IMG/VR virus record: IMGVR_UViG_3300030098_005498
Span: 25,484 to 89,483 of that record
Source: a virus
Reading direction: 5' to 3' (one strand)
Length of the DNA stretch: 64,000 bases
Shown: piece by piece, positions 1-64,000 of the stretch
How positions within the stretch are numbered: position 1 is the stretch's first letter
How the letters are laid out: every line of letters starts with the position of its first letter
Position numbers and translations under genes: made by a program
The notes under the pieces: generated by a model
Database searches by the model: none
What the model was told of the DNA's origin: nothing
Seen by the model: the letters and a program-made list of their open reading frames with translations, nothing else

Positions 1-560
1 TTAGAAACGTCTGATTCTCTACCTGATGTTTGCAAGTACCACTGATCATCGCCGTTAAAAAACTGTTCATAGTCATGTTCAACGTTTTTGATTTTCTTTA
101 GAGTGGTTTTGAGCTTACCACAAAGCATGATTCTATGGCACTCAGCATCACTCTGATCAACATAATAGATTGCCTGCGGCTCATAGTCAAGCTGTATATG
201 ATTACCCTTAAAGAGATTTGCAAATCCGTTTACATTTGATGTCACGCATAGAACATTACCATTGGCGGCAACTTCTTTTAGTACATTAAGATTTTGATTT
301 GAAACATATCTAACAAGGTCGAACCAGCCGTTTTTGTTTTTTGCATATAAAATATACCCATCAAATTGACATCCGATGATTGGTTTAATTCCATGTTTTT
401 TGCAGTCTTGTTGGAATTCTACAGCACCAGATACGGTTCCAAAGTCCGCAATACCACAGGCCGAGTAACCATATTCAGAGCAACGTTTTGCCAACTTATC
501 CGTTTTACAAAACCCATGCTGTAGACTGAAGTGAGTTTTACAATTAATGGGATTCCACAT
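1..560 (-). CDS. DNA polymerase III alpha subunit, N-terminal PHP domain (partial)
   Basis: The reading frame starts at ATG 560 behind a GAGGA ribosome site and runs open through the window edge, so only about 186 residues are seen. The N-terminus has the PHP layout of bacterial replicative polymerase alpha subunits: THFSLQHG, then CGIADFGTVSGAVEFQQ, then GIKPIIGCQF. The usual TDH motif reads ADF, so part of the PHP metal site appears lost, as is common in DnaE proteins. It is the last gene of the replication run and has its own consensus promoter just upstream. The polymerase core lies outside the window, so a stand-alone PHP protein cannot be excluded. Confidence 0.75.
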   Translation of the reverse strand, partial: MWNPINCKTHFSLQHGFCKTDKLAKRCSEYGYSACGIADFGTVSGAVEFQQDCKKHGIKPIIGCQFDGYILYAKNKNGWFDLVRYVSNQNLNVLKEVAANGNVLCVTSNVNGFANLFKGNHIQLDYEPQAIYYVDQSDAECHRIMLCGKLKTTLKKIKNVEHDYEQFFNGDDQWYLQTSGRESDVS

Positions 561-593
561 AATGTTCCTCAATTATTTAATAGATGTTTCCCT

Positions 594-622
594 ATTATAC
601 TATACAGTCTTTTGTTTGTCAA
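594..622 (-). promoter_or_regulatory. sigma-70 type promoter for the polymerase gene
   Basis: On the minus strand a perfect TTGACA is followed after 17 nt by a perfect TATAAT, about 35 nt upstream of the ATG at 560. Confidence 0.8.
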
Positions 623-632
623 TTATAGATGT

Positions 633-1490
633 CTAAAAACTCACATGTTTTACCATAGGTTTATCTTTGTGTTCTTTTTTTAATTTGTTGTATTTTAATA
701 ACTTTAATTTAAATGTTTCTTGGTATACTTGTTGTATGTATTGGATGTAATAATCAGAACAAAGTCTCCCAGCACCATTCATAGAGTTGTCGTTCATAGA
801 AAAAAAACTACCAACATTTTTAGAGTTGTATTCCAGAGAGTCAGATGGATCGACTGTAGACAAAAGCATTGTATTATAAATCTCTCTGTGTTTTATATCG
901 TAGGTTCTTTGTTCTGCACCCTGATGAACATGATATGATTTTATTAAGTGACATGGGTTAATAACTTTAAAATTATTTACAATAGCTAAAAAGCAAATAT
1001 GATTATCGCAACATTGTGTACCTTGATAAAAGAAAGATGTGTTTATCATTTCTTCTGGTATTTTTTTTCTGAATGCCCACACATCTTGAGAAAAAGCTTC
1101 GTGCCCTTGTATTTCAGTTTCACTATCGTAAGTGTTCCATCTGGTCAAACAAACAAAATAATCTTCTTTAATGCCTTCAAGTTGGGCTAGGGTATTGTCA
1201 AAGTAAATATCATTATTTGCAATTATGTATATTGTATTTTCACAAAAATTGTTGTTGCAATATGTAAAATAGTCTGCATAGGTCATTCTTTTCTTTGTTG
1301 GAATGCGTGTTATTTTTTGATCTTTACAAAGACTCACATCTTTATCGGCAAAAACGATTATGCTATCAATATATTCGCACTCTATGTTTTTTTGCAATAC
1401 TTTAGAAAATTCTTCGTTTCTTTGTGAAAACTCAGATTTGTAAAGTTCAACAAGTAGTGTTATACTATCCCGGTGCCTCATAATGTCCAA
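633..1490 (-). CDS. glycosyltransferase-like protein (GT-A type, putative)
   Basis: This 285-residue protein resembles a family of phage and bacterial sugar transferases. It opens with SITLLVELYKSEFSQRNEEF (hydrophobic strand, then a conserved RN-E), has a YIIANNDIYFD segment like a DxD nucleotide-sugar site, then SQDVWAFRK and CCDNHICFLA. Position 1490 is a TTG codon preceded by AAGGA at 7 nt; an ATG lies three codons on at 1481 but is poorly spaced, so the TTG is favoured. It overlaps the nuclease gene upstream by 26 nt. The donor and acceptor are unknown. A shortened relative may exist at 18652-18910. Confidence 0.5.
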   Translation of the reverse strand: MDIMRHRDSITLLVELYKSEFSQRNEEFSKVLQKNIECEYIDSIIVFADKDVSLCKDQKITRIPTKKRMTYADYFTYCNNNFCENTIYIIANNDIYFDNTLAQLEGIKEDYFVCLTRWNTYDSETEIQGHEAFSQDVWAFRKKIPEEMINTSFFYQGTQCCDNHICFLAIVNNFKVINPCHLIKSYHVHQGAEQRTYDIKHREIYNTMLLSTVDPSDSLEYNSKNVGSFFSMNDNSMNGAGRLCSDYYIQYIQQVYQETFKLKLLKYNKLKKEHKDKPMVKHVSF

Positions 1491-2490
1491 TATTAAATCC
1501 TTCCTTAGTGCATTTTTCTACAGTATCATCATAACCAAATGCCTTAAGATGTTCTTCTACATGTTCGCACATTGAGATGTTTGTTCCGGGCCAATTCTTT
1601 TTATAAAAATCACATAATTTTGTACATTTAAAACTAGTCCTATTCCTAGAGCATGGTTGCGGAAAATCATTGCGTTGAATTTGTTTAAATCTTTGTTCTA
1701 GCATTCCTAGAAATTTTTCTTGATCATTTTGATCGAAACACATACTGAATGGGCCACCATCCCTAATAAAAAATATAGACATAATTGCCTGATCATAGTC
1801 AGGGTACAGTTTAGAAATTGCATAGTGATATAAAAGCAACTGAGGATCTTCAATTAACTTTTCATATGTTTTTTCTTCTCCAGTAGCCCAGTTTTTACGT
1901 TGTCCAGTTTTCCAATCAATAACTTCAATAATTCCATCGTCAACTTCAGTAACAAGGTCAATTGTTCCCTTGATCGCTAATTGACACTCCGTTATTTTAC
2001 CGTCTGGCGTCTTGTATTTAAATTTTGCCCAGTCACGATCAATCGGAATATCAAACTGAGGCTCCGCTTCTACGATGTTTCTTTTTCTGGGGTCGAATTG
2101 TCCATTATGATATTCTAGTGCTTGATCAGTTAGCTTTCTACAAAACTTTTTATCAGACCCCGTATATTTATGTATGCAGTTGCTTGTATAATGATCATAA
2201 CTTCGATCTAATATTTTAGTAACAAGGGTTTTTGTAAATAGGTTTTTAGCTGTAAAATTCACCTTACCAATTGCATCATCATTTATAAATAAACTTTTTT
2301 TATTATTATTATTATCTTGAAGTTGTTTTTTACAAGAGGCTAATATCTCCATAACCTTATGAACAATCGTTCCTAGTTGTGCTTTTTTCCCAGATGTTGT
2401 TTGATGTCCTAATACATAGGTCATAAAAAATTGCATTTGGCAATAATCATAGTTATTATAAGATGAACTTCGGATATATGTTACTATCAA
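1465..2490 (-). CDS. PD-(D/E)XK nuclease, RecB/Cas4-like
   Basis: The 341-residue protein has the RecB-family exonuclease signature: His44 in GTIVHKVME, GTIDLV (Asp178), IIEVIDWKTG (Asp192, Lys194) and QLLLYHYA as the QhXXY motif. Cysteines in the last 70 residues (CSRN..., KCTKLC, MCEH) resemble the Fe-S cluster ligands of Cas4 and AddB nucleases. The start is TTG at 2490, sharing a TTGA overlap with the kinase stop, with AAAGG 7 nt upstream. Its place beside primase and helicase fits DNA end processing in replication and recombination. No cas1 or cas2 is nearby, so a CRISPR role is unlikely. Confidence 0.75.
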   Translation of the reverse strand: MIVTYIRSSSYNNYDYCQMQFFMTYVLGHQTTSGKKAQLGTIVHKVMEILASCKKQLQDNNNNKKSLFINDDAIGKVNFTAKNLFTKTLVTKILDRSYDHYTSNCIHKYTGSDKKFCRKLTDQALEYHNGQFDPRKRNIVEAEPQFDIPIDRDWAKFKYKTPDGKITECQLAIKGTIDLVTEVDDGIIEVIDWKTGQRKNWATGEEKTYEKLIEDPQLLLYHYAISKLYPDYDQAIMSIFFIRDGGPFSMCFDQNDQEKFLGMLEQRFKQIQRNDFPQPCSRNRTSFKCTKLCDFYKKNWPGTNISMCEHVEEHLKAFGYDDTVEKCTKEGFNIGHYEAPG

Positions 2491-3311
2491 TCTTTTGCCT
2501 TTATAGTATGGAGTCCTTTTTTATGATTAGTCACCGTGGGTTCTCCCAGCCAGCCCCATTCATTTAATTGTTTTATCACCTCTACACAAAGATCTTTTAT
2601 ATCCATATCTTCATTGTCAATAATCACATCAAATGCATCGGGATTTTCTTTAATAATTTGTTCACTAGCGTGACTGTCTTCATATGGGCGTCTGGTTAAA
2701 GCTATTACTTTTCCTCCAGCTTCTTGTATAGCTTTAATTTCGTTGCCAAAACGACAATCATCAATAACAGCCAACAAGGATTCTTCTTCTTGTATATTTT
2801 TAATACACCGATTAATCCATATCGGTTCATACATTTTCCTGCAAATATTTGTACCAAAGTATTGTAGAAATTCACGGACTGTCATTGGTCCAGACTTTTT
2901 ACGATTATTTTTAGACCTTCCTGGCATGTTTTCCCATCTAAGATGAGGTACTTGCTGCATCTTATAAGCCTCTGTGCCGTACACTTGCTCGTTAGTTAAT
3001 CCGAACAATCCTACACTTATATCTTTTAGAGAATCTGCAAAAGAATATTTTTTTACAAATGGCCACATATGGTAAATAGCCCATTCTATGAATTCTGCGT
3101 CTTTTCGATTTAAATCTATATATGTATCTCCAACTTCTTTTTTGCCCTCAGCTAAAAGGATTTCAGTTTTTACAGCTAATTTTCCTTGATTATCAATAAA
3201 GAAATCTTGGACCACTTCTTGAGCACGTAATTGATATCCATGCAAAAAGTTGCAACAAGTTGATTTTCCGGCCTGTTTAGCACCAGCAAATGCTAAAATT
3301 CTAGTGTTCAT
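2487..3311 (-). CDS. deoxynucleoside monophosphate kinase
   Basis: The N-terminus MNTRILAFAGAKQAGKSTCC carries a P-loop (GAKQAGKST). Further on come LQYFGTNICRKMYEPIWINR and VIDDCRFGNEIKAIQEAGGK, a pattern I associate with phage dNMP kinases. The enzyme would phosphorylate dNMPs to dNDPs, feeding the same pool as the reductase, ThyX and deaminase genes in this window. The 274-residue length fits the family. It overlaps the primase stop by 11 nt and ends in a TTGA overlap with the nuclease gene. Confidence 0.8.
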   Translation of the reverse strand: MNTRILAFAGAKQAGKSTCCNFLHGYQLRAQEVVQDFFIDNQGKLAVKTEILLAEGKKEVGDTYIDLNRKDAEFIEWAIYHMWPFVKKYSFADSLKDISVGLFGLTNEQVYGTEAYKMQQVPHLRWENMPGRSKNNRKKSGPMTVREFLQYFGTNICRKMYEPIWINRCIKNIQEEESLLAVIDDCRFGNEIKAIQEAGGKVIALTRRPYEDSHASEQIIKENPDAFDVIIDNEDMDIKDLCVEVIKQLNEWGWLGEPTVTNHKKGLHTIKAKD

Positions 3312-4380
3312 TAATTAATTCCTTAATTTGAGGATAGATAAGTTCTTTAATTTGTTCTACTGTAAGATCTCCAATATCTTTTATACCGTCTGGCATATCT
3401 GGTCTGATATAGTTAAATCTTCTACCACACTTTTTAATAATTTGTTCAGAAGCTTTCTTTCCAGCATCGTCATAATCTGTTAGGATTATCAAATTTAATG
3501 CTCCGCTTTGTTCTAGCAGAATTAATTGGTCTTCATTAATACTACAGCCAAAGATGCCAACCGTCATATCTAACCCGGCTTCAACAGCTCTCCAAACATC
3601 TCCCTGTCCTTCAACAATAATAGCGGTACGTGTTTCAAATATTTTATTTTTGGCTAAATTTAATCCATACAAAATATTTTTAGTAAATCCTTTACTGTGC
3701 AACCATTTTGGTTGTAGGTGTTCTTTAATCGCTCTTCCTACACAGCCTACATAATTGTAGTCTTCATCGTAGATTGGAACAACGACTCTACCGGACATTG
3801 GTTGATTTTCTTTTAAACATTCACCAACATCAAAACACTCTAATACTGATTCAGTATAATTTCTTTGCAAATAATATTTTGCGGGTATATCTAACTTTTG
3901 TTGTATTGATGATCTTGTTACATCTGATTTGTTTCTAGATATTGAACGGTTGAATATATCTATAGTTTTAGCATGGTGTTGTTGGGGAATTTGTAAAGAT
4001 TCTAGATCTTTTTTCAAAAAATGACATAAAAAATCTGCTGTTTCATTCATACTTACAGATCTTTCTCTTTGTTGAGATAAGCAACCTCTAACAAAACCAA
4101 AAAGATTATTAATATATTCTTCATGACAATTATGTGTCCAGCAAGCCCAGTTACCTTTATTGGTCAATCCATCAGTAAATATACAGCACGCTTCTCTATT
4201 ATCACCCCCATGTACGGGGCATGGAAAAGCGATTCGATTTGGATACTCAACGTAGTCTATTCCAAAATATTCTAACAAAGATTGAATTTTTAAAAGTGTT
4301 TCATCACACAGAGATGAGATCTTCTCCTTCGTCAATCTCCTGTGTTTCAAATCCCTGCTGTCTGTTTGCGTTGTTTTCAT
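3301..4380 (-). CDS. DNA primase (DnaG type)
   Basis: The N-terminal third has a CHC2-type zinc region (FPCPVHGGDNREACC ... WACWTHNC) and the C-terminal half a Toprim fold with IIVEGQGDVWRA (metal-binding Glu) and LIILTDYDDAG (DxD). At 359 residues it lacks the helicase-interacting tail of cellular DnaG, which is normal for phages. The only ATG before the zinc site, at 4380, overlaps the helicase gene by 77 nt and has a weak ribosome site, so the true start may be a later non-ATG codon near 4320. It is co-transcribed with the helicase. Confidence 0.85.
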   Translation of the reverse strand: MKTTQTDSRDLKHRRLTKEKISSLCDETLLKIQSLLEYFGIDYVEYPNRIAFPCPVHGGDNREACCIFTDGLTNKGNWACWTHNCHEEYINNLFGFVRGCLSQQRERSVSMNETADFLCHFLKKDLESLQIPQQHHAKTIDIFNRSISRNKSDVTRSSIQQKLDIPAKYYLQRNYTESVLECFDVGECLKENQPMSGRVVVPIYDEDYNYVGCVGRAIKEHLQPKWLHSKGFTKNILYGLNLAKNKIFETRTAIIVEGQGDVWRAVEAGLDMTVGIFGCSINEDQLILLEQSGALNLIILTDYDDAGKKASEQIIKKCGRRFNYIRPDMPDGIKDIGDLTVEQIKELIYPQIKELINEH

Positions 4381-5773
4381 GAATTTCGTTTCTTGTTAAA
4401 CCTTGTTCAATTCTACCAAATCTACCGTGCATTGTCATACTGATATAATCGCCATCATCCAAGCCCTCTCCATGTCTAGCAACCACTGGAACAATTTTTC
4501 TGTCTCCATTTTGAGTTCCATCCTCCGCTTTTTCTTCATCTGATTTTAATTTGAATATTGAAAAACTTGTACACAGCCAAATAAGTCTATCAGAACCAGA
4601 TACTACATCTGTAGATTCTTTTGTTATGCCATCACGATTAAGTTGTACAAAAGCACAACATGCTACATCATACTTAACCATAAAGTTGTGGAGTTTCGTA
4701 ATTTGAAAACCCAAAACTTGGTATTCTTGCATTGCAGCATTGATACCTTCCGATCCCATGAGTTTGAGATAGTCATAGACAATCAAACAATCATTAGTTC
4801 TTCCATTTTCATCAAAGCCAACATGTTGATAAATCCATTTCCTCATTTGACTTAGAATATTTTCAAATGATTCACCGGCAATACTAATATAATGATAAGG
4901 AATCTCTTTAAGTTTTTGAGCGGCTATTTGTACTTTTTCTTTTTCTATTTCGTTTTCTGTAAATCGACCACTGGCAATTCTATTTATCTCTATTCCTGAT
5001 AGATTAGCTAAGATTCTATTGTAATGGTCTTCTTTAGACATTTCTGTATCTAGAACAAGGACTGGTATGTTTTCCTTAGAGGCTACATGAAGTGCAACCG
5101 CATCGCCAAACATTGATTTACCAACCTTTGGTCGTGCTGCAATCAGATCAACACATTTTCTGCGAAAACCACCACCAATTGCAGTATCATATGCGGGAAA
5201 CCCTGAAGGTATTCCTATAAAATCTGACACATTGTTCGCTAAGAAATCCAAGTAATCATCTAAACCTTCTCCTAGAATCTCTGTTTTTTTACTGGATGAT
5301 TGATAAATATCCCCAGTAGCTTCCAGTAAAGGTTCTTCAATTTTGGCAACGATGTCCATTACATCCTCTTCGCCACTAATACTGCCTAATTCCTTTTCAC
5401 ACGCTTTGAGTGTTTGTAGAAGATCTCTTGAAAGTTTTAATTTAGCAATCTTGGCTGCATAACTTCCTACATTTGATTTATGTATAGGAAAATTAAATAA
5501 AGAACGTATAAAGCCTATTTCTTCTTTATTATTTACTTGTTCCTCTACACCTAAATCATTTGCAGCAGATAGGATGGAAGAAAGTTCAACTTGAGTATTT
5601 TCTGAGATAGATTTAAAAACACATTCAAATATTAAAGCGTTCATAGAATCTGTAAAATCATCAGAACTAATAAAGTCTATTTCTAAATATGCATCAAGAC
5701 CGTATTGACATAAGGCAGCCAATACAGCACGTTCTGAAGCTAAATCTGCTAATTTTGTTATCGTCTTAGGCAT
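4304..5773 (-). CDS. replicative DNA helicase (DnaB type)
   Basis: The 489-residue protein has the DnaB N-terminal domain (ASERAVLAALCQYG) and a RecA-like motor: Walker A ARPKVGKSMFGD, the H1a-like VLDTEMS with nearby RILANLSGI, Walker B LIVYDYLKLMGS and the sensor QLNRDG. It should unwind DNA 5' to 3' ahead of the phage fork together with the primase encoded immediately downstream. It ends in an acidic tail (EIDEGEDLISV). It overlaps the upstream zinc-ribbon gene by 16 nt. Confidence 0.9.
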   Translation of the reverse strand: MPKTITKLADLASERAVLAALCQYGLDAYLEIDFISSDDFTDSMNALIFECVFKSISENTQVELSSILSAANDLGVEEQVNNKEEIGFIRSLFNFPIHKSNVGSYAAKIAKLKLSRDLLQTLKACEKELGSISGEEDVMDIVAKIEEPLLEATGDIYQSSSKKTEILGEGLDDYLDFLANNVSDFIGIPSGFPAYDTAIGGGFRRKCVDLIAARPKVGKSMFGDAVALHVASKENIPVLVLDTEMSKEDHYNRILANLSGIEINRIASGRFTENEIEKEKVQIAAQKLKEIPYHYISIAGESFENILSQMRKWIYQHVGFDENGRTNDCLIVYDYLKLMGSEGINAAMQEYQVLGFQITKLHNFMVKYDVACCAFVQLNRDGITKESTDVVSGSDRLIWLCTSFSIFKLKSDEEKAEDGTQNGDRKIVPVVARHGEGLDDGDYISMTMHGRFGRIEQGLTRNEIHENNANRQQGFETQEIDEGEDLISV

Positions 5774-6159
5774 CTATCACACACATAAAATTCGCGGGCA
5801 TGTTGGGGGTGGACTTCTACTGTCTTGCTGCAACGAGAGCAAACCTGTTCTATTTTTTTAAAGGCAGGTCTTCTGCGTTCTGTTGGTTCAATTGGGGGGG
5901 TTTTATTCTCCTTATCTTTATGTTCTGTTCCATCATCTGAGAATTGATTATATCTCTTACGTTTAGTAACGGGTTCAGGTGTTACTTTGCTTACCTTGTC
6001 GTTCATTACGAACTGATTATTGTCATCTTCTTTTGGTGGATTTCTTTTATACACAGGCTTAGTTTCTTGTTGTTGTGTATCTAAAAGACTTTGGGCTAGT
6101 TCTGCTTTTTGTTCTGGAGTTAATGTGTCCAGAAGACTTTTAATGATGTCGTCGCTCAT
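5758..6159 (-). CDS. zinc-ribbon protein, function unknown
   Basis: This 133-residue protein has a charged, low-complexity middle and a C-terminal four-cysteine ribbon (CSRCSKTVEV ... YVCDRCLRR). The first 25 residues (IIKSLLDTLTPEQKAELAQS) look helical. A strong AGGAG precedes the ATG. Position directly upstream of the helicase suggests a replication accessory role, but that is inference only. Confidence 0.6.
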   Translation of the reverse strand: MSDDIIKSLLDTLTPEQKAELAQSLLDTQQQETKPVYKRNPPKEDDNNQFVMNDKVSKVTPEPVTKRKRYNQFSDDGTEHKDKENKTPPIEPTERRRPAFKKIEQVCSRCSKTVEVHPQHAREFYVCDRCLRR

Positions 6160-6635
6160 TATTTTCTCCTAGCTATATTACTTAGTGTTTCTGCCATTTT
6201 AATAATCCTGTTATGTTTTCCATCTAGGGTTCTTACTCTAGCTTCCGCATGATTTTTAATTTTTAATATTTCTGATGCTAGTGGATTTTCTCTAACTGCA
6301 CCATAATACTTTTCTTGCCACTTAGAGTACTGTCCGCCATATTGATTTAGCACTCCACTTATTATAAACCAGATTGATGATTCTGACCATTCCAAAATAT
6401 TTTTTTCTTTAGTGTTTTCTGTCTCAATGTATTCAGCATAAGCATATAATTTAAAAGCATTAATGTTACAAGTTTCCGAATTCCAAGATTTTATATCATC
6501 AGTACTAGCATTAAGAACAAGTTCTATATCTTCTGGAGGATTTACTGGTGCTAGATATTTAGATTTTGTCCAGTCCTCTACAGCTTGTATAAACTTAGTT
6601 AATTTTTGCTCTCCACTCATTTTCATTCTCGTCAT
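6159..6635 (-). CDS. hypothetical protein in replication run
   Basis: A mostly helical 158-residue protein without a motif I recognise; it ends in a basic helix (MAETLSNIARRK). ATG codons at 6635, 6626 and 6620 are all possible starts; the gene overlaps the nuclease gene upstream and shares one base with the zinc-ribbon gene downstream. By position it could be a helicase loader or recombination mediator, but no sequence evidence supports that. Confidence 0.55.
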   Translation of the reverse strand: MTRMKMSGEQKLTKFIQAVEDWTKSKYLAPVNPPEDIELVLNASTDDIKSWNSETCNINAFKLYAYAEYIETENTKEKNILEWSESSIWFIISGVLNQYGGQYSKWQEKYYGAVRENPLASEILKIKNHAEARVRTLDGKHNRIIKMAETLSNIARRK

Positions 6636-6993
6636 AATTAAATGTTACAATTATAATTTCATTGATTCTACACCATTCTAATTTGTCTCTATCTCTTGCC
6701 TGGGCACGAAAAAAGGAGAGCTTATCTCTATAATGAAATTTATTAAACTTGAAATGTTGTTCGCCGTGAACTTCAATAATTAGATTTCTGTTTGGTATAT
6801 AAAGATCAGCACGTAAAACGCTTTTTCTTATTGAAGTTTTAGTGCCCGGAAGTGAAACTTCCTCTAATATTTTATCATACGGATACCATATATCAAGAGC
6901 CCTTTTGGCTTTTTTATGTAGTTTAGATCTTTTCCCACCTCCAGATTTGGGATTCCATTTATAGTTTTTTCCGTCTAATCCTATTACTTTCAT
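6595..6993 (-). CDS. DUF559/Vsr-like endonuclease domain protein
   Basis: The 132-residue protein carries a compact PD-(D/E)XK core: RADLYIPNRNLIIEVHGEQHF, with the Asp and the E-x-H pair, followed by a RDKLEWCRINEIIIVTFNY segment. This matches the Vsr/DUF559 group of very short nucleases. It begins with a basic, glycine-rich stretch. It may cut mismatches or branched DNA in the recombination set, or be a free-standing homing-type nuclease. Confidence 0.6.
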   Translation of the reverse strand: MKVIGLDGKNYKWNPKSGGGKRSKLHKKAKRALDIWYPYDKILEEVSLPGTKTSIRKSVLRADLYIPNRNLIIEVHGEQHFKFNKFHYRDKLSFFRAQARDRDKLEWCRINEIIIVTFNYDENENEWRAKIN

Positions 6994-7894
6994 ATTGCAC
7001 TCTGTCTAATAGTTCTTCAAAATTTTCTTCTAACAACAATGAATAGTCATAATCTACTTGACCATGCTCTTCATAAAAATCTTGAATGAGCTTGTAAACA
7101 TTACTAAATTCATATCTACTTACAAGTATCATGGGCCAGATCTTAGAAAAGATTCTATTCATCCAATTATCCATTGCTACAGGAACCGTGTTGCATAAGA
7201 TGCATTCCCAAGTTCTAAATGTATCTAGTCCATTTCCAGTAGGAGAAATAGCAAAATTATAAGATGCTAATACTTTCATAAAGTCAACGAATGGCATTCT
7301 ATCTCCCTTGAGGATACCCATATTTAATTCTACATCTTGGGTATCATATCTTTTAGGAAAATTACAATCAATAAATTGTTGCTGCCAACACCATTCGGCT
7401 ACTCTAATTCTATATGGAGAGGTTATGGTAAAGTTTGCATAACATAGATTATCCTTGGGTATAGATCTAAGTTCTTGTATGTCAATGGCATTCCAGTCTT
7501 CACCATGATTAACTCCTATGGGTAATGGGTATATTTTCCTATGAAGAAATTGTCCCATATTAGTCATATACCAGCGTCTTACATGAGGAAGTATTGAATC
7601 TATTTCTATATTGAAATATACTCCTCCATGAGCAGCGTCTTCAATCGTATAAGAGTATATTGAGTCAAATGAAATATTACATTGAGTTTTTTTAATTCCC
7701 CAATCTCCAGCGTGAGTAATCAAAGTCTTGTTACTGTCTAGAGACAAATTTAATTCATTTTGTATAGCTTGTTGCGTTTTGGTTTTTGTGCCGTGTCGTA
7801 AATCTTGTGCATTTATTTTTTTACAACATTTGTAAAGATCGCAAAATACATTGCTGTTAATCAATCCCTCTTTCTTGTATTTCCACATGTTCAT
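6959..7894 (-). CDS. exostosin-like glycosyltransferase
   Basis: The 311-residue protein has the exostosin/GT47-like block FAISPTGNGLDTFRTWECIL followed by CNTVPVAMDNW, where Arg and Glu would hold the nucleotide sugar. The first half is less conserved. The ATG at 7894 overlaps the recA stop (ATGA), so it is translationally coupled to a recombinase although its role must be different; a sugar gene embedded in a replication operon suggests DNA or virion glycosylation, which is inference. Confidence 0.65.
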   Translation of the reverse strand: MNMWKYKKEGLINSNVFCDLYKCCKKINAQDLRHGTKTKTQQAIQNELNLSLDSNKTLITHAGDWGIKKTQCNISFDSIYSYTIEDAAHGGVYFNIEIDSILPHVRRWYMTNMGQFLHRKIYPLPIGVNHGEDWNAIDIQELRSIPKDNLCYANFTITSPYRIRVAEWCWQQQFIDCNFPKRYDTQDVELNMGILKGDRMPFVDFMKVLASYNFAISPTGNGLDTFRTWECILCNTVPVAMDNWMNRIFSKIWPMILVSRYEFSNVYKLIQDFYEEHGQVDYDYSLLLEENFEELLDRVQYESNRIRRKKL

Positions 7895-8985
7895 TTGGAC
7901 AATCCTTCCTTTATCAATTTTTCTAACACGTCTACTAGAACGGGATTAGATTTTAAAAAATCATACAATTTGTTTTGACCTTGAAACTTGCCAGCCTTAA
8001 TGGAAAATAACTCTTCGTCATTTTCAACATCAATATCTGGAAATATTTCTTTAGCTATATCTTTATACATTTCTAAGAAACTACAAGTGAACCAAGCACC
8101 GGATTTGTTGATCAAACCTATATCTAATGCTAAAGTTAGTATTTCTTGTGTTTTATCAATACCATGTCCATAACGAATATAGCTTTGTACTTGGCCTCCA
8201 GGCGGTCCCATTGATGAACAAATAATTTTCCAATTTACAAGTTGTCCAATTTTTTTACCGTCGTCATCATCCCAAAACTTCACCGCCGAAACCTTTTCTC
8301 CACCACCAGCAATTTCCATTCTTGTATCTGCTTGATATTGTATTTTATTGCCGCCATCAGCCATTTTAGCTTTGCCAAATCCAGATGTGTTAGCGATATA
8401 ATGCGTAATCGCTATTACTAGTCCACGTTGCCTTGGTAACAATTGGCCCACCTTTTTGGTAAAAATACTAAGAATTTTGGGCAATCCTGCACGACCTGGA
8501 CTAAAGTCATTATCTAATTCTTTTTCTGGAATAAGAGAAGAAATAGAGTCAATAATAACAGCAGCACCATGATTGTCTGGATGACTCATCATTAGGTATG
8601 CCCATTCTAGAAATTTTTCAGCGGGGATCGGTTTGTCTTCAGGTGCCATAATCAACATCTTTTCTGGATCAAGACCGTCAACTTGAAAATTCATATCTTT
8701 GAATCTTCCCTCGGCATCAATATAGATTACATTTCTACCTAACTTTTGACAGTTGGCAGCAATTTGCATAGCTGTGGTGGTTTTACCAGATTTAGGATCT
8801 CCTGTCAGTGTGACCCAGCTTCCTTCTTTGATCCCGCCTCCAAGTGCAATGTCAATTGCGGGGCCGACAGATATTATTTCATAGTTACTTTTTTCTTGTA
8901 ATACCTCGGCCCCCGTTTTGATAATTTGACCATAGTCTTTTGCGGACTTTTTTAAGTAATCTGGTAACTTATTTGCCACTGCCAT
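7891..8985 (-). CDS. RecA/UvsX-type recombinase
   Basis: This 364-residue strand-exchange ATPase has Walker A GDPKSGKTT, a YIDAEGRF segment, Walker B AAVIIDSISSL and a loop-rich central region (THYIANTSGFGKAKMADGGN). It should coat single-stranded DNA and drive homologous pairing in repair and recombination-dependent replication. A GGAAGG ribosome site precedes ATG 8985. It sits with an SSB gene and several nucleases encoded in the same window. Confidence 0.9.
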   Translation of the reverse strand: MAVANKLPDYLKKSAKDYGQIIKTGAEVLQEKSNYEIISVGPAIDIALGGGIKEGSWVTLTGDPKSGKTTTAMQIAANCQKLGRNVIYIDAEGRFKDMNFQVDGLDPEKMLIMAPEDKPIPAEKFLEWAYLMMSHPDNHGAAVIIDSISSLIPEKELDNDFSPGRAGLPKILSIFTKKVGQLLPRQRGLVIAITHYIANTSGFGKAKMADGGNKIQYQADTRMEIAGGGEKVSAVKFWDDDDGKKIGQLVNWKIICSSMGPPGGQVQSYIRYGHGIDKTQEILTLALDIGLINKSGAWFTCSFLEMYKDIAKEIFPDIDVENDEELFSIKAGKFQGQNKLYDFLKSNPVLVDVLEKLIKEGLSK

Positions 8986-9442
8986 CTGCCTTCCTTAGTT
9001 TAGATAATAAACTTTTTTTATTTGGTAATGATTTACGGGGCTTGTATTCACCCTCTAGTTTTTCTACAACCTTTTTAGGTTTAGCATCTTCAGTATCTGT
9101 AATTTTTTTAGATTTCTCTATACCCCTTTTTACAAAATCTAAAGCTAAAACAAACTTTTTAGTTTTATGCAAAAAGCCCAATGAATACACATTTGATCCG
9201 CTTGGGCTATTTAAATAGTGAAGAATTGGTTTCTCTCCATACTTTTTTATTAATTTATGTGCGACACGAACTTGTATTTGATAAGTATCGCCTTTGTTCC
9301 AAAATTTGTAAGCTAGGCTACCCTTATTTTCTTTCTCGGCACGTCTGATGCAGACTAGTTCTGCAATATATTGAGCCGAGCTACACGGCTGCCCCGTTGA
9401 TATACTCTTGTATTTTTGCGTGTTTGATTTTTTTTGAGTCAT
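8969..9442 (-). CDS. hypothetical basic protein
   Basis: A lysine-rich 157-residue protein with a folded-looking middle (YKFWNKGDTYQIQVRVAHKL) and a highly basic tail (KPRKSLPNKKSLLSKLRKAD). It overlaps the upstream gene by 62 nt and recA by 17 nt. Unrecognised; the charge would suit DNA binding. Confidence 0.55.
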   Translation of the reverse strand: MTQKKSNTQKYKSISTGQPCSSAQYIAELVCIRRAEKENKGSLAYKFWNKGDTYQIQVRVAHKLIKKYGEKPILHYLNSPSGSNVYSLGFLHKTKKFVLALDFVKRGIEKSKKITDTEDAKPKKVVEKLEGEYKPRKSLPNKKSLLSKLRKADGSGK

Positions 9443-9902
9443 GTTTAAAAATCATTTGATTGATAGACTGTTCGACAACTTCTCTAATTTCTTTTTCTGG
9501 CTCAAGATCTGTTTCCGGCCATATAAACTTTCTTACGTCCACTTTATCGCATTCAGGTCGCAATAATGACACAGACAAAAATTGAAAATCTTGATGAGAT
9601 CCATCCAGAGATTGGTCTCTTGAACAACCTCTCATAATTGAAAATCCATCTAAGCCTTCGGGGTCTTCAAAAAAAGTATATTCAGGCATACCAAACATGT
9701 ATAATTTAATTGAGGTGGGAGATGTTTTATTGTTTTCGCAATACATTTTAAATCTTTCCCAGCACTTTTCATATCCTGGTCTTTCATAATCACCCCAAAT
9801 AACACTACCGTCCAACATTTCAGCCTTCCAACTCATTGTAATTTCATTATGCGTCATATGACGCATATATGCATCAAATGTTTTGCAAACTTTAGTGTTC
9901 AT
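9381..9902 (-). CDS. hypothetical protein
   Basis: A 173-residue protein rich in aromatic residues (MSWKAEMLDGSVIWGDYER) with an acidic C-terminal helix. No known motif. It overlaps the next gene by 62 nt in another frame, a large overlap for this genome. Confidence 0.55.
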   Translation of the reverse strand: MNTKVCKTFDAYMRHMTHNEITMSWKAEMLDGSVIWGDYERPGYEKCWERFKMYCENNKTSPTSIKLYMFGMPEYTFFEDPEGLDGFSIMRGCSRDQSLDGSHQDFQFLSVSLLRPECDKVDVRKFIWPETDLEPEKEIREVVEQSINQMIFKHDSKKIKHAKIQEYINGAAV

Positions 9903-9912
9903 ACTTATTATC

Positions 9913-10215
9913 TCACTTTATTTTATGAATATGCCTTCCATAACGTGGAGGGACGCCATTTGCGGCTTCCTTTCTTCTTTCCTGCTTTTTATCGGAGGCC
10001 ATGGAGGCTTCCATTGTAGATATTGTAACTCCACGCTCTTCATCTTTAGCATATAGTGCTTTTGTTGGAGTTTCTGGGTTTGCCAAATTATCTAGATATC
10101 TTTCAACGATTGCTACAGATCTATTTAAAGCTGTAGCCATAGCACTAGATTTAAGATATTGATGATTTTCTTCAATGTATTTCTTTTCAGAATTTGAAAG
10201 TGGACCTTTTTTCAT
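9913..10215 (-). CDS. small HTH-like protein
   Basis: The first 45 of 100 residues (LSNSEKKYIEENHQYLKSSA then MATALNRSVAIVERYL) look like a helix-turn-helix of the kind in phage DNA-binding proteins; the tail is basic. A regulatory role is inferred only. Confidence 0.5.
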   Translation of the reverse strand: MKKGPLSNSEKKYIEENHQYLKSSAMATALNRSVAIVERYLDNLANPETPTKALYAKDEERGVTISTMEASMASDKKQERRKEAANGVPPRYGRHIHKIK

Positions 10216-10216
10216 T

Positions 10217-10561
10217 TTATCTCTCCGATAGTAAAATTCTTCTTGCAGTGGTAAAGTGTATTTTATTTTTGCTATTCAGATACTTAACAAAAGCATCAAA
10301 AGCTTTTTTATTAACCTTTTTAAACTTAAACACATCCGATATGCGTTTTCTACTCAAATTGTCGTCTATTCCATATGGATCAATAAGCTCACCCCTGCCA
10401 ACTCTTACAAAGTATTGAGAAGTACCACTTGTTGTGAGTGACTTTTTAGCAAAGCTAGAATATTCCTCACATTCAAGTCCATCCTTGCCAATGAATTTAG
10501 TTATTACTTCATCGGGATCGGGGATGCCCATTCTAACAAATTCATTTTCTTGATTCGACAT
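10217..10561 (-). CDS. hypothetical protein
   Basis: A 114-residue protein; the motif YFVRVGRGELIDPYGIDDN and a basic C-terminus (FTTARRILLSER) are its only notable features. One base separates it from the next gene. Confidence 0.5.
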   Translation of the reverse strand: MSNQENEFVRMGIPDPDEVITKFIGKDGLECEEYSSFAKKSLTTSGTSQYFVRVGRGELIDPYGIDDNLSRKRISDVFKFKKVNKKAFDAFVKYLNSKNKIHFTTARRILLSER

Positions 10562-10847
10562 TTAAGTTCTCCAACATGTTTTTTACTTTACAAATACATT
10601 CTGATTCTGTAGCTCCCTTGATATGTATTTTAGCCTTGTCGCTCATTCCAAATTTTCTTAACTCTTGGTTACTTAGAATAGATTCACCCATCATGTTATC
10701 ATTAGCAAGAGATCTTACTTCTATTTTAAAGGTAAGAACAGCAATATGTGGGAAATCTTTTCTTGGTGTTGATTCAAATTTTTCTAATTCTTTTTTTCTA
10801 GCTATCTCCATTAGCTCTGAAAAAGAAGATGGGGATTGTTTTTCCAT
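10542..10847 (-). CDS. hypothetical protein
   Basis: A 101-residue protein predicted alpha/beta (HIAVLTFKIEVRSL, IHIKGATESECICKVKNMLE). Its start shares a base with the stop of the FmdB-like gene and its end overlaps the next start by 20 nt, so it belongs to this operon. Function unknown. Confidence 0.5.
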   Translation of the reverse strand: MEKQSPSSFSELMEIARKKELEKFESTPRKDFPHIAVLTFKIEVRSLANDNMMGESILSNQELRKFGMSDKAKIHIKGATESECICKVKNMLENLNVESRK

Positions 10848-11203
10848 TATTTAGGCGTTTCTCCTGTTTTTATATAGTGCGTTTGTTGTTCAGGAGTCAT
10901 AGATTGAATAGCTCTGTGTTGTTCTCTTTTCTTTTGCACTTCACTGCTAACCTTTTTCTGTAATTTATCACCCTCTCTTTTGGCCGTTAGTTCCATGTTA
11001 CTCATTTGCTGTGTATTTCTATCGGCTAACTGCCCTATAGTCGTGGCTTCACCCCTAACAAAAACTGTTGGAGCTGTTATAAAGATTTTATTTAAAGTTT
11101 CTTCTCCGCATATTGGGCATTTTAAAGTACTAGGATCATTAAAACCCTGTTTTATTTCTGTATGATATGCACAGGGTTCACATTCAAAGTCATAAGTTGG
11201 CAT
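10847..11203 (-). CDS. FmdB-like zinc-ribbon protein
   Basis: The N-terminus MPTYDFECEPCAYHTEIKQG and the second pair LKCPICGEETLNKIF form the CxxC...CxxC ribbon of the FmdB family, small proteins frequent in phages with unknown exact role. The 118-residue length is typical. The C-terminal half is a charged helix. A GGAGAAG ribosome site precedes the ATG. Confidence 0.7.
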   Translation of the reverse strand: MPTYDFECEPCAYHTEIKQGFNDPSTLKCPICGEETLNKIFITAPTVFVRGEATTIGQLADRNTQQMSNMELTAKREGDKLQKKVSSEVQKKREQHRAIQSMTPEQQTHYIKTGETPK

Positions 11204-11229
11204 AACTTCTCCAATAATATATAAAGAAT

Positions 11230-11261
11230 CGGGTTACTTTATTATCGTTTATAGTATCCCG
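11230..11261 (-). other. intergenic hairpin after phoH
   Basis: An inverted repeat (CGGG-A-TACT / AGTA-A-CCCG) lies between the phoH stop and the FmdB-like gene. It is followed on the minus strand by an AT-rich run rather than a clean U-tract, so it may be a weak terminator or processing site. Confidence 0.4.
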
Positions 11262-11273
11262 TAAAACAACAAA

Positions 11274-11942
11274 TTATTGCAATCTAGTCAAAATTTTAGA
11301 TATGATATCATTTCTAACAATATCTTCATTTGTTAGTTCGCATATCGCCACACCTTCTAGATTTTCTAAAGAAGACATACATCTTTTTAAGCCACCAAAA
11401 GCATCACCTCTAAGGTCTGTTTGATCTAGGTCTCCGTTTATAACAGCTTTTGAGCCAATCCCAATACGTGTTAAAAACATTTTAATTTGTTCAAAGGTTG
11501 CATTTTGGGCTTCGTCAAGTATCATAAATGTATTATGAAAATTTCTTCCACGCATATACTCTAGTGGGCATATTTCTATAGTATTTGTTGCCCTCATTGA
11601 GTTGTGTGTTTCTACGCCCAAGTATAGTTTTATTTCTTCTATAGTCGGAACCATGTACGGGTGAATTTTTTCATTTAAAGTTCCGGGTAAAAATCCAATA
11701 CCTCTACCGGATTCTACAACTGGTCTAGTTATAACAATTTTTTCTACTTTGTTTGATAAGATATATTCACAAGCCATGCCTACTGCTACAGCAGTTTTTC
11801 CAGATCCGGCGGGACCAGAGCAAAATGTTATATCCTGTTCCGCCATAGATATAATATAATTTTCTTGATTCTCCGTTTTGGGTTTTAGTTTTTTTCTAGA
11901 AGGTCTAATTGGCTGTTTCTGAGATGATCGTTTACGACCCAT
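11274..11942 (-). CDS. phoH: PhoH-like ATPase
   Basis: The 222-residue protein has Walker A CSGPAGSGKTAVAVGMA, the ITRPVVESGRGIGFLPG block, Walker B MILDEAQNATFEQIKMF and the NGDLDQTDL motif, all hallmarks of the PhoH family. PhoH proteins are RNA/DNA-helicase-like ATPases widespread in phages; their role in infection is not settled. The basic N-terminus (GRKRSSQKQPIRPSRKKLK) may bind nucleic acid. Confidence 0.9.
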   Translation of the reverse strand: MGRKRSSQKQPIRPSRKKLKPKTENQENYIISMAEQDITFCSGPAGSGKTAVAVGMACEYILSNKVEKIVITRPVVESGRGIGFLPGTLNEKIHPYMVPTIEEIKLYLGVETHNSMRATNTIEICPLEYMRGRNFHNTFMILDEAQNATFEQIKMFLTRIGIGSKAVINGDLDQTDLRGDAFGGLKRCMSSLENLEGVAICELTNEDIVRNDIISKILTRLQ

Positions 11943-11961
11943 GCTATCTCCCTACAAAAGA

Positions 11962-13155
11962 TTAATAGATTGCACCATCTAACGGGACATAATTTTGTGC
12001 TGTCGCTCCTTGATATAAAAATAAATCACTGCAATCATTTTGAAAACTAAGTGTTGCTTCTATATTTCCACCTCCGGTATCACCTCCCGTTACATCAAAA
12101 CTTGTCAAATAATTTCTATTACTTAAATCCCATTGAAAAAGATCAGTTGGGCTAGATTCTGGATAAAGTATATTTGTTAAAATACGAATTTGTCGATTTG
12201 TTTGATACTTACCAATACCTTTGTTTTCAGCTCCATATGTTCCTGCTGTATGGTAGGTGTCTGTAAGGGTGTGATTTTGATCTGCACTGCTTACAAAATA
12301 GTGAGATCTAACAAGACCTGTAAAACTAGCCGTTATTGCAACTGGTAATTCCATAACCTTCCATCTGTTAACCTCTGAGGACGTATCACTACCTCTCCAC
12401 ACGCCAGTATCTGGAAGGTCTCTGTAGCTAAAAGAACAATCTATATTGATACTTTGTAGTCCAAAAATTGGAGATCCTTGAAACTCATTACCTATATTGA
12501 ATGCTTCATTTACCTCTTTTGGAAATATACAGTTCGATATATCAATGTCTTTTCTGGTTAAATTTTGGGCACCTTGTGGTAATGAACCAGCAGAGCTTGC
12601 CGCATCAGAGAAGTCAGTCCATGTAGAATCATTTAATTGATCATACATTTGGGATTGAAAAGTAAGATCTTCTGTTATAGTTCCATCGACACTTATATTG
12701 TACGATATATTGGTCAATAATGAATGTTTAAATATATAGACAGAATATTCTGCTCCTAACCCGGCAGCACCAATATTGTTTAAAGAATCTGAACCATAAA
12801 AAATAGCTATATCATAATCTTTTACAGATTCACCACCTGGACCGACTCCGTTTGAGCTAAGTAAATGACCGGCTTCATAGGTAGTTTGAGATGTCTTATA
12901 AAAAAACCCAGAACCGTTGCCTGCAAGCGGTAGCGTTCTAGAAATTGTTATAACAAAATTTGTTTTACCATATCTAGTAAAAGTTTGGTTTAATCTACCA
13001 TTATCAAAAAGTGTTTCAGGAGCTATTTCTCTATTGATACCTATAGCCTGAACTCCAGGTAGCCAGTTAGTTGCACCCGTTCCGCCATCTCCAGTCCAAA
13101 CGCCTTGACAGGCATAAAATATTCTATTATTTGGTGTAGTAAATGGATCGCTCAT
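11962..13155 (-). CDS. probable virion structural protein
   Basis: This 397-residue protein is rich in Gly, Ser, Thr and Asn, with beta-strand-like blocks such as NWLPGVQAIGINREIAPETL and FTRYGKTNFVITISRTLPLA, and no catalytic motif. Composition and length suggest a tail or capsid-associated protein. A good AAGGAAG site precedes the ATG. The upstream motif at 13187-13202 resembles one before another virion-type gene at 20125, suggesting shared late control. Confidence 0.55.
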   Translation of the reverse strand: MSDPFTTPNNRIFYACQGVWTGDGGTGATNWLPGVQAIGINREIAPETLFDNGRLNQTFTRYGKTNFVITISRTLPLAGNGSGFFYKTSQTTYEAGHLLSSNGVGPGGESVKDYDIAIFYGSDSLNNIGAAGLGAEYSVYIFKHSLLTNISYNISVDGTITEDLTFQSQMYDQLNDSTWTDFSDAASSAGSLPQGAQNLTRKDIDISNCIFPKEVNEAFNIGNEFQGSPIFGLQSINIDCSFSYRDLPDTGVWRGSDTSSEVNRWKVMELPVAITASFTGLVRSHYFVSSADQNHTLTDTYHTAGTYGAENKGIGKYQTNRQIRILTNILYPESSPTDLFQWDLSNRNYLTSFDVTGGDTGGGNIEATLSFQNDCSDLFLYQGATAQNYVPLDGAIY

Positions 13156-13186
13156 TTTGCTTCCTTACGGACAATCAATTATTATT

Positions 13187-13202
13187 CTATGCTTTATACA
13201 CA
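13187..13202 (-). promoter_or_regulatory. candidate late promoter motif
   Basis: The minus strand reads TGTGTATAAAGCATAG 32 nt before the ATG at 13155. A near copy (one extra T) occurs at 20200-20216 before another virion-type gene. It could be a promoter for the phage sigma factor encoded at 20222. Confidence 0.45.
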
Positions 13203-13203
13203 T

Positions 13204-13503
13204 TCAGTCTCTTTCTTTAATAAAAATTCCATCTACCATCTTGCCTTTTCTGTCCTTGATATCATTCCACGCTTGTTCTAAACAATCAACTAGTGAAAGA
13301 TTATTTCGTTCTGCAATATTAATCAAAACCACCATCATATCACCAATATCATCAGAAATATCTTTACCCCTGCATAAATTGTCCGATAATTCTCCCATTT
13401 CTTGGGCTAGTTTGCAGAACTGGTCTTTATCTGTAGATCCTTCAATAAGGTTTCTGGCATGATGCCATTGTTTGATCTTTTCAACATAATTCTCTAGACT
13501 CAT
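13204..13503 (-). CDS. MazG-like nucleotide pyrophosphohydrolase
   Basis: The 99-residue protein has the MazG all-alpha metal site: LAQEMGELSDNL (E-x-x-x-E) and DISDDIGDMMVVLINIAER (D-x-x-D). MazG-type enzymes hydrolyse NTPs/dNTPs to monophosphates and are common in phages, proposed to adjust nucleotide or ppGpp pools. The single-domain length is typical of phage forms. It lies beside ThyX and the reductase genes. Confidence 0.8.
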   Translation of the reverse strand: MSLENYVEKIKQWHHARNLIEGSTDKDQFCKLAQEMGELSDNLCRGKDISDDIGDMMVVLINIAERNNLSLVDCLEQAWNDIKDRKGKMVDGIFIKERD

Positions 13504-13510
13504 TTTATCC

Positions 13511-13708
13511 TCATTTTTTAAACTTGAAATGTATCTTGTCTAAATGAATCGTAATATATGTCTCGTCTCCGACTTCATTGACTTCGACATTCTTTACTAC
13601 TCCACCCACAATATTCGATAATTGTTTTATCAATTCTTCATCAATACCAAATCTCTCTAATATTCCATTAATAAAGCCGTGAATAATCCCATAATTTTGT
13701 TGGTCCAT
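13511..13708 (-). CDS. hypothetical small protein
   Basis: A 65-residue protein (IVGGVVKNVEVNEVGDETYI) with a helical first half and a beta second half. Its start is one base from the preceding stop, consistent with operon membership. Confidence 0.5.
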   Translation of the reverse strand: MDQQNYGIIHGFINGILERFGIDEELIKQLSNIVGGVVKNVEVNEVGDETYITIHLDKIHFKFKK

Positions 13709-13927
13709 TTAAAATAACTCCGATTGATATCTTTTTAATGTCTCAATTCTACCATCAGCATCAGCCAATTTGGATAATGCTTCGTTCAAATTATTATGGA
13801 GATCTGATGTGCTATGATCTCCAATACCCGCTGGGAAATCTAGCATAATTTTCAAACTAGTCAAAGCTTGAAAGCGATCAGTTTTAGCTTGACTCAACAA
13901 GGCATTATATACATTCTTTTTATGCAT
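13709..13927 (-). CDS. hypothetical small helical protein
   Basis: A 72-residue, probably all-helical protein. Its ATG overlaps the thyX stop by 8 nt, suggesting translational coupling. Unrecognised. Confidence 0.5.
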   Translation of the reverse strand: MHKKNVYNALLSQAKTDRFQALTSLKIMLDFPAGIGDHSTSDLHNNLNEALSKLADADGRIETLKRYQSELF

Positions 13928-14549
13928 CCATGGATCTCCTAATTATGTCTAGTGTAAATTTGAAGGGTTGTCCGTCAATTGATTCTACTAAGTCCCACAT
14001 TTGCTGAGCTATATCTCTGATTTCTATCTGGGCGTGTTCACTATTTCTAAGCTTCTGAAAGTTGGCAAAACTCCGCATATTGAACATTATATCAGCCTGA
14101 ATCTGACTGTTATAAGTCTTGAAGAATCTGGCCGATTCTTTTGCTCTTTTGCGTCCTAAAATAGGTTCGAGTTCGGCAATGGCTTCATGGTATAGATCAT
14201 TACCCATCATTGTATACTTTTCAAGTTTTGCTGCCCAGTCATCGGGCCAATCTTCTGGTAGGTAGTATTTATTTTCTTGAAGTTCTTTGTATCTGGCGGA
14301 TTCAGCGTTAAGACTACTGATTCTGTGTTTCAAAAGATGGATATGACTGGCGATTTCGGTATCAACTAGAAAATGCACAACACCTTTTTCAAATGGAGTC
14401 TCGTGACCATTACTCCACAACATATCAATTAGTTTAGGGATTCTTGCCCGCTTTTCATCAGTTAGGTTTCTGCTTGTGGAGGTCCAGGCACTGCAAGCAA
14501 TCACAGTGTCAGAACCATAATAACCCAATAGCTCAACTTTGTTTCCCAT
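13920..14549 (-). CDS. thyX: flavin-dependent thymidylate synthase
   Basis: The 209-residue protein carries the ThyX motif as KHRISSLNAESARY (the canonical RHR begins with Lys here) at about residues 74-87, preceded by NGHETPFEKGVVHFLVDTEI. It makes dTMP from dUMP with FAD, NADPH and methylene-tetrahydrofolate. With dCMP deaminase, ribonucleotide reductase and dNMP kinase in this window it completes a phage dTTP route. Confidence 0.9.
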   Translation of the reverse strand: MGNKVELLGYYGSDTVIACSAWTSTSRNLTDEKRARIPKLIDMLWSNGHETPFEKGVVHFLVDTEIASHIHLLKHRISSLNAESARYKELQENKYYLPEDWPDDWAAKLEKYTMMGNDLYHEAIAELEPILGRKRAKESARFFKTYNSQIQADIMFNMRSFANFQKLRNSEHAQIEIRDIAQQMWDLVESIDGQPFKFTLDIIRRSMDA

Positions 14550-14585
14550 ATTATTCGTTATTGTTCCTTGTTTAAAACTACCGAA

Positions 14586-15038
14586 CTATTCTCCATTGTA
14601 GTCTTCTTTAACTTTTCCTAGCAATTGACTAGACGATGTGGTTTTTTCGCCTCCAACATTGTAGCGTAGATATATTCCATTTTGCTTACAAAATTCTGCT
14701 TCTGGAGTATTATCTCCGGCCCTATCTCCTCCATTCATAAAATATATACCATTTACAAATGGATCATCACAATGCATATTGTAAATTTTTTGAATGGACT
14801 TTACAACAGTATGATCTTCATCTATAGAAAGTATAGCCATATGAACAGCTTCCAAGGCGTTTATAATTCTAAGCCTTGAAACCTCATCCATAAAGTTGGT
14901 AGAGCCTTTAAGTTTTACCTGATTGTCATTATTTACAATAACGTAAAGCCATTCACACTTTTCTTTTGCACCCTGTATATAGTCCAAATGACCAGTGTGA
15001 ATTGGATTAAAGTATCCTGAAACAATTCCTATTCTCAA
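14586..15038 (-). CDS. cytidylyltransferase-like nucleotidyltransferase
   Basis: The N-terminus IGIVSGYFNPIHTGHLDYIQ contains the HxGH nucleotide site of the TagD/RfaE/CoaD superfamily, and LKGSTNFMDEVSRLRII fits the following region. At 150 residues it is a single-domain enzyme that would couple a nucleotide to a phosphorylated small molecule, perhaps a sugar or polyol used by the phage glycosyltransferases. The start is TTG 15038 with AGGAG 8 nt upstream and a TTGA overlap with the nrdB stop. Confidence 0.75.
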   Translation of the reverse strand: MRIGIVSGYFNPIHTGHLDYIQGAKEKCEWLYVIVNNDNQVKLKGSTNFMDEVSRLRIINALEAVHMAILSIDEDHTVVKSIQKIYNMHCDDPFVNGIYFMNGGDRAGDNTPEAEFCKQNGIYLRYNVGGEKTTSSSQLLGKVKEDYNGE

Positions 15039-16105
15039 AGCAGGTCTCCTAAATCCATGTCATCCAAATCGTTTTTACTAGCACCAATTTTATAACTAGT
15101 AATTTCATGTTCTTGTGGTGCGACTTGAACACTTTCACTTTGCATCCAGGCTTGTGTCCATCCGGCAATCGGATTCTTCCCTACATTGTCATAAGGTAAG
15201 CCAATAGCTTTGCGTCTTGACATACAAAGCCAATCAATATATTCATGAAGTACTGATTCATTTAAACCAATAATTGAACCATCTTTAAACAAGTAAGAGG
15301 CCCATTGTTTTTCTTCCCTGGCGGCACTTTCAAACATTTTTATTGCCGCACCCTGGCATTGTTCTGCTGTCTTTAGAAATCCTTCAGATTCTTCTGAGTT
15401 TAAAATCTTCAAAATTTCTTGAGTATTTGTTAAGTGTAAAGCCTCATCTCTTTTGATAAGTTTAATAATGTCAGCATTGCCAACCATTTTTTTATTTTCT
15501 GCAAAGGCAAAACTACAAATAAAACTAACATAAAATCTTACAGCTTCCAAGATATTAATACTGATAACAGTCATGTAGATCTGTTTTTTAATTTCGGAAG
15601 GTTTATTGGTTGCGGTATGCATACCCATCAGATTATTATAGTCTTCAATTGCCGAATTGGCACGTTTCATAATTTCTTTGTCTTCATAGATACCGTCAAA
15701 TACCTCGCGGCTATCAGCGTATACATTTTGTATAACATAGCTATAGCTCTGAGAGTGAATCTTTTCAAAAAACTGCCACGTCATCAAACACGCTTCTAGC
15801 TCCGAATTTGTGACATATTCTAACAATGTAGGAACGCCTCGACAAATAACACTGTCAAGCATTGTTTGGTACTTTAGATTGGATGTAAATATAAACTTCT
15901 CATTATCAGACATTTCCTTAAAATCAGAACGATCTTTCTTAAGCTCGATTTCTTCGGGCCTCCAGAAGTTTCCCATCTGCGTGCTGTCCAGCTTTTTAAA
16001 TACTGGATATTTTAAAACATCATATCTTTGAACACCGAGGTCTTTTCCAAGAAACAATGGTTGAGACATAGGATCTACATTTTTAGTATTAAATATTGTC
16101 TTCAT
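15035..16105 (-). CDS. nrdB: ribonucleotide reductase, beta subunit (class I)
   Basis: This 356-residue protein shows the di-iron ligand pattern of class I beta subunits: SELEACLMTWQFFEKIHSQS (Glu and E-x-x-H) and IKRDEALHLTNTQEIL (second E-x-x-H). Its acidic C-terminus (LDDMDLGDLL) would dock into NrdA. It makes the radical needed to convert ribonucleotides to deoxyribonucleotides. It is encoded downstream of nrdA, separated only by two micro-genes. Confidence 0.9.
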   Translation of the reverse strand: MKTIFNTKNVDPMSQPLFLGKDLGVQRYDVLKYPVFKKLDSTQMGNFWRPEEIELKKDRSDFKEMSDNEKFIFTSNLKYQTMLDSVICRGVPTLLEYVTNSELEACLMTWQFFEKIHSQSYSYVIQNVYADSREVFDGIYEDKEIMKRANSAIEDYNNLMGMHTATNKPSEIKKQIYMTVISINILEAVRFYVSFICSFAFAENKKMVGNADIIKLIKRDEALHLTNTQEILKILNSEESEGFLKTAEQCQGAAIKMFESAAREEKQWASYLFKDGSIIGLNESVLHEYIDWLCMSRRKAIGLPYDNVGKNPIAGWTQAWMQSESVQVAPQEHEITSYKIGASKNDLDDMDLGDLL

Positions 16106-16217
16106 TGCTCGCCTCTTTAATCTTATGCATCAGTTTAATAATTTCCTGCCGTTTCATTGTCTTTCTTTCCTTTGATAAACTTTTTTCAAGTTTTTTTATA
16201 AGTTCAATTACAGTCAT
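16089..16217 (-). CDS. micro-protein between nrdA and nrdB
   Basis: A 42-residue, lysine-rich, helical peptide starting MTVIELIKKLEKSLSKERKT. The ATG at 16217 lies inside the end of the zinc-ribbon micro-gene and its stop overlaps the nrdB start by 17 nt. Such tight nesting in a conserved operon supports translation. Function unknown. Confidence 0.5.
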   Translation of the reverse strand: MTVIELIKKLEKSLSKERKTMKRQEIIKLMHKIKEASNEDNI

Positions 16218-16320
16218 TTTTATCCTTACTATACTTACACTTAGGACATTCTTGAAATTCTTCACTTTCAAATTCGTCTGTAACCTTGTTGCATTTCGGG
16301 CAGTGCCACCAAATAGTCAT
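16204..16320 (-). CDS. 38-residue zinc-ribbon micro-protein
   Basis: The ATG overlaps the nrdA stop as ATGA and the 39-codon frame encodes MTIWWHCPKCNKVTDEF followed by ECPKCKYSK, a complete two-knuckle CxxC zinc ribbon. It overlaps the next micro-gene by 14 nt. Coupling to nrdA suggests an accessory or redox role in the reductase system, which is inference. Confidence 0.65.
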   Translation of the reverse strand: MTIWWHCPKCNKVTDEFESEEFQECPKCKYSKDKNDCN

Positions 16321-18551
16321 ATTGCACAAGCCCCACTTTCACATCCAAGTTCTTTTTCGGTCTCACCATCTCCATCTGGAGTATTGGCATAATAAAAGTT
16401 TTTAAGTCCGTATTTGTAACCGTATATTTGATCTTTGATTAACGCACTTAGAGGAATATTGCCATCTTCATAATGTGCATAGTTGTAGTAAAGATTTGTA
16501 CTCATCGACATATCTACAAATTTTTGAATAACAGCTGCGATATTCATTAGGCTGTGATTTTCTGTCATTTGCCATGCTAGGGTGTAATGGTTCTTACGCA
16601 TATGATAGTTGGGTACTAATTGTTTTAAAACTCCATTTTTAGCCTTCTTATGAGTCAGTAAACTTCTAACTGGCTCTATACCGTTAGTGCTATTTTGAAT
16701 CACACTACTAGATTCACAGGGCATAATGGCGGATAGGGTGGAGTGTCTCATGCCGTGCTTTTTAACACGTTCTCGCAAGCCTTCCCAATCCATTTTGTAA
16801 TTTGGTTTGACTAGCTCGTCAACCGCTTTTTTATACCAGTCAATGGGCAATAAACCTTGAGCGTATTTAGTTTCTTCAAACTTCGGACACGCCCCCTTTT
16901 CCTTGGCCAGCTCACAACTTGCATTAATTAAATTCCATTGAATTTGTTCCATTGTTCCATGAATTAATTCTAATGCAGCAACATCCTCATATTTAAGTTT
17001 ATTCTTTGCTAAGAAACCAGCCAAATTTGTAATACCGATACCCAAAGATCTTCTGTTTTTGGTAAAGGTTTCCCCAGCCAATACCGGATAATCTTGATAA
17101 TCAATTACAGAATCCAGTGTTAGTACTGCCATTCTGCAGGCTTGCTCTATATCCTTTTCATTTGTTAACTCTAAAAGATTCAAAGCAGATAAAATACAGA
17201 TACCAATTTCGCCTTCGGGATCGTCTATTGATTTGATCGGAATAGTGGGGTGAATAATCTCTTGGCAAAGATTAGACATGTAAACAGGAACATCCCAAGA
17301 CCCGTTTTTATTTGCGGTGTCTATATTCATGGAATAGATACGTCCAGTTTCGAGTCTCTCACGAGCAAATATCTCAGCAAGCTTCCTGGCAGATATTTTT
17401 TTCTTAAATTTAAAAGATCTCGCATTTTCATACTTTAAATACAATTCTTCAAACTTTTTATTATCTCCAAAAGCCTCGTACAAACCCCTTGCCTCGTCGG
17501 GGCTAAAAAGAGTGATGTCTTTATTGGCTATTAGACGGTCATAGAAAAGTTTACAAAACTGAATACTATAATCAAGTTTGCGGACTCTGTTGTCGTCTGT
17601 GCCAGCATTGTTTTTAAGCACCATAATATCTTCTATTTCATAATGCCAGAAAGGAATATGTACTGTTGCGGAACCTCCACGAAGTCCATTTTGACTAGTT
17701 GACTTTACGGCGGATTCAAAATTCTTTAGATAAGGAATTACACCAGTATGAATTACTTCACCACCCCTGATTGGAGAATTGATTGGTCTCATACGTCCAA
17801 TATTCAGTCCAATACCAGCACGTCTTGCTGTGTATTTTCCAACAGCGTGGATACTAGAGAATATTCCATCAAGATTGTCATCGACATCAACCAATACACA
17901 AGATGCAAATTGACGGATATTTGTTCTAACACCTGCCATAATTGGCGTTGGTAAATTTATTTTAAACGTTGAATAACAATCATAAGCTTTTTTGGCTTCT
18001 GAAACATTGTCAAATAACGACATTGCAATACACATATAAGCAAATTGTGGCGTTTCATATATCGTGCCAGTACTTCTGTTCTTAACCAAGTACTTGTCAA
18101 TCATCTGTTGTAATCCGGCGTATGTAAACAAATTATCTCTAGTATGGTCAATATATTTACCTAAAACGTCTATATCTAATTCTGACCATTTTTCTAAAAT
18201 AGTCGGATCATAAATTCCTTTATCTACATTCCTACGTAAAAAAATAAGAAAGTCAACAGGTTTGTGATGTCTGCTGCAATTCCATACATCTTTTCTTAAC
18301 TGCATATTAAGCAATCTAGCTGCTACGTATTGATAATTCGGATTGGATTCAGAGATTAAATCATTAGCAGATCGAATTAAGATTTGTTGTATTTCTTTTG
18401 TTGGAATACCATCATAAATAGATAGGTTTGCATTCATTTCTACGTCTGATAGAGATACTCCGTTTATTCCATCGGTGGCCCATTCAACTATTTTATGTAT
18501 TTTTTCAACGGAGAAATCTTCCTTTTCTCCAGTGGCTTTTGTGACTTGCAT
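16317..18551 (-). CDS. nrdA: ribonucleotide reductase, alpha subunit (class Ia)
   Basis: The protein of about 744 residues has an N-terminal ATP-cone (MQVTKATGEKEDFSVEKIHK), the active-site region SNLCQEIIHPT, the ESSSVIQNSTNGIEPVRS block and a C-terminal redox pair in CESGACAI. It reduces ribonucleoside diphosphates. I place the start at ATG 18551 because AAAGG lies 10 nt upstream; an in-frame TTG at 18575 has no such support. A TTGATT-17-TATAAT promoter precedes it. Confidence 0.92.
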   Translation of the reverse strand: MQVTKATGEKEDFSVEKIHKIVEWATDGINGVSLSDVEMNANLSIYDGIPTKEIQQILIRSANDLISESNPNYQYVAARLLNMQLRKDVWNCSRHHKPVDFLIFLRRNVDKGIYDPTILEKWSELDIDVLGKYIDHTRDNLFTYAGLQQMIDKYLVKNRSTGTIYETPQFAYMCIAMSLFDNVSEAKKAYDCYSTFKINLPTPIMAGVRTNIRQFASCVLVDVDDNLDGIFSSIHAVGKYTARRAGIGLNIGRMRPINSPIRGGEVIHTGVIPYLKNFESAVKSTSQNGLRGGSATVHIPFWHYEIEDIMVLKNNAGTDDNRVRKLDYSIQFCKLFYDRLIANKDITLFSPDEARGLYEAFGDNKKFEELYLKYENARSFKFKKKISARKLAEIFARERLETGRIYSMNIDTANKNGSWDVPVYMSNLCQEIIHPTIPIKSIDDPEGEIGICILSALNLLELTNEKDIEQACRMAVLTLDSVIDYQDYPVLAGETFTKNRRSLGIGITNLAGFLAKNKLKYEDVAALELIHGTMEQIQWNLINASCELAKEKGACPKFEETKYAQGLLPIDWYKKAVDELVKPNYKMDWEGLRERVKKHGMRHSTLSAIMPCESSSVIQNSTNGIEPVRSLLTHKKAKNGVLKQLVPNYHMRKNHYTLAWQMTENHSLMNIAAVIQKFVDMSMSTNLYYNYAHYEDGNIPLSALIKDQIYGYKYGLKNFYYANTPDGDGETEKELGCESGACAI

Positions 18552-18594
18552 TAATAACATACCTTTCTGATTCAATGTTTTATCTATGTAGATT

Positions 18595-18623
18595 ATTATA
18601 CACTATCTAGATAGAAAAATCAA
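18595..18623 (-). promoter_or_regulatory. promoter for the nrdA-nrdB run
   Basis: TTGATT and a perfect TATAAT are separated by 17 nt on the minus strand, about 45 nt upstream of the nrdA start. Confidence 0.7.
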
Positions 18624-18651
18624 TATGAAAATTCAATATTAGAGATAATTT

Positions 18652-18910
18652 TCAATATTTGAAACGTAATATTGTTTGTCTCCAAAGAGGGGTTAATTCC
18701 TCTTGGAATTCTATAGCTTTTGACACGGCTTTATTTCCATGAAAAACTTTATCTTTTGGTTTCCATGCCCGTTGTAACTTATATACAAGATTTTCAGTAT
18801 AGCAATATCTGTTCAATTTGCTCTAAAGAAGAATTTTCTTTTATACTTTCAATAACTTCTAATTTTCTGTTATGATCCTCAAACTCAAAATATTCTGTGA
18901 GAAGTATCAT
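18652..18910 (-). pseudogene. possible remnant of a glycosyltransferase-type gene
   Basis: Two short frames overlap by 23 nt. The first (18794-18910) has a good AGGAAAG site and encodes 38 residues, MILLTEYFEFEDHNRKLEVI..., resembling the start of the sugar-transferase-like protein at 633-1490. The second (18652-18816) is open for 54 residues and looks coding (YKLQRAWKPKDKVFHGNKAV) but has only a TTG start and no ribosome site. A decayed or frameshifted gene is the simplest reading; two genuine micro-genes are the alternative. Confidence 0.4.
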
Positions 18911-18930
18911 CCTTTTTCTTTCCTAAAAAT

Positions 18931-18954
18931 AAAAAAGGGGGAACATGTCCCCCT
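18931..18954 (-). terminator. rho-independent terminator
   Basis: On the minus strand AGGGGGA and TCCCCCT pair around a five-base loop and are followed by TTTTT. It ends the transcript of the coiled-coil membrane protein gene at 18972. Confidence 0.8.
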
Positions 18955-18971
18955 AAATCTAATGTATAATC

Positions 18972-19307
18972 TTATTTATGGTGAGCGTCTATCTTAGAAA
19001 TTACGGTATCAAATTTGTTATTAATTTCCGCAGAGATCTTTTCGTAGGCGTTCTTGTTTTCTGATGTTATCATTCGACATTCAACAACGTTTTCAGCGAT
19101 TTCGTCTATCTTCTCTTCTACATTTCCAATACGCTTTTCTACACGTTGCAGCCGTTGATTTAAAGACTCGTTTACTTTTTGTTCTAACACGATAATCTGC
19201 TTTCCTTGTTGAACTAAAGTGTATATAACCCAAGAAAATACAGGTATAGCAAATACGCTAATCATTTCAATTAAGTTGCGAATTAGTTCCCATGTTTCGG
19301 GGGTCAT
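18972..19307 (-). CDS. membrane protein with coiled coil (holin/spanin-like candidate)
   Basis: Residues 9-33 form one membrane segment (MISVFAIPVFSWVIYTLV), followed by a long heptad-like region (VEKRIGNVEEKIDEIAENVV) of about 70 residues. At 111 residues it has the shape of XhlA-like or other phage lysis accessory proteins. It has its own terminator. No specific family was identified. Confidence 0.55.
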   Translation of the reverse strand: MTPETWELIRNLIEMISVFAIPVFSWVIYTLVQQGKQIIVLEQKVNESLNQRLQRVEKRIGNVEEKIDEIAENVVECRMITSENKNAYEKISAEINNKFDTVISKIDAHHK

Positions 19308-19337
19308 GATGGAGGCTCCGGTGATGTATGTTTAATC

Positions 19338-19405
19338 AAAAAAGAAAGGGGCTTATGAAATACTTAAGATTATACTTCATAAGGAAAGTGTCATAAACCC
19401 CTTTC
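19338..19405 (-). terminator. long-stem terminator after virion-type gene
   Basis: Arms at 19344-19358 and 19391-19405 pair over 15 positions (GAAAGGGG... with CCCCTTTC) and are followed on the minus strand by a T-run. The 32-nt loop is unusually long. Confidence 0.75.
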
Positions 19406-19417
19406 AAAAATCAAGGT

Positions 19418-20125
19418 TTACATACCAGTAATTGGTTTGTAATCAAAGAAGTCGCCACCACTAGAAACTGAAGTGGTAACAAAGTCTACCTTCATAACCA
19501 ATTCACCAGGAATAGCACGAGTCGGATTGGCAGCACTGTCGGATTGAGATGCGGTTGATCCGGCAACAGGATCAAACATATCAAGATCAGTAGCTGTTGA
19601 CGGTGCTTCTGGGGCAGTCCCTCCAGAATTCAACCAATTAAGCCGTGACTTAATGGAAGTACCATTATCAAGATTTCCATTCCAAGAGAATGAGTTACCT
19701 CTCCATTTAGCAAGCAACCTAGCACCGAAGTCGTGCTTGAATTGAAGAATTGAGTTGCCTTGATTACTAGAGTTAGCTCCAGGAATCAATAAGTTGGTTT
19801 TTGCAACACCAGAAAGAGTGGTGGTTTGTGTCATAATAACATAACTTCCAGCTGCCTGGAAAGCAAAAGTACCACCAGAAAGTACTTTCTGAGTGCCGTA
19901 TAAACCGCCGGTATTTGTAGGATAAGAACCGTAACCTGGGTAATCACGTTCTACCGGACCGGGTACTTTTTTAGTGTCATCGGTAGCGTCCTTCAAGGGG
20001 AAAGATTTTGTGATAACCGTTCCAGTAGTTGAATTACCAAGAATTGTTCCGCCTTGGGTAGTTGCTGAATAAGCACCGCCTGTAGTGTTTACAAGGTAGC
20101 TTGCAGAGCCATTTGGTACTGCCAT
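19418..20125 (-). CDS. probable virion protein
   Basis: From the ATG at 20125 (AAGGAGA site 8 nt upstream) the protein is 235 residues starting MAVPNGSASYLVNTTGGAYS. It is Gly/Ser/Thr-rich without catalytic motifs. A strong ribosome site, a solo transcription unit with a strong terminator and the shared late-type motif upstream suggest an abundant structural protein such as a decoration or tail component. Confidence 0.55.
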   Translation of the reverse strand: MAVPNGSASYLVNTTGGAYSATTQGGTILGNSTTGTVITKSFPLKDATDDTKKVPGPVERDYPGYGSYPTNTGGLYGTQKVLSGGTFAFQAAGSYVIMTQTTTLSGVAKTNLLIPGANSSNQGNSILQFKHDFGARLLAKWRGNSFSWNGNLDNGTSIKSRLNWLNSGGTAPEAPSTATDLDMFDPVAGSTASQSDSAANPTRAIPGELVMKVDFVTTSVSSGGDFFDYKPITGM

Positions 20126-20199
20126 AATAAAATCTCCTTTTGAATAAGTATAAAACAAAACTACGATGATTCCAATTTATCCAAAAGAAGATCCGATTC

Positions 20200-20216
20200 C
20201 TATGACTTTATACACA
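20200..20216 (-). promoter_or_regulatory. candidate late promoter motif
   Basis: The minus strand reads TGTGTATAAAGTCATAG about 75 nt upstream of the virion-type gene at 20125, nearly identical to the motif at 13187-13202. Confidence 0.45.
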
Positions 20217-20221
20217 AAATT

Positions 20222-20695
20222 TTAAAATTCACATATCATTTTACATGTTTTTATGGCATTTTTTAGTTTGCGTCTAGCAGTTTCCCTTGAATAGCCATTT
20301 CTACGTCCAATCTCTTTCATGGTCATGTTTTCGTAAAATCTTTGTTCTAAGATATTTGCGGTTTCTGGCTCAAGTCCATTGATAATGTCAATAACTTCTA
20401 ACTTATTTATATAATTGCTATCCATTTTATCAAAATCATCAACATTGAACTCTACTCTTTTTTTCTTTATTTTATTTTTAAAAGCGTATGAAAGTTGTTG
20501 GTATAAATAAGACGTGAATTTAGTTCCACGAGTTTCGTCATATTTCTCAATACATCTCCATAAAGTATTCATTTGAATGGATTCAATATCATCAAAATCA
20601 ATATTGTTTTTATACCTGTTAGAAACTTTATTCATAATATTTCTAACGTTGCTATCATTCCATTTCTCATCAAATTTTTGATTTACACTATCCAT
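20222..20695 (-). CDS. RNA polymerase sigma factor
   Basis: The protein of about 157 residues has a region 2-like core (YDETRGTKFTSYLYQQLSYA) and a region 4 helix-turn-helix (MTMKEIGRRNGYSRETARRK). It would redirect host RNA polymerase to phage promoters, plausibly the late motifs noted at 13187 and 20200. AAGGGG sits 5-7 nt before ATG 20695; a second ATG at 20698 and a GTG at 20701 are alternative starts. Confidence 0.8.
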   Translation of the reverse strand: MDSVNQKFDEKWNDSNVRNIMNKVSNRYKNNIDFDDIESIQMNTLWRCIEKYDETRGTKFTSYLYQQLSYAFKNKIKKKRVEFNVDDFDKMDSNYINKLEVIDIINGLEPETANILEQRFYENMTMKEIGRRNGYSRETARRKLKNAIKTCKMICEF

Positions 20696-21335
20696 CATCA
20701 CCCCTTAAAATAATTCCACCAATTGATTGTTTTAATTCAACTAATTTATTCAAACCTTCTAGATACTTATGATCTAATTTATCAGAAACAATATAATCTA
20801 CTTTGCCCGTTGAAGCAACTAAAATAGACCAATACTTGTTGTGTTTTAATTGCTCTTTTACAAGTTCTACCGTTGCTTGAGTTTCTTCTGTCATGACCTC
20901 CGTTTCTGTATAAGTGCAAATTTTATTTTCAATATCTATCCTAACATCCTTGAAATCAAAAGTAACGGGAATCCCTATACAGAAGGTGTATCGACCCATA
21001 ACCTTTAAGGCTTCAATACCTTCTATATCATTTGCTAAAATATCTTTTATATCGTTGGTGATACTAAAATTAGTAACTCCTATTCTGCAATCCCACATAT
21101 CAGATGGCTTAAACATAGACTCCATGGGAAACATGCCAAATGGTGTATGTAGCATGTTCATTTTTTCCATGCCTCCCATAAACAAACCAAGAGGAGCCGA
21201 TGTTATTTCTGTTTGATCAATATTATTCAGCTCTTCTTCCATTTTGTCTAATTCGTCATGATATGCTTCAATATAATCTTCTGCCAAAGCATTCCAGCTA
21301 GTCCAGATGATTCTTTTATGTGATTTAATTGACAT
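20688..21335 (-). CDS. hypothetical protein
   Basis: A 215-residue protein with an unusual Met/Gly/Phe-rich stretch (LGLFMGGMEKMNMLHTPFGM) near residues 49-68 and an alpha/beta C-terminal half. It overlaps the sigma factor start. Unrecognised. Confidence 0.5.
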   Translation of the reverse strand: MSIKSHKRIIWTSWNALAEDYIEAYHDELDKMEEELNNIDQTEITSAPLGLFMGGMEKMNMLHTPFGMFPMESMFKPSDMWDCRIGVTNFSITNDIKDILANDIEGIEALKVMGRYTFCIGIPVTFDFKDVRIDIENKICTYTETEVMTEETQATVELVKEQLKHNKYWSILVASTGKVDYIVSDKLDHKYLEGLNKLVELKQSIGGIILRGDDG

Positions 21336-21349
21336 TTCAAAATCTCCTG

Positions 21350-21691
21350 TTAAATATTGAAAACTTGATCAGGAGGGACTACTACATCATTGCCATTTTC
21401 GGTCTTGGTATTCTTTTGAGCTTGGCTATTTATTAAATTAACAACAGTCACATAGTCGGCCTCGTTACTATTTATTACGCATTCATTTTTGATTTCTTTA
21501 AAAATCTCTTCTCCAAAATTTTCTATTAGTAACTTGTAGAATATTGAAGCCAATCCTATTAAACCTTCTTCACCAGAAATCCAATTACAATTATATTCTA
21601 CTATACCATCAGTGTCAGATTGTATAATCAATTCACAGCTGACAGTTTTATTGTCCGATGGTTCTTGGGGTCGAGGTGATTGATTTTGCAT
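21350..21691 (-). CDS. hypothetical protein
   Basis: A 113-residue acidic protein (SCELIIQSDTDGIVEYNCNW) with a helical middle. It overlaps the upstream gene by 44 nt. No motif recognised. Confidence 0.5.
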   Translation of the reverse strand: MQNQSPRPQEPSDNKTVSCELIIQSDTDGIVEYNCNWISGEEGLIGLASIFYKLLIENFGEEIFKEIKNECVINSNEADYVTVVNLINSQAQKNTKTENGNDVVVPPDQVFNI

Positions 21692-22019
21692 ATATTTCCT
21701 TTATTTTTAAATCATCTAGAGACATTATTTTATAATTTGGTTTGCAGACTAAAGTTCCAGTTTCTAGAACTGTTACGTATATAGCTTCTACTGTACCCTT
21801 TTCTTCATGAACTAAATCTGTTAATTGAGGGTTTAACCAAGCGTAGTTGATATTAATGCAAGATGAACATAAATCAATTAATGTCTCGTCAATATTTTTT
21901 GTGGAAACGTATTTATTTGGAAATTGATTATTTTTGTTTACCACCAATCTAGCTTTAGGAAACGCTGCTCGATTGTATGGAGGAACTTCCAATATTATAA
22001 GAGTAAGTTTTGTTTTCAT
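21648..22019 (-). CDS. hypothetical protein
   Basis: A 123-residue alpha/beta protein starting MKTKLTLIILEVPPYNRAAF; its ATG shares one base with the preceding stop. No recognised motif. Confidence 0.5.
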   Translation of the reverse strand: MKTKLTLIILEVPPYNRAAFPKARLVVNKNNQFPNKYVSTKNIDETLIDLCSSCININYAWLNPQLTDLVHEEKGTVEAIYVTVLETGTLVCKPNYKIMSLDDLKIKEIYAKSITSTPRTIGQ

Positions 22020-22270
22020 TATTTTTTCTTTTTAGTTGCGTTTTGCTTTTCAGCCTCCTGTCTTTGAAATTTTTGACTCGCCAACATTTGACCTCTTAAA
22101 TCTTGTAAAACATCGACTTGATTTTTCAAAATTGTATATTTTTCTACAGCAGACTCCAGTCTGTCAAGTGACCCCTTTTCAGTGGGTCTTAAAATAGATG
22201 CATTCATTTGAAACATACATTCAGACATGTTAGCTTCATACCTAGCAATCAACACTTGCAAAATGTCCAT
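22019..22270 (-). CDS. hypothetical helical protein
   Basis: An 83-residue, largely helical protein with a possible coiled coil (LESAVEKYTILKNQVDVLQD) and a lysine tail. Function unknown. Confidence 0.5.
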   Translation of the reverse strand: MDILQVLIARYEANMSECMFQMNASILRPTEKGSLDRLESAVEKYTILKNQVDVLQDLRGQMLASQKFQRQEAEKQNATKKKK

Positions 22271-22287
22271 TCTACATCTTTCCTTCG

Positions 22288-22737
22288 TTAAAGTGATAGA
22301 GAATAAGCTAAAGCGTTAAAATTTTTAGATACTTCAACTTTTTCAATTTCGTTTAATCTATGATTGTCTGTTCCTACTGTTGACTTAAATATAGAAACTA
22401 TACCATCTCCATATCCATCATATTTATCTTTGAGTGATCCATCAAATACGTTTTCTGTTGCTTTGATGTATACATCTCCCATTTGTTGAGCATCGCAATC
22501 GTAAGATGTTATCCTCTTGGAAAAAACATCGTTGAATATGGCTAGTCTAGTCCTATCGTCTAATTCGGTTACTTTGTCAGCAACTGGTTTTACCAATTGC
22601 TCAGTTTTATCGGTCATTGGAGATGTTAGCTCAATATCCACTTTTGGACTTACAGGTTGTGCCAACACCTCTAAAATTTGATTTCCAAATAAACCTATAA
22701 CTATAAAGGCTAGACCTAGCCAGATTCTATTACTCAT
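22288..22737 (-). CDS. membrane-anchored hypothetical protein
   Basis: The start at ATG 22737 has GGAG 8 nt upstream and gives 149 residues; the N-terminus (IWLGLAFIVIGLFGNQIL) is a membrane anchor or signal segment and the rest is soluble and acidic. It overlaps the upstream membrane gene by 8 nt, suggesting the two work together at the envelope. Confidence 0.55.
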   Translation of the reverse strand: MSNRIWLGLAFIVIGLFGNQILEVLAQPVSPKVDIELTSPMTDKTEQLVKPVADKVTELDDRTRLAIFNDVFSKRITSYDCDAQQMGDVYIKATENVFDGSLKDKYDGYGDGIVSIFKSTVGTDNHRLNEIEKVEVSKNFNALAYSLSL

Positions 22738-23056
22738 TTGATTTCTCCGGTTCTGAGTCGTCATCACTTAAGTCGTCATGGTCGTGATGCTTTACACCAA
22801 TCAATAAAGGAAATACCTCATCTAATTTTTCACAAGCCTCGTAAAGTCCAGCCTTGTGAGTTGCATCAGAAAGACACTCCCACTTACAGACTAAATCTGT
22901 AAGATCCCTATCTACAGGAGTATTATCCTTTTCTCTTTCTTTCCAAAATCTGGCGATCCACTCCCTGCCATTGGTGACAACGGGGCCACCTAGAATAAAA
23001 ACACCAATTGCAATAAGCATCCACTGAATAGGATTAATATCCGATAGAAAGTCCAT
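22730..23056 (-). CDS. small membrane protein with acidic His/Asp tail
   Basis: One membrane segment (WMLIAIGVFILGGPVV) near the N-terminus is followed by a soluble domain and the tail HHDHDDLSDDDSEPEK. At 108 residues next to a holin-like gene it may belong to a lysis or membrane-remodelling set. Not assigned to a family. Confidence 0.5.
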   Translation of the reverse strand: MDFLSDINPIQWMLIAIGVFILGGPVVTNGREWIARFWKEREKDNTPVDRDLTDLVCKWECLSDATHKAGLYEACEKLDEVFPLLIGVKHHDHDDLSDDDSEPEKSNE

Positions 23057-23078
23057 AATAGTTCCTCAATGTGTTTGA

Positions 23079-23255
23079 TTATTTAGTTTCTCTAACAGTG
23101 TCACCAATAACCCAAGCTACAACAATTGTAATAATACCAATTAGCTGTTCTTGATTAAGTTCAATACCAAACGCTTCAGAAGTTACAATAGAAGCCAAAG
23201 CAACTGCCGAAACCCAGAAACGTCTAGATGTCAAAAGCGATTTCAGTTTACTCAT
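23079..23255 (-). CDS. holin-like two-segment membrane protein
   Basis: From ATG 23255 (GGGAG upstream) the product is 58 residues with two hydrophobic segments (FWVSAVALASIVTSEAFGI and LIGIITIVVAWVIGDTV) and a basic N-terminus, the general shape of small phage holins. An ATG at 23270 is an alternative start. Confidence 0.6.
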   Translation of the reverse strand: MSKLKSLLTSRRFWVSAVALASIVTSEAFGIELNQEQLIGIITIVVAWVIGDTVRETK

Positions 23256-23279
23256 AATAATTTCTCCCATATTTAAAAA

Positions 23280-23816
23280 TTAACGACGATGGCCAAAAAT
23301 GCGGCCAAATACACCTCTTCTTTTTCGAACTGTTCTGCTTACCCCTGTTACGGCCTTCTCTCCAGAACCTGAAGATTTAACAGTCCCTGATCATGAGCCG
23401 CCTGTCCCGCCTTGAATTTCTTTAACTTCTTCTGGATTAATTTTTATCTCTGATGGAGGATAAATCAGTTTATTTTCATTAATATCATACGTAGGGAGTT
23501 CTTGTGGATCTCCCGTATGATAAGGACAAGGTGAAACATGTCCGTCCCCCTGTACGATTTTTCCAGTACCTTTGCAAATACATTTTTCAGGATCTGGATC
23601 TGGGCCAACTGGTTGTGGGGTTGGCCGGGGTGTAACACCTAAAACTTCTTTTTCCGCCTTATGAAAACCAGCTTCTGTGTCTTTAATTATAATATCTATA
23701 TCGTCATTTGTCAACCCGTAGTTTACAGGAATTTTTTCAAATCCTGTGAAATAAGCGTATCCAAAAATAACAATAATACCTATAATAATTTTTTCTCGTG
23801 TAGTTAATTTTTGCAT
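23280..23816 (-). CDS. membrane-anchored protein interrupted by an in-frame TGA
   Basis: The first part (141 residues, stop TGA at 23391-23393) has an N-terminal membrane anchor (KIIIGIIVIFGYAYFTGF), a proline-rich linker and a Cys-rich knuckle (CICKGTGKIVQGDG, then CPYH). Directly after the TGA the same frame stays open for 36 more codons, joining the linker ...GGTGGS to SGTVKSSGSGEKAV and ending in a basic RKRRGVFGRIFGHRR tail. The glycine-serine linker on both sides suggests one protein, so this is a recent nonsense change, read-through or a sequence error. Confidence 0.5.
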
Positions 23817-23828
23817 AACATACCTCGC

Positions 23829-24764
23829 TTAAAATTGGTCATCGAAACTAGACCAGTCAATTTCTCTGGCGGGAAATCCATCTACATCACTAAAGACCCA
23901 AGCACCCCCTCCAGAAAGCATTCCACGGGCATCTTTTTCTCTAATCCAAAAAGATCCTTCTGGCTGTTCATGAACTTTTGGGCCACTATTCCAAATGCCC
24001 CAACTGTTTTGTACCAGGAACAGAGTTTCATTAAGTCTTTCTTTTGTGTCGTCACAGGCGATCCAAGCCATCGCGTGTGCCCACGAACCTGACTTTTTAG
24101 CAATGCCGTTAGAATCTCTACGAGAACTAAAACCATATCGAGAACATACAGATAAAGCGTATCCATTCGCTAATGCATCTCTAGCCTCTTCTACAGTTCT
24201 TACGTTTGAAATTGTTTTTACTTGATGTTTACTTGCTTCTGTCTTGTATACACTATCGGGGATAAGTTTTTTAGCTCCTAATCTTGAGTTATATACTGTA
24301 AGGTCTCCGTGCTCTACATTGTAGTCTTTTCTTAAAAGTATACCACCGTTTTGTGCGACATATCTAGCTGCACCTGAACACGTCATCCCCTGACCCATAT
24401 GTTCACGAGATTGATAAATTGCTTCGGTTGCGGATCGTGTTTCAAATATTTCTCTATCATCTTTGTGTAAAATTTCATAAGCACGAGTTACATCTACCGC
24501 ATTACGTGTGCTATGTGATACGCAGTCCCCATCAGTCTGCCTTTCAGATGGACCAAACCCTGGATCAAATTTTAGTAATGCTTTGAAGGGTAGACTAAGT
24601 TTCCCCTCCCCAGATCCAAATAAATCATATGCAGCAGCACCAAAAATAGGCATGGGCAATTCGCCAAGTAGTGCCTTTACATCTTCTTCATCACAAATTG
24701 CACCAACAAAACCATCTTTGTAGGCTTTCAAAGTTTGTCTAGGTGTTATAAAATTAGAGTCCAT
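23829..24764 (-). CDS. papain-like (C1 family) cysteine peptidase
   Basis: The 311-residue protein has the catalytic order of papain-fold enzymes: RQTDGDCVSHSTRNAVD (Cys, with Gln before it), KSGSWAHAMAWIACDD (His) and FLVQNSWGIWNSGP (Asn in the NSWG motif). There is no signal peptide. It could process virion proteins, act after injection, or target host proteins. It overlaps the adjacent glycosyltransferase stop by 11 nt. Confidence 0.8.
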   Translation of the reverse strand: MDSNFITPRQTLKAYKDGFVGAICDEEDVKALLGELPMPIFGAAAYDLFGSGEGKLSLPFKALLKFDPGFGPSERQTDGDCVSHSTRNAVDVTRAYEILHKDDREIFETRSATEAIYQSREHMGQGMTCSGAARYVAQNGGILLRKDYNVEHGDLTVYNSRLGAKKLIPDSVYKTEASKHQVKTISNVRTVEEARDALANGYALSVCSRYGFSSRRDSNGIAKKSGSWAHAMAWIACDDTKERLNETLFLVQNSWGIWNSGPKVHEQPEGSFWIREKDARGMLSGGGAWVFSDVDGFPAREIDWSSFDDQF

Positions 24765-25806
24765 TTAGTAACTCCTGTGCTGAATTTTTCCACGTAAATT
24801 GGTTGGCTGTATGCATACCCATAAAATTTTCTACATTACCCCATTTTTGTTTAGTTTTATGTACAGATCTAAGATGTTCAATCAGTTGATCTTTTGCTCT
24901 CTGATTAAAGCTCGCCCATTGTCCATACTCGCCAGAAAAGAAAACACCATCATGGGCATTTTCTAATTCATCAATGTTGATCAAATAGCAATTTTCCTTA
25001 TTGCAAAACTGGGTGTGTGCTGAGTAATTTGTGGCTATAACGGACTTGCCGCAGGCCATCATTTCTAATAGCTCTAAATTCCATCCTTCGGCTCTTGCTG
25101 GAAAAACACCACAATCCGTTTGCTTCATTATATTATACACATCTTTATGTGTTTGTTGTCTTGGAATTATTCTTATCTTGCTACCCAGGGGGGAGTTCTT
25201 GTACAAATCTTGCCAACCTTGATTGTTGGGTCCAATGAAAGGATTATCACACATCATCCATAATTCTACATTATCAGTTTGTTTAAAAGCTTCGTTAAAA
25301 CATTCTAATAAAACATCATGCCCCTTACGCTTTTCCCATTTTCCACAATTAAAAAAAATGGTTTCTTTGCGACTAGACTTTTGAGGTCGGAACGTTTCAA
25401 GATCCACTCCGAGTGGTACGACATGGACAGGCGGACAGGTCCATCCCTTTTGATTGTATAAAACATCTTTAGCCCATTCTGAGCAGACAAATATTTTATC
25501 ACAATGCATAATGCTTATTGCTTCTTCATGAGAAAATTCTGTTAATTCAAAAATGGGAAACCCTATATGGAGACCCTTTCCTACATGTGTATGTAATTCA
25601 TTCTGATGCCAAATCTTTACAGAGGGATTGTCAGACAAATCTGTAAATCTATTGGTCATCCCGGCACGAATATATTTATCAACAAACTCTGGTTTAGAAA
25701 TAGGATATAGGGAAGTGGATGGATGAAGTTTGTATAACTCTTTATAAATATTGTACCCAGCTACCCCATATCCTAAATTGTTAATTGGTGTAATTAACTT
25801 TAACAT
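24754..25806 (-). CDS. glycosyltransferase family 4-like
   Basis: The 350-residue GT-B protein shows the GT4 C-terminal pattern: FNCGKWEKRKGHDVLLECF (strand and Lys-rich donor loop) and VFPARAEGWNLELLEMMACG (E-x7-E motif). It belongs to a four-gene sugar-transfer cluster with three HIRRGD paralogues immediately upstream, two bases away. Together they could build a glycan on a virion protein or alter host surface sugars; the acceptor is unknown. Confidence 0.8.
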   Translation of the reverse strand: MLKLITPINNLGYGVAGYNIYKELYKLHPSTSLYPISKPEFVDKYIRAGMTNRFTDLSDNPSVKIWHQNELHTHVGKGLHIGFPIFELTEFSHEEAISIMHCDKIFVCSEWAKDVLYNQKGWTCPPVHVVPLGVDLETFRPQKSSRKETIFFNCGKWEKRKGHDVLLECFNEAFKQTDNVELWMMCDNPFIGPNNQGWQDLYKNSPLGSKIRIIPRQQTHKDVYNIMKQTDCGVFPARAEGWNLELLEMMACGKSVIATNYSAHTQFCNKENCYLINIDELENAHDGVFFSGEYGQWASFNQRAKDQLIEHLRSVHKTKQKWGNVENFMGMHTANQFTWKNSAQELLNGL

Positions 25807-25807
25807 T

Positions 25808-26587
25808 TTATTTCAATTCCCTGTATGCTGATTTCCAATGATTTAGTGGCTTTGTTTGTCCTAATGCTTGACTAGATAAAAAGAAAATATCTCCCTCAGA
25901 ATATATAGATGCTGTATAAGAAAGACCGCTTTTACTTCCAAGAAAAACTTTGGCTGTCACAAATTCATGAAATGTGGTTGTTAATGAATATTTTTGGTTG
26001 TAAGCCATTGGTTCTGAAAGTTTAAATGTGGTTTTTTCTATAAACTCCTGGGGCCAGTTACGTAATATACTTTCAAATTCCTGTATTTGACCTTCGGAAT
26101 GAATTGCTACATTATAATGATCTGGGTATTTTTTTATTAATGCAGGAATGGCAGTGTTGTACCATTCATTTGATATATATCTTCTTTCTCGGTCTTTGAC
26201 GTGCCAATCAGACATGCCTGTCTTCAAGTCTCCTCGACGTATGTGGATTACTATTTCTTCTTTGACTGGTTCGGGTTTGGATGTAGACCAATAAAGTTCT
26301 CTTATATGCGAAAGAACTTCATTAGTGTAATATGCATTTGGACTCCAAAAAACTCTACGACAATCCTTACGAGATAAATGTATATTCTTACCTTCTCTAT
26401 TGTCGGCAATTCCAATGAATTTATTTAACTCTTCTGCCTTATTTTCCCATCCATGTGCTACATGTGTGAAAGGCGTATGAACGTAGTTATATTTTGAACT
26501 GTTAAAACAAAAGGCAATACCGGATAGCTTGGCATTTAACTGACATCCAAATCCGTCAACCTTTCCTTTTACTGTTAGATTTTGCAT
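25808..26587 (-). CDS. fucosyltransferase-fold protein (paralogue 3)
   Basis: The 259-residue protein contains EEIVIHIRRGDLKTG, matching the HxRRGD motif I of GT11/GT23/O-FucT fucosyltransferases, and VFLGSKSGLSYTASIY as a later sugar-nucleotide site. It begins LTVKGKVDGFGCQLNAKLSG, almost the same as the protein at 27423. The true donor sugar is not proven. Confidence 0.7.
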   Translation of the reverse strand: MQNLTVKGKVDGFGCQLNAKLSGIAFCFNSSKYNYVHTPFTHVAHGWENKAEELNKFIGIADNREGKNIHLSRKDCRRVFWSPNAYYTNEVLSHIRELYWSTSKPEPVKEEIVIHIRRGDLKTGMSDWHVKDRERRYISNEWYNTAIPALIKKYPDHYNVAIHSEGQIQEFESILRNWPQEFIEKTTFKLSEPMAYNQKYSLTTTFHEFVTAKVFLGSKSGLSYTASIYSEGDIFFLSSQALGQTKPLNHWKSAYRELK

Positions 26588-26634
26588 TTTTATCTCGTTT
26601 TATAGTATGGAAATCTATGTGTATGATATGTATT

Positions 26635-27420
26635 TCATTTTAAGAATTTCCACCTCGATAAGGGGACTTCTATTTGTTTGTCGGTTTTTCCATGATTTAT
26701 GTAATATACCTTATTAGGGTTGAGTATACCGGCAACATGGGACAGGCTACTCTTGCCTATAAATAAAACCTTAGCTGCTACCATTTCATGAAAAGTGTAT
26801 TGTAACTCTTTTACATGATCCTCTCTTATTATATGGTTTTTTATCCTAAAATGCAATAGATTGAACCGATTACAATCTAAATTTTTATCAAAGAAGTCGA
26901 TGATAGATTCATTATCGTTAGTGTGTATAATTATCTTTTCATTATTGTATAACGAGATAATCTTTTTTATATAACTTAAATACCATTCATTAGTAAGGTG
27001 TCGCTTCCTTCCACTTTCACCATAACCTCTGGAGGCGACATCGCCTCTTCTTATATGCACAACTATAGAGCCATCTTGTACGGCTGGTTTATCTGAACTA
27101 AAATATCTTCGTCTTATTTCCGCTACAACTTCGTTAGAAAAAATTTTATCTGGAATTTCAAAAGCTTTATACATTTTATCAAAAACAACAATTTTTTTTC
27201 TTTCCACTTTTTGATTAGGAAAGTTAGACCATCCAACAAAATCATTCATCTGTTGCAGGTCATCATGTCTAAAACCGTGCTGGCGATGATTAATTCTGTT
27301 CATTTCTGTATAAATATATTGGTATTCAGGAAACAAATGACAGAATCCATAACCATACATTTTTTTTAGATACTGAGAACCAAATCCATCTCTGCAAACA
27401 ACACTTAAATATTTGGTCAA
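26635..27420 (-). CDS. fucosyltransferase-fold protein (paralogue 2, TTG start)
   Basis: I place the start at TTG 27420, two bases after the preceding stop with AAGGAA just upstream; this gives 261 residues, matching the paralogues (259 and 265). The core motif is GSIVVHIRRGDVASRGYG, with VLFIGKSSLSHVAGIL at the second site. It is the most divergent of the three copies: GFGCQLNAK is replaced by GFGSQYLKK. Confidence 0.65.
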   Translation of the reverse strand: MTKYLSVVCRDGFGSQYLKKMYGYGFCHLFPEYQYIYTEMNRINHRQHGFRHDDLQQMNDFVGWSNFPNQKVERKKIVVFDKMYKAFEIPDKIFSNEVVAEIRRRYFSSDKPAVQDGSIVVHIRRGDVASRGYGESGRKRHLTNEWYLSYIKKIISLYNNEKIIIHTNDNESIIDFFDKNLDCNRFNLLHFRIKNHIIREDHVKELQYTFHEMVAAKVLFIGKSSLSHVAGILNPNKVYYINHGKTDKQIEVPLSRWKFLK

Positions 27421-27422
27421 GT

Positions 27423-28220
27423 TTATTTCCTTACAAAAGATACCTCTGGTACTGAGTGTGCATTTTTCCAATGATTTAGACCTCTGTTTTGACCCTTCGC
27501 CCTAGCGGCAACAAAGTACACATCGCCTTCGCAAAGTATTGAAGAGGTATATGATAACCCACTCTTACTGCCTAAAAAAACTTTAGCTGTTACCATTTCA
27601 TGAAAGGCTGTTGTAAGAGAGTATTTTTGTTCTCTTACATCATCTTCGGCAAGTTTAAAGTTAGTTCTTTGTATCAAATCTTCAGGCCACCCGTCCAATA
27701 TAGAACTAAACTCTTCAAAATCTCCTTCGGAATGAATTGCTATTTGATAATGATCTGGATACAATGCTGCCAAGCTTGGTATTTTTTTATTATACCAAGG
27801 GTTGTACATATGCCTTCTTCTTCTGTCTCCAGATCTTGAAAGGCTAACATCGCCCCTTCTGATATGTACAACAATTTCTTCTTTTACATTGGGTGGCTTT
27901 GGTGTAGACCAGTACATTCTTCTTAAATGATTTAATGTTTTCTCATTATAAAAATCATTAGGGTTACCAAATACTTGATTCATATACCTATACACGCAGT
28001 GTATTTTTTTACCACGTCTATTATCAGGTATACCCATGAAGTCATTTAAGATATCTACAGCGTCCTGGTCTCTCCATCCATGCGAAACGGTTGTAAAGGG
28101 TGTATGTACGTACCTATATTTAGGATGATTGAAACAGAATGCTATGCCGGAAAACTTAGCGTTTAATTGACATCCAAATCCATCCTTTTTTCCTCTAATT
28201 GTTAGATTCTTGTATCCCAT
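27423..28220 (-). CDS. fucosyltransferase-fold protein (paralogue 1)
   Basis: From ATG 28220 (AGGAAG site) the product is 265 residues, starting MGYKNLTIRGKKDGFGCQLN. It carries EEIVVHIRRGDVSLSRSGDR and KVFLGSKSGLSYTSSILCEG. Close similarity to paralogue 3 throughout indicates a tandem duplication. The frame extends further upstream but there overlaps the coding region of the neighbouring gene, so the later start is preferred. Confidence 0.7.
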   Translation of the reverse strand: MGYKNLTIRGKKDGFGCQLNAKFSGIAFCFNHPKYRYVHTPFTTVSHGWRDQDAVDILNDFMGIPDNRRGKKIHCVYRYMNQVFGNPNDFYNEKTLNHLRRMYWSTPKPPNVKEEIVVHIRRGDVSLSRSGDRRRRHMYNPWYNKKIPSLAALYPDHYQIAIHSEGDFEEFSSILDGWPEDLIQRTNFKLAEDDVREQKYSLTTAFHEMVTAKVFLGSKSGLSYTSSILCEGDVYFVAARAKGQNRGLNHWKNAHSVPEVSFVRK

Positions 28221-28227
28221 TATCTTC

Positions 28228-29439
28228 CTACCAATTTTTACATGACCAATATCGTGCCTTCCATCTAGGTCCAGGGTTTGTATCGCATTTATGTCTTGCA
28301 CGAAAGCTCTTGCGTCTTGCAGGATCGTCTCGCTTGATCTCCATGTTGGGATCGCCAAAATTAACCTTAACGACATTGCCTTTTTCGTTTTTTACATAAA
28401 CGCTAAACTTCTTGGGGCCATCTGGAGTTCTAAATGGTTTACCCAGCTTGACTGTGCGACCTTTATATTTTGCTGCTTTGCCTTTATACACCAATGACTG
28501 TCCATCTTTTTTATAATTTCCAATTCTATCATAAGTATAAATTTCGCCCGTCTTGGGATTCTCATACAAAAAGGCAGAAAATGCAACCATTGCTTTAGAT
28601 TTTTTTGGATGTCCTTTTGGTAAAAGATCATTATCTTGTTTATAATTAGGGTTACTGGGTTTGCCCGTTCTTAGAAGGTGAATAAAAGCTCTAACTCTAG
28701 CCATAGCCCATCCGTCGCGGGACATTTTAGGAGCATGACTAGTAGAAAAAGCACCAGCACCACGCCGATAAACTGCTTTTAACATTCCAAGCGTTGCTTT
28801 AGAGCCCTTGCCTTTAGCGTTATGCTCTCTTACTATTTTAGAAAGTCTAGCGGTAGTCTCTTTGCTAAAAGTTATTTTCCCTCTAGGATTTTTTGCACTT
28901 CCTGGTTTGTTTTTCTTAGATCCTTTTTTTTGGTCTTTCTTGGGAGCTGGGGTTTTTCTGGGGTCGTTGGGTCCAGGCTTACCTCTCTGTAGTGCTTCTG
29001 TAGATTCTTCGTTAGTGCCACATATTTTCTTTTCTTGGGCACGTTTTAATTGCTCTTGCGTGGGACGGTCTGGGTCTCCAGGTTTTGCTGGTCGGTAATT
29101 TTTGCCTTCGCGTTCTTTTTTCTTGCGTATATTTTCCCATAAGCCAGGTTTAGCTACGGCGATGTCCCAGTCTTCCTCCTGCTCGCCAAAATCTACATAT
29201 TCCGCCTCCGTTGGAATATAAAAGTTGTCCTCATTCAGATCTTCTGTGTAGCCCAATTCTTCCACATTATACTTCAAATCTATTGCAGCCATAGCATTCA
29301 TGTCTTCTGTAGCCCTAGTCATACATACAGCTAGACGTTGATCCCTGTTGGGAAATTCTTTTGATGCTTTATCATCCGACATACAACGTGAAATAAAATT
29401 TTCTCTGGTTTCTTTTTCCCCTCGTTGTGGAAGTGGCAT
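28228..29439 (-). CDS. large basic phage protein with conserved C-terminal domain
   Basis: From ATG 29439 (GAGGAG upstream) the 403-residue protein starts MPLPQRGEKETRENFISRCM and has FPNRDQRLAVCMTRA, a Lys/Pro-rich middle, MSRDGWAMARVRAFIHLLRT, and a C-terminal domain ending GPRWKARYWSCKNW. I recall these blocks in phage structural or head-maturation proteins with DUF names but cannot give the exact family. The basic centre would suit DNA or scaffold contact. Confidence 0.6.
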   Translation of the reverse strand: MPLPQRGEKETRENFISRCMSDDKASKEFPNRDQRLAVCMTRATEDMNAMAAIDLKYNVEELGYTEDLNEDNFYIPTEAEYVDFGEQEEDWDIAVAKPGLWENIRKKKEREGKNYRPAKPGDPDRPTQEQLKRAQEKKICGTNEESTEALQRGKPGPNDPRKTPAPKKDQKKGSKKNKPGSAKNPRGKITFSKETTARLSKIVREHNAKGKGSKATLGMLKAVYRRGAGAFSTSHAPKMSRDGWAMARVRAFIHLLRTGKPSNPNYKQDNDLLPKGHPKKSKAMVAFSAFLYENPKTGEIYTYDRIGNYKKDGQSLVYKGKAAKYKGRTVKLGKPFRTPDGPKKFSVYVKNEKGNVVKVNFGDPNMEIKRDDPARRKSFRARHKCDTNPGPRWKARYWSCKNW

Positions 29440-29441
29440 GT

Positions 29442-30122
29442 CTATTCTCCTCGTGTGAATAATTCTGGAAACATTTTGAATTTTAAGTCTTCCCAAATGA
29501 CACTAGATATTGTCATGGCAGCATCATTATCACTGGGGTAGTGAACTCCCTGTAAACATCTTGCATATCCAGCAATACCCGGTTGAGAAAAGAACTCATT
29601 GCTGAACTCTGGATATTGTGCTGAGAATAAATGTGCAGCCATCGCTGTGTAGCATGTATGACCACTGGGATACGCTGGTGTATGATGTGTAGATGTTTCA
29701 ATTACATTAACTTTTAGGCCAAAATAAGGAGCTAATTGTTCCGGTCTTGACCTGTTAAAAAGATATTTTAGTCTCATCACCACTGGACGAGAAACCCTCC
29801 AAAGCTTTTTAAAGCCCTCTTTGTCTACTTTTAAATTGTTGTTTCTTATGGTTTTATCAAATAAGTCTAAAGGCTCCTTGTCAACCAATTCAACCAGTGC
29901 CTTCTGAGCAACCGAAATATTCTCGGTTAACTCGCTCAAATATAACAATTCACTGTGAGTTATTTTGCTAGAGTTAACAGGAGGTTTGGGTAGAGAATTT
30001 TTCCAATCAACTGTAAAATCTTCGCTAACATTGTATTTTTTTATTTCTTTTGAAACATCTTCAGTGTATACTTCTGAGTCAATGCTTTTTTTTAGTTCTT
30101 CAAATACCTCTTGTGATTTCAT
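29442..30122 (-). CDS. PAP2-family acid phosphatase / vanadium haloperoxidase-like
   Basis: The 226-residue protein has all three PAP2 signatures: LKYLFNRSRPEQL (K-x6-RP), TPAYPSGHTCYTAM (PSGH) and AGYARCLQGVHYPSDNDAA (R-x5-H-x3-D). The fold dephosphorylates lipid or small phosphate esters, or oxidises halides with vanadate. No signal peptide is apparent, so a cytoplasmic substrate such as a nucleotide or inositol phosphate is possible. Two bases separate it from the next start. Confidence 0.8.
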   Translation of the reverse strand: MKSQEVFEELKKSIDSEVYTEDVSKEIKKYNVSEDFTVDWKNSLPKPPVNSSKITHSELLYLSELTENISVAQKALVELVDKEPLDLFDKTIRNNNLKVDKEGFKKLWRVSRPVVMRLKYLFNRSRPEQLAPYFGLKVNVIETSTHHTPAYPSGHTCYTAMAAHLFSAQYPEFSNEFFSQPGIAGYARCLQGVHYPSDNDAAMTISSVIWEDLKFKMFPELFTRGE

Positions 30123-30154
30123 TGTCGTTCCCCTTTCGACAATATGTACACATT

Positions 30155-30523
30155 TTACATCTTAGCCAAACAATCTTTCAGTAAATCTTCTACATTTGTA
30201 TGTCGTTTTTCAGAAAACAAACTGCTTGCGATTTCTCTGCCTTTCTTTTTTGCAATTCCCAATGATTTCAGTGCTGAAATTGTTTCTTCTATAATCGGGT
30301 TCGTCTCTTTGGTCTCTTTGGTCTCTTTGGTCTCTTTGGTTTTTTTCTTAGGGCGATCTTTGTAGACTATTTTTTCTTTTTCCACTTCTACGTCTACATA
30401 GATTATTCGAGAGGAACGCTCCAAACTTTGAATTACGTCACCAATAGACTCTATGATTCTCATCAAACAAAGAATAATGAACGGGGATACTAAAAGCAAA
30501 ATCAGCAATTGTGTTTGGTTCAT
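30155..30523 (-). CDS. membrane protein with RuvA domain III-like C-terminus
   Basis: The N-terminus (LLILLLVSPFIILCLMRII) is a membrane segment, the middle has a KET repeat run, and the last 45 residues (IEETISALKSLGIAKKKGRE ... NVEDLLKDCLAKM) resemble the UBA-like domain III of RuvA. It would tether a protein-protein or DNA-branch interaction module to the membrane. Its ATG overlaps the upstream nuclease-like gene (ATGA). Confidence 0.5.
   Translation of the reverse strand: MNQTQLLILLLVSPFIILCLMRIIESIGDVIQSLERSSRIIYVDVEVEKEKIVYKDRPKKKTKETKETKETKETNPIIEETISALKSLGIAKKKGREIASSLFSEKRHTNVEDLLKDCLAKM
30303..30340 (-). repeat. 9-nt tandem repeat encoding Lys-Glu-Thr units
   Basis: Four direct copies of the plus-strand unit TCTCTTTGG encode KETKETKETKET within the membrane protein gene. 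Such an array can change length by slippage without breaking the frame. Confidence 0.85.
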
Positions 30524-30951
30524 TCTCTATCTCTCCAAGTTTTATTCCTAGTATCAAACACCCAACAGTGAATGTCGCAATATTCTACTCTGTCTCTGTA
30601 CTTAGTCCAGTTGTCTGTTTTAGCAAGTAAAATGACTAATGGTTTACTATCTGTTTTTTTGGAATAATAAATGGATTGGCCTACCCCCTCAGCCCATTTG
30701 CTTTCCCAGTCTATTTCACAAGCCCAACCATCAAATAATAGATCAACTCTGGTTCCATCATGAAGGCGATACTCTTTCTCACCTTCTGTAAATTCATGTA
30801 TATAGTCTTGCCAATATCTCTCTGTGCCATACGCAGAACCTGAAATTTTTTCTGATGCTGCTTGAGGGGGAACAGTGGACCAAATACTAATAAAAATTAC
30901 TAACCCAAATACGAGCAAGAAAAAAACTTGCCCCAGTGTCGATCTTGTCAT
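30520..30951 (-). CDS. membrane-anchored or exported PD-(D/E)XK-like protein
   Basis: A membrane anchor or signal segment (VFFLLVFGLVIFISIWS) is followed by a compact domain with HDGTRVDLLFDG, EIDWESKWAEGVGQ and KPLVILLAKTDNW. The E-x-D-x3-K arrangement with the following GQ-YY looks like a restriction-endonuclease fold. Codons near residues 50-62 are the sense partner of the antisense segment in the structured RNA at 32249-32352. An exported nuclease could degrade competing DNA at the envelope, which is inference. Confidence 0.5.
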   Translation of the reverse strand: MTRSTLGQVFFLLVFGLVIFISIWSTVPPQAASEKISGSAYGTERYWQDYIHEFTEGEKEYRLHDGTRVDLLFDGWACEIDWESKWAEGVGQSIYYSKKTDSKPLVILLAKTDNWTKYRDRVEYCDIHCWVFDTRNKTWRDRE

Positions 30952-30955
30952 CTTA

Positions 30956-31177
30956 TTATACCTTGCTATTTCTAATAGTCAATCCTTTATTTTGAATCTT
31001 TCTGATTTCTTCTTTCATTTCCCACGTTTCTTTTTCAGCTTTCCTGTCTTTAATATTATCGGCAAGTCTCCTTTCTGCCTTTATCTTATTTGCTCGTTTT
31101 CTTTCTAATTCTTTTTTAGCTTTTTTCTTTCCTTTTGCTAAAGCCTTGTCTTGTTTTTTTCTATTTGGTTTTTTCAT
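30956..31177 (-). CDS. highly basic helical micro-protein
   Basis: From ATG 31177 (GAGGAAA upstream) the 73-residue product is almost a single charged helix (KKKAKKELERKRANKIKAER). It may bind nucleic acid or be a scaffold; no family recognised. Confidence 0.5.
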   Translation of the reverse strand: MKKPNRKKQDKALAKGKKKAKKELERKRANKIKAERRLADNIKDRKAEKETWEMKEEIRKIQNKGLTIRNSKV

Positions 31178-31187
31178 AATTTTTTCC

Positions 31188-31286
31188 TCAGTGATTAAGG
31201 ATATCTTTGAAGCTAAATACAAACAATAAACGAATTATGATAGATATAAGAATTAGTAATATTACTTTTTTAGGGAAATTACGCAT
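31188..31286 (-). CDS. 32-residue membrane micro-protein
   Basis: An ATG frame encodes MRNFPKKVILLILISIIIRL then LFVFSFKDILNH, a basic N-terminus plus one membrane segment. Its stop lies in the ribosome site of the next gene. The upstream ribosome site is weak. Confidence 0.45.
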   Translation of the reverse strand: MRNFPKKVILLILISIIIRLLFVFSFKDILNH

Positions 31287-31312
31287 TTTAAAAGATCAAA
31301 TATCCAATCGGA

Positions 31313-31708
31313 TTAGTATGAATTAGACAATTTAAATTTTCTAAACGGCTCTTCTTTTGTTGGGATATGGCAAAGTTCGCCGTTCAAAATTTTTTCAGAC
31401 GGGTTTCTTGTTTCTAACCATTGTACATACATGCTATCAACTTTACCTAAAATATATTGTGTTCCAGAGTTGGTAATAATAGCACCAGTCTCATTGTCTA
31501 CATCAATTATCTTAGAAGTAATAACCTTGGTGTAATCTTCATGATCTGGGTGTCCTATTATATCACCACATAGTTTAATGATTCTAGAGTCGTCATTCCA
31601 GAAATGTGGATCTTCCCACACTTTGTAATAAACAGGGTAGTGAACACTATTGAAGTCACCAGAATTTATATTTTTAACAACAGACCAACAATCAATCTCA
31701 ACTGCCAT
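31313..31708 (-). CDS. hypothetical protein
   Basis: A 131-residue beta-rich protein (HYPVYYKVWEDPHFWNDDSR; VDSMYVQWLETRNPSEKILN). No motif recognised. A roughly 100-nt gap holding only a membrane micro-gene separates it from the basic protein gene. Confidence 0.5.
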   Translation of the reverse strand: MAVEIDCWSVVKNINSGDFNSVHYPVYYKVWEDPHFWNDDSRIIKLCGDIIGHPDHEDYTKVITSKIIDVDNETGAIITNSGTQYILGKVDSMYVQWLETRNPSEKILNGELCHIPTKEEPFRKFKLSNSY

Positions 31709-31747
31709 TTAAAACCTTACTAGTCGAACTCGACTAAATTATTGTCT

Positions 31748-32224
31748 TCAGTAATTACAACGTGAAAAAACTGCACACCAGTAAATTCTTCCAGATTTCG
31801 ATTTGGCAGCACCAAATCCAACAGCGTTATATCCGCCTAAAATGTTGGACCTATGACCGCCGGAGTTCATCCAAGATCTAGTAACCTCACCATAGCCAGA
31901 TTGACCATAGGCAATATTTTCTCCAATTCCGCCAAAACCAGACCCAACTCGTCTAGATGGGCTTGATCCATTTCTTCCTGTATGACTAAGCCTGTTACTG
32001 CTAGCCATCCAATCTGCATGTTTTTGTGCGGCATCTGTAAGTCTTTTATCTAATACTAAGGCACGACGACCATTTCGAGAACGTTCGCGATTATGAGTAA
32101 GCAAAAGATTATCATTTAATTTCTTTACTAATCTAACTCTTTTTTGTTGTGAAGTTTCGGTCTCCTGCGTCCACGCATTGGAAACCAAGCAACAACAAAC
32201 AAGCAAACTTAAAACACTTCTCAT
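31748..32224 (-). CDS. secreted CAP/SCP-domain protein
   Basis: The 158-residue protein has a signal peptide (MRSVLSLLVCCCLVSNAWT) and a full CAP domain: LLTHNRERSRNGR, AAQKHADWMASSNRLSHTG, GIGENIAYGQ and MNSGGHRSNILGGYNAVGFG, including the His/Glu cavity residues. CAP proteins occur in all kingdoms and are generally exported; bacterial forms have no agreed activity. An exported copy in a phage would act in the periplasm or outside the infected cell. Confidence 0.85.
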   Translation of the reverse strand: MRSVLSLLVCCCLVSNAWTQETETSQQKRVRLVKKLNDNLLLTHNRERSRNGRRALVLDKRLTDAAQKHADWMASSNRLSHTGRNGSSPSRRVGSGFGGIGENIAYGQSGYGEVTRSWMNSGGHRSNILGGYNAVGFGAAKSKSGRIYWCAVFSRCNY

Positions 32225-32248
32225 AACAAACCTCCATGTTTAAAAAAA

Positions 32249-32352
32249 GATGTCTTGAAAACGCCTAGCCGCCGCCAGATACACGAATTTACAGAAGGTG
32301 AGAAAGAAGCATCGCCCCAGCGGGCATTCTTTGCCGCTATTTTCAAGACATC
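32249..32352 (-). ncRNA. stem-closed structured RNA with antisense segment
   Basis: A perfect 13-bp inverted repeat (32249-32261 with 32340-32352) closes a GC-rich 104-nt element followed on the minus strand by seven T residues, so the stem can also act as a terminator. Inside are a hairpin (AGCGG/CCGCT) and a 38-nt segment (32279-32316) complementary to the mRNA of the nuclease-like gene at 30765-30801, with two G-U pairs and one bulge. A 52-codon ATG frame from 32398 also runs through it, so a coding role is not excluded. Confidence 0.5.
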
Positions 32353-32397
32353 GGTTAAATAAAAAGTAATAACAAAACACAACCACAAAATTAACCA

Positions 32398-33021
32398 TTA
32401 TTTTTTCTTATGAATACCAAATCCATTTCTGTCATGTGAATCAATAATACAGTCCCACTCTGGATCGTCTAGCAATTCTCGGTGTGCCATTCTTGTTTTT
32501 AACTCTAGCGTGTCGTCAAGAATTATAATTTTTGATTTAGGTTTAAGCAATTTAAATTCTGCAAAAGTGCTAAATTCACCACCATCCAACAGTAGTACAT
32601 CTATTTCCATGTTTTCTAAAAGGTGTGCTTCATTGTTACAGCTTTTAAAAGCCTTTACGTCGTCATCAAAGAATCTTTTAGAGAGGGATTTATGTACATG
32701 GTTTTCGTAATTCGCTTTTACATGTGGAGTTTCTAGGGTCCACATGTCTTCTATTTCAATAATCCTTCCATGCACTAAGTTAAACTGATTATTAGGCTTA
32801 TCCCCCCAAAAATTCAAAGCCTGATCATAAAAATTTTTGTTTGCTTCAAAAGATATAAATTTCCAGTTATCGGCTCGGGTGGATAGTCCATCCCAAAAGC
32901 ACAGCGTAGAACCTTGACCATTCCAAGTTCCTATTTCTACATAATTTAGGTATCGCTCATCTAAAGCTAATTCATGAATTATGTCGCCTAAAACGCTACC
33001 TAAATTTATTTGTCCTGGCAT
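32398..33021 (-). CDS. SAM-dependent methyltransferase-like protein
   Basis: From ATG 33021 the 207-residue protein has a class I methyltransferase layout: YVEIGTWNGQGSTLCF (SAM loop), WKFISFEANKNFYDQA (acidic strand 2 end) and IDVLLLDGGEFSTFAEF (motif IV region). It resembles TylF/CmcI-type or FkbM-like small-molecule and sugar O-methyltransferases. It may decorate the glycans made by the sugar-transfer genes; the substrate is unproven. Confidence 0.65.
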   Translation of the reverse strand: MPGQINLGSVLGDIIHELALDERYLNYVEIGTWNGQGSTLCFWDGLSTRADNWKFISFEANKNFYDQALNFWGDKPNNQFNLVHGRIIEIEDMWTLETPHVKANYENHVHKSLSKRFFDDDVKAFKSCNNEAHLLENMEIDVLLLDGGEFSTFAEFKLLKPKSKIIILDDTLELKTRMAHRELLDDPEWDCIIDSHDRNGFGIHKKK

Positions 33022-33048
33022 CAGCAATATACCTTTTAATTTTTTGGT

Positions 33049-33231
33049 TTAGTATGATTGATTAAGTTTTCTTACAAGTTTTTGTTTGTCCTTTTCTAAC
33101 TTTCTTTTTCTCTTGTTAATTTCTTTAAACTCTGATGAGTTTAATTCAACATTGTAAGACTTTTCTTGAAGCAGATCTAATCTGTCTTCAATATTACGAA
33201 TCGAGTTAAGTATATTCTTTTTGTTTTTCAT
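33049..33231 (-). CDS. small coiled-coil protein
   Basis: A 60-residue charged helical protein (NIEDRLDLLQEKSYNVELNS; KRKRKLEKDKQKLVRKLNQS) from ATG 33231. The ribosome site is weak and the start follows a GC-rich hairpin, so translation may depend on that structure. Confidence 0.5.
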   Translation of the reverse strand: MKNKKNILNSIRNIEDRLDLLQEKSYNVELNSSEFKEINKRKRKLEKDKQKLVRKLNQSY

Positions 33232-33242
33232 GATTTTATAAA

Positions 33243-33300
33243 GACCGGCGGAGCAAAAGAGAAGATGATGAAACAACTAATTCGTTCACTCCGCGAGGTC
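33243..33300 (-). other. GC-rich hairpin in the ssb downstream region
   Basis: GACC..GCGGAG pairs with CTCCGC..GGTC across a loop of roughly 35 nt. On the minus strand it lies between the ssb stop and the next small gene; on the plus strand it is followed by TATTTTT. It could be a terminator or a leader element. It stands out from its AT-rich surroundings. Confidence 0.4.
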
Positions 33301-33312
33301 TATTTTTAAATG

Positions 33313-33654
33313 TTAAAAGGTTTCAGCCTTTTCCCTAATTGGCTTAACAACCTTAGAAAACGTACTAGGCAGCACAGAATAAGAAGTACGACTAACTCCA
33401 TTTTTGTCTTCCCAATTACGTTGACGCAATCTGCCATCAATAATTACACGATCACCTTTGCTAAGGTCAACATTTTGTGCATATCCGGCATGACTTCCCC
33501 AACCATCTACATCCATATAAACAGTTTCTTCTTTTCCATTGCCTGTGCTTTCATTGACAGCAATACGAAAAGAAACGAGATCCTTATCAGACACTTGCTT
33601 ATATTCTGGATCTCTAGTCAAATTTCCCTTTAGAATAATTCTATTATTCAACAT
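33313..33654 (-). CDS. ssb: single-stranded DNA-binding protein
   Basis: The 113-residue protein is a single OB-fold of the bacterial SSB family: NNRIILKGNLTRDPEYKQVS, LVSFRIAVNEST, GDRVIIDGRLRQRNWEDKNG. It ends without the acidic tail that recruits host repair proteins (AETF), which may isolate it from host partners. It would protect single strands during phage replication with the helicase, primase and RecA encoded elsewhere in the window. Confidence 0.88.
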   Translation of the reverse strand: MLNNRIILKGNLTRDPEYKQVSDKDLVSFRIAVNESTGNGKEETVYMDVDGWGSHAGYAQNVDLSKGDRVIIDGRLRQRNWEDKNGVSRTSYSVLPSTFSKVVKPIREKAETF

Positions 33655-33668
33655 TTCAAGCTCCCAAA

Positions 33669-33881
33669 TTAAGTTACATTTCTACGATTCAAAGCTTTGC
33701 GGGTCAAGGTTCTAGCACGATTAACACCGCCTGTACGAAGAAGGCTACGAACCTCTCCCCCTGTATCAGTTCCCGCAAAATGTGAATAAAATTCACGTCC
33801 AGTAATGTCCCCCATTGCAAATTTTTGTGCAAGAGATACATTCTTGCGATTCGATAAAATCGAATTCCAATCAGTCATCAT
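33669..33881 (-). CDS. hypothetical small protein
   Basis: A 70-residue protein (NSILSNRKNVSLAQKFAMGD) with a basic C-terminus (NRARTLTRKALNRRN). Its ATG overlaps the upstream stop (ATGA); a second ATG follows at once. Confidence 0.5.
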   Translation of the reverse strand: MMTDWNSILSNRKNVSLAQKFAMGDITGREFYSHFAGTDTGGEVRSLLRTGGVNRARTLTRKALNRRNVT

Positions 33882-34303
33882 TTACTCTCTCCTTTCAAAG
33901 AAACACTCACTAATTTATGTGGACAATTATACAAATTATCGCACAATACAGACTTTTTAAATTTGCCCATATATAGGATATGGGTTCCCCCCGATACTTG
34001 TCGCTTTCCGAACTTGGAAATCTCATAAGCTTTTATATAATCTCTTCCAAGTCCTTGAATTTCAAATTTACCATATGACCCCATGTAAACCTTTTCTTGT
34101 GTTTCAGGATTTTGCCAGTAAGGACCGTTGCCATATATAGATCTTATAATATCACCAGTTTTTAATTCCTTCCAATCTTTAACCAATGCCACTTTTTTAG
34201 TGTAAAAACAATGTCCACAATCACATTCAGATTTTCTTGCATGAACTTTTAATCCACATTTTGGACATGTTTTAAGTGGTGCCCCACGTTTCTTTTTAGC
34301 CAT
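33878..34303 (-). CDS. zinc-ribbon protein
   Basis: The 141-residue protein starts with a basic segment and a ribbon (TCPKCGLKVHARKSECDCGH); the rest looks like an SH3-like beta domain (VKDWKELKTGDIIRSIYGNG) with two further Cys (LCDNLYNCPHK). It has a consensus promoter. Nucleic-acid binding is plausible but unproven. Confidence 0.6.
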   Translation of the reverse strand: MAKKKRGAPLKTCPKCGLKVHARKSECDCGHCFYTKKVALVKDWKELKTGDIIRSIYGNGPYWQNPETQEKVYMGSYGKFEIQGLGRDYIKAYEISKFGKRQVSGGTHILYMGKFKKSVLCDNLYNCPHKLVSVSLKGESK

Positions 34304-34342
34304 CCGTATTTCCTTTACTTTACTCGCTTCGGTTTACACTAC

Positions 34343-34371
34343 ATTATAGCCTATGGTTGTACTTTTGTCAA
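34343..34371 (-). promoter_or_regulatory. sigma-70 type promoter
   Basis: Perfect TTGACA and TATAAT separated by 17 nt on the minus strand, about 40 nt upstream of the zinc-ribbon gene; it probably drives the run through ssb. Confidence 0.8.
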
Positions 34372-34401
34372 CTCTTCAAGCAACATTTTTTAAAAATAAT
34401 G

Positions 34402-34920
34402 CTATTTATCAACTCTTTTTGATGATAACATAACCGCAGATTCAATAAAATCTTTATCGTCAATTTGATTCGACGGAATGTAAAAAATATTGATAGTTTC
34501 TGAAACCATTTTTAATACTTTGTGATAGTCTTCATTCCCAATTACACATTTAGGATCTGACACATCTGTAAATATAATTTCTCTTATACCACATTGGTAT
34601 AATGCCTGCAAACAATACAGACAGGGAATTGCGGTTACATAAGCCGAGGCCCCCAGTGTGCTACGTCCTAGTCTTGTGCAGTTATAGATCGCATTTGCTT
34701 CAGCATGAATCATGTATGGATATTTTTCTGGCCTACTTTTAGGAAGTGCATCATCATCAACATTTCTAATAAAACCATTGTATCCACTAGATAACATAGT
34801 TTTATCTTTAACCAATACACAGCCACATTGTGTTTGCTGATCAGGACTTGATCTTGACCAAAAGATTGCTTCCAATAAAAATTTATTATCCCATTTTGTT
34901 AATTTTCTAGATTCAAACAT
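34402..34920 (-). CDS. dCMP deaminase
   Basis: The 172-residue enzyme has the zinc deaminase motifs YMIHAEANAIYNCTRLG (HAE) and VTAIPCLYCLQALYQCGI (PCxxC), plus GCVLVKDKTMLSSGYNGFIR upstream. It converts dCMP to dUMP, the substrate of the ThyX encoded at 13920. Fold length and motifs match ComEB/T4-type deoxycytidylate deaminases. Confidence 0.9.
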   Translation of the reverse strand: MFESRKLTKWDNKFLLEAIFWSRSSPDQQTQCGCVLVKDKTMLSSGYNGFIRNVDDDALPKSRPEKYPYMIHAEANAIYNCTRLGRSTLGASAYVTAIPCLYCLQALYQCGIREIIFTDVSDPKCVIGNEDYHKVLKMVSETINIFYIPSNQIDDKDFIESAVMLSSKRVDK

Positions 34921-34944
34921 GCTACATCCTTAATAGTTCAATAT

Positions 34945-35212
34945 TTGGAATGGCGAATTGGGTAACAAGGCTCGCCACACCCCGTGCTACTTACGCAGCA
35001 AGTGCAAGAGTTTCCTCTGCATTTAAAAATTTGATCTTGTTTTTAGGTAGCCTCAAGACCAACTACCACATGCAACCATTACTTCTATTTGTACGTCGAA
35101 TCTAAGTCACCCCCTTTTTTAATTTATCGAGTGGAGGTGGGGGGAATTGCACCCCCGTCCGCAGCAAATGCCTATAACAGCGTCTACATGTTTAGTTCTC
35201 CAAAAGAAGAAC
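34945..35212 (-). ncRNA. ssrA: tmRNA, circularly permuted (two-piece) form
   Basis: Acceptor piece first (35132-35212): a GTTCTTC/GGAGAAC hairpin, ACTAAACATGTAG, a T-arm with GGGGG/CCCCC, then CACCTCC plus A. After 17 nt the coding piece (35114 downward) starts GGGGGTGACTTAGATTCGACG. GGGGGTG pairs with CACCTCC; TAGTT/AACTA and GCATGT/ACATGT form P2; GGTAG/CTACC with GGTCTTG/CAAGATC form pseudoknot PK1. Twelve nt later a GCA resume codon opens the tag A-EETLALAA-stop (34991-35020). A closing hairpin follows at 34951-34977. Exact ends are uncertain. Confidence 0.88.
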
Positions 35213-35214
35213 AA

Positions 35215-35259
35215 AGCCAATCCTGGGAATCGAACCCATAATATACCTATTGGTTGGCT
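35215..35259 (-). other. T-arm-like hairpin upstream of the tmRNA acceptor piece
   Basis: AGCCAACC pairs with GGATTGGCT (one bulge) around a GGGTTCGATTCCC hairpin that has the tRNA T-loop sequence. No D-arm, anticodon arm or matching 5' acceptor is present, so it is not a tRNA. It may be the 5' portion of the tmRNA precursor or a relic of a tRNA 3' end. Confidence 0.45.
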
Positions 35260-35262
35260 GTA

Positions 35263-35370
35263 TCAATTTAACCACAGCGGTGCTACACTTGTAACAAACA
35301 ACATTACACAAATAGCCCAAAATACCGGATTTAGAACGCAAGTAAACATCCACTGTGAAATAAGCCTCAT
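35263..35370 (-). CDS. 35-residue membrane micro-protein
   Basis: ATG 35370 follows AGGAGAAAAAAG and encodes MRLISQWMFTCVLNPVFWAI followed by CVMLFVTSVAPLWLN, one or two hydrophobic segments. The ribosome site is strong. Function unknown; it lies just before the tmRNA. Confidence 0.5.
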   Translation of the reverse strand: MRLISQWMFTCVLNPVFWAICVMLFVTSVAPLWLN

Positions 35371-35471
35371 CTTTTTTCTCCTATACAATAAAAAGTTAAC
35401 GATGTGGGAATAACTACCATTATGGATTATTACGCATTATGAAAAGAAAATGCGAATATATTGTCTATTTG

Positions 35472-36839
35472 TCAAACTATTATCTCTTCTATTGAAAATG
35501 TTTTTGCTTCCTCTCCGTTAAAGTGAAAAGGAATTTGATCTTCCAATGGAACAGAGTATTTGGCACATCTGCCACAGTTTCTATTTCCACCATTACCACC
35601 GTGGTTGGTGGCTGAATATTTTGAAATATGTTGCACCGGAGATGGGTCAAAGAACCACATAGATCTACCCATTTTGTTCATAATCCCCCCTATAGCGGTA
35701 TCGCTATTTTGGATAGTGTGTGGATTTTTTTCTCTTTCCCTTTTCTTGTTTTCCCATGCTGACTTTGTTTTTATTCTGGCACCTCTCCAGTTTTCTATCA
35801 TCGGATGTTGCATCACCTGTTCTAAAACTTTTCTCGGCCAAATAACTGCACAAGTTCCCCATAGTGCCCTTGTGGGAATATGATTCAGTCCAATAGGTCT
35901 ATAGGGTTTGCTTTTAAGATGTTGTCTTTTACTATAATGCCTGGGTGTATATAATGATACAAATCCAGTTGTGGTACAGGGCCATAAAAATTTTTCAGAA
36001 AAAGACTTTGAGTCTGGGTGGAACAATGAATCATCTTGTACTGTCATTATAATATCTGCATCACTATTGTCAAGTGCATATCTACAGCTTGATATCCAAT
36101 TCCACCAAATTCCTTTTCTTTCTTCGTGAACAATTAGGTTTTCTTTATATTCATCATTTATTTGATACACTCCAGGTTCGGCAAATATATATGGTCTCCA
36201 GCCATTTATTAGCAAAGAATCTAAACAAAGTTGCAATGTTGGTTCTTTTCTTGGTGCTGTTGTCACAGCTACAAACCAATTGTGTTTTTGCCTGCCTTCT
36301 TTTTCTTCCGCTCTTCTTATAGCCGTTTGAACCAGATTTGTACAAACCTTACGGGTAGCAAGGTCTGGAACCCATGACAAAAAACTACGTTTATTTTTTT
36401 CGTTTATTAATCTTTGCACTATGTGATGAATATTTCTCTTGCATCCTTCAATGCCCCATAAGTTCATTTTTTTTGCATAGTTTCTACAGTCGCACGACGG
36501 TTTTTCCATCCACTCTGGAATCATTTTCTTCAATTCTGTACCCGGACCTTCGCCAAAATATTCTTTTGCTTTTTCACGAACTTCTACTCTTGTCTTGTCT
36601 TTATTTGCCAATCTTGCAAATCTAATGCCTTTATTATCTGGAGATTTTTCATATCCTCCAGCGTTTTTACACAATGTACAATGAACTGTTTCAACATATA
36701 CTGTTTGTTTGTTGTTATTTAAACTCGTGGCAAATTTACAAATCATATTATTTGTTGTCGGGCATTTTGTACGCATATTACATGGAAGGTTTTCAAACTG
36801 TTGTGTTTCAACCACTCTAATATTTTTTTTGTTATCCAT
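35472..36839 (-). CDS. glycosyltransferase (GT-A, GT2-like) with Cys-rich N-terminus
   Basis: The C-terminal two thirds of this 455-residue protein show a GT-A fold: WFVAVTTAPRKEPTLQLCLD, RYALDNSDADIIMTVQDDSL (QDD as DxD) and RALWGTCAVIWPRKVLEQVM. The first 140 residues contain several Cys pairs (CTLCKNAGG; CDCRNYAKK) that may bind zinc. It is the largest of the sugar-transfer genes and lies just downstream of the giant fibre gene, so a fibre glycosylation role is possible. Confidence 0.7.
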   Translation of the reverse strand: MDNKKNIRVVETQQFENLPCNMRTKCPTTNNMICKFATSLNNNKQTVYVETVHCTLCKNAGGYEKSPDNKGIRFARLANKDKTRVEVREKAKEYFGEGPGTELKKMIPEWMEKPSCDCRNYAKKMNLWGIEGCKRNIHHIVQRLINEKNKRSFLSWVPDLATRKVCTNLVQTAIRRAEEKEGRQKHNWFVAVTTAPRKEPTLQLCLDSLLINGWRPYIFAEPGVYQINDEYKENLIVHEERKGIWWNWISSCRYALDNSDADIIMTVQDDSLFHPDSKSFSEKFLWPCTTTGFVSLYTPRHYSKRQHLKSKPYRPIGLNHIPTRALWGTCAVIWPRKVLEQVMQHPMIENWRGARIKTKSAWENKKREREKNPHTIQNSDTAIGGIMNKMGRSMWFFDPSPVQHISKYSATNHGGNGGNRNCGRCAKYSVPLEDQIPFHFNGEEAKTFSIEEIIV

Positions 36840-36899
36840 AAAATAATTCCCGAAGTTTATATAATAAATAGATTGATCAACGTATTATAGTTATTTATA

Positions 36900-39800
36900 T
36901 TACTCGTCGCACGATTTTTGTTGCCCAGATGCATCTTTATAACCGCATGGTATTATTATAGTTTGATTAGCATATCCAATACAAGGATTTGTGTCTAATC
37001 CATAACAGTCACAGGAGTTATTCTCTCTCCCCTTGCAGTCATTGATGAAATTAACAACGTTTTCATTTTCATCGCATTCGCAAACACATCCACCGTCACA
37101 GCATTCATTATAAATTGGATAAAATGAATATGCTGACGCTGTACAGCATCCCGTTCCAACAGTTACGCTACCAGTAGCATCTCTCAATAGAGTGTCATCA
37201 TACCAGGGACTAAGTATAACCTTTCTGAAATCTAAGGAAGATCCTAATGCTGTTGCTGCCAAATAACCAGCAGACGTGTTTTTAACTTCATAATCTCTTG
37301 ATGTTAGACTAGCATTGTTTGGATCGTCAAAAGTGTCTGTAGATGCTTCATTGTCTAATGCAGAAGGGGCTCCGGTTATATCACTTGCTAGACAATTCGT
37401 CTTAGGAAGGTTGGTAGAATTTCCTTGTATACATCTATCAGTCGAACTAGAGGAGGTGCAATCACTAACTATAGAGTTTTTTATTGCTCCACCAGCACCA
37501 GAAACTGCCGAAACACCCCTACAGGCGTTGTTAACGGTGGTAGCGTCGTGAAATGTGCAATGGTATATACTTAGAGGTTGGTTTGATGGATTCTGGTATC
37601 TAATAAATCCACTGGTGCCACTTCCAGTGGAAGTGCTAGTAAACTTATAAATTAAAGAATTATACATATTTAAAGCGATACTATGGTTTGGCTTACCTTC
37701 TATCATGAAGTTGCCCCTATTTGACGTGGATATATTTCTCATAATACAACGTTTTATATTAATTGTTTGTGCGTTTGTATTACGAAGACTCCACATTCCT
37801 TGAAAATTCGTTCCAGGATTATTGCCATTAAAGTCAATCAATAAATCTTCAAATGTGAACTCGGGTGCATTTGCTGTCGTGCCCCAAATAAATTGATAAT
37901 TTCCGCTCCAAATAATTCTACATTTACCACCAGCTCCATTAGCCGCGACATTTCCTTCATGAGCAGTGCCACTAGCGGGACGTATAGTAACGCTGTTTAG
38001 AAAAGAGTTTGGATTAATGCCAGTAGTAGAAAATTCAATGGCTGAATTAATTGTATGATCTTCTCCACGTAGTACAAATATAACATCTTGTATATGGTTG
38101 CCCATGCTAGATAATGCAGTAAAGGCTGCCGCAATTGTAGCATAGTCATCGCTGGCGTCTGATCCAACTGTGAATGTAGCTGCTGGAGCTACGTAGGTTG
38201 GCTCATCGCTTGTATAAGTCTTATATGTACAATCTGTCACCTTTGTAAAGTTAACAGGATCTGCATCATCATCAGCAACTCTAAACCAAAGATCATAATG
38301 CATGTCAGTTGCAACTACGTCGGTAGCCCCCCCGGTTCTTTCATTTTCACAAGGAAGACGGTCCTTTCCCTTTGCCGCCGCACAATCTCTTGCACAATCA
38401 CGAACTAACCATGTCCAGGGTGCATAACGGGCTGCGGGATAACCGTGTAATTTTGTCATAGTAGCATCATCTCGCCAGAAGAATGTGCCCCCATCACAAT
38501 GCTCTTCGCAACTGGCTGGAGTTTCTTTATCCATCCATACTTTATTACAATTCGTTCCAGTGCAAGATTTTTTAACTGTAAGAGTAAAATTTTCTGGCCC
38601 AGTCGTAATTCCGGCATCAGCAGTTCCGGCTTCATTCTTTAGTTCTATATAGCTTCCACAGTATGAGAGATCAAAACCACTAATCGTATAAATGCCACTA
38701 TCTGTTCCGGTTTTTTCTACTCGATTACCTTCCGCAATACCCTTTTCAAAAGCCTGATCACACCACGCATAAGTTACACCCCCCGCACCCGCCACGCCAT
38801 CTATTCCAATTTCAGTACAGGTCAATTGATATTCATCTGGATTATCCCATGCATAGTTATTTCTAACAAAATAAATCTGTATGTCGCGTTTAGGACTACC
38901 CTCTGTGCAGGTAATATAAAATGTATAATGTGATGTTTCTTCTACTCCAGGCACTTGATTGTCGTTTTTATCAAGACATTCACATTCTATACACTCTCCT
39001 TCATGAGTTCCAATAGTGTCAGCTGGCTCATCGTTATCACAAAACTGGTTTGGAATTTCTAATTCCGCCGTGTACAATGCTTTTCCAGCCGTGCCATCAC
39101 AAAAGTTTGCGATCGCAGTATCTCCTGCATCATAATATGCTTCGTCGCTATTGTCTACCTGAGATGAAGAATCACAAATTTTAGTAAATGTCAATGTGGT
39201 TCCATTTGTGTCATTGCATCCACATGGGTCAGTGGAAGATGAAATACCGCTTATATCATCAGAAGAGTTTATTAATACCGTGAATTGTTCTGGACATGTT
39301 GTGCAGTCGCTACTGCTTGAACTAAGGTCACTACTTGAACTGGAACTACTAGAACTACTGGAGCTGCTACTCGAAGATGAACTGCTGCTGGAACTACTGC
39401 TGGAACTACTACTACTGCTACTGCTGGAACTACTACTCGAAGATGAACTACTGCTGGAGCTACTGCTTGAAGAACTGCTACTGCTGGAGCTACTGCTCGA
39501 AGAGCTGCTGCTACTACTGGAACTACTAGAGCTGCTAGAGCTACTGGAGCTACTTGAACTACTGGAGGAGCTGCTTGAAGATGAGCTACTGCTGGAACTG
39601 CTGCTGGAACTGCTGGAGCTACTGGAGGAACTGCTGCTAGAACTGCTGCTGGAGCTACTAGAGCTACTGCTTAAAGAACTAGAACTACTGGAGGAGCTAG
39701 ATTCTTCTTCACAGCATTTCTTGCCATGTCCATGACGAACCCTATCTCTAGACCCTAAACCGGGAGGGAAATACTCTTTCCAAACCCCACTCTTCGAGAC

Positions 39801-42800
39801 CCATTTTTTCTGCGGCACCGCAACGCTAACTCCGTTAACATTACGAATGACGACCCCATCCCTGGTGGCGGGTGCGGGGAAAGTCGAGAAGAAGTCGGAG
39901 TTCCCGTCTGCACCCGTGCCGTATACGTCAAGGTGATCTTGGTTATTGTCGTAGAATAATATGGTGCCGCTACTGTCAGTGCTAGACATTAATATAAATG
40001 CCTTGGTTTGTTCTTGCACAGAAGTAGACCCCAAGTTTGTCGGGTAGGTCCATGTCATATCCTGCGTGCCATTCTGTTCAACAGTATTTTCATATGAGAT
40101 TAGCCTACAAGAGATATCTGCACCCGATGGATTATTGAACCACTGGGTAGCAGGATACCAGACATACTGATAAGAAGGCTCTTGAAGATATCCGTCGATG
40201 AGTGAGTTGGTTGAGTGCCCGATAAACCGACACCGCTCTATGATCATCTGATCAAGATTTTGCTGACCTGTGCTTTGCTCCATGTCAAACACTCGCACAG
40301 TCTTGCCATTGAGATTGAAGATGCAATCACTGAACCTGACCTGTGGAGTTCCAATCTGAAAAAACATGATCGAATCTGTAGCGGGCTCCGATCCAAAGGT
40401 GCATTCTTCGCAGACAAGACTCTCTAGTGGGCCACCAGCGGTTCCGCCGGTAAAACCTGATCGGCTGAATGTGCAGTTACGGAAGATGGCTGCATCCGGC
40501 TCAAGGCCCGCTTCGAATGCAAGCGACTTGCTGAATGATGGGCCTCCTTCTCCAGTGATTTGGTATCGGTTGTCGCCCGGATCGAACACGCAGTTGGTAG
40601 CTGTGAACGTGCGGCAGTTCTGAATCTTGCACGCAGTCTGTCGCCCGTCTACACCAGAGTCGCTCTGGACATTTCTAAGTGTACAGTTGGTCATGGATGC
40701 GTTTGTGACGTAGCCCCCCGGCAGACTACCGTCGCCGCCAGTGTTCCAATTACACTCAGCATTGTTTCCTTCGGGGCCATTGGGAGCAGACTTGATTGTC
40801 CCTGTTGCGGGAGATGATGCACTACCGCTCATTGTATAAGTGTATGTGTTTGCGTCAGAAACAGTTATCGTAAATGTACCGTTATAATTTGCTTCGTTAG
40901 CACCAGATATGAAAACCTTTAAACCTGTTATTAACCCGTGAGAAGTGTGAGTTACGGTCGCTGTTGTGCCAGCACTGGTTATGGTAACTACATCGTTGGG
41001 GCCACGCGAGTCAACATCTACATCAACATTCGTAAACGAGACTGTATTCAGATCCCGATACTCAGTACCGCCATTGATGGTTCTAGCTCTAACAGTAAAG
41101 CCACGACGATTATTAGTAAGGGTAGCATCACTGACATCTACATAATCACCATAAGTCGCAATAGCGTTGTAGTCGTTGCCCGTTGCTGTGAAGTTAGTTA
41201 CAGTACAGTTGTCACCGTCGATGACAAGCCCTTCACCCGATGCTTCCCACGTAGCACCGCCAGCGGTTACAGCTTGCTGGGAAGCCATTATATTATTGAC
41301 TTGGCAATTATCTACAACGATGTTGTCACCGTCAATCACCATGCCGAGAGGAGTATTGGTCGATGCCCCCGTGTATTCATTATTGCCATCTACGATGAGT
41401 TGATCAATATCACAGTCGGAACCGGCGAACTTGACAAGATATGTCCAAGAACTGTCAGCTGGCTTTAGTGTTAGTCCATTGAATTCATAGTCTACATTGA
41501 CTGTATTAAACAGGAACTCTGATACGAGTACAACACCATCGCTAGAACAGATGATAGTGTCTCCAGATTGTGATGCTGTATTAGCATCGGAAAGTGCTTG
41601 ATTAGAGCTGGGCTGGCTGGATAGTCCGCCATACTCTGCCACTTTGACGCCTCCACGCGAGATCTCCACGGTGAAGTTGGGTTGTACTCCAACCCCTAAA
41701 CTAACACTGCCAGACGAGCTTCTTAAGGGAGAGCTAAGATACCAAGAGGTTTCCAATAATTTTGTCAAGGCATCTGTAGAACCCAGAGCTGTTCCAGATA
41801 AATATCCTAAAGATGAGCTTTTAACAGTGTAGTCTCTTGCTGTCAATGCTGCACTCGGATCTGTAAAGGTATCTGTGTCAGCTTCGTTTATAAGTCCAGA
41901 ACTACCCTGACTATCACTAGTCAGAGTATCTGTCAATGCTAAATCTGCTGCCAGTCCCTGAACAGTTCTAAAATCAGTTGTCGCATCAGCTGTTATATCA
42001 CTTACTATACTATTCTTAATTTGAGCTTGATTTGTTACGGATTGTACGTAAACACCTCTAGCAAAGTTTGAAAATCCTCCAGTTTGCACAGCATTAAAGT
42101 CATGCAATATACTATGATATATACTTAAAGTACCATCTGTGCCAGAAGACCATCTAATAAAACCACAATTAGAGTTATTAGCTGCATAACTATTTTCCAT
42201 CTTGTAAAGTAAACAATTATACAGGTTAACACTCATATCAACACCAGTTCCTGCACTCCTGATCATATATTGACCGGCAAGAGAACTTGAACTATTTCTC
42301 AAAATACAACGTTCCATTGTTAGCGATTGAGTGCCGATGGAGTCTATCTGAAAAAAAGCGTTGTTTGAAACACCACAATCGTTTCCTTGAAAGTCAATTA
42401 ATAAATCTTGAAAAAGATAGTCCGGTGAACCTGTTGTTTGTTCCCATTTAATTTGATAATCTCCACCCCAAAGTATTCTACATTTTCCACTAGAACCAAG
42501 TATTGCAAGATTACCTTGATGAGCGGCTCCAGAAAAGGGACGGAGAGTTACATTAGTAATTGCCAAATTTGTATCAATTCCAGTAGTTGAAAACGTAACA
42601 TTGGAGTTTATTGTATGATCTTCTCCACGCAATTCAAAAATTACTGTAGCGTTGGGAATAAACTCTAAATCAGTAAGAGCTGCTTCCACTGTAGCATAAA
42701 CATCACTACTATCCGAGCCAACTGTATAAGTATATGATGACGGAACGTATTCATTATTACACCCAACTGTAACGTCTCCAACCCTCATTCTTAGGGGTTT

Positions 42801-43784
42801 GGTATCATAGTAGGGTGTCGCTAATGGTTTTCTTAATACATCTGTAGTTCCTAGTGCTGTCCCGGCACTATAACCAGCTGACGTGTTTTTAACAGTGTAG
42901 TCTCTTGATGTCAAAGTAACATTGTTTGGGTCTACAAAAGTGTCTGTGTCCGTTTCACTATCTAAAGAGTCTGGACTGCCTGTTGAGTCACTGGTTAACA
43001 CGTCTGTTTTAGCAAGATTGGCAGAACTTCCCTGTATACATTTTGCATCGCCAGACCCAGAAGCTGTTACACTGCTTACTATAGAGTTTTGTATTACTCC
43101 ACCTGGGCCTGAAGACGCAGACACACCCCTAGCGTTATTGTCTGTAGTAGTAAGATCATGAAATGTACAATGACGTATACTAAGCGGTGCGGTTGTACTT
43201 CCCTGAAGCCTAACGAAACCACTAGCACTTCCAGTACTTCCAGAAGTATTTGTCATCTTATAGAATAGACAACTAAATAGATTAATGCTAATATCACTTC
43301 CAGGCTTTGATTCCATTATGTATTGGCCTCTACTGCTGGAAGAGGTATTTCTAAGAATGCAACGCTCTAAGGTGACAGTTTGTGCATTAGTGTTACGAAA
43401 ACTAAAAATACCCTGAAAATTACTTCCAGCATTGTTTCCTTGGAAGTCTATTAAAAGATCCTGAAATTTAAAATTGGGCGTATTGCTTGTAACTTCCCAG
43501 AGCCATTGATAGTTACCACCCCAGAGTATTCTACATTTACCACCAGAACCATCTGCGGCTAGATCTCCTTCGTGTGCAGTTCCACTAGCGGGACGTATGA
43601 TAACGTCAGAAATGGCTGAATTTGGATTAATGCTAGTAGTGGAAAACTCAGTATCAGCATTGATCGTATGATCTTCACCCTGTAATTCAAAAATTACTTC
43701 TGTATCAGTAAGGGTTGATAGAGCAGAAAATGCGTTTGTAATTGTTGCATAAGTGCCCGTAGATCCAACAGTATAGGTTGCCAT
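36900..43784 (-). CDS. giant beta-helix fibre protein with polyserine tract
   Basis: This 2294-residue protein has three homologous blocks starting ATYTVGSTGTYATITNAF (residue 2), YTYTVGSDSSDVYATVEAAL (about 350) and ATFTVGSDASDDYATIAAAF (about 1870), each with GEDHTIN and GGKCRILWGG and a pectate-lyase-like parallel beta-helix. Between them are a beta-helix section of different composition (about residues 700-1356), a polyserine tract (about 1360-1490) preceded by KKCCEEE, and a Cys-rich segment; the C-terminus is also Cys-rich. It is probably a host-binding fibre or adhesin. No depolymerase site was confirmed. Confidence 0.75.
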   Translation of the reverse strand: MATYTVGSTGTYATITNAFSALSTLTDTEVIFELQGEDHTINADTEFSTTSINPNSAISDVIIRPASGTAHEGDLAADGSGGKCRILWGGNYQWLWEVTSNTPNFKFQDLLIDFQGNNAGSNFQGIFSFRNTNAQTVTLERCILRNTSSSSRGQYIMESKPGSDISINLFSCLFYKMTNTSGSTGSASGFVRLQGSTTAPLSIRHCTFHDLTTTDNNARGVSASSGPGGVIQNSIVSSVTASGSGDAKCIQGSSANLAKTDVLTSDSTGSPDSLDSETDTDTFVDPNNVTLTSRDYTVKNTSAGYSAGTALGTTDVLRKPLATPYYDTKPLRMRVGDVTVGCNNEYVPSSYTYTVGSDSSDVYATVEAALTDLEFIPNATVIFELRGEDHTINSNVTFSTTGIDTNLAITNVTLRPFSGAAHQGNLAILGSSGKCRILWGGDYQIKWEQTTGSPDYLFQDLLIDFQGNDCGVSNNAFFQIDSIGTQSLTMERCILRNSSSSLAGQYMIRSAGTGVDMSVNLYNCLLYKMENSYAANNSNCGFIRWSSGTDGTLSIYHSILHDFNAVQTGGFSNFARGVYVQSVTNQAQIKNSIVSDITADATTDFRTVQGLAADLALTDTLTSDSQGSSGLINEADTDTFTDPSAALTARDYTVKSSSLGYLSGTALGSTDALTKLLETSWYLSSPLRSSSGSVSLGVGVQPNFTVEISRGGVKVAEYGGLSSQPSSNQALSDANTASQSGDTIICSSDGVVLVSEFLFNTVNVDYEFNGLTLKPADSSWTYLVKFAGSDCDIDQLIVDGNNEYTGASTNTPLGMVIDGDNIVVDNCQVNNIMASQQAVTAGGATWEASGEGLVIDGDNCTVTNFTATGNDYNAIATYGDYVDVSDATLTNNRRGFTVRARTINGGTEYRDLNTVSFTNVDVDVDSRGPNDVVTITSAGTTATVTHTSHGLITGLKVFISGANEANYNGTFTITVSDANTYTYTMSGSASSPATGTIKSAPNGPEGNNAECNWNTGGDGSLPGGYVTNASMTNCTLRNVQSDSGVDGRQTACKIQNCRTFTATNCVFDPGDNRYQITGEGGPSFSKSLAFEAGLEPDAAIFRNCTFSRSGFTGGTAGGPLESLVCEECTFGSEPATDSIMFFQIGTPQVRFSDCIFNLNGKTVRVFDMEQSTGQQNLDQMIIERCRFIGHSTNSLIDGYLQEPSYQYVWYPATQWFNNPSGADISCRLISYENTVEQNGTQDMTWTYPTNLGSTSVQEQTKAFILMSSTDSSGTILFYDNNQDHLDVYGTGADGNSDFFSTFPAPATRDGVVIRNVNGVSVAVPQKKWVSKSGVWKEYFPPGLGSRDRVRHGHGKKCCEEESSSSSSSSSLSSSSSSSSSSSSSSSSSSSSSSSSSSSSSSSSSSSSSSSSSSSSSSSSSSSSSSSSSSSSSSSSSSSSSSSSSSSSSSSSSSSSSSSSSSSSSSSSSSSSSSSSSSSSSSSSSSDLSSSSSDCTTCPEQFTVLINSSDDISGISSSTDPCGCNDTNGTTLTFTKICDSSSQVDNSDEAYYDAGDTAIANFCDGTAGKALYTAELEIPNQFCDNDEPADTIGTHEGECIECECLDKNDNQVPGVEETSHYTFYITCTEGSPKRDIQIYFVRNNYAWDNPDEYQLTCTEIGIDGVAGAGGVTYAWCDQAFEKGIAEGNRVEKTGTDSGIYTISGFDLSYCGSYIELKNEAGTADAGITTGPENFTLTVKKSCTGTNCNKVWMDKETPASCEEHCDGGTFFWRDDATMTKLHGYPAARYAPWTWLVRDCARDCAAAKGKDRLPCENERTGGATDVVATDMHYDLWFRVADDDADPVNFTKVTDCTYKTYTSDEPTYVAPAATFTVGSDASDDYATIAAAFTALSSMGNHIQDVIFVLRGEDHTINSAIEFSTTGINPNSFLNSVTIRPASGTAHEGNVAANGAGGKCRIIWSGNYQFIWGTTANAPEFTFEDLLIDFNGNNPGTNFQGMWSLRNTNAQTINIKRCIMRNISTSNRGNFMIEGKPNHSIALNMYNSLIYKFTSTSTGSGTSGFIRYQNPSNQPLSIYHCTFHDATTVNNACRGVSAVSGAGGAIKNSIVSDCTSSSSTDRCIQGNSTNLPKTNCLASDITGAPSALDNEASTDTFDDPNNASLTSRDYEVKNTSAGYLAATALGSSLDFRKVILSPWYDDTLLRDATGSVTVGTGCCTASAYSFYPIYNECCDGGCVCECDENENVVNFINDCKGRENNSCDCYGLDTNPCIGYANQTIIIPCGYKDASGQQKSCDE
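39310..39708 (-). repeat. serine-codon tract
   Basis: About 130 consecutive serine codons, mixing AGC, AGT and TCN and broken by single Leu and Asp codons, encode a flexible linker within the giant fibre gene. Codon mixing limits slippage, suggesting selection for the amino acid rather than a simple microsatellite. Confidence 0.85.
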
Positions 43785-43808
43785 TCCAGTCCTTCTATAA
43801 AAATTTAA

Positions 43809-46800
43809 TTAAAATTCTTCATGTTCAATCAATATTGCTGCTGAGTTATCAGTTTTTCCAATGATGATTCTCTCTGTTCCAGTGCCCGTAGTAACACCTA
43901 AAGAAGTATAATCAGTTCCCGATGCTTTAACTTCCCATCCGTCTGGCAAAACATAACTTAAAAAATCAGTATAACTACGTCGTCCTCTAGGGGTTGGTAA
44001 TCCAACCTGATTGGGGCCAATATCTCTACGATTTTCAGTTTTAGTGGTCATAAATGATAGATTTGAGCTATCAGTAAGCGTAATATATGGACCTTGAAGA
44101 TTATCAATACCCGGCAAGTCTGTTTCATTGGCACCCTCTCCATATAGTGAGCCGCTTTGATTGGCTATCATATTTTCTTTTGTTCCATAGTCGCTGTCCC
44201 CAAAATTGCCGGGAAGTGGAGTTTGTGCGGCAACATCGGATTCGTTCCACATATTGAGTAAATCGTTTGTTACTGGACTAAGTATTTCATGTCCATTTTG
44301 ATCAATCAAATACGCTGTGTACATATTGGGAACCGAACTTTGTCCTAGTAAATTCTTATCAACATCTGCGTTAAACCAAGCATTTCTATCCCAATAAGTA
44401 TATCTTGTAGCGATTGGACTTCCGGTAGTACCAGATGTTGGACCGTCTCCTATTTTATAACTAGTTGTGGAGAAATATCCTGAGCTTTCTTGTAAATATA
44501 TAGAGTTTGTCCAGTACTGACTAGCGTTTGCCTCTAACCTTGGGGCTCTTGACCATTGATATTGGCAACATGCAATATTACCAATCATATTTACACTGGC
44601 ACCACTTGTCTTTATTTTGTAAACACCGTCTGGAGAATTAACTAACTGCATTCCTGTGAATTGATTATTGACTAACCAATGAGGCACACTTCCAACATTT
44701 GATTGGCAAGATATAATTCTATATCCAGAAAATGAACTACCTCGACGCTGAGTGCAAATAAGAATAGGGAAATCCTGATCGGGACCATTAGTGTTTTGAT
44801 ATTCAGTTCTGGTTGGATATGACCCACTCATTCTTGTGGATATCTTGCAACTGCTAGATGTCCAATCTGATGTTGCGGTCCAAGTGTACAAAAATCTATC
44901 TGCAACATAACGTCCAGCGGACACAGTGTCAATAAGGCCCGAAACTGCTGATCCACCTTCAGTCAAGGACACTTGAAAAGTGTTTGTTGTTGAGTTTATT
45001 ACATAATATTCATTACTTGAGGTGGGCCTGTTTCCAGTAGTGAGGCCACTACTAGTAGCATATGTTTCTTCGTTCAAGCCAGTTGGTATTGCTGTATTTT
45101 GACTGCCAATAAATACAACTCTGTCATTATCGCTAAAACCATGATTATTAGCTGTGAATGTATCCCCGCCAGACAATGTATAAAGTTGATAATTTCGTTG
45201 TTGTATAGCTCCCGATGAGTCGGTGTTATTGAAGGCTACGGATGGGCTAGTGGTTAGATCCCAATTATCATAACCGTTCACAACTCCATTACTAGTAATT
45301 GTAAATTCACCGTAATATCTTGGATGGGAATTGTAATAATATCCATTGGAAGCGTTGCCAATTGTTGCAGGCGTGCCGCCTTCAAGATTTGTATTAGACG
45401 TATTCATACCGTGATTAGCTTTGTTGTGATGAATAACATGACCGCCATCACTTTCATCTGATTCAAACAAATCATCATATAAGGCATAGAAATTGTTATG
45501 ATGAACTTCATTGTGCAATACTAAGTTTTGCCCACCAGAACCCCCGGTGTGGGTGAAGGAATTTTCATAGAAATTACTCCAATCAGACCATTGAATAACA
45601 GTAGATGTAGTACGCATATCCCAACCTTCATGCCCCCAATAGAAGTTTGCGAATCCGGTACGAGCATCGTTTGGGTAATATCCTGGGAAAATAGTACAAT
45701 CTTCTATGTTCCACCATTTGTTTGTTTCCCCGTTATTTCCACCCGTATAAAACCCACCATGACTATCATATCTTTCACCACTATCTGCTAGTGCGTGAAT
45801 GTCCACATTTTGAATGTCTGGATTTTTAATTTCAACCCTTGTAAATGTTATACCATAAGAATCAGAGGTACTAGAACTCGAAGGTCCATATATGGCAAAA
45901 GTATCAATATCTCCACTTAAATCGTTTCTCCAATTTTTAACTCTAAAATTATCAAAGATAAGCCAGTTAACACCACCAGCAACAGTAGCAAAACTCATTC
46001 TAGGAAGTTCTGTAGTATTTCCTTGTCCTTGTATGTATATAGGATTAAGTTCAGTTCCTACAATACTTATTCCTTCTAACCGATTAGTACCAGTTTTGTC
46101 AGAAAAATCTCCAGCAGGAATGTTGATAATATCTCCAGCGGCAGCGGGAGTCCCTCCGGCACCAGTACATCCCAGTAACTGACGGATTTCAGTAAGTGTG
46201 GTTGGATTGTGCGTTGTTCCCCCCGTGGGTAATACGGGTCTTTGGCGTGTTCTAAACGTTGAGGTTATAATATATGAACCTCCTTGATTAGCTCCATTTG
46301 CATAAACGCCATTAGAATTATTTAATGTAATTTGTATATCATACTCTGTATTTGGGCTAAGACGCATGATGCAACCCGAGATATTGAATCTATAGGTTTC
46401 CCAAGTTTGTGCCCCTCTTGTTTGCCTAGCGTTAACTGCTCTATACCACGTCGTTGTTCCGGTTCTTTTATAGCGTACTTCGGCTGTTGTGTTTTTTCCG
46501 TAATCTCCCCTCGTATGAATTCTAAAGTTGCAAGTTTCGTAGGTAACATCTCCAGTCCATTCAACAAGATATACTTCTTCTGCAAAGGGGGTGTTGATAT
46601 ATCTACCGTCCGCAGTACCAGTTCCAGTCCAGTCTGCATTTGACACATTAAATGTTCCATTGGGGCCACTAGAATGATCTGTTATAGTATAGGTTGTACC
46701 AGTGGTGAAACCTTGGTCATTAGCAGGAATTGTTCCAGCACCAATTGTCTCAAATTGTATATATTCAGCAAAGTCTGTAGTGTCCCAGTCGCCTAAAGTT

Positions 46801-47756
46801 GGAAAATCTGTTAATGTAATAGTATCAGCGGTAGTGTCTACCGTATAAGCATACTGAAAACCAAAATCATCAGTTGGTGCCCCCGTCCAGCTCTGTGTTG
46901 TAAATCCCCATGTAGAACTACTACTTTCTCCGGTATTGGAACCTGGATCATTTATAGCGGGCTCTGTAGTAGAACTTCCCGGGTCTTTGAAGTGTGTTTG
47001 AGACCACAAACCATGCACGACTTCCATCCAATCTTCAAGCTGTTGCAAATTCCAGTCAGCGGTAGCACAGCCTCCAACAACTCTTAAAACTCCATTATCA
47101 TCAACTCTTGATCCAGTAAGATTGATAGTTGTACTGTTATCTTTTACTACTGCACCTAGACCATCTCTAAATTCTTTTCTCTCTATTACATCACTTCCTG
47201 AAGCGGAGGTTAAAAGTTCTTCATATCTCTCCCACTCAGTTGCTGCGGAAGGAGAAGGTGTAGATGTCGCTGGATTACCCTTTACACCAAGTTCAAGACC
47301 TACTTTCGCATATCCTTTTTCATCGACACTACTAAGAAATCTTCCTACAACAGTGTCTGAACCACCATCAATTCCAGCAGCAACGCTTGGTGTAGCTATT
47401 TTTCCACTATGCCCCAGATACGCCAAATCTCCACCGCTTGGCGTGCCCTCTAAATCATTAGTAACTACCCAACCCTTTTTGACAAGGCATACCTTACCAC
47501 CCTTTGGGGATTGGTCAGCCTTTCCCGATTGTAGCTTTCTTCTGCTAAGATCACTATCTACAACATCGTTAATCAATAATCCTACAGGAATCTTTCCAGA
47601 AGGATCTGCGGAATAAGTTACCAAAGACGAGCCTTGATCCATAGCGGCCCCAGAACCAGCCGTGTCATAAACTGTCATTCCACCACGTTCAGCCGTCTCA
47701 TTCATAAAAAAAGAAATATCTGTTTGAAGTGATGAACGGTCTTGTTTCAGGGCCAT
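43809..47756 (-). CDS. virion-anchored beta-helix spike protein
   Basis: The first 160 residues (LKQDRSSLQTDISFFMNETA, then VPVGLLIND-type strands and GYAKVGLELG) resemble a small virion protein I recall from T4-like marine phages, so this end probably attaches to the particle. The remaining residues form repeated strands with many Asn/His turns (HNEVHHNNFYALYDDLFESD; VIHHNKANHG), typical of right-handed beta-helix lyases. It totals 1315 residues. A DLFESDE block is shared with the protein at 52029, so both probably recognise glycans. Confidence 0.7.
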   Translation of the reverse strand: MALKQDRSSLQTDISFFMNETAERGGMTVYDTAGSGAAMDQGSSLVTYSADPSGKIPVGLLINDVVDSDLSRRKLQSGKADQSPKGGKVCLVKKGWVVTNDLEGTPSGGDLAYLGHSGKIATPSVAAGIDGGSDTVVGRFLSSVDEKGYAKVGLELGVKGNPATSTPSPSAATEWERYEELLTSASGSDVIERKEFRDGLGAVVKDNSTTINLTGSRVDDNGVLRVVGGCATADWNLQQLEDWMEVVHGLWSQTHFKDPGSSTTEPAINDPGSNTGESSSSTWGFTTQSWTGAPTDDFGFQYAYTVDTTADTITLTDFPTLGDWDTTDFAEYIQFETIGAGTIPANDQGFTTGTTYTITDHSSGPNGTFNVSNADWTGTGTADGRYINTPFAEEVYLVEWTGDVTYETCNFRIHTRGDYGKNTTAEVRYKRTGTTTWYRAVNARQTRGAQTWETYRFNISGCIMRLSPNTEYDIQITLNNSNGVYANGANQGGSYIITSTFRTRQRPVLPTGGTTHNPTTLTEIRQLLGCTGAGGTPAAAGDIINIPAGDFSDKTGTNRLEGISIVGTELNPIYIQGQGNTTELPRMSFATVAGGVNWLIFDNFRVKNWRNDLSGDIDTFAIYGPSSSSTSDSYGITFTRVEIKNPDIQNVDIHALADSGERYDSHGGFYTGGNNGETNKWWNIEDCTIFPGYYPNDARTGFANFYWGHEGWDMRTTSTVIQWSDWSNFYENSFTHTGGSGGQNLVLHNEVHHNNFYALYDDLFESDESDGGHVIHHNKANHGMNTSNTNLEGGTPATIGNASNGYYYNSHPRYYGEFTITSNGVVNGYDNWDLTTSPSVAFNNTDSSGAIQQRNYQLYTLSGGDTFTANNHGFSDNDRVVFIGSQNTAIPTGLNEETYATSSGLTTGNRPTSSNEYYVINSTTNTFQVSLTEGGSAVSGLIDTVSAGRYVADRFLYTWTATSDWTSSSCKISTRMSGSYPTRTEYQNTNGPDQDFPILICTQRRGSSFSGYRIISCQSNVGSVPHWLVNNQFTGMQLVNSPDGVYKIKTSGASVNMIGNIACCQYQWSRAPRLEANASQYWTNSIYLQESSGYFSTTSYKIGDGPTSGTTGSPIATRYTYWDRNAWFNADVDKNLLGQSSVPNMYTAYLIDQNGHEILSPVTNDLLNMWNESDVAAQTPLPGNFGDSDYGTKENMIANQSGSLYGEGANETDLPGIDNLQGPYITLTDSSNLSFMTTKTENRRDIGPNQVGLPTPRGRRSYTDFLSYVLPDGWEVKASGTDYTSLGVTTGTGTERIIIGKTDNSAAILIEHEEF

Positions 47757-47769
47757 TTTTATTTATTCC

Positions 47770-48054
47770 TTATACTTCAACTGTTTCGCTTAAAACGACC
47801 ATGATAATAAGTATGTATTGGTTAAATTCATCGGGCCTTAATTCGTATCCAAGCGATGCCAGATAGTTTCTATACTCCAACCTTTGAGTTCTATCAAAAG
47901 CAATAATTAATTTTAAAAAATTTAAAGTATCAACATCCTCTTTCCGTATCATTTCTTTTAATTTCGTATATACTTGCCAAGCTTTTTCTTCAGATATGGG
48001 CCAATCATAAATTGATCCAATCAGTTGCAGAAGTTTATGTTTGCTCATATTCAT
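47770..48054 (-). CDS. hypothetical helical protein
   Basis: A 94-residue helical protein (KLLQLIGSIYDWPISEEKAW) ending in a hydrophobic stretch. ATG codons at 48054 and 48048 are possible starts. It sits alone between the fibre gene and guaC-like gene. Unrecognised; perhaps a chaperone for the fibre, which is conjecture. Confidence 0.5.
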   Translation of the reverse strand: MNMSKHKLLQLIGSIYDWPISEEKAWQVYTKLKEMIRKEDVDTLNFLKLIIAFDRTQRLEYRNYLASLGYELRPDEFNQYILIIMVVLSETVEV

Positions 48055-48105
48055 AGCTAGATTCCATAGTACAGATACTGTCTTATGCTATATAGTACAC
48101 AACTT

Positions 48106-49170
48106 TTATACTTTATTATCGTAATGTACCCTATTAACTTTCACAGCTTTTGCACATTTTGGTAAATCTTTTAGACAGGTAGCCCCAACGTAAGCACAAC
48201 AGCTACGCAAACCACCCTGAATATCGTTGATTATGATGTCAACTGAACCTTTATAGGGTATTTTTTTAACCCTCCCCTCGCTGCAAACGTAGTTTGCCAT
48301 ACCCCCTCTGTATTTTTCTTGAGCTTTTTCTGAGGACATTCCATAAAAACTTAAATTTTTCTTTACCATTACTGCATCCAGATCTCGTTCATACTCCCAC
48401 TCGCCTTCACATTCTTCTGTGCCCGCCAACATACCTCCCAGCATAACAAAATCAGCGTTAGCAGCGAAAGCTTTGCAAACATCGGCTGGCAGTCGACATC
48501 CACCATCGGCACAGATTAGACCCATTCTTTTGTCTTCACTTTTCAAACCATGTGCTGCATGACTACATTCAATTATTGCAGAAAGTTGAGGATATCCACA
48601 ACCCGTCTTTAATCTAGTGGTGCAAGCACTACCGGGACCAATTCCAATCTTTACAATGTCAGCCCCGCCATGAAGAATTAATTCTTGTACCATTTCTGGA
48701 GTGCAAACATTGCCCGCCATTATGATTGAATTTGGAAAGTTTTCTCTAATCTTTGCACACCATTTAACAAATTTTTCCGTATAACCATTGGCGACATCAA
48801 TACAAATATTCGGAGCATTATATAGTCCTTTGGATATATCTTTGACCTTGAATATTTCGTTTTCGTTCATACCAATGCTGACCCATATATTTTCCTCTGC
48901 TTCACATGAGTCAAAAAAGAAAAAATCAGAACCATAATGTTTGTGTAAACAAGTAATAGCATTATGCTTACTGAGTGCGATTCCCATATTCAGAGTGCCT
49001 GTTGTGTCCATATTGGCGGCCATAATGGGGAATCCTTGCCACTCTTTTGAGGAATGGAAGAACTTGAAACTTCTTTCAAGGTTTACTTCTTTTCTACTTG
49101 CTGCGGGAGATCTTGCGGGAACCAGTAATATATCATCAAAGTCTAACTTGGTATCTTCTACAATTTTCAT
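48106..49170 (-). CDS. GMP reductase / IMP dehydrogenase family enzyme
   Basis: The roughly 354-residue protein has the family catalytic loop KIGIGPGSACTTRLKTG (active Cys), DFDDILLVPARSP at the start, CADGGCRLPADVCKAF for phosphate binding and FYGMSSEKAQEKYRG. Absence of CBS domains and the CTTR form favour GMP reductase, converting GMP to IMP with NADPH. The ATG at 49170 overlaps the upstream stop (TAATG) behind GGAAAG; a TTG at 49182 is a weaker alternative. Confidence 0.8.
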   Translation of the reverse strand: MKIVEDTKLDFDDILLVPARSPAASRKEVNLERSFKFFHSSKEWQGFPIMAANMDTTGTLNMGIALSKHNAITCLHKHYGSDFFFFDSCEAEENIWVSIGMNENEIFKVKDISKGLYNAPNICIDVANGYTEKFVKWCAKIRENFPNSIIMAGNVCTPEMVQELILHGGADIVKIGIGPGSACTTRLKTGCGYPQLSAIIECSHAAHGLKSEDKRMGLICADGGCRLPADVCKAFAANADFVMLGGMLAGTEECEGEWEYERDLDAVMVKKNLSFYGMSSEKAQEKYRGGMANYVCSEGRVKKIPYKGSVDIIINDIQGGLRSCCAYVGATCLKDLPKCAKAVKVNRVHYDNKV

Positions 49171-49784
49171 TAATCTTTCCAATCATAAGAATTAAACCAT
49201 TTAGAAAATTGCTTTTGCTTCAAAACAACTCCAGACTTACCACCCATATAATTTATAGGTTTAAACAAATTATTTTTCTTAGCATCTTCGTAAAACTTTT
49301 TTACTTGATCAGACCACATGATACCCCATTTAATTTGATTATTTTTAGACTCTATTAATTTGATATGCTGATCAAGATTATAATCTTTAGGTTTTCTTAA
49401 GTTTGTCCCACATTTTACAGAGTTATAAATAAACAAGATGTTGGCATTTTCTTTTACATAAGCTTTTAAGTCGTTTTCCTTTAATGTAAACTTGCCAGCG
49501 GTGGGAACCCATTTAATTTCTAGAGGTTCGTCTTTTACTTCACGAGGAGACCAGTCAGTTACAGATCCACTAATAGCATAATCGGCTCCGGCAGTATTTC
49601 CTTTTTCAATAAACTCACCATCGTTCCCACATCCATTGTCTTTCCAAGAGTCAACTTTTACATTACTATTTTTATCTTTGACCCTTTTTAACCAACCCTC
49701 AAATAAATATTTTTCCAACATCGTTGCAAATTTAATATCCCTCTTAAATGTATCAATACTTCGATTATCAAATCTATTCGACAT
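49170..49784 (-). CDS. PD-(D/E)XK endonuclease-like protein
   Basis: The 204-residue protein has GADYAISGSV (Asp), EPLEIKWVPTAGKFTLKEND (E-x-K) and later ANILFIYNSVKCG, a plausible restriction-endonuclease-like core. A Lys-rich C-terminal half may contact DNA. It is coupled to the GMP reductase gene by a one-base overlap. It could be a DNA-processing or host-degrading nuclease. Confidence 0.5.
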   Translation of the reverse strand: MSNRFDNRSIDTFKRDIKFATMLEKYLFEGWLKRVKDKNSNVKVDSWKDNGCGNDGEFIEKGNTAGADYAISGSVTDWSPREVKDEPLEIKWVPTAGKFTLKENDLKAYVKENANILFIYNSVKCGTNLRKPKDYNLDQHIKLIESKNNQIKWGIMWSDQVKKFYEDAKKNNLFKPINYMGGKSGVVLKQKQFSKWFNSYDWKD

Positions 49785-49797
49785 TTAATTTCCTTTT

Positions 49798-50004
49798 CTA
49801 AATCAGGTCTTCATCTCGCCAGAATTCATCAATAGCTTTAGTTTCGTCGTCGTTTTTGAATTCAAGCATTACCTTTTCAAATTCTTCTTGAAATTCTTTG
49901 AAATTATAATCTGGAAAAGAATAAGACAAACTACTTTCAGTTGCAATGAATGTCATGTTACTTAAAAGTTGTTTCCAGGCCGCTTGCAAATTTTCATTTT
50001 TCAT
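49798..50004 (-). CDS. hypothetical acidic protein
   Basis: A 68-residue acidic, aromatic-rich protein (SYSFPDYNFKEFQEEFEKVM) with its own promoter. Unrecognised; its charge could mimic DNA. Confidence 0.5.
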   Translation of the reverse strand: MKNENLQAAWKQLLSNMTFIATESSLSYSFPDYNFKEFQEEFEKVMLEFKNDDETKAIDEFWRDEDLI

Positions 50005-50026
50005 AGTCTTACTCCTATCTGTTTAG

Positions 50027-50054
50027 AATATACAATACAATATCTAAATGTCAA
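50027..50054 (-). promoter_or_regulatory. sigma-70 type promoter
   Basis: TTGACA and TATATT separated by 16 nt on the minus strand, 23 nt upstream of the ATG at 50004. Confidence 0.65.
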
Positions 50055-50170
50055 CTATTAATAAGGAAATCTATCAATAGGGTAGCCAACTTTCCTATGA
50101 CTACACCTATTGAAACGGCCACTATAAATTCAAAAATTCTTTCAGTGATAGTAATAACTATTTTTCTTAT
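50051..50170 (-). CDS. possible membrane micro-protein without standard start
   Basis: A frame open for 39 residues encodes a hydrophobic peptide (ITERIFEFIVAVSIGVVIGK). Only an ATA codon at 50170 or an internal GTG could start it, and there is no ribosome site, so it may be a relic. Confidence 0.25.
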   Translation of the reverse strand: MRKIVITITERIFEFIVAVSIGVVIGKLATLLIDFLINS

Positions 50171-52011
50171 GCGGTGTTATAGACAGTGGCCCCCGCATCC
50201 CAACTAGCGGCTCCATCAATACGGTTTTGTCCATCTAATCCTGGGTTTGGAACTTCGTCTTCCCCTCCAGATTCCGCAATTGTTAAACCCGTAGCTACAC
50301 CAATAGCATCTCCTCCAACTTTGTGGCTAAAATCAAATCCATCTACATCTGTATATACATCGCTAGTGTTACCCGCTGCTGTATATACGTCTACACTATT
50401 GACATCACTAGCACTTCCAGAAGCATCTTGTAAAACATTACCTTCACTGAGACTATTATCGCTTAATATACCGCCATTCGTTCCGGTTGCTTGTATTACG
50501 TTGTTTTTAATATCTGTATCCAGAGCTTTGACAGTCCTAATGACAAAACTAGTTGCTTCATCAACTTCTGCTTTTACAACAGTGTTGTTTAAAAATTTAA
50601 CAAGATGATCAGGGTTTCCTGAAGAACTAACATAATAAAGAACGGCTCCGCAGCCTGTACCGGTTGATGATATATCATAAAATAAATTATTTGTAATACT
50701 AATACTTCCACTAGTACAATAATCTCTAACTAGAAATAAACCACAGATGTTATTTGTCGAAGTATAACTTCTGAATATACATCTATCGGCTATAAAATCA
50801 ATACCAGATGAATATCTGAATGTAAAAGTTCCAACATGACCACCATTAGTAGTTGGACAATCAATCTCTATTTCTGTCCATTTAATTGTGCCGAAAGATC
50901 CAGCTGTCGATCCATGTCCTGTCAATTTATCTACATGGTTGCAACGAAAATAAGTTCCATTGCCTCCAGTTTCACCATAAGGAATTCCAGTAAATCCTTC
51001 GCTGGTAACTGTCAGCGAACTTGCTACATTGTCCCATGTTCCACGAAAATAATCGTTCGTATATCTACTAGCATCATGAATTTCTCCAGATTGGAAGATA
51101 ACCGTTAAAGGTAAAGATCCTACAGTATCGTGTTCAGCGTAGTCCTCCTCGCTTGAATTGTTCCAATTTGCCCATGTGGAATAGTCTCCAGTCGTTCCGA
51201 TAGTAACCGTTCTTGTAGATAGGGTTACAGTCATATTGACTGTTCCAGTAGATGTAGATGTTAATGTACCATCTGTGCAGTCATAAGTAAAAGAATCGGA
51301 CCCATGATATCCGGCGTTAGCTTGATACTGCAATGTTTGTCCCACTTGGGTAACGGTTCCGTTTGTTGGCTGAGTGAAAGAATTTATAGTTAAAGTCTTG
51401 CCTGCAGCGACAGTATCGTTAGCTAGAACGTCAATAATAACACTACCACCTGTTTTAGTATCATTGTTTACCGAACCCGCATCATTATTAGCACCCGGTC
51501 TAAGGTTTACAGTCATGTTAACCGTAGCGGTATTAGACACTATTGTTCCGTCTGTACAGTCATAAGTAAACGAGTCTGAACCGTCATATCCAGCATCAGC
51601 TTGATATTGTAAAGTTTGCCCAACCTGGGTGACCGTTCCATTTGATGGCTGTGTGAAAGAGTTAATGGTTAAGGTATTACCTTCAGCGTCAGTATCATTA
51701 GCCAGAACATCAATGATAACACTAGCACCGGTGTCACTATCATTATTTACCGAACTTGCATTATTATTAGCAACAGGTGCAGTATTTCCACCGTCAGAGT
51801 CACCCCCATAGTAGTTTTCGTGGTCATAACGATCTTGTAAATCCGAGTTTATTTCAGAAATGGATTGGTCAACAGTCTCCGGTGCATTAATTTTGTTATT
51901 AGAATTTAGTTTTTCAGAAGGTGTTAACCCTTTTGAACCAGCACCAGATACGATTCCACTACCACCATCTGGCTGACCATCTGCATCTATGATTTTTCTA
52001 GAAATTGTCAT
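50167..52011 (-). CDS. beta-helix adhesin with two Ig-like repeats
   Basis: After a linker of about 80 residues the 614-residue protein has two nearly identical cadherin/VCBS-type repeats (each with VIIDVLANDT, LTINSFTQP and SDSFTYDCTDGT), then a block opening TVTIGTTGDYSTWANW and a beta-helix (HVGTFTFRYSSGIDFIADRC). It is another probable host-binding fibre in the same cluster. The two repeats indicate recent internal duplication. Confidence 0.7.
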   Translation of the reverse strand: MTISRKIIDADGQPDGGSGIVSGAGSKGLTPSEKLNSNNKINAPETVDQSISEINSDLQDRYDHENYYGGDSDGGNTAPVANNNASSVNNDSDTGASVIIDVLANDTDAEGNTLTINSFTQPSNGTVTQVGQTLQYQADAGYDGSDSFTYDCTDGTIVSNTATVNMTVNLRPGANNDAGSVNNDTKTGGSVIIDVLANDTVAAGKTLTINSFTQPTNGTVTQVGQTLQYQANAGYHGSDSFTYDCTDGTLTSTSTGTVNMTVTLSTRTVTIGTTGDYSTWANWNNSSEEDYAEHDTVGSLPLTVIFQSGEIHDASRYTNDYFRGTWDNVASSLTVTSEGFTGIPYGETGGNGTYFRCNHVDKLTGHGSTAGSFGTIKWTEIEIDCPTTNGGHVGTFTFRYSSGIDFIADRCIFRSYTSTNNICGLFLVRDYCTSGSISITNNLFYDISSTGTGCGAVLYYVSSSGNPDHLVKFLNNTVVKAEVDEATSFVIRTVKALDTDIKNNVIQATGTNGGILSDNSLSEGNVLQDASGSASDVNSVDVYTAAGNTSDVYTDVDGFDFSHKVGGDAIGVATGLTIAESGGEDEVPNPGLDGQNRIDGAASWDAGATVYNTA

Positions 52012-52028
52012 AAATTGTCTCCTTATAC

Positions 52029-54011
52029 TTAATCGCCGAGGAGTTGTTTAAACTGATTCCAGGCTGACACTATATTGTTTAACTGTTCTTGTAATGCTGT
52101 GATTTGATTTTGTAATCTATTTACCTCTTCATTATCAACGCAATTTGCCAATTGGACATTTAAATCATTGATAATTAAATCACGATCAGAAATCATAGCG
52201 TTTGACGTAGAAATTTGTTGATCTTTTGCATTAGAGGCGTCGTTGCACGCTTTTAAAGATTCGCTAAGACGGTCAACTTCTGCTTGACATGCTTGACCAG
52301 CAACACTTAAAGTATCTACTTGTATTTCCAAAACGCTCACCTGTGCGGTTAAGTTATTCTTTTCAGATGTTAAAGAATTAACCTGACTAATTAACGCTGC
52401 GTTTTGCGTGTTAAGAGACGCAATTTCAGCTTCAAGTTGTTGCTTTAATGCTAATCCTTCTTGTAGTATACGACGATAGTTTGCTAGTTCTGCTTCGTAT
52501 TGAGAACAGTCGGGATCTGGTTCTGGTTGAGGATCTGGATCAACAACTCCATCTGAGAAATCATAAGGCTTCTCCCAAGTAGAAGCTCCAAATCCACCAC
52601 TTGTAATTCCAGTAATTACTTTAGCGGTTGTAAAGTTTGCCGCAACCCCATCGCCAACTAGATCTGCTTCGGTTGCATAAGCTGAATTAATTTCAAATCC
52701 CTTGGTCTGGGCTTGTGCAACTGTAAGTCTTCCATCTTGTGTATCCCAAAGATGTCCCTCTTTGCCGTTAGGATAAATATAGACATTGCTTTCAAACCGA
52801 CCATGATTCTTAATGAAATCGTAATTGTAATCACCAGCTCGTCGAGCAAGTCTATAGTCAACCTCTGAAAAGAAAACATTATTACAAAAACATCCAAGAG
52901 ATTTATTCCACCAGTTTTCGATATATGCTTGATTACTAGTAGAATTAACCCTCACATAATTATTTGCAAAAAATACTGGCCCACCAGCTCTGCCTTTTTT
53001 TACCCAGCTTTGTTCTGGTGCAACTCTAAAAGCATTCCCGATGATATACCAAGGACCACTGTTCATAGGCTGCATGGAAAATCCATTATGGGGACGTACA
53101 CCTTCATGAGTAAGCCTTTCGTCTCCCGCAAAAATATTTGCGTAACACCTTAGGTTGTCCCAGTTTTCATCGCTTTCAAAAAGGTCGTCTATAATTGTGT
53201 GGACGACATTGTCAATAAAGTCAATATTACCCCAACCGTAAGAATATGCATCGGCTACGCCTTTAATTTCACAACCCTTAATAACAGTACCTCGGTTCTT
53301 TTTATCTGTTTGCACCCCCTCGCCAGCATAGCCATTCACGTCTGTTGTTTCATTTCCGAGTAGCCTGCAATTTGTAATTGTCGCATTGTTAGCATAAATC
53401 ATTACAAGATAAGAAGTATCATTTAGCGTGCAATTATGAAGTCTGGCATTGTTAGCCCGTATATTGCACTGACCACCCAATCTGAGATTTTTGATTAATA
53501 CATTAGGAACATTTATGTAAAAACGATTGCAGTCAAGATACATATTTTCACCATCATACACAACGGGATGATCTTCATCTGGACCACCTTCGGTGATAAT
53601 AACATTGTTATTAGCGTCGAGAGTTGTGGGAACTTTTCTAACATCTCCATGAGGAGTAATCTGATGAACGTCCATTCTAGTTCTGATTGTTTTTGTGTAC
53701 GTTATGCCACGCAGGGTTACTAGAATTTCATACTCTGTACCGGGATACAAAAACAGAATACTTCCAGTATAATAATCTACTGAATAATTTTTTCTCTTTC
53801 CACCATGATATCTGGTTGTTTTGATAGGACACAATGGTTGTGCATCAATCCAGTCGATATCTCCAACCTTGCGGAATTTTAAGTTAGCTACACTTTGTGG
53901 AACTGACCCCGGACCCACTGTGCCATCTGCTTTGGGCATAAGATCGGTAGGAACATCTAAAGAAACTGAAATACAGTTAAGAGTGGATTCTAATCTTAAT
54001 AACTGCGACAT
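52029..54011 (-). CDS. beta-helix spike with C-terminal coiled coil
   Basis: This 660-residue protein has an N-terminal fibronectin-like region, a right-handed beta-helix (LIKNLRLGGQCNIRANNARL; NIDFIDNVVHTIIDDLFESD) and, after a DPDPQPEPDPD linker, about 150 residues of heptad coiled coil (LKQQLEAEIASLNTQNAALI; LQNQITALQEQLNNIVSAWN) that would trimerise the fibre. The helix region resembles that of the spike at 43809. Confidence 0.75.
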   Translation of the reverse strand: MSQLLRLESTLNCISVSLDVPTDLMPKADGTVGPGSVPQSVANLKFRKVGDIDWIDAQPLCPIKTTRYHGGKRKNYSVDYYTGSILFLYPGTEYEILVTLRGITYTKTIRTRMDVHQITPHGDVRKVPTTLDANNNVIITEGGPDEDHPVVYDGENMYLDCNRFYINVPNVLIKNLRLGGQCNIRANNARLHNCTLNDTSYLVMIYANNATITNCRLLGNETTDVNGYAGEGVQTDKKNRGTVIKGCEIKGVADAYSYGWGNIDFIDNVVHTIIDDLFESDENWDNLRCYANIFAGDERLTHEGVRPHNGFSMQPMNSGPWYIIGNAFRVAPEQSWVKKGRAGGPVFFANNYVRVNSTSNQAYIENWWNKSLGCFCNNVFFSEVDYRLARRAGDYNYDFIKNHGRFESNVYIYPNGKEGHLWDTQDGRLTVAQAQTKGFEINSAYATEADLVGDGVAANFTTAKVITGITSGGFGASTWEKPYDFSDGVVDPDPQPEPDPDCSQYEAELANYRRILQEGLALKQQLEAEIASLNTQNAALISQVNSLTSEKNNLTAQVSVLEIQVDTLSVAGQACQAEVDRLSESLKACNDASNAKDQQISTSNAMISDRDLIINDLNVQLANCVDNEEVNRLQNQITALQEQLNNIVSAWNQFKQLLGD

Positions 54012-54032
54012 ATTATTTCTCCTTGGTTAGTT

Positions 54033-56150
54033 TTATCTGTTCTTTAATAAAGCTCCACTCATCCATTGACCAGACCCGTTACTGTTTACTTTAACGCAAA
54101 TAAAACAATAAGGAGAGTTTGTTGATGGATTTTTTACAATTCTTTCATCACCACGTAGCCAAGTTCCTTTGCTTGGATTTGAATCAGAAAAAATTGTAAT
54201 CCTACCATCGAAAGTTCTTTTACCTTCAAAAATATAGTCATGAGAATCTTTACTAATTTTTACAGTTACGTTCTCCCATGTGGTGCCCTCTATAATAGTT
54301 GGCCCAGAGGTATTCGTGGGAGATCCTCCCCCATATATACCATATTTAACATTGGCTATATAATTGTCTTTTAAAATCATTTCTTGATGTCGCCCATTCT
54401 TTTTTATTACATCCAAATAAATAGCACGGACATTTGAATAAGATGTAGCTGGTCCAATAAACCTATTAGAGCTAATTTTTGCATCAGATAATGAACATCT
54501 AAAAAGTATTGCAGATTTTGAAAAGATGGGCTTATCTTCTGAGCTGACAGTATTGTCTGTAAAATTGACATCACCGTCTTTGCCTCCAGAAATTAAAATC
54601 ATTGGACTTGTTGAATAATTATCAATCTCATTTAGAAAGCTGTTGTTGTTTATGTTTAATTTAGCTTTCGTTGAAACATAAACTAATAAAAAGTTTTTAT
54701 CACAATTTTGAACAATGTTATTCACAATATTATATCTGGCATTTGTTTTACCAACAGTAATACCACGACCCCTAACATCGGTAATTATATTGTTGCTAAC
54801 GATTGCTGTAGCATTGATATTTGCAGTTTTGTCTGTTGAACATTCCAAAATTATTCCCGAATGCTCTTGTCCTGATGTAGGATCTACACCAATACCTCTA
54901 ATAACATTATTAGAAATAGTCAACTGTTGATGTTGTTGGATACAAATTCCAGCACGTTTGTTTCCCATTTGATATTTTTTTTGTTCTTGACAAGTATTTA
55001 TTACTGTGTTGCCTGTAATAGAGCCCTTTATCCCCCCTGGCCCCGTAAGAGTTTCTTTTGAATTATTACAATAGATGCCAGACCATCTTGTATTTTTAAC
55101 TAAATTGTTTGCACAAATTGCTTCATGTACATCTCTATTGTTACCATCTGCATCAGATGCTGTGTAATTTAATTCTATACCTTCTTTTCTATTTATAAGA
55201 GAGGGTGACTGAATTTCAAACATGTTTTCGTCACAAGTAACAACTGTATTATTTGAAACTATTAAACCAGAATTTGGACTTGTACATAAAACTCCACCAA
55301 GATTATTAGAAAGAAGTCTATTGTTTGTAATCTCAATATATCTAGTTATTCCATCTTCAAAAGGACTTTTTGACTCTTGTACATAAATGTCAGCACCATC
55401 CTGACCTCGACTAATATTGAAATACAAAAGACAATTTGTAACCTTGACACACCAACAATCTCTAAAGAAAATTGTTTTATCAGCAGGCCAACCCCATATG
55501 TCGCAATCACTGACTGTAACATTCTTAGATTGAAAACAACCTATTGCATATTCTGCACTAGATACTGAATCTGGAACAAAACCCAGAGCATTTGTTCCAA
55601 CTAGTTGTAGACTTGAAACACTTACATTGTAACACGATTCAAAAATAAAAAGGCCGGGACGTGTCCCCATATTTCTCTGACAGATTTTAGAGGATTTACC
55701 GTCTCCTTTTATAACGATATCTTTTTTAGATTGCCACCGTACAGCTCTGTCAAACTCATAAGTTCCAGATGGAAAATAAAGACTCTCACCATCACCCGCC
55801 GCTTTTTTTAGCACATCTCCATTGTGAACGAGATCATCGTTGCTAATATTTTCACCTTCAATAATTCCAAGGTGGAGAACGTTTTTAGGCACATTCGTTG
55901 GCTGCACTGGATCAACCGGCTGAACAGGATTCGGATCTAGAGGTTGGACGGGATCTGGGGTTGATGACTCTTCTTGCTCATCCACGGGATGAACATGAAC
56001 ATGTGTTGAGCCAGAGTGCAAGGTCGTAGAATATCCCTCTTGAACCTTTTGTTCAGCAAAATTCAAAGCGGAGTTGTAATCTGGGAAATGCTGTACAAAC
56101 ATATTGGTAGAGTTATATTCAAGATTACTACATTTTACAAAGTATGACAT
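54033..56150 (-). CDS. beta-helix tail spike (pectate-lyase fold)
   Basis: The 705-residue protein has an N-terminal globular domain (FVQHFPDYNSALNFAEQKVQ) and a His-rich VHVHP, then a linker rich in the repeated DPVQP motif, then a long parallel beta-helix starting YFPSGTYEFDRAVRW and IVIKGDGKSS (pectate-lyase superfamily turns). Rows such as ITNNRLLSNNLGGVLC are typical. It is a strong candidate for a polysaccharide-binding or degrading spike. Confidence 0.78.
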   Translation of the reverse strand: MSYFVKCSNLEYNSTNMFVQHFPDYNSALNFAEQKVQEGYSTTLHSGSTHVHVHPVDEQEESSTPDPVQPLDPNPVQPVDPVQPTNVPKNVLHLGIIEGENISNDDLVHNGDVLKKAAGDGESLYFPSGTYEFDRAVRWQSKKDIVIKGDGKSSKICQRNMGTRPGLFIFESCYNVSVSSLQLVGTNALGFVPDSVSSAEYAIGCFQSKNVTVSDCDIWGWPADKTIFFRDCWCVKVTNCLLYFNISRGQDGADIYVQESKSPFEDGITRYIEITNNRLLSNNLGGVLCTSPNSGLIVSNNTVVTCDENMFEIQSPSLINRKEGIELNYTASDADGNNRDVHEAICANNLVKNTRWSGIYCNNSKETLTGPGGIKGSITGNTVINTCQEQKKYQMGNKRAGICIQQHQQLTISNNVIRGIGVDPTSGQEHSGIILECSTDKTANINATAIVSNNIITDVRGRGITVGKTNARYNIVNNIVQNCDKNFLLVYVSTKAKLNINNNSFLNEIDNYSTSPMILISGGKDGDVNFTDNTVSSEDKPIFSKSAILFRCSLSDAKISSNRFIGPATSYSNVRAIYLDVIKKNGRHQEMILKDNYIANVKYGIYGGGSPTNTSGPTIIEGTTWENVTVKISKDSHDYIFEGKRTFDGRITIFSDSNPSKGTWLRGDERIVKNPSTNSPYCFICVKVNSNGSGQWMSGALLKNR

Positions 56151-56151
56151 T

Positions 56152-56352
56152 TTATAATTCCCTTTTTTCTGGAAGATAAATAGTAACCGTTTGATGATTT
56201 AACGATTTCCATTTATCTTTAAGTGCAACACATGTATTGTCATTTTTTCTCATAACAACATGATTCGCTTTGGATAGCGTGGCGAGTTCTGAATCATCAA
56301 GGCCGCGATTTATTTCCCCTTCCTCAACAACTATTATCCTATATTCTTCCAT
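56152..56352 (-). CDS. hypothetical small protein
   Basis: A 66-residue protein (IIVVEEGEINRGLDDSELAT) coupled to uvdE by a one-base overlap and one base from the spike start. Unrecognised. Confidence 0.5.
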   Translation of the reverse strand: MEEYRIIVVEEGEINRGLDDSELATLSKANHVVMRKNDNTCVALKDKWKSLNHQTVTIYLPEKREL

Positions 56353-57407
56353 TATATATTCCAGCCATTATTTTGAATTCCTTGATCGCTTAGTAAAGTT
56401 TTCCACCTTGCTGCATCAGATTTTAATTTTAACTTTTTCATATCGTGATTTATTGCCATTGATGCAACTGCACGAATAGCTTTGTCTTTTGATTTCAATT
56501 CAATATCCCAGTCATATTGATTATTTTGGGGAAAACTACGTGGCATTTCTGCATGACTTCTTGGATTAGTCTTGTATGGATTTGATTCACTATAATGAAA
56601 TATTGGACGACAATTCCAAGTTTTTGCACATTCTTCCATAGCCAACTTATCATTATTCAATAAAGGTGAAGGATTGCACATATGATGAAGATTATCAAAT
56701 GTAATTGGAATTCTGTAAGGTTTGTAAAAATAATCAATTAGATTTTGCACATTCCAACATCCTTTGTCTTCATTTTCTAATACTATACGCTTTTTTACAG
56801 AGATGTGACATCTTTTTAGGTTAGACATGAATCTTTGTGCTATCTCTTCCAAACTACCATCGGTGCAGTTAACATGAATGTTAATCGGGTTAAAATGATT
56901 TCGTTGGCATCCTAGCTGATCCATTAACCAACCTTGATAATTAAGTTCGTTTATAGTTTTATTTACCGCATTTTGGTTATTACTTGCTAAAACGTTAAAC
57001 TGATCTGGATGTGTTGATAATCTGACTCTCAATGATATATCTTCGTCTTCATGCATTTCACGCTCTTCATCTCTTTTAGGAGTCCAAATTAGTGCAGGTC
57101 TATTTACTGCAAAAATTTGCATTATTTCTTTGTACTGAGGAACATCAGATATATCATATTTGAATTCAGGATGAGTTAAACATGGAAAAATTGAGGATGA
57201 TACACGATATCCCCAGTTGTTTCTACTACAGTGTTTGATAGACTCTATAGTAACCTCAACATTGTTTAACCAACGTGATCCTAGTTCGAATAAAGCTTTT
57301 TCGTCTCCAGATTGTTCGCATAATTGAAGAAATCTCTTAAAGGTCATAGTTCTAAAAGAGATTCCCTTTTCCTTGAGATCATTACTGATACAGCACAAAT
57401 TATACAT
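56352..57407 (-). CDS. uvsE: UV damage endonuclease UvdE/UvsE
   Basis: The 351-residue TIM-barrel protein shows the UvdE order: LCCISNDLKEKGISFRTMTF at the start, RVRLSTHPDQFNVLAS (metal His and the probing Gln), KKRIVLENEDKGCW (Glu ligand) and PIFHYSES (His). It nicks 5' to UV photoproducts and so protects phage DNA. Length matches bacterial UvsE. It has a consensus promoter. Confidence 0.88.
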   Translation of the reverse strand: MYNLCCISNDLKEKGISFRTMTFKRFLQLCEQSGDEKALFELGSRWLNNVEVTIESIKHCSRNNWGYRVSSSIFPCLTHPEFKYDISDVPQYKEIMQIFAVNRPALIWTPKRDEEREMHEDEDISLRVRLSTHPDQFNVLASNNQNAVNKTINELNYQGWLMDQLGCQRNHFNPINIHVNCTDGSLEEIAQRFMSNLKRCHISVKKRIVLENEDKGCWNVQNLIDYFYKPYRIPITFDNLHHMCNPSPLLNNDKLAMEECAKTWNCRPIFHYSESNPYKTNPRSHAEMPRSFPQNNQYDWDIELKSKDKAIRAVASMAINHDMKKLKLKSDAARWKTLLSDQGIQNNGWNI

Positions 57408-57444
57408 TAGTATGCCCCGTATTACAAAGTTTATTAACTATTGT

Positions 57445-57473
57445 ATTATAGTATACACATTGAAATAATACAA
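57445..57473 (-). promoter_or_regulatory. promoter for uvsE and spike operon
   Basis: TTGTAT and a perfect TATAAT separated by 17 nt on the minus strand, 38 nt upstream of the uvsE ATG. Confidence 0.75.
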
Positions 57474-57484
57474 GTGCATGTTTA

Positions 57485-58222
57485 TTATTTTTTTTCAGAT
57501 AAATATTGTAAGAACCCCTCATCAATATTCTTATACTTTCTTTGCTCTGGAGTCATTCCAGCACATGCGTTGTGCAGATCTGGAAAAACTGGATCAACCA
57601 AATATTGTCTTAATATAAAAATAAAACAATTTAATTTTGGAATTGGTATTGTTATTTGTTTTTCTACTTTTACTTTCACAAATGGATTGCTTGGATTGAA
57701 TTTTTGTTTTGGTAAATCTGGGTGAAAATTAATTTTATTTTCAAAAACGGGAGACCAGACAAATCTTTTTAATGGACCTTTCTGACTCGCTATTTCTGCT
57801 AATTTATAACTATCAGATAGATTCATACCTGGAATTGGTGCATGAATTTCTGATAAAGGTCTGCCTATTTTTTCTTCGGGTCTCCAACCAGAAGGAAAGC
57901 AGACATGTGTTGCTTCCAGAGAATCTTTTCCATTGATAGCAGAATGAATAGCAATGTCTTCTTGTAACTGCATCGCTATGTTATCAAAAGTATATGGAGG
58001 TTTTACCCAATTTGCGTGAATATTAATTAAATCTTGAAGATAGTTTAAAACACGGCTTGTTAGAAAGATATTGTGTAGTAGATAGACCTGCTGAGCTTTA
58101 CAGGCTTTCTTTTTTTCTTCTATGTAATCGTCGTAATTTTCATCACGATGAAAGGGAGACTCTTCAAGATCCAATCGTTTTAGTTGAGGTGAGACACTGT
58201 AGCCGTTCTTGTAGGGATTCAT
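57485..58222 (-). CDS. heme-dependent oxidative N-demethylase family (DUF3445/HODM) protein
   Basis: The 245-residue protein contains the family signature at residues 106-133: HVCFPSGWRPEEKIGRPLSE then IHAPIPGM, with an upstream MQLQEDIAIHS and a downstream RFVWSPVF. Known members (bacterial HODM alpha subunit, fungal DUF3445 proteins) bind heme in a PAS-like domain and oxidatively remove methyl groups from small amines. Here the N-terminal fold and signature are kept. The substrate in a phage is unknown. AAGGAG lies 9 nt before the ATG, just after repeat copy A. Confidence 0.7.
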   Translation of the reverse strand: MNPYKNGYSVSPQLKRLDLEESPFHRDENYDDYIEEKKKACKAQQVYLLHNIFLTSRVLNYLQDLINIHANWVKPPYTFDNIAMQLQEDIAIHSAINGKDSLEATHVCFPSGWRPEEKIGRPLSEIHAPIPGMNLSDSYKLAEIASQKGPLKRFVWSPVFENKINFHPDLPKQKFNPSNPFVKVKVEKQITIPIPKLNCFIFILRQYLVDPVFPDLHNACAGMTPEQRKYKNIDEGFLQYLSEKK

Positions 58223-58242
58223 TTTGTTTTCTCCTTGCTATT

Positions 58243-58276
58243 AAGAACCGCAAAACTTAGCTTTGTTGATGGAGGA
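58243..58276. repeat. 34-nt direct repeat, copy A (3' of the TnpB-like gene)
   Basis: Matches copy B (59609-59642) at 28 of 34 positions, including the plus-strand blocks AAGAACCG, AAAACTT and TTGATGGA. It lies 23 nt beyond the TnpB-like stop and 21 nt before the HODM-like start. Confidence 0.75.
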
Positions 58277-58298
58277 ATTGATGTTTTTTTGATGTCTG

Positions 58299-59549
58299 TT
58301 AACTTGCGTGAGAAACATCTGAAAACTCAACTTTGTCGCTAACAGTATATTCTTCAACCAACTTATCTACACTTCGACGATGCCAATTCCCAAAAGGAAC
58401 TCCAGCGTCTAAGAGTCTTTTGCCTTGGTAGGCGATGTTATACGCTGCGTTTAATTGTGCATTGTCCTGATGTCCGCATTTAATACAATGGAAATCGTCA
58501 GTAGTTTTTCTGTTATTTGCATGGATGTGTCCACAAAGCGAACACCTTCTGGAAGTATTTTTACAAGGAACAACATAAAACGGAACCCCTTGATTTTCAC
58601 ACATTGTTTGTAGGTTTGGGATAATTTTATCTTGACCAAAAGTTCCAGATGTTGCAATTCTCACACTGTCAATGCAAAACAATTGTTTGTTTTTAATAAC
58701 TGTTGACAGAATATCTTTACAAATTCTTAAAACAATTTTATTGGCCTCTTTGTGTTTTTTCTGAATTTGCAATCTTAGCTTTCTACGTTGTTTAGATCTT
58801 AATTGTCTCCTTTTAACCGTAACCTTTTTATCTTTATCTAAAGACTTATTGATTTCTCTGATTTCTTCTTCTAGCTTAATCAAAGTTTCGGGCTTGGTTA
58901 TTACAGTTCCGTTATTAAAATACATCCAAGATTTAGAATCTTTATTAATATCAAAAGCAAGGATATCATCAGGAACGTAAGATTCACTTACTTCAACGTC
59001 AACTCCAGCAACAAAGCATTTTTGCGTGAAAGAAAAGTTGCCGCCAAAATCTATTTTTGTAATAAGATCTTCTTTTAAACTATACTTGTAGGGAACTTTT
59101 TTAAATTCACCTTTAGGCGTATACATTGTTCTAACAAGAAGAACTTTGTTTTCTTTGTCAATCCTAATCGCGGGCTCACTAAACGTAAAAGATTTATACT
59201 TAAACCCAATAGGAGATTTGATGTCAAGAATCCTGTCTTCATTTCTTCCCCAATAACTGCTATATCTATTAAGAACAATTGAAACGCAGTTACGTTTCAT
59301 TGATTCTCTACAAGTGTCTTTGTCAAACAAGTGATGAACCGAATTCTTGAACTGTGCCTTTGTTTGCTCAGTTCCATCTGAGTATTTAACGTATTGATTT
59401 TTTGTAATTTCTACAATTTTACCGCTTTTGATCATATTTCTAATATACTTAGAAATTCTTCTTTGGGTTTCAAGTTCCTTTTTAAAATCTTCTTCAAGTT
59501 CTGAAAGATCCAATCCCCAAAATTTTGCATTTCTTTTGAACTTAATCAT
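58299..59549 (-). CDS. TnpB-like RNA-guided protein, RuvC site degenerate
   Basis: The 416-residue protein has the TnpB/Cas12 C-terminal architecture: RuvC-I DDILAFDINKDS (Asp200), a Lys/Arg-rich bridge helix (VKRRQLRSKQRRKLRLQIQK), NTSRRCSLCG and FHCIKCG as the zinc ribbon, and LNAAYNIA. RuvC-II carries Asp294 (FCIDSV) where Glu is normal, and RuvC-III reads AQLNAA, with Gln365 in place of the catalytic Asp of DxNAA. This points to a nuclease-inactive TldR-like regulator rather than an active transposon nuclease. No TnpA is present. The 34-nt repeats flank it. Confidence 0.8.
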   Translation of the reverse strand: MIKFKRNAKFWGLDLSELEEDFKKELETQRRISKYIRNMIKSGKIVEITKNQYVKYSDGTEQTKAQFKNSVHHLFDKDTCRESMKRNCVSIVLNRYSSYWGRNEDRILDIKSPIGFKYKSFTFSEPAIRIDKENKVLLVRTMYTPKGEFKKVPYKYSLKEDLITKIDFGGNFSFTQKCFVAGVDVEVSESYVPDDILAFDINKDSKSWMYFNNGTVITKPETLIKLEEEIREINKSLDKDKKVTVKRRQLRSKQRRKLRLQIQKKHKEANKIVLRICKDILSTVIKNKQLFCIDSVRIATSGTFGQDKIIPNLQTMCENQGVPFYVVPCKNTSRRCSLCGHIHANNRKTTDDFHCIKCGHQDNAQLNAAYNIAYQGKRLLDAGVPFGNWHRRSVDKLVEEYTVSDKVEFSDVSHAS

Positions 59550-59594
59550 TTGGCTTTTTACTTTTTTAAAATAAAAAATGACGGTTTGGGACGG

Positions 59595-59641
59595 CTTCCA
59601 TCTCGGCCAAGAACCGTAAAACTTGCCTTTATTGATGGAAG
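59595..59641 (-). other. hairpin overlapping repeat copy B
   Basis: A perfect 8-bp inverted repeat, CTTCCATC/GATGGAAG, encloses 31 nt that include the AAGAACCG core of the repeat. A second fold, ACGGTTC with GAAGCCGT, is followed downstream by a T-run. It may be the tRNA operon terminator or a guide-RNA scaffold. Confidence 0.4.
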
Positions 59642-59642
59642 T
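59609..59642. repeat. 34-nt direct repeat, copy B (5' of the TnpB-like gene)
   Basis: Same orientation as copy A with six substitutions. It sits between the tRNA-Arg 3' end and the TnpB-like start. Both copies contain TTGAT, the motif known as the target-adjacent motif of ISDra2 TnpB; whether that is meaningful here is unknown. Confidence 0.75.
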
Positions 59643-59646
59643 ACAG

Positions 59647-59718
59647 TAGCCCGACGAGGAATCGAACCTCGAACTAGGGTTTAGAAGACCCTTGTTATAT
59701 CCGTTTAACTATCAGGCC
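59647..59718 (-). tRNA. tRNA-Arg (TCT anticodon)
   Basis: A full cloverleaf folds: acceptor GGCCTGA/TCGGGCT (two G-U pairs), anticodon arm AGGGT-CTTCTAA-ACCCT, T-arm CGAGG-TTCGATT-CCTCG. The anticodon TCT reads AGA, a codon that is favoured in AT-rich phage genes. CCA is not encoded. Confidence 0.93.
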
Positions 59719-59722
59719 AAAG

Positions 59723-59796
59723 TACGGCAGGCTGGACTTGAACCAGCGATCTCCGCTTTATAAGAACGGGGCTTTAACCAACTAAGCTACTGCCGC
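59723..59796 (-). tRNA. tRNA-Ile (TAT anticodon)
   Basis: Acceptor GCGGCAG/CTGCCGT, D-arm GCTT/AAGC, anticodon arm CCGTT-CTTATAA-AGCGG and T-arm GCTGG-TTCAAGT-CCAGC all pair. The genomic anticodon TAT would read AUA directly, without the lysidine-modified CAT tRNA most bacteria use. CCA is not encoded. Confidence 0.93.
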
Positions 59797-59818
59797 ATGT
59801 TTGTTGATTACCGTCCTG

Positions 59819-59877
59819 ATAATTCCCAGCCGATCTACTTTTAAAGATCCGAACACTTAGTGGGAACAGCAAGATCT
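59819..59877 (-). other. structured leader of the tRNA operon
   Basis: Between the promoter at 59893 and tRNA-Ile, TTCCCA pairs with TGGGAA and encloses CACT-A-AGTG and GATCT/AGATC hairpins, giving a three-way junction. It is either a processing leader or a small RNA; no known ribozyme core is present. Confidence 0.4.
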
Positions 59878-59892
59878 CCAAAACCAAAACTC

Positions 59893-59920
59893 ATTATACA
59901 ATATTAAAACTCAATGTCAA
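59893..59920 (-). promoter_or_regulatory. promoter for tRNAs and TnpB-like gene
   Basis: Perfect TTGACA and TATAAT separated by 16 nt on the minus strand, upstream of the structured leader and both tRNA genes. Confidence 0.8.
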
Positions 59921-59921
59921 C

Positions 59922-60254
59922 TCAATATTTAAAAAACAAAAATCGAACACTACCTTCTTGCTTGGGCTTCCCCAGTCTTTCCCAACCTGGAGGAGTGTAA
60001 TCAAAATCCAAAGTTGGTGGAGTGTATTTGAAATAAGTTGGTTCTGGAAAATAAACTTCTGCTTTGAATGGTGCAGTGATAATTGTTTTTGCACCATAGC
60101 CAACTCTACAACCCACATCCTTGAGATAATAACCAAAACCTTTGATGACATCACAAGGATTCATAGCTTTGTAGTATACTGCATTTTCTTCTTTTGCAAA
60201 TACATTACTACTGACCATCAAGAGCAAACAAATTGTAAATAGAATTTTTTTCAT
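59922..60254 (-). CDS. secreted small protein
   Basis: From ATG 60254 (GGAGA upstream) the 110-residue protein has a classical signal peptide, MKKILFTICLLLMVSSNVFA, likely cleaved before KEE. The mature part is aromatic and Pro-rich (FPEPTYFKYTPPTLDFDYTP) with two Cys. It would be exported to the periplasm. No family recognised. Confidence 0.65.
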   Translation of the reverse strand: MKKILFTICLLLMVSSNVFAKEENAVYYKAMNPCDVIKGFGYYLKDVGCRVGYGAKTIITAPFKAEVYFPEPTYFKYTPPTLDFDYTPPGWERLGKPKQEGSVRFLFFKY

Positions 60255-60270
60255 TTTTTTTCTCCATTGT

Positions 60271-60300
60271 AAAAAGGGGGACAGGGCCAACCGTATCCCC
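60271..60300 (-). terminator. terminator-like hairpin
   Basis: GGGGA pairs with TCCCC and is followed by CTTTTT on the minus strand; an 8-bp ATCTTAAC/GTTAAGAT hairpin lies just before it. It sits in the leader of the secreted-protein gene, so it could attenuate that gene. Confidence 0.55.
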
Positions 60301-60377
60301 ATCTTAACCAACCATAGTTAAGATTAAAAGTAATCTTGCGACCATTCATTGTAATCGTCAATATGTTTGACCTCTTT

Positions 60378-60406
60378 GTTATATACTACACATCGTCAAA
60401 TATCAA
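60378..60406 (-). promoter_or_regulatory. promoter for secreted small protein
   Basis: TTGATA and TATAAC separated by 17 nt on the minus strand, upstream of the terminator-like hairpin. Confidence 0.5.
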
Positions 60407-60415
60407 CCTTAGACT

Positions 60416-60769
60416 TTACTTAAAAATACTTTTTCTTTCGTCATCGGGTTTGGGTTCGATTGTTTTATTAACAATAGTTTTAGTTGAGGGTTCATAATGT
60501 AAAAACCAAGAGTAGCCAATAAAGTTTCTGTCGCAATACATATTCTCTACTTCTTCCCGCATCCACACGTTGACTCTATATCGTTGTAGGTCTTCACTTT
60601 CCCATAAAAATCTATCAGTTATATTTATTACATTCTTAGAATCGTCAACATTGATTTTTGTTTCTAAAAATTCTTTCAATACTTCATTAGGTATAGTTGG
60701 CCTGGGTGCTTCTGGTTTATTGGGCTTACGTTTCTTGCTTTTCTTGTTCTTTTTAATAACCATTCTCAT
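60416..60769 (-). CDS. hypothetical protein with basic N-terminus
   Basis: A 117-residue protein with a Lys/Pro-rich start (KKNKKSKKRKPNKPEAPRP) and a folded remainder with WESEDLQRYRVNVWMREEVE. GGAGGAG precedes the ATG. Unrecognised. Confidence 0.5.
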   Translation of the reverse strand: MRMVIKKNKKSKKRKPNKPEAPRPTIPNEVLKEFLETKINVDDSKNVINITDRFLWESEDLQRYRVNVWMREEVENMYCDRNFIGYSWFLHYEPSTKTIVNKTIEPKPDDERKSIFK

Positions 60770-60987
60770 TCTTCTCCTCCGCTAACTTGCTCTAACAGTT
60801 TATCTAGCCTGTCTTGAAATATTGTAGCATTACAGCAGCAAAATTTAATATAAGTGCATACTCTTGTATGGCACGCAGGACAATGAACATACCAACCACT
60901 GCATGATTCACAATAGCTCACCATGAGATTATTATCTTTGGTAAACTGGTTAACAATTACTTGTTCTTTTTTTTTTGGATTATACAT
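60766..60987 (-). CDS. Cys-rich zinc-binding micro-protein
   Basis: From ATG 60987, overlapping the upstream stop by 8 nt, the 73-residue protein carries SYCESCSGWYVHCPACHTRV followed by CTYIKFCCC, enough ligands for two zinc sites. An upstream non-ATG extension is possible but lacks a ribosome site. Confidence 0.6.
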   Translation of the reverse strand: MYNPKKKEQVIVNQFTKDNNLMVSYCESCSGWYVHCPACHTRVCTYIKFCCCNATIFQDRLDKLLEQVSGGEE

Positions 60988-61294
60988 TTTCAAACCATGA
61001 AGAATAAAAAACGTTATGACCTTGTGCAATTCTCGCACGAGCATCTTCAATGAAACTCAAATCTTTTGATTTTTGATATTCATCTTGTGATAAGTTCTCA
61101 TTGTTTATATCTACTTCAAGTTGATCTAAATCCTGAAGCGTCAACTCAACTTCAATGCCATTAAATTCACCATTTCCACCTTTGTTATTCCATAGGTTTT
61201 CCATCCACACATGAAGATCGTCCCTCCTACGCCAGTACGCGATCTCGACTCTGTCTTCATCCTCAGTAATAGTTGCATATTGGTCAACTTCCAT
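60980..61294 (-). CDS. hypothetical acidic protein
   Basis: From ATG 61294 (AAAGG 7 nt upstream) the 104-residue protein is acidic (IEVELTLQDLDQLEVDINNE) and ends in an aromatic segment. The acidic composition recalls phage inhibitors that mimic DNA, but nothing specific supports this. Confidence 0.5.
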   Translation of the reverse strand: MEVDQYATITEDEDRVEIAYWRRRDDLHVWMENLWNNKGGNGEFNGIEVELTLQDLDQLEVDINNENLSQDEYQKSKDLSFIEDARARIAQGHNVFYSSWFENV

Positions 61295-61308
61295 ACTTCT
61301 ACCTTTCG

Positions 61309-61515
61309 TCAATATCGAGAGCTGACTTTAGATATTTCTGATAATAAAACAATGTTATTTAAATCGTTAAAATTGGACAGGTCAAAGTACTCTCCTTTTT
61401 TTAATTTATAATTTGATAATTCTTCAGGTTTTATAGAGCAAATTAATTCTTTATCATCGGGATGTGATCCTGCCCACATCACCTTGATACGAGTAGATTC
61501 TTCATCGTCTATCAT
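61309..61515 (-). CDS. hypothetical small protein
   Basis: A 68-residue protein (IKVMWAGSHPDDKELICSIK) whose ATG overlaps the preceding stop. Unrecognised. Confidence 0.5.
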   Translation of the reverse strand: MIDDEESTRIKVMWAGSHPDDKELICSIKPEELSNYKLKKGEYFDLSNFNDLNNIVLLSEISKVSSRY

Positions 61516-61706
61516 GTGTAGTGTACTAATTCAGCACTAACCCCTTTCAGTTTGTAGTATTGGGGTAGATTATCAACGTCCAAATGTTGACCAGGGGGCG
61601 GAGTTTCTTCCTTGGTCCTATCATAATAAATAGATGTCGCAAGAATTATACCCATTCCAATTATCGACAGTGTTAAAAAAATAACTTCTTTTTTTTCTCT
61701 CGGCAT
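61512..61706 (-). CDS. single-segment membrane protein
   Basis: Residues 8-27 (VIFLTLSIIGMGIILATSIY) form a membrane segment after a basic start; the 64-residue protein ends in a polar tail. Part of the membrane micro-protein run. Confidence 0.55.
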   Translation of the reverse strand: MPREKKEVIFLTLSIIGMGIILATSIYYDRTKEETPPPGQHLDVDNLPQYYKLKGVSAELVHYT

Positions 61707-61709
61707 GAT

Positions 61710-61790
61710 TTACCTTTGATTCTCAATAGCCCACGATCCAAAAATAAAAATTAATCCAATAACTATAATATATGCTAGTACATTAATCAT
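61710..61790 (-). CDS. 26-residue membrane peptide
   Basis: ATG 61790 follows AAGGAG at ideal spacing and encodes MINVLAYIIVIGLIFIFGSW plus six residues. The strong ribosome site and the 8-nt overlap with the preceding gene's stop support translation. Confidence 0.6.
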   Translation of the reverse strand: MINVLAYIIVIGLIFIFGSWAIENQR

Positions 61791-61926
61791 ACTTCTCCTT
61801 TTCAAGGGAAAACTGTAGATTATCTCGTTGTAGTTGTTCCAAGAAATAAGCCTTGGCTTCTTCTTTTGCTTCTTCTTCAGTTTTAGCCTCGGACGCATAC
61901 CCACTATCTAAATAAACAAAGTACAC
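61783..61926 (-). CDS. 47-residue charged protein (GTG start)
   Basis: GTG 61926 has AAAGGA 7 nt upstream and encodes a protein with a repetitive helix (TEEEAKEEAKAYFLEQLQRD). Its stop overlaps the next membrane peptide start. A longer frame in another phase lacks a good start and is judged a shadow. Confidence 0.55.
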   Translation of the reverse strand: MYFVYLDSGYASEAKTEEEAKEEAKAYFLEQLQRDNLQFSLEKEKYD

Positions 61927-61928
61927 AA

Positions 61929-62099
61929 TTAGATCCTTTCAATTAGCCAACGGTTGTTTTTTAAGTCCTGCTCAATAATTTCGTAAGTTACACCATCAAT
62001 TTCAAAAGTTTCTCCAACAATTAAAAATTCCAATTCTTGATTTAACCTCATAGAGTCGGAAAAAAGATCATACCAGTATTGCTGTAATATTTCAGTCAT
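61929..62099 (-). CDS. 56-residue hypothetical protein
   Basis: Encodes MTEILQQYWYDLFSDSMRLN... with a beta-rich second half (LIVGETFEIDGVTYEIIEQD). Its ATG overlaps the upstream stop by 8 nt, supporting operon translation. Confidence 0.55.
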   Translation of the reverse strand: MTEILQQYWYDLFSDSMRLNQELEFLIVGETFEIDGVTYEIIEQDLKNNRWLIERI

Positions 62100-62181
62100 T
62101 TTTTAAAGACCATCTAAATACTTGAAGGAAAACAAGAAACAGCCCTAAACCTAAAAATAGTTCTAAACTATTATAATCCAT
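62092..62181 (-). CDS. 29-residue membrane peptide
   Basis: GGAG lies 8 nt before ATG 62181; the peptide is MDYNSLELFLGLGLFLVFLQ plus nine residues, a single membrane segment with a basic C-terminal end. Confidence 0.55.
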   Translation of the reverse strand: MDYNSLELFLGLGLFLVFLQVFRWSLKND

Positions 62182-62296
62182 TGATTTTACTCCAAATATA
62201 AGAAAATACGTAGGAACATGTGTAGACGAGACCACTTACTACACATGCGAGCAACCCCATCTCAACAGTTCCCCCGCAAACACAGGAAAGAATCAT
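62171..62296 (-). CDS. 41-residue Cys-containing membrane peptide
   Basis: ATG 62296 overlaps the preceding stop as TAATG and encodes MILSCVCGGTVEMGLLACVV..., a hydrophobic peptide with four Cys. Overlap at both ends supports it. Confidence 0.5.
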   Translation of the reverse strand: MILSCVCGGTVEMGLLACVVSGLVYTCSYVFSYIWSKINGL

Positions 62297-62481
62297 TATA
62301 CTGTTAGTCCCTTCTCTAAACTTTTGAGCAGATCCTCCACATTAAAAACTTCGGCGAGATCAGCACCTAGAGTCTCCTCGTTGGTATGTCGTTGTCTATC
62401 TGTAAGAGACAGCCACAAAAGGTACTTCAATTCTTCAACGCTAACATCCTGGCCCGCCATCAATTTGTATGCAATATTCAT
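62296..62481 (-). CDS. 61-residue hypothetical protein
   Basis: A helical acidic protein (MAGQDVSVEELKYLLWLSLT) within the same run; no motif. Confidence 0.5.
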   Translation of the reverse strand: MNIAYKLMAGQDVSVEELKYLLWLSLTDRQRHTNEETLGADLAEVFNVEDLLKSLEKGLTV

Positions 62482-62492
62482 TTAAAACCCCC

Positions 62493-62681
62493 TTACTCAT
62501 CTTTATCTTGCTCTAATAGATATTTGTAAATTCCCGTTAATAACTTTAACATTTGCTGATACTCTTTATCAGAATATTTATAAAAGTCTTTTTGTATGTT
62601 GTACAGGCTCGTTCCATCTACCCTGTCTAACATATCAAGGGCAATTTCAAAAGCTGTAATTAGGTCAATCTTTTTGTCCAT
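62493..62681 (-). CDS. 62-residue hypothetical protein
   Basis: A helical protein (LITAFEIALDMLDRVDGTSL) whose ATG shares one base with the preceding stop. Confidence 0.5.
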   Translation of the reverse strand: MDKKIDLITAFEIALDMLDRVDGTSLYNIQKDFYKYSDKEYQQMLKLLTGIYKYLLEQDKDE

Positions 62682-62899
62682 TAGTTGTTTTTCTTTGCAA
62701 GAGATAATGTAAAGTTGGGCTCAATGGGGCTAACTTTACCGGTAAGTTCGTATAATTTTTCTTGCAACGATTTAATATTTTCGTTTGTAGAGGCACGTTC
62801 TTCATCTGTTAATGTACTAGATTGAATGTCCTTCAAATAATCAATAGCAAGAGTGAGTTGTTTGATTTCCCAATCAATGTTGTAAGCCTGAGCCGTCAT
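62681..62899 (-). CDS. 72-residue hypothetical protein
   Basis: A helical hairpin-like protein (TLAIDYLKDIQSSTLTDEER) with AAGGAG before the ATG. First gene after the promoter at 62950. Confidence 0.55.
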   Translation of the reverse strand: MTAQAYNIDWEIKQLTLAIDYLKDIQSSTLTDEERASTNENIKSLQEKLYELTGKVSPIEPNFTLSLAKKNN

Positions 62900-62949
62900 G
62901 ATAACTTCTCCTTGTCTAAGTTGTAAAGAAACGTGTAATACTGATTCTG

Positions 62950-62977
62950 ATTATATACTACTTATCGGAATTGTCAA
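62950..62977 (-). promoter_or_regulatory. promoter for the micro-protein run
   Basis: Perfect TTGACA and TATAAT separated by 16 nt on the minus strand, overlapping the end of the preceding membrane protein gene. Confidence 0.75.
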
Positions 62978-63131
62978 GAGGTTTCTTCAATATGATTTCA
63001 GATTTTATTGATTTGCTCTGTATTCTCTCCTCGTGTAGTATTTTGAATGTAAAATAAACAAATGCAGATGCTGCAATTAATGCGAGAATAAAATTTGGAT
63101 CAACTTTTTTGAAGATAAACGGTCTTTTCAT
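62958..63131 (-). CDS. 57-residue membrane protein
   Basis: AAAGGA precedes ATG 63131. One membrane segment (FILALIAASAFVYFTFKIL) after a basic N-terminus, then a charged tail. The next operon's promoter is embedded in its last codons. Confidence 0.55.
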   Translation of the reverse strand: MKRPFIFKKVDPNFILALIAASAFVYFTFKILHEERIQSKSIKSEIILKKPLDNSDK

Positions 63132-63142
63132 TAAGGGTTCCT

Positions 63143-63337
63143 TTAAAATCCTGGCGTCATTCCAGAAGGGGGTTTGCTTAACAGTATTCCCTTTTGGGGT
63201 TCGGGGTCGGGCAGCTCTATAATATGAAGGTGACTATGTTCAACTCTGCTGTATCGCGGGGGTGCTACAAAGTATCCCAGAAAAGTTCCAACAGTCAAGC
63301 CTACACAAAAACATATTAACAATTCCGTATTTTTCAT
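63143..63337 (-). CDS. 64-residue membrane protein
   Basis: An N-terminal membrane segment or uncleaved signal (LLICFCVGLTVGTFLGYFVA) is followed by a Pro- and His-containing tail (HSHLHIIELPDPEPQ). Small phage proteins of this shape can be spanin-like, but there is no lipobox. Confidence 0.5.
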   Translation of the reverse strand: MKNTELLICFCVGLTVGTFLGYFVAPPRYSRVEHSHLHIIELPDPEPQKGILLSKPPSGMTPGF

Positions 63338-63388
63338 AGTGTACCCCCTTTAAGTTGATATATTGATGAACAATATATATTACACACC

Positions 63389-63580
63389 TTATTCAACTTG
63401 TGTATTTTTTATTTGTTGAATATTTTGCTGTCTTGTTGTTCTCAAAATCCATAACTCATAACACTCGGCACACTTGACAACATCGCCTTTGTTGGTTGGA
63501 ATCTTGTAGTAGTCATCTGTATAATAATCACACAATATGCATTTTAGTTTTTTCTTTTGTTTTTTATTTTTTTCTACCAT
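63389..63580 (-). CDS. 63-residue zinc-ribbon protein
   Basis: From ATG 63580 (AAGGAA upstream) a lysine-rich start leads into CILCDYYTDD ... VVKCAECYELW, a CxxC-CxxC zinc site. The first minus-strand gene in the window as transcribed. Confidence 0.55.
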   Translation of the reverse strand: MVEKNKKQKKKLKCILCDYYTDDYYKIPTNKGDVVKCAECYELWILRTTRQQNIQQIKNTQVE

Positions 63581-63667
63581 TAAATTCCTTTTTATTTTAT
63601 CCCACGGTAAGAATATATAATTTATGTTCGTAGTATGATAGGCCAAAATAAGCATAAAAACACACAC

Positions 63668-63934
63668 ATTCTCGCCATGCTCGATATATATTTTATAGCA
63701 GGAAAAAAGACTCTATAACACAATAGAAATGTACACTAAACACTATAATAAAAGAATATATGAATAATTATATCTCTAACACATAAAAACATTATATCAC
63801 CCTATGTTTGCACATTAAGAGATACAAGAGCTAACACCATTTGTTCCCACAATTACCCATTTTGAACCACGTACCCCCGCAATAAGTAGTAAAGTAATTT
63901 TATTTGTTAAATATTGCCGCTAGAAAGTCAAAAT
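63668..63934. other. divergent intergenic region
   Basis: A very AT-rich stretch separates the first minus-strand gene from the plus-strand gene at 63935. No gene with a good start is seen; a 35-residue minus frame (GVRGSKWVIVGTNGVSSCIS) looks coding-like but has no start codon. It probably holds divergent promoters and possibly an origin. Confidence 0.4.
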
Positions 63935-64000
63935 ATGCCGCAAAATAGACCCAGGTTGGATCTTTATCGTGCTAAAATGACATATTTGTATGAATATAAG
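63935..64000 (+). CDS. start of a plus-strand gene (partial)
   Basis: AGAAAG precedes ATG 63935, and the frame MPQNRPRLDLYRAKMTYLYE stays open to the window edge. It is the only plus-strand gene with a credible start; the product is not identifiable from 22 residues. Confidence 0.5.
   Translation, partial: MPQNRPRLDLYRAKMTYLYEYK

What the first reader, a model, noticed from the sequence alone, without database searches (positions are those of the whole stretch)
34945..35212. Phage-encoded circularly permuted tmRNA with a short AEETLALAA tag
Seen: the 3' acceptor half precedes the 5' half on the transcript with only 17 nt between; acceptor, P2 and PK1 helices all pair, and a 9-residue tag ending LALAA follows PK1 at the expected distance. 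Established: permuted two-piece tmRNAs occur in alphaproteobacteria, some cyanobacteria and betaproteobacteria. A phage copy would let the phage steer ribosome rescue and tag stalled proteins for proteolysis during infection.
Basis: partly seen in the sequence, partly recalled or inferred. Interest (0 to 1): 0.8.

Follow-up and report, generated by a model that had tools for sequence, protein, structure and literature searches.

The report
Phage two-piece tmRNA with swapped halves
A bacterial virus carries its own ribosome-rescue RNA (tmRNA) with its two halves in swapped order; phage copies of this kind are already known, but in close relatives of this phage the same gene site holds either the swapped or the ordinary form, so how the swap happens can be studied directly.

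Summary
ARAGORN and Rfam RF04321 (105 bits) both call a permuted tmRNA on the minus strand: acceptor piece 35212-35132, a 17-nt spacer, coding piece from 35114, tag AEETLALAA. Across 20 related phage loci the tRNA-like domain pairs across the two halves (97.6% of cells; 21 of 33 pairs change on both sides), and the alanine signal G3-U70 is invariant. No SmpB gene was found and CCA is not encoded, so host factors are presumably needed. Phage-borne permuted tmRNAs are already published (Melnitz), so the kind is known.

The locus is less expected. The tmRNA sits beside a dCMP deaminase in a whole phage family. The window's phage is collinear with a 138.5-kb relative (44 protein pairs, median 60.5% identity) that has a STANDARD one-piece tmRNA at the same place. 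The three standard genes form one RNA clade next to a permuted one with the same tag, VEENFALAA. In two relatives an HNH endonuclease gene sits in the spacer. Full tRNAs abut the acceptor piece in five relatives; in the window a tRNA-like minihelix takes that place. Function, processing and direction of the form change are inferred, not shown.

The parts
35132..35212 (-). Acceptor piece (first on the transcript): hairpin 35195-35212, P2 3' strand, T arm 35140-35156 (loop TGCAATT), acceptor 3' strand CACCTCC 35133-35139, discriminator A at 35132; CCA not encoded (CTC follows). Its 5' end is not mapped.
   Evidence: RF04321 alignment, cofold, coordinates, covariation
35115..35131 (-). Intervening segment of 17 nt (CTCGATAAATTAAAAAA), expected to be removed by processing
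34945..35114 (-). Coding (mRNA-like) piece: acceptor 5' strand GGGGGTG 35108-35114, P2 5' strand, PK1 35031-35067, tag frame, 3' structured element 34951-34983; its 3' end is not mapped
   Evidence: (RF01850 match reaches 34946)
34991..35020 (-). Tag frame GCA GAG GAA ACT CTT GCA CTT GCT GCG TAA = AEETLALAA*
35216..35258 (-). tRNA-like minihelix just upstream of the acceptor piece: 7-bp acceptor stem (one mismatch here, perfect in L028), 12-nt linker, T arm with loop TTCGATT (one mismatch here), no D or anticodon arm
   Evidence: no tRNA call there
35238..35266 (-). Sigma-70-like match TTGATA-17-TATTAT overlapping the minihelix; not above chance for the region (1 found, 2.4 expected)
34402..34920 (-). 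dCMP deaminase gene just downstream; the conserved neighbour of the tmRNA in the family
   Evidence: phrog_174, E 3.5e-30; synteny
35472..36839 (-). 455-aa protein of unknown function upstream of the tmRNA; homologues upstream of the tmRNA in L143, L154 and others

Best explanation
This is most likely a working phage-encoded, circularly permuted (two-piece) ssrA gene. Shown: its anatomy, covarying structure, conserved G3-U70, tag frame, and conserved place beside dCMP deaminase in a phage family. Inferred from established tmRNA biology: the precursor is read from the minus strand; RNase P cuts at G35114 and 3' tRNA-processing enzymes after A35132, releasing the 17-nt spacer; the host adds CCA; AlaRS charges it through G3-U70; host SmpB brings it to ribosomes stalled on broken mRNAs; translation resumes at GCA and appends Ala-AEETLALAA for ClpXP-type proteolysis. 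The likeliest benefit is to keep ribosomes recycling while mRNAs are degraded during infection. In this family the gene form is not fixed: collinear relatives carry the standard one-piece form at the same place.
For: ARAGORN and Rfam calls. Covariation across both halves in 20 loci, G3-U70 in 20 of 20. PK1-like stems in 18 members. Tags of family members keep an acidic or polar start and an ALAA-type end. Conserved neighbour dCMP deaminase across relatives of 50-97% deaminase identity. Phage context: collinear with a contig holding terminase.
Against: No transcript, processing or tagging data. No SmpB in the record or in eight family records, so function depends on the host. Some relatives with both flanking genes (L142, L153) have no tmRNA call, so it is dispensable. 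The host is unknown.
Confidence: 0.8

Rival explanations
1. The gene is a decoy: the phage RNA binds host SmpB or ribosomes and dampens host trans-translation rather than performing it.
For: TLD-only tmRNA-like genes exist in other viral contigs, and the DS6A-like form inhibits endogenous tmRNA in E. coli (PMC11915505; PMC4131195).
Against: This gene keeps a full tag frame with ALAA ending, resume region and PK1, varying but intact across the family, which a decoy would not need.
Confidence: 0.1
2. The gene is kept mainly as a recombination or homing site, or is a hitch-hiker, with little benefit from trans-translation.
For: HNH endonuclease genes in the intervening segment of L130 and L163; RNA-element-like insert in L145 and L166; presence, form and T-loop type vary between relatives.
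Against: Compensatory changes keep the structure and the tag frame stays open across diverged members.
Confidence: 0.08
3. The record is not a phage but a fragment of a bacterial or other element, so the tmRNA is a cellular gene.
For: No recognised virion gene among the proteins scanned in the 89.5-kb record. The gp23 search told nothing, since its control did not ring.
Against: Phage-type replication genes (UvsX-like recombinase, DnaB-like helicase, primase, dNMP kinase, RNR) and collinearity with a 138.5-kb contig holding a terminase and a head-protein match.
Confidence: 0.02

Closest known systems
Permuted two-piece tmRNA of Methylophilales phage Melnitz (MZ577097; PMC9004378)
   Same: Phage-encoded permuted tmRNA with intact tag frame, no host-like SmpB needed in the phage; an early-type phage gene
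   Different: Melnitz is a Kyanoviridae (T4-like) phage with a different replication set, encodes CCA, has a 145-nt intervening segment holding an ORF, a tag ANDNYVPVDYALAA, and a reported glutamine riboswitch; none of these holds in the window
Alphaproteobacterial permuted tmRNA (Rfam RF01849) and the merged RF04321 model
   Same: Gene order, acceptor stem, P2, T arm, PK1, tag position; both models match above gathering score
   Different: CCA not encoded, T loop TGCAATT, tag AEETLALAA; carried by a phage
Standard one-piece tmRNA (RF00023) of the related phages L143/L144, L150, L154
   Same: Same phage family, same place beside the deaminase; L143 is 82% and 87% identical in its two parts to permuted relative L158, with the same tag VEENFALAA
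   Different: Gene order not permuted, one-piece RNA

Membership tests
Permuted (two-piece) tmRNA | 3' (acceptor) half encoded before the 5' half with an intervening segment | tested here: met
Permuted (two-piece) tmRNA | tRNA-like domain: 7-bp acceptor stem with G3-U70, T arm, P2 formed between the two halves | tested here: met
   cofold; covariation in 20 loci
Permuted (two-piece) tmRNA | PK1 followed by a resume codon and an open tag frame with a hydrophobic ...AA end | tested here: met
Permuted (two-piece) tmRNA | Precursor cleaved into two RNAs held by base pairing | not testable with these tools
   needs RNA from infected cells
Permuted (two-piece) tmRNA | Alanylation, SmpB binding and tagging activity | not testable with these tools
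   needs biochemistry
Melnitz-type phage ssrA module | Glutamine riboswitch linked to ssrA | tested here: not met
   no riboswitch match, even at E 5, in 33000-37000
Phage-encoded gene | Lies in a viral genome | tested here: met
   IMG/VR virus record; collinear with a contig carrying terminase; no virion gene recognised in the record itself

The most novel reading that the evidence does not exclude
Within one phage family the same syntenic ssrA gene has switched between the permuted and the standard form in situ, and the intervening segment of the permuted form serves as a safe nest for mobile or accessory genes whose stop codons can lie inside the mature tmRNA. RNase P maturation would then cut the nested mRNA before its stop codon, and tmRNA itself could tag the product (an arfA-like feedback).
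Probability: 0.4. Interest if true: 0.8.

Novelty: new variant of a known kind. Interest (0 to 1): 0.6.

Why it matters
Permuted tmRNAs are known from three main bacterial lineages (alphaproteobacteria, betaproteobacteria, cyanobacteria), and the old events are hard to reconstruct. A phage family in which collinear genomes carry both forms at the same place, with near neighbours sharing a tag, gives close pairs for working out how a stable RNA gene is permuted or un-permuted. The intervening segment as a home for endonuclease genes, and tRNAs or a shrunken tRNA minihelix abutting the acceptor piece, give testable ideas on how the two pieces are made.

Tried and rejected
Blastn of the tmRNA against 50,697 phage records: no match. 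The exact T-arm pattern found only L028 and an unrelated 183.6-kb phage whose sequence reads as a standard-type tmRNA. The single genome scan for a host with this T loop found only two unlike bacterial tmRNAs, so the host is unknown. The deaminase tree is too weakly supported to order the form changes; the RNA tree has no outgroup, so direction is unresolved. Minihelix as a full tRNA: no tRNA call there. SmpB and terminase in the window record: not found; the phrog_2 match at record 36925-37434 overlaps the PhoH-like gene and was not taken as a terminase. The gp23 search gave no information because its control did not ring. No isolate relative was found through the deaminase or DnaB (best below 60% identity).

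Full report
OBSERVATION. ARAGORN calls a permuted tmRNA (tmRNA*) on the minus strand at 34900-35221 with tag AEETLALAA. Rfam RF04321 tmRNA_permuted matches end to end (105.3 bits, gathering 47) and RF01849 alpha_tmRNA matches at 64.8 bits (gathering 50). In transcript order: acceptor piece 35212-35132 (hairpin, P2 3' strand, T arm, CACCTCC, discriminator A), a 17-nt spacer 35131-35115, and the coding piece from G35114 (GGGGGTG, PK1, resume codon GCA at 35020, stop ending at 34991, a 3' structured element). CACCTCC pairs with GGGGGTG over 7 bp including G3-U70. CCA is not encoded (CTC follows the discriminator). Cofolding the two pieces without the spacer gives the same tRNA-like domain.

WHERE IT LIES. 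The window is bases 25484-89483 of an 89,483-base IMG/VR virus record. The record has phage-type replication and nucleotide genes: DnaB-like helicase, primase, UvsX-like recombinase, dNMP kinase, PhoH, thymidylate synthase, ribonucleotide reductase (both subunits), dCMP deaminase. No recognised virion gene turned up among the proteins scanned in this record. It is, however, collinear with a 138.5-kb virus contig (G005, home of L143): 44 protein pairs, 38 of 43 steps in the same order, median identity 60.5%, reductase subunits 84.5% and 86.8%. G005 has a terminase large subunit (phrog_2, 1.7e-23) and a weaker head-protein match. So the record is most likely a tailed-phage genome fragment. SmpB was not found in it or in eight family records, while the control genomes rang.

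THE FAMILY. A profile of the neighbouring dCMP deaminase brought in 80 loci. tmRNA lies upstream of the deaminase in many of them; in L130 it lies downstream. The permuted form is found in the window, L028, L129, L130, L145, L151, L156, L158, L159, L163, L164, L166, L167, L170, L171, L173, L174 and L176 (near-copies not listed). The STANDARD one-piece form is found at the same place in L143/L144, L150 and L154 (RF00023, 106-119 bits). Tags are alike: AEETLALAA (window, L028, L170), ADESLALAA (L164, L173, L176 and, read from the sequence, L130), VEKNFALAA (L129, L156), VEENFALAA (permuted L158 and standard L143), AEPSFAIAA (L150), ADKQFALAA (L154) (for L152, L156, L158, L143, L151 and L171 the pattern used prints one to three extra leading residues, and ARAGORN's frame or the sequence is used here). 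Not every relative has one: L142 and L153 have both flanking genes but no tmRNA call.

COVARIATION. Joining the 5' half and the 3' half of 20 loci, both forms together, RNAalifold gives 33 pairs. 97.6% of cells are standard pairs (shuffled mean 83.1%, maximum 85.5%), 21 pairs change on both sides (shuffled mean 13.1, maximum 18), and G3-U70 is present in 20 of 20. Relatedness inflates such figures, but the P2 segments and the T stem each carry compensatory changes. PK1-like stems of differing sequence were found in all 18 members tested.

FORM CHANGE. In a tree of the RNA (both halves, to the tag stop) the three standard genes form one clade (100/98); the nearest row is permuted L158 (88/93), 82% and 87% identical to L143 in its two parts and with the same tag. 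The tree is unrooted, so permuted-to-standard, standard-to-permuted, or replacement of the gene by recombination with a related phage cannot be told apart. The deaminase tree is weak and does not group the standard forms. That collinear phages carry both forms at one place is shown; in-situ conversion is inference.

INTERVENING SEGMENT. In the window it is 17 nt and empty. In L130 (605 nt) and L163 (588 nt) it holds HNH endonuclease genes, 60% identical to each other, each with an AGGAGG ribosome-binding sequence before the start and with its stop codon inside the coding piece (ending +8 and +13 from G1). In other viral lineages retrieved by the acceptor motif, the segment holds a nuclease-like gene (L045, L060, L066, L118; phrog_452 endonuclease; 42 synonymous against 18 nonsynonymous codon differences between L045 and L066), a small hydrophobic ORF (L085), or a frame with a recurrent motif that runs into the coding piece (L005, L010, L011, L026, L043, L106). 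The published Melnitz gene also has an ORF in its 145-nt segment that ends 42 nt inside the coding piece. The 2025 tmRNA database paper mentions a tRNA gene and a repeat in two intervening segments, and homing endonucleases only in group I introns (PMC11915505). The searches here found no report of protein genes in the segment, which does not show that there is none. A possible consequence, not shown: where the stop codon lies inside the mature RNA, RNase P cleavage would leave a nonstop mRNA that tmRNA itself could tag, as for arfA (own knowledge).

THE MINIHELIX. Three nt before the acceptor piece the window has a tRNA-like minihelix (7-bp acceptor stem, 12-nt linker, T arm with TTCGATT, no D or anticodon arm). 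It is perfect in L028 and has two mismatches in the window; a perfect element of this kind arises 0.00025 times per shuffled 650-nt region. In five relatives a full tRNA (Gln, Glu, Asn, Val, Thr) ends 0-1 nt before the acceptor hairpin. The natural reading is tRNA punctuation: 3' maturation of the tRNA frees the 5' end of the acceptor piece, and in the window's lineage the tRNA has shrunk to its processing signal. Against this: both differences between the window and L028 in the stems break pairs, other relatives have neither tRNA nor minihelix, and a sigma-70-like match overlaps the minihelix. In L170 a perfect TTGACA-16-TATAAT lies at this place (sequence), so a promoter may do the job instead.

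MECHANISM. Shown: anatomy, structure, tag, position. Inferred from established tmRNA biology: RNase P and 3'-processing enzymes make two pieces, host CCA-adding enzyme and AlaRS charge it, host SmpB delivers it, and stalled ribosomes are released with Ala-AEETLALAA tags. Why a phage keeps it is open. Keeping ribosomes recycling while host and phage mRNAs are cut is the simplest reason. A decoy role is less likely because the tag frame and PK1 are kept.

NOVELTY. A phage permuted tmRNA is a known kind: PMC9004378 describes Melnitz and 53 two-piece structures among 133 unique phage tmRNA structures, and more than 50 permuted calls came from one capped motif scan here. The form variation at one locus, the nested HNH genes and the tRNA or minihelix next to the acceptor piece make this family a new variant worth study.

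Noticed in passing
L130:7549-8097 and L163:2196-2726: Homologous HNH endonuclease genes nested in the intervening segment of permuted tmRNAs of this family; each stop codon lies inside the mature coding piece.
   Followed up: partly
L143:2643-2984, L150:2623-2960, L154:2444-2785: Standard one-piece tmRNAs at the same place beside the dCMP deaminase where the window has the permuted form.
   Followed up: partly
L045, L060, L066, L118; L085; L005, L010, L011, L026, L043, L106; Melnitz MZ577097 45984-46436 (L137): Protein-coding frames in the intervening segments of permuted tmRNAs of other phage lineages: a nuclease-like gene, a small hydrophobic ORF, a recurrent YYYTENEWSR-like motif, and an ORF in the published Melnitz gene; several run into the coding piece.
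   Followed up: partly
L145:2662-2785 and L166 about 2580-2710: Insert in the intervening segment bounded by arms AGAAGCACACTA...TAGTGTGTTTCT in both loci; in L145 it folds as a closed structure (z -3.0), no Rfam match; interiors differ. Unexplained.
   Followed up: partly
L145, L163, L166: These three permuted genes, all with long intervening segments, encode CCA, while the other family members do not (L130, with a nested HNH gene, is the exception).
   Followed up: no
L170 against L171: Identical deaminases over the aligned part but unlike tmRNAs: L170 has an alphaproteobacterial-type T loop GGCAGTA, a 5-nt spacer and the window's tag AEETLALAA; L171 has TTCGATT, 13 nt and ANESLALAA. This suggests replacement by recombination.
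   Followed up: no
L033, L037, L046, L051, L052, L056, L057, L058, L063, L079, L080, L092, L097: Short tRNA-like-domain-only tmRNA-like genes (about 80 nt, no tag) in viral contigs, like that of mycobacteriophage DS6A.
   Followed up: no
window 58299-59549: TnpB-like protein (transposase PHROGs, Cas12f1-like TNB domain) followed by tRNA-Ile and tRNA-Arg genes.
   Followed up: no
window 48106-49182, 56352-57407, 57485-58222, 31748-32224: Unusual cargo: IMPDH/GMP-reductase-like protein, UvdE-like UV endonuclease, HODM-like protein, CAP-domain protein.
   Followed up: no

What the first reader, a model, noticed from the sequence alone, without database searches (positions are those of the whole stretch)
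58243..59642. Putatively nuclease-dead TnpB (TldR-like) encoded by a phage and flanked by 34-nt direct repeats
Seen: a full-length TnpB-type protein with intact zinc ribbon and bridge helix, but RuvC-II has Asp for Glu (residue 294) and RuvC-III has Gln for the catalytic Asp of DxNAA (residue 365). No TnpA is present. Directly repeated 34-nt sequences (28/34 identical) sit on both sides. Established: TnpB homologues with lost RuvC residues (TldRs) act as RNA-guided transcription repressors, some carried by phages. Inference: this is a phage RNA-guided regulator whose guide RNA lies at the 3' repeat, and the repeats could be two scaffold ends with different guides (beginning AATAGCAAGG and GGCCGAGATG).
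Basis: partly seen in the sequence, partly recalled or inferred. Interest (0 to 1): 0.9.

Follow-up and report, generated by a model that had tools for sequence, protein, structure and literature searches.

The report
Nuclease-dead phage TnpB with pseudoknot RNAs
A phage gene that looks like an RNA-guided DNA cutter has lost its cutting residues and is flanked, here and in its relatives, by a previously uncatalogued knotted RNA element that carries no recognisable guide, which suggests that the protein became an RNA-binding regulator.

Summary
The window encodes a 416-aa TnpB-fold protein (58299-59549, minus strand). Its RuvC-II residue is Asp (D294) and its RuvC-III residue is Gln (Q365). No TnpA was found, and the 34-nt repeats are 28/34 identical. 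The guide interpretation does not hold. Each repeat is the 5' part of a ~62-nt pseudoknotted RNA. The proposed guides are that RNA's own 3' arms (GGCCGAGATG...) and the ribosome-binding site of the next gene (AATAGCAAGG). A covariance model trained on other phages finds three copies in the whole 89-kb virus record, all touching the tnpB-like gene. In nine training copies, 15 of 21 base pairs show double-sided changes (0/500 shuffles). Relatives at 26-92% protein identity mostly have the same RNA beside the gene, usually in tandem; some phages also have dispersed intergenic copies. RuvC-II is Asp in every relative; RuvC-III is Gln or His in most. dN/dS is 0.05-0.32. Rfam has no match. No excess of guide-target matches was found in the phages' own DNA. 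Best reading: an exapted, nuclease-dead TnpB that binds omega-RNA-like pseudoknots in phage mRNA leaders as a cis-acting regulator. The anatomy is well supported; binding and function are inferred. A guided TldR remains possible.

The parts
58299..59549 (-). tnpB-like ORF, 416 aa, full TnpB/Cas12f fold, RuvC triad D200 / D294 / Q365
58950..58952 (-). RuvC-I Asp200, invariant in the 14 aligned members
   Evidence: DNA read directly
58668..58670 (-). RuvC-II position: Asp294 in place of Glu, Asp in all 14 aligned members
58455..58457 (-). RuvC-III position: Gln365 in place of Asp (Q or H in clades A, B and L032; H in L045; D in L042, L043, L046)
58476..58544 (-). zinc ribbon, Cys336/339/355/358, invariant
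59580..59641 (-). pseudoknot RNA copy 1, in the leader between tRNA-Arg and the tnpB-like gene: S1 CUUCCAUC/GAUGGAAG, S2 GGCAAG/CUUGgCC, pseudoknot ACGGUU/AACCGU, then AUUUUUU
   Evidence: R1 E 1.6e-14; descriptor score 51
58280..58345 (-). pseudoknot RNA copy 2, overlapping the 3' end of the tnpB-like ORF: S1 CUGUUAGC/GUUAACAG, pseudoknot GAUGUU/AACAUC
   Evidence: R1 E 2.5e-8; descriptor score 45
58217..58275 (-). degenerate pseudoknot RNA copy 3: S2 and PK5 kept, S1 3' arm and PK3 lost by a deletion, running into the Shine-Dalgarno site of the next gene
   Evidence: R1 E 1.4e-4; intact in L001 at 3642-3704
59646..59718 (-). tRNA-Arg (TCT), conserved upstream neighbour in L001, L002 and L003
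57485..58222 (-). downstream gene with HODM_asu-like domain whose Shine-Dalgarno site abuts truncated copy 3

Best explanation
A phage-restricted clade of TnpB homologues lost nuclease function and kept its cognate structured RNA. That RNA is a ~62-nt omega-RNA-like pseudoknot: an outer stem S1, an A-rich joint, a bulged inner stem S2 whose loop strand PK5 pairs with PK3 just downstream of S1, and CAAA before PK3. The RNA no longer carries a guide. It has been copied into leaders: before the tnpB-like gene, over its 3' end, and in some relatives before other genes and tRNAs. The most likely mechanism has three steps. (1) The elements are transcribed as part of phage mRNAs and fold; folding is shown by covariation, transcription is inferred from strand and position. 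(2) The dead TnpB binds the pseudoknot; inferred from co-occurrence with the gene, a shared RNA across 26-94% protein identity, and the pseudoknot being the core that TnpB and Cas12 proteins recognise. (3) Bound elements block ribosome loading, or act on transcription or decay, of the adjacent gene, giving autoregulation of tnpB and control of a small regulon; inferred, most directly from clade B, where PK3 ends 0-2 nt before a Shine-Dalgarno GGAG.
For:: TnpB/Cas12f fold with altered triad; dN/dS 0.28-0.32 in clade A and 0.05-0.13 in clade B, so the protein is maintained without the nuclease residues; 26 descriptor hits at score >=47 against 0 in shuffles; all three helices covary (15 of 21 pairs with double-sided changes, 0/500 shuffles; slid structures fall to 29-51% paired); a model trained on G002, G003 and G008 finds only three copies in the 89-kb record, all at the tnpB-like gene, and tandem copies 3' of basal members (L173 19625-19758); copies are intergenic or overlap only the 3' end of tnpB or a doubtful ORF call, always sense to the neighbouring genes, mostly within 60 nt of a stop codon and of the next start; the five contigs holding a structurally valid copy also hold the gene, the eight pattern hits failing the structure do not; in clade B the linker between tandem copies is itself a helix strand; no Rfam family fits.
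Against: No binding or expression data exist. Regulatory outcome is inferred from position alone. G002 and G003 have more dispersed copies than copies at the tnpB-like gene, so the RNA could have a function of its own. Most clade A copies are followed by a U-run, which would also fit a terminator or attenuator without any protein. RuvC-I Asp and RuvC-II Asp are invariant, so the pocket is still used for something. Host genomes are unknown, so guides aimed at a host could not be tested.
Confidence: 0.45

Rival explanations
1. A true TldR: the pseudoknot is a guide RNA scaffold, and the bases after PK3 guide the dead TnpB to DNA, repressing phage or host promoters.
For: Nuclease-dead TnpB in a phage without TnpA. 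One RNA copy overlaps the ORF 3' end, as an omega-RNA does. In ISDra2 omega-RNA the pseudoknot strand ends just before the guide, and the pseudoknot is conserved among Cas12 guide RNAs (PMC10097598). fliC-TldR works with guides as short as 6 nt (PMC13418256).
Against: Tandem copies are separated by only 3-12 nt, and in clade B that linker is helix P0. Sequences after PK3 are leaders, Shine-Dalgarno sites, tRNAs or terminators with indels between orthologues. No self-target excess.
Confidence: 0.25
2. Independent RNA element: a phage riboswitch, attenuator or exonuclease-resistant pseudoknot that shares the locus with the TnpB homologue but is not bound by it.
For: Copies sit in leaders of unrelated genes in G002 and G003. 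A U-run follows PK3 in most clade A copies. The topology (stem, hairpin, loop paired just downstream) recalls luteovirus-type exonuclease-resistant RNAs (own knowledge).
Against: The RNA sits beside the gene in divergent members of the family, and in the window phage nowhere else. No Rfam match.
Confidence: 0.15
3. RNA punctuation: the protein, or a host RNase recruited by it, processes polycistronic phage RNA at the pseudoknots between cistrons and tRNAs.
For: Copies lie between cistrons and next to tRNAs (L019 5407, L166 5359, L175 5377). Some Cas12 and TnpB proteins process their own RNA (own knowledge). RuvC-I and RuvC-II Asp are retained.
Against: The RuvC site, on which TnpB self-processing is thought to depend (own knowledge), is altered here. 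Cutting at a copy in the leader of tnpB itself would sever its own mRNA leader.
Confidence: 0.1
4. Decayed IS605 or IS607 element whose terminal repeats are the transposon ends.
For: TnpB homologue flanked by directly repeated hairpin-bearing sequence.
Against: No TnpA in 14 records. The repeats are covarying RNA pseudoknots that also occur away from the gene. Purifying selection on the protein. Similar organisation kept at 26-45% protein identity.
Confidence: 0.03

Closest known systems
TldR (TnpB-like nuclease-dead repressors), e.g. prophage fliC-TldR (PMC13418256)
   Same: TnpB homologue with lost RuvC residues, no TnpA, carried by phages, adjacent structured RNA, purifying selection
   Different: No guide found after the scaffold, multiple tandem and dispersed RNA copies, a distinct phage-only clade with GTFGQD after RuvC-II, no host-gene homologue partner seen
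ISDra2 TnpB and its omega-RNA (PMC10097598)
   Same: Overall fold; an RNA whose stem-loop strand pairs with its own 3' end; one RNA copy overlapping the 3' end of the ORF
   Different: RNA about half as long with an enclosing stem S1 instead of stems 2-4; no guide found; RuvC triad D-D-Q in place of D-E-D
Cas12m2 (type V-M, PMC10442227)
   Same: RuvC-II Glu to Asp, which in Cas12m2 leaves the second metal uncoordinated and contributes to loss of cleavage; short pseudoknotted RNA
   Different: CRISPR array with spacers; RuvC-I is His there but Asp here; RuvC-III Asp kept there but lost here
IS607 TnpB with RAGATH-18 reRNA (PMC11061315)
   Same: TnpB partnered with a conserved RNA motif with pseudoknots
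   Different: Active nuclease, one RNA with a 187-nt scaffold and a 20-nt guide; no RAGATH-18 or other Rfam match here
TIGR-Tas (PMC12045711)
   Same: Phage-borne RNA arrays beside an RNA-binding protein, up- and/or downstream of the gene
   Different: Nop-domain proteins with 9-nt spacers; here a TnpB fold, and the variable strands pair with each other inside one copy

Membership tests
TnpB / Cas12f superfamily | TnpB/Cas12f fold with RuvC and TNB zinc ribbon | tested here: met
   PF07282 E 2.2e-13 and in 14 of 14 members; Foldseek to 8dzj, 8iaz, 8h1j
TnpB / Cas12f superfamily (active nuclease) | D-E-D RuvC catalytic triad | tested here: not met
   D200 / D294 / Q365 in the window; RuvC-II is Asp in all members
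TldR | TnpB homologue with inactivated RuvC, without TnpA | tested here: met
TldR | Retained under purifying selection | tested here: met
   dN/dS 0.05-0.32
TldR | Adjacent guide RNA scaffold with a 3' guide | tested here: inconclusive
   A structured RNA is adjacent but no guide-like segment was found
TldR | Guide complementary to a promoter that it represses | tested here: inconclusive
   No excess of matches in the phages' own DNA; host genome unknown
TldR | RNA-guided DNA binding shown by experiment | not testable with these tools
   needs RIP-seq and ChIP-seq
IS605/IS607 transposon | TnpA transposase (Y1 or serine recombinase) | tested here: not met
   0 of 14 records for PF01797 and PF00239, controls positive
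Cas12m / type V CRISPR | CRISPR array with spacers | tested here: not met
   Copies are ~62-nt self-folding units with 3-12 nt linkers when in tandem
TIGR-Tas | Nop-domain protein with dual-repeat array | tested here: not met
   No Nop domain in Pfam scan; array form differs
Any Rfam RNA family | Match to a curated model | tested here: not met
   No plausible match, up to E 5-10, for copies from L004, window, L034, L045

The most novel reading that the evidence does not exclude
TnpB, the ancestor of RNA-guided Cas12 nucleases, has in these phages become a guide-free RNA-binding regulator. Its former omega-RNA scaffold has spread as a cis-acting leader element in tandem and dispersed copies, forming a phage post-transcriptional regulon.
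Probability: 0.4. Interest if true: 0.9.

Novelty: new variant of a known kind. Interest (0 to 1): 0.75.

Why it matters
To my knowledge, all characterised TnpB, Cas12 and TldR proteins work by guide RNA. A clade that kept the RNA scaffold but lost both cutting and guide would show how an RNA-guided protein turns into a plain RNA-binding regulator. It would also add a new phage control element with a compact, strongly covarying pseudoknot. If a guide does exist, this is still a new phage TldR-like clade with a minimal ~62-nt scaffold and multi-copy RNAs. Either outcome can be tested in a laboratory E. coli strain with one RIP-seq experiment. The literature check covered open-licence PubMed Central papers only; the main TldR paper and the 2023 TnpB diversity paper were not held, so an earlier mention of this clade cannot be excluded.

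Tried and rejected
(1) Guide search after PK3 within each phage's own sequence: no excess over Markov sequence. (2) A loose pattern (CGGTTCT...CAAAACCG) over viral contigs gave mostly chance hits; only L123 was a valid copy. (3) Relatives in bacterial and archaeal genomes: none found by the pattern-based scan. (4) Relatives in annotated phages: only zinc-ribbon-level hits. (5) Rfam riboswitches, RAGATH and omega-RNA-type families: no match. (6) A transposon-end reading: no TnpA. (7) A moved RuvC-III aspartate: the nearby D362 is not conserved across A2. (8) One alignment made for the covariance model (A4) held a mistyped base and was discarded before use; A5 was used. (9) One basal member (L042) has no recognisable copy of this motif, and L046 has a different array beside the gene.

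Full report
Observation. The ORF at 58299-59549 on the minus strand encodes 416 aa with a Cas12f1-like TNB domain and, by AlphaFold2 plus Foldseek, a near full-length TnpB/Cas12f fold. The 34-nt repeats are real. No TnpA is present in this or 13 related records.

The protein family. Searches of viral contigs found relatives at 92, 77, 45-37 and 31-26% identity. None was found by the scan of the bacterial and archaeal genome collection. D200 and D294 are invariant in all 14 aligned members, as is a GTFGQD motif after RuvC-II. RuvC-III is Gln in clade A (window, L001-L003) and L032, His in clade B (L004, L007, L033-L037) and L045, and Asp in L042, L043 and L046. So the RuvC-II change is common to the family, and the RuvC-III loss is confined to part of it (tree; deep branches unsure). 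In Cas12m2 the same Glu-to-Asp change leaves the second metal uncoordinated (PMC10442227). The protein is under purifying selection, dN/dS 0.05-0.32 where it could be measured, so it is kept for a function other than canonical cleavage.

The repeats are an RNA. Read on the minus strand, each repeat continues into TTCCATC...GATGGAA (S1), a bulged inner stem S2, and a loop strand that pairs with AACCGT downstream. A descriptor of this pseudoknot finds 26 hits at score >=47 in the window phage and relatives, against 0 in shuffles, and 41 distinct copies after adding further phages; the last listing also used an A-rich filter before PK3, and copies found by pairing necessarily pair, so the argument rests on the shuffled control and on the variety of pairs. 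In nine MAFFT-aligned copies, all 183 cells pair, 15 of 21 pairs have double-sided changes, and no shuffle of 500 reaches this; structures slid by 1-3 columns drop to 29-51% paired. Unpaired positions not used in the first search are also conserved: an A-rich joint after S1, and CAAA before PK3. In clade B an extra helix P0 forms between the bases just before S1 and the joint. Rfam has no match.

Link to the gene. A covariance model trained only on G002, G003 and G008 finds three copies in the 89-kb record of the window phage, all at the tnpB-like gene. Copies also lie beside the gene in clade B, L032, L045 and, weakly but in the right place, in basal L043/L044. Tandem copies 3' of the gene, the first overlapping or abutting its end, recur in most members; L002 and L003 lack them and have dispersed copies instead. 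Of pattern hits in viral contigs, the five contigs with a valid structure carry the gene and the eight without do not. This test mostly samples close kin. G019, an 18.6-kb fragment, has a copy and no gene.

Why not guides. Tandem copies are 3-12 nt apart, and in clade B the linker is the P0 strand. What follows PK3 is an A/T-rich leader, a Shine-Dalgarno site 0-2 nt away, a tRNA or a terminator, with indels between orthologues. In the window, the sequence called a guide after repeat 1 is the leader of ORF 57485-58222, joined to a truncated copy by a deletion relative to L001. The phages' own DNA holds no excess of matches. Host targets could not be tested.

Mechanism. Shown: changed active site, purifying selection, covarying pseudoknot RNA in sense orientation between cistrons, association with the gene. 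Inferred: the protein binds the RNA, as TnpB and Cas12 bind pseudoknots in their own RNAs (PMC10097598), and binding controls translation, transcription or stability of the adjacent gene, including its own. I put the cis-regulator reading at 0.45 and a guided TldR at 0.25.

Novelty. Works like: an RNA-binding autoregulator built from TnpB. Member of: TnpB superfamily yes; TldR not established because no guide was found. I rate it a new variant of a known kind, with a 0.4 chance of being a guide-free TnpB system.

Noticed in passing
window 34987-35221 (-): A permuted (two-piece type) tmRNA in a phage: Rfam RF04321 at 105 bits and alpha_tmRNA at 65 bits, ARAGORN tag AEETLALAA.
   Followed up: no
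L046 4431-4610: 3' of a basal relative that keeps RuvC-III Asp: a tandem array of ~26-nt units built on ACAAAACTAGT with ~15-nt variable parts, then a terminator-like hairpin; looks like a miniature CRISPR-like array.
   Followed up: partly
L046 2640-2790: 5' of the same gene, a compact RNA with hairpin loop GCTTAC pairing to GTAAGC and a terminator-like hairpin 3 nt later, so no room for a guide.
   Followed up: partly
L045 2473-5250: About seven pseudoknot copies, the tnpB-like gene, a small ORF, a tRNA and a one-piece tmRNA in a row.
   Followed up: partly
window 57485-58222 (-): Phage gene with a haem-dependent oxidative N-demethylase alpha-subunit-like domain (PF11927, E 1.3e-19), next to a UvdE-type UV endonuclease at 56352-57407.
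   Followed up: no
window 58217-58250 against L001 3680-3860: The window has a deletion relative to L001 that removes the 3' half of copy 3 and a small ORF region; L001 has a run of N there.
   Followed up: partly
L003 1427-2179: Phage protein with cytochrome c and planctomycete-type cytochrome (PSCyt1) matches, a weak hint at the host.
   Followed up: no
L003 10456-11115: A gene with weak sigma-70 region 4 matches sits about 40 nt after a pseudoknot copy.
   Followed up: no
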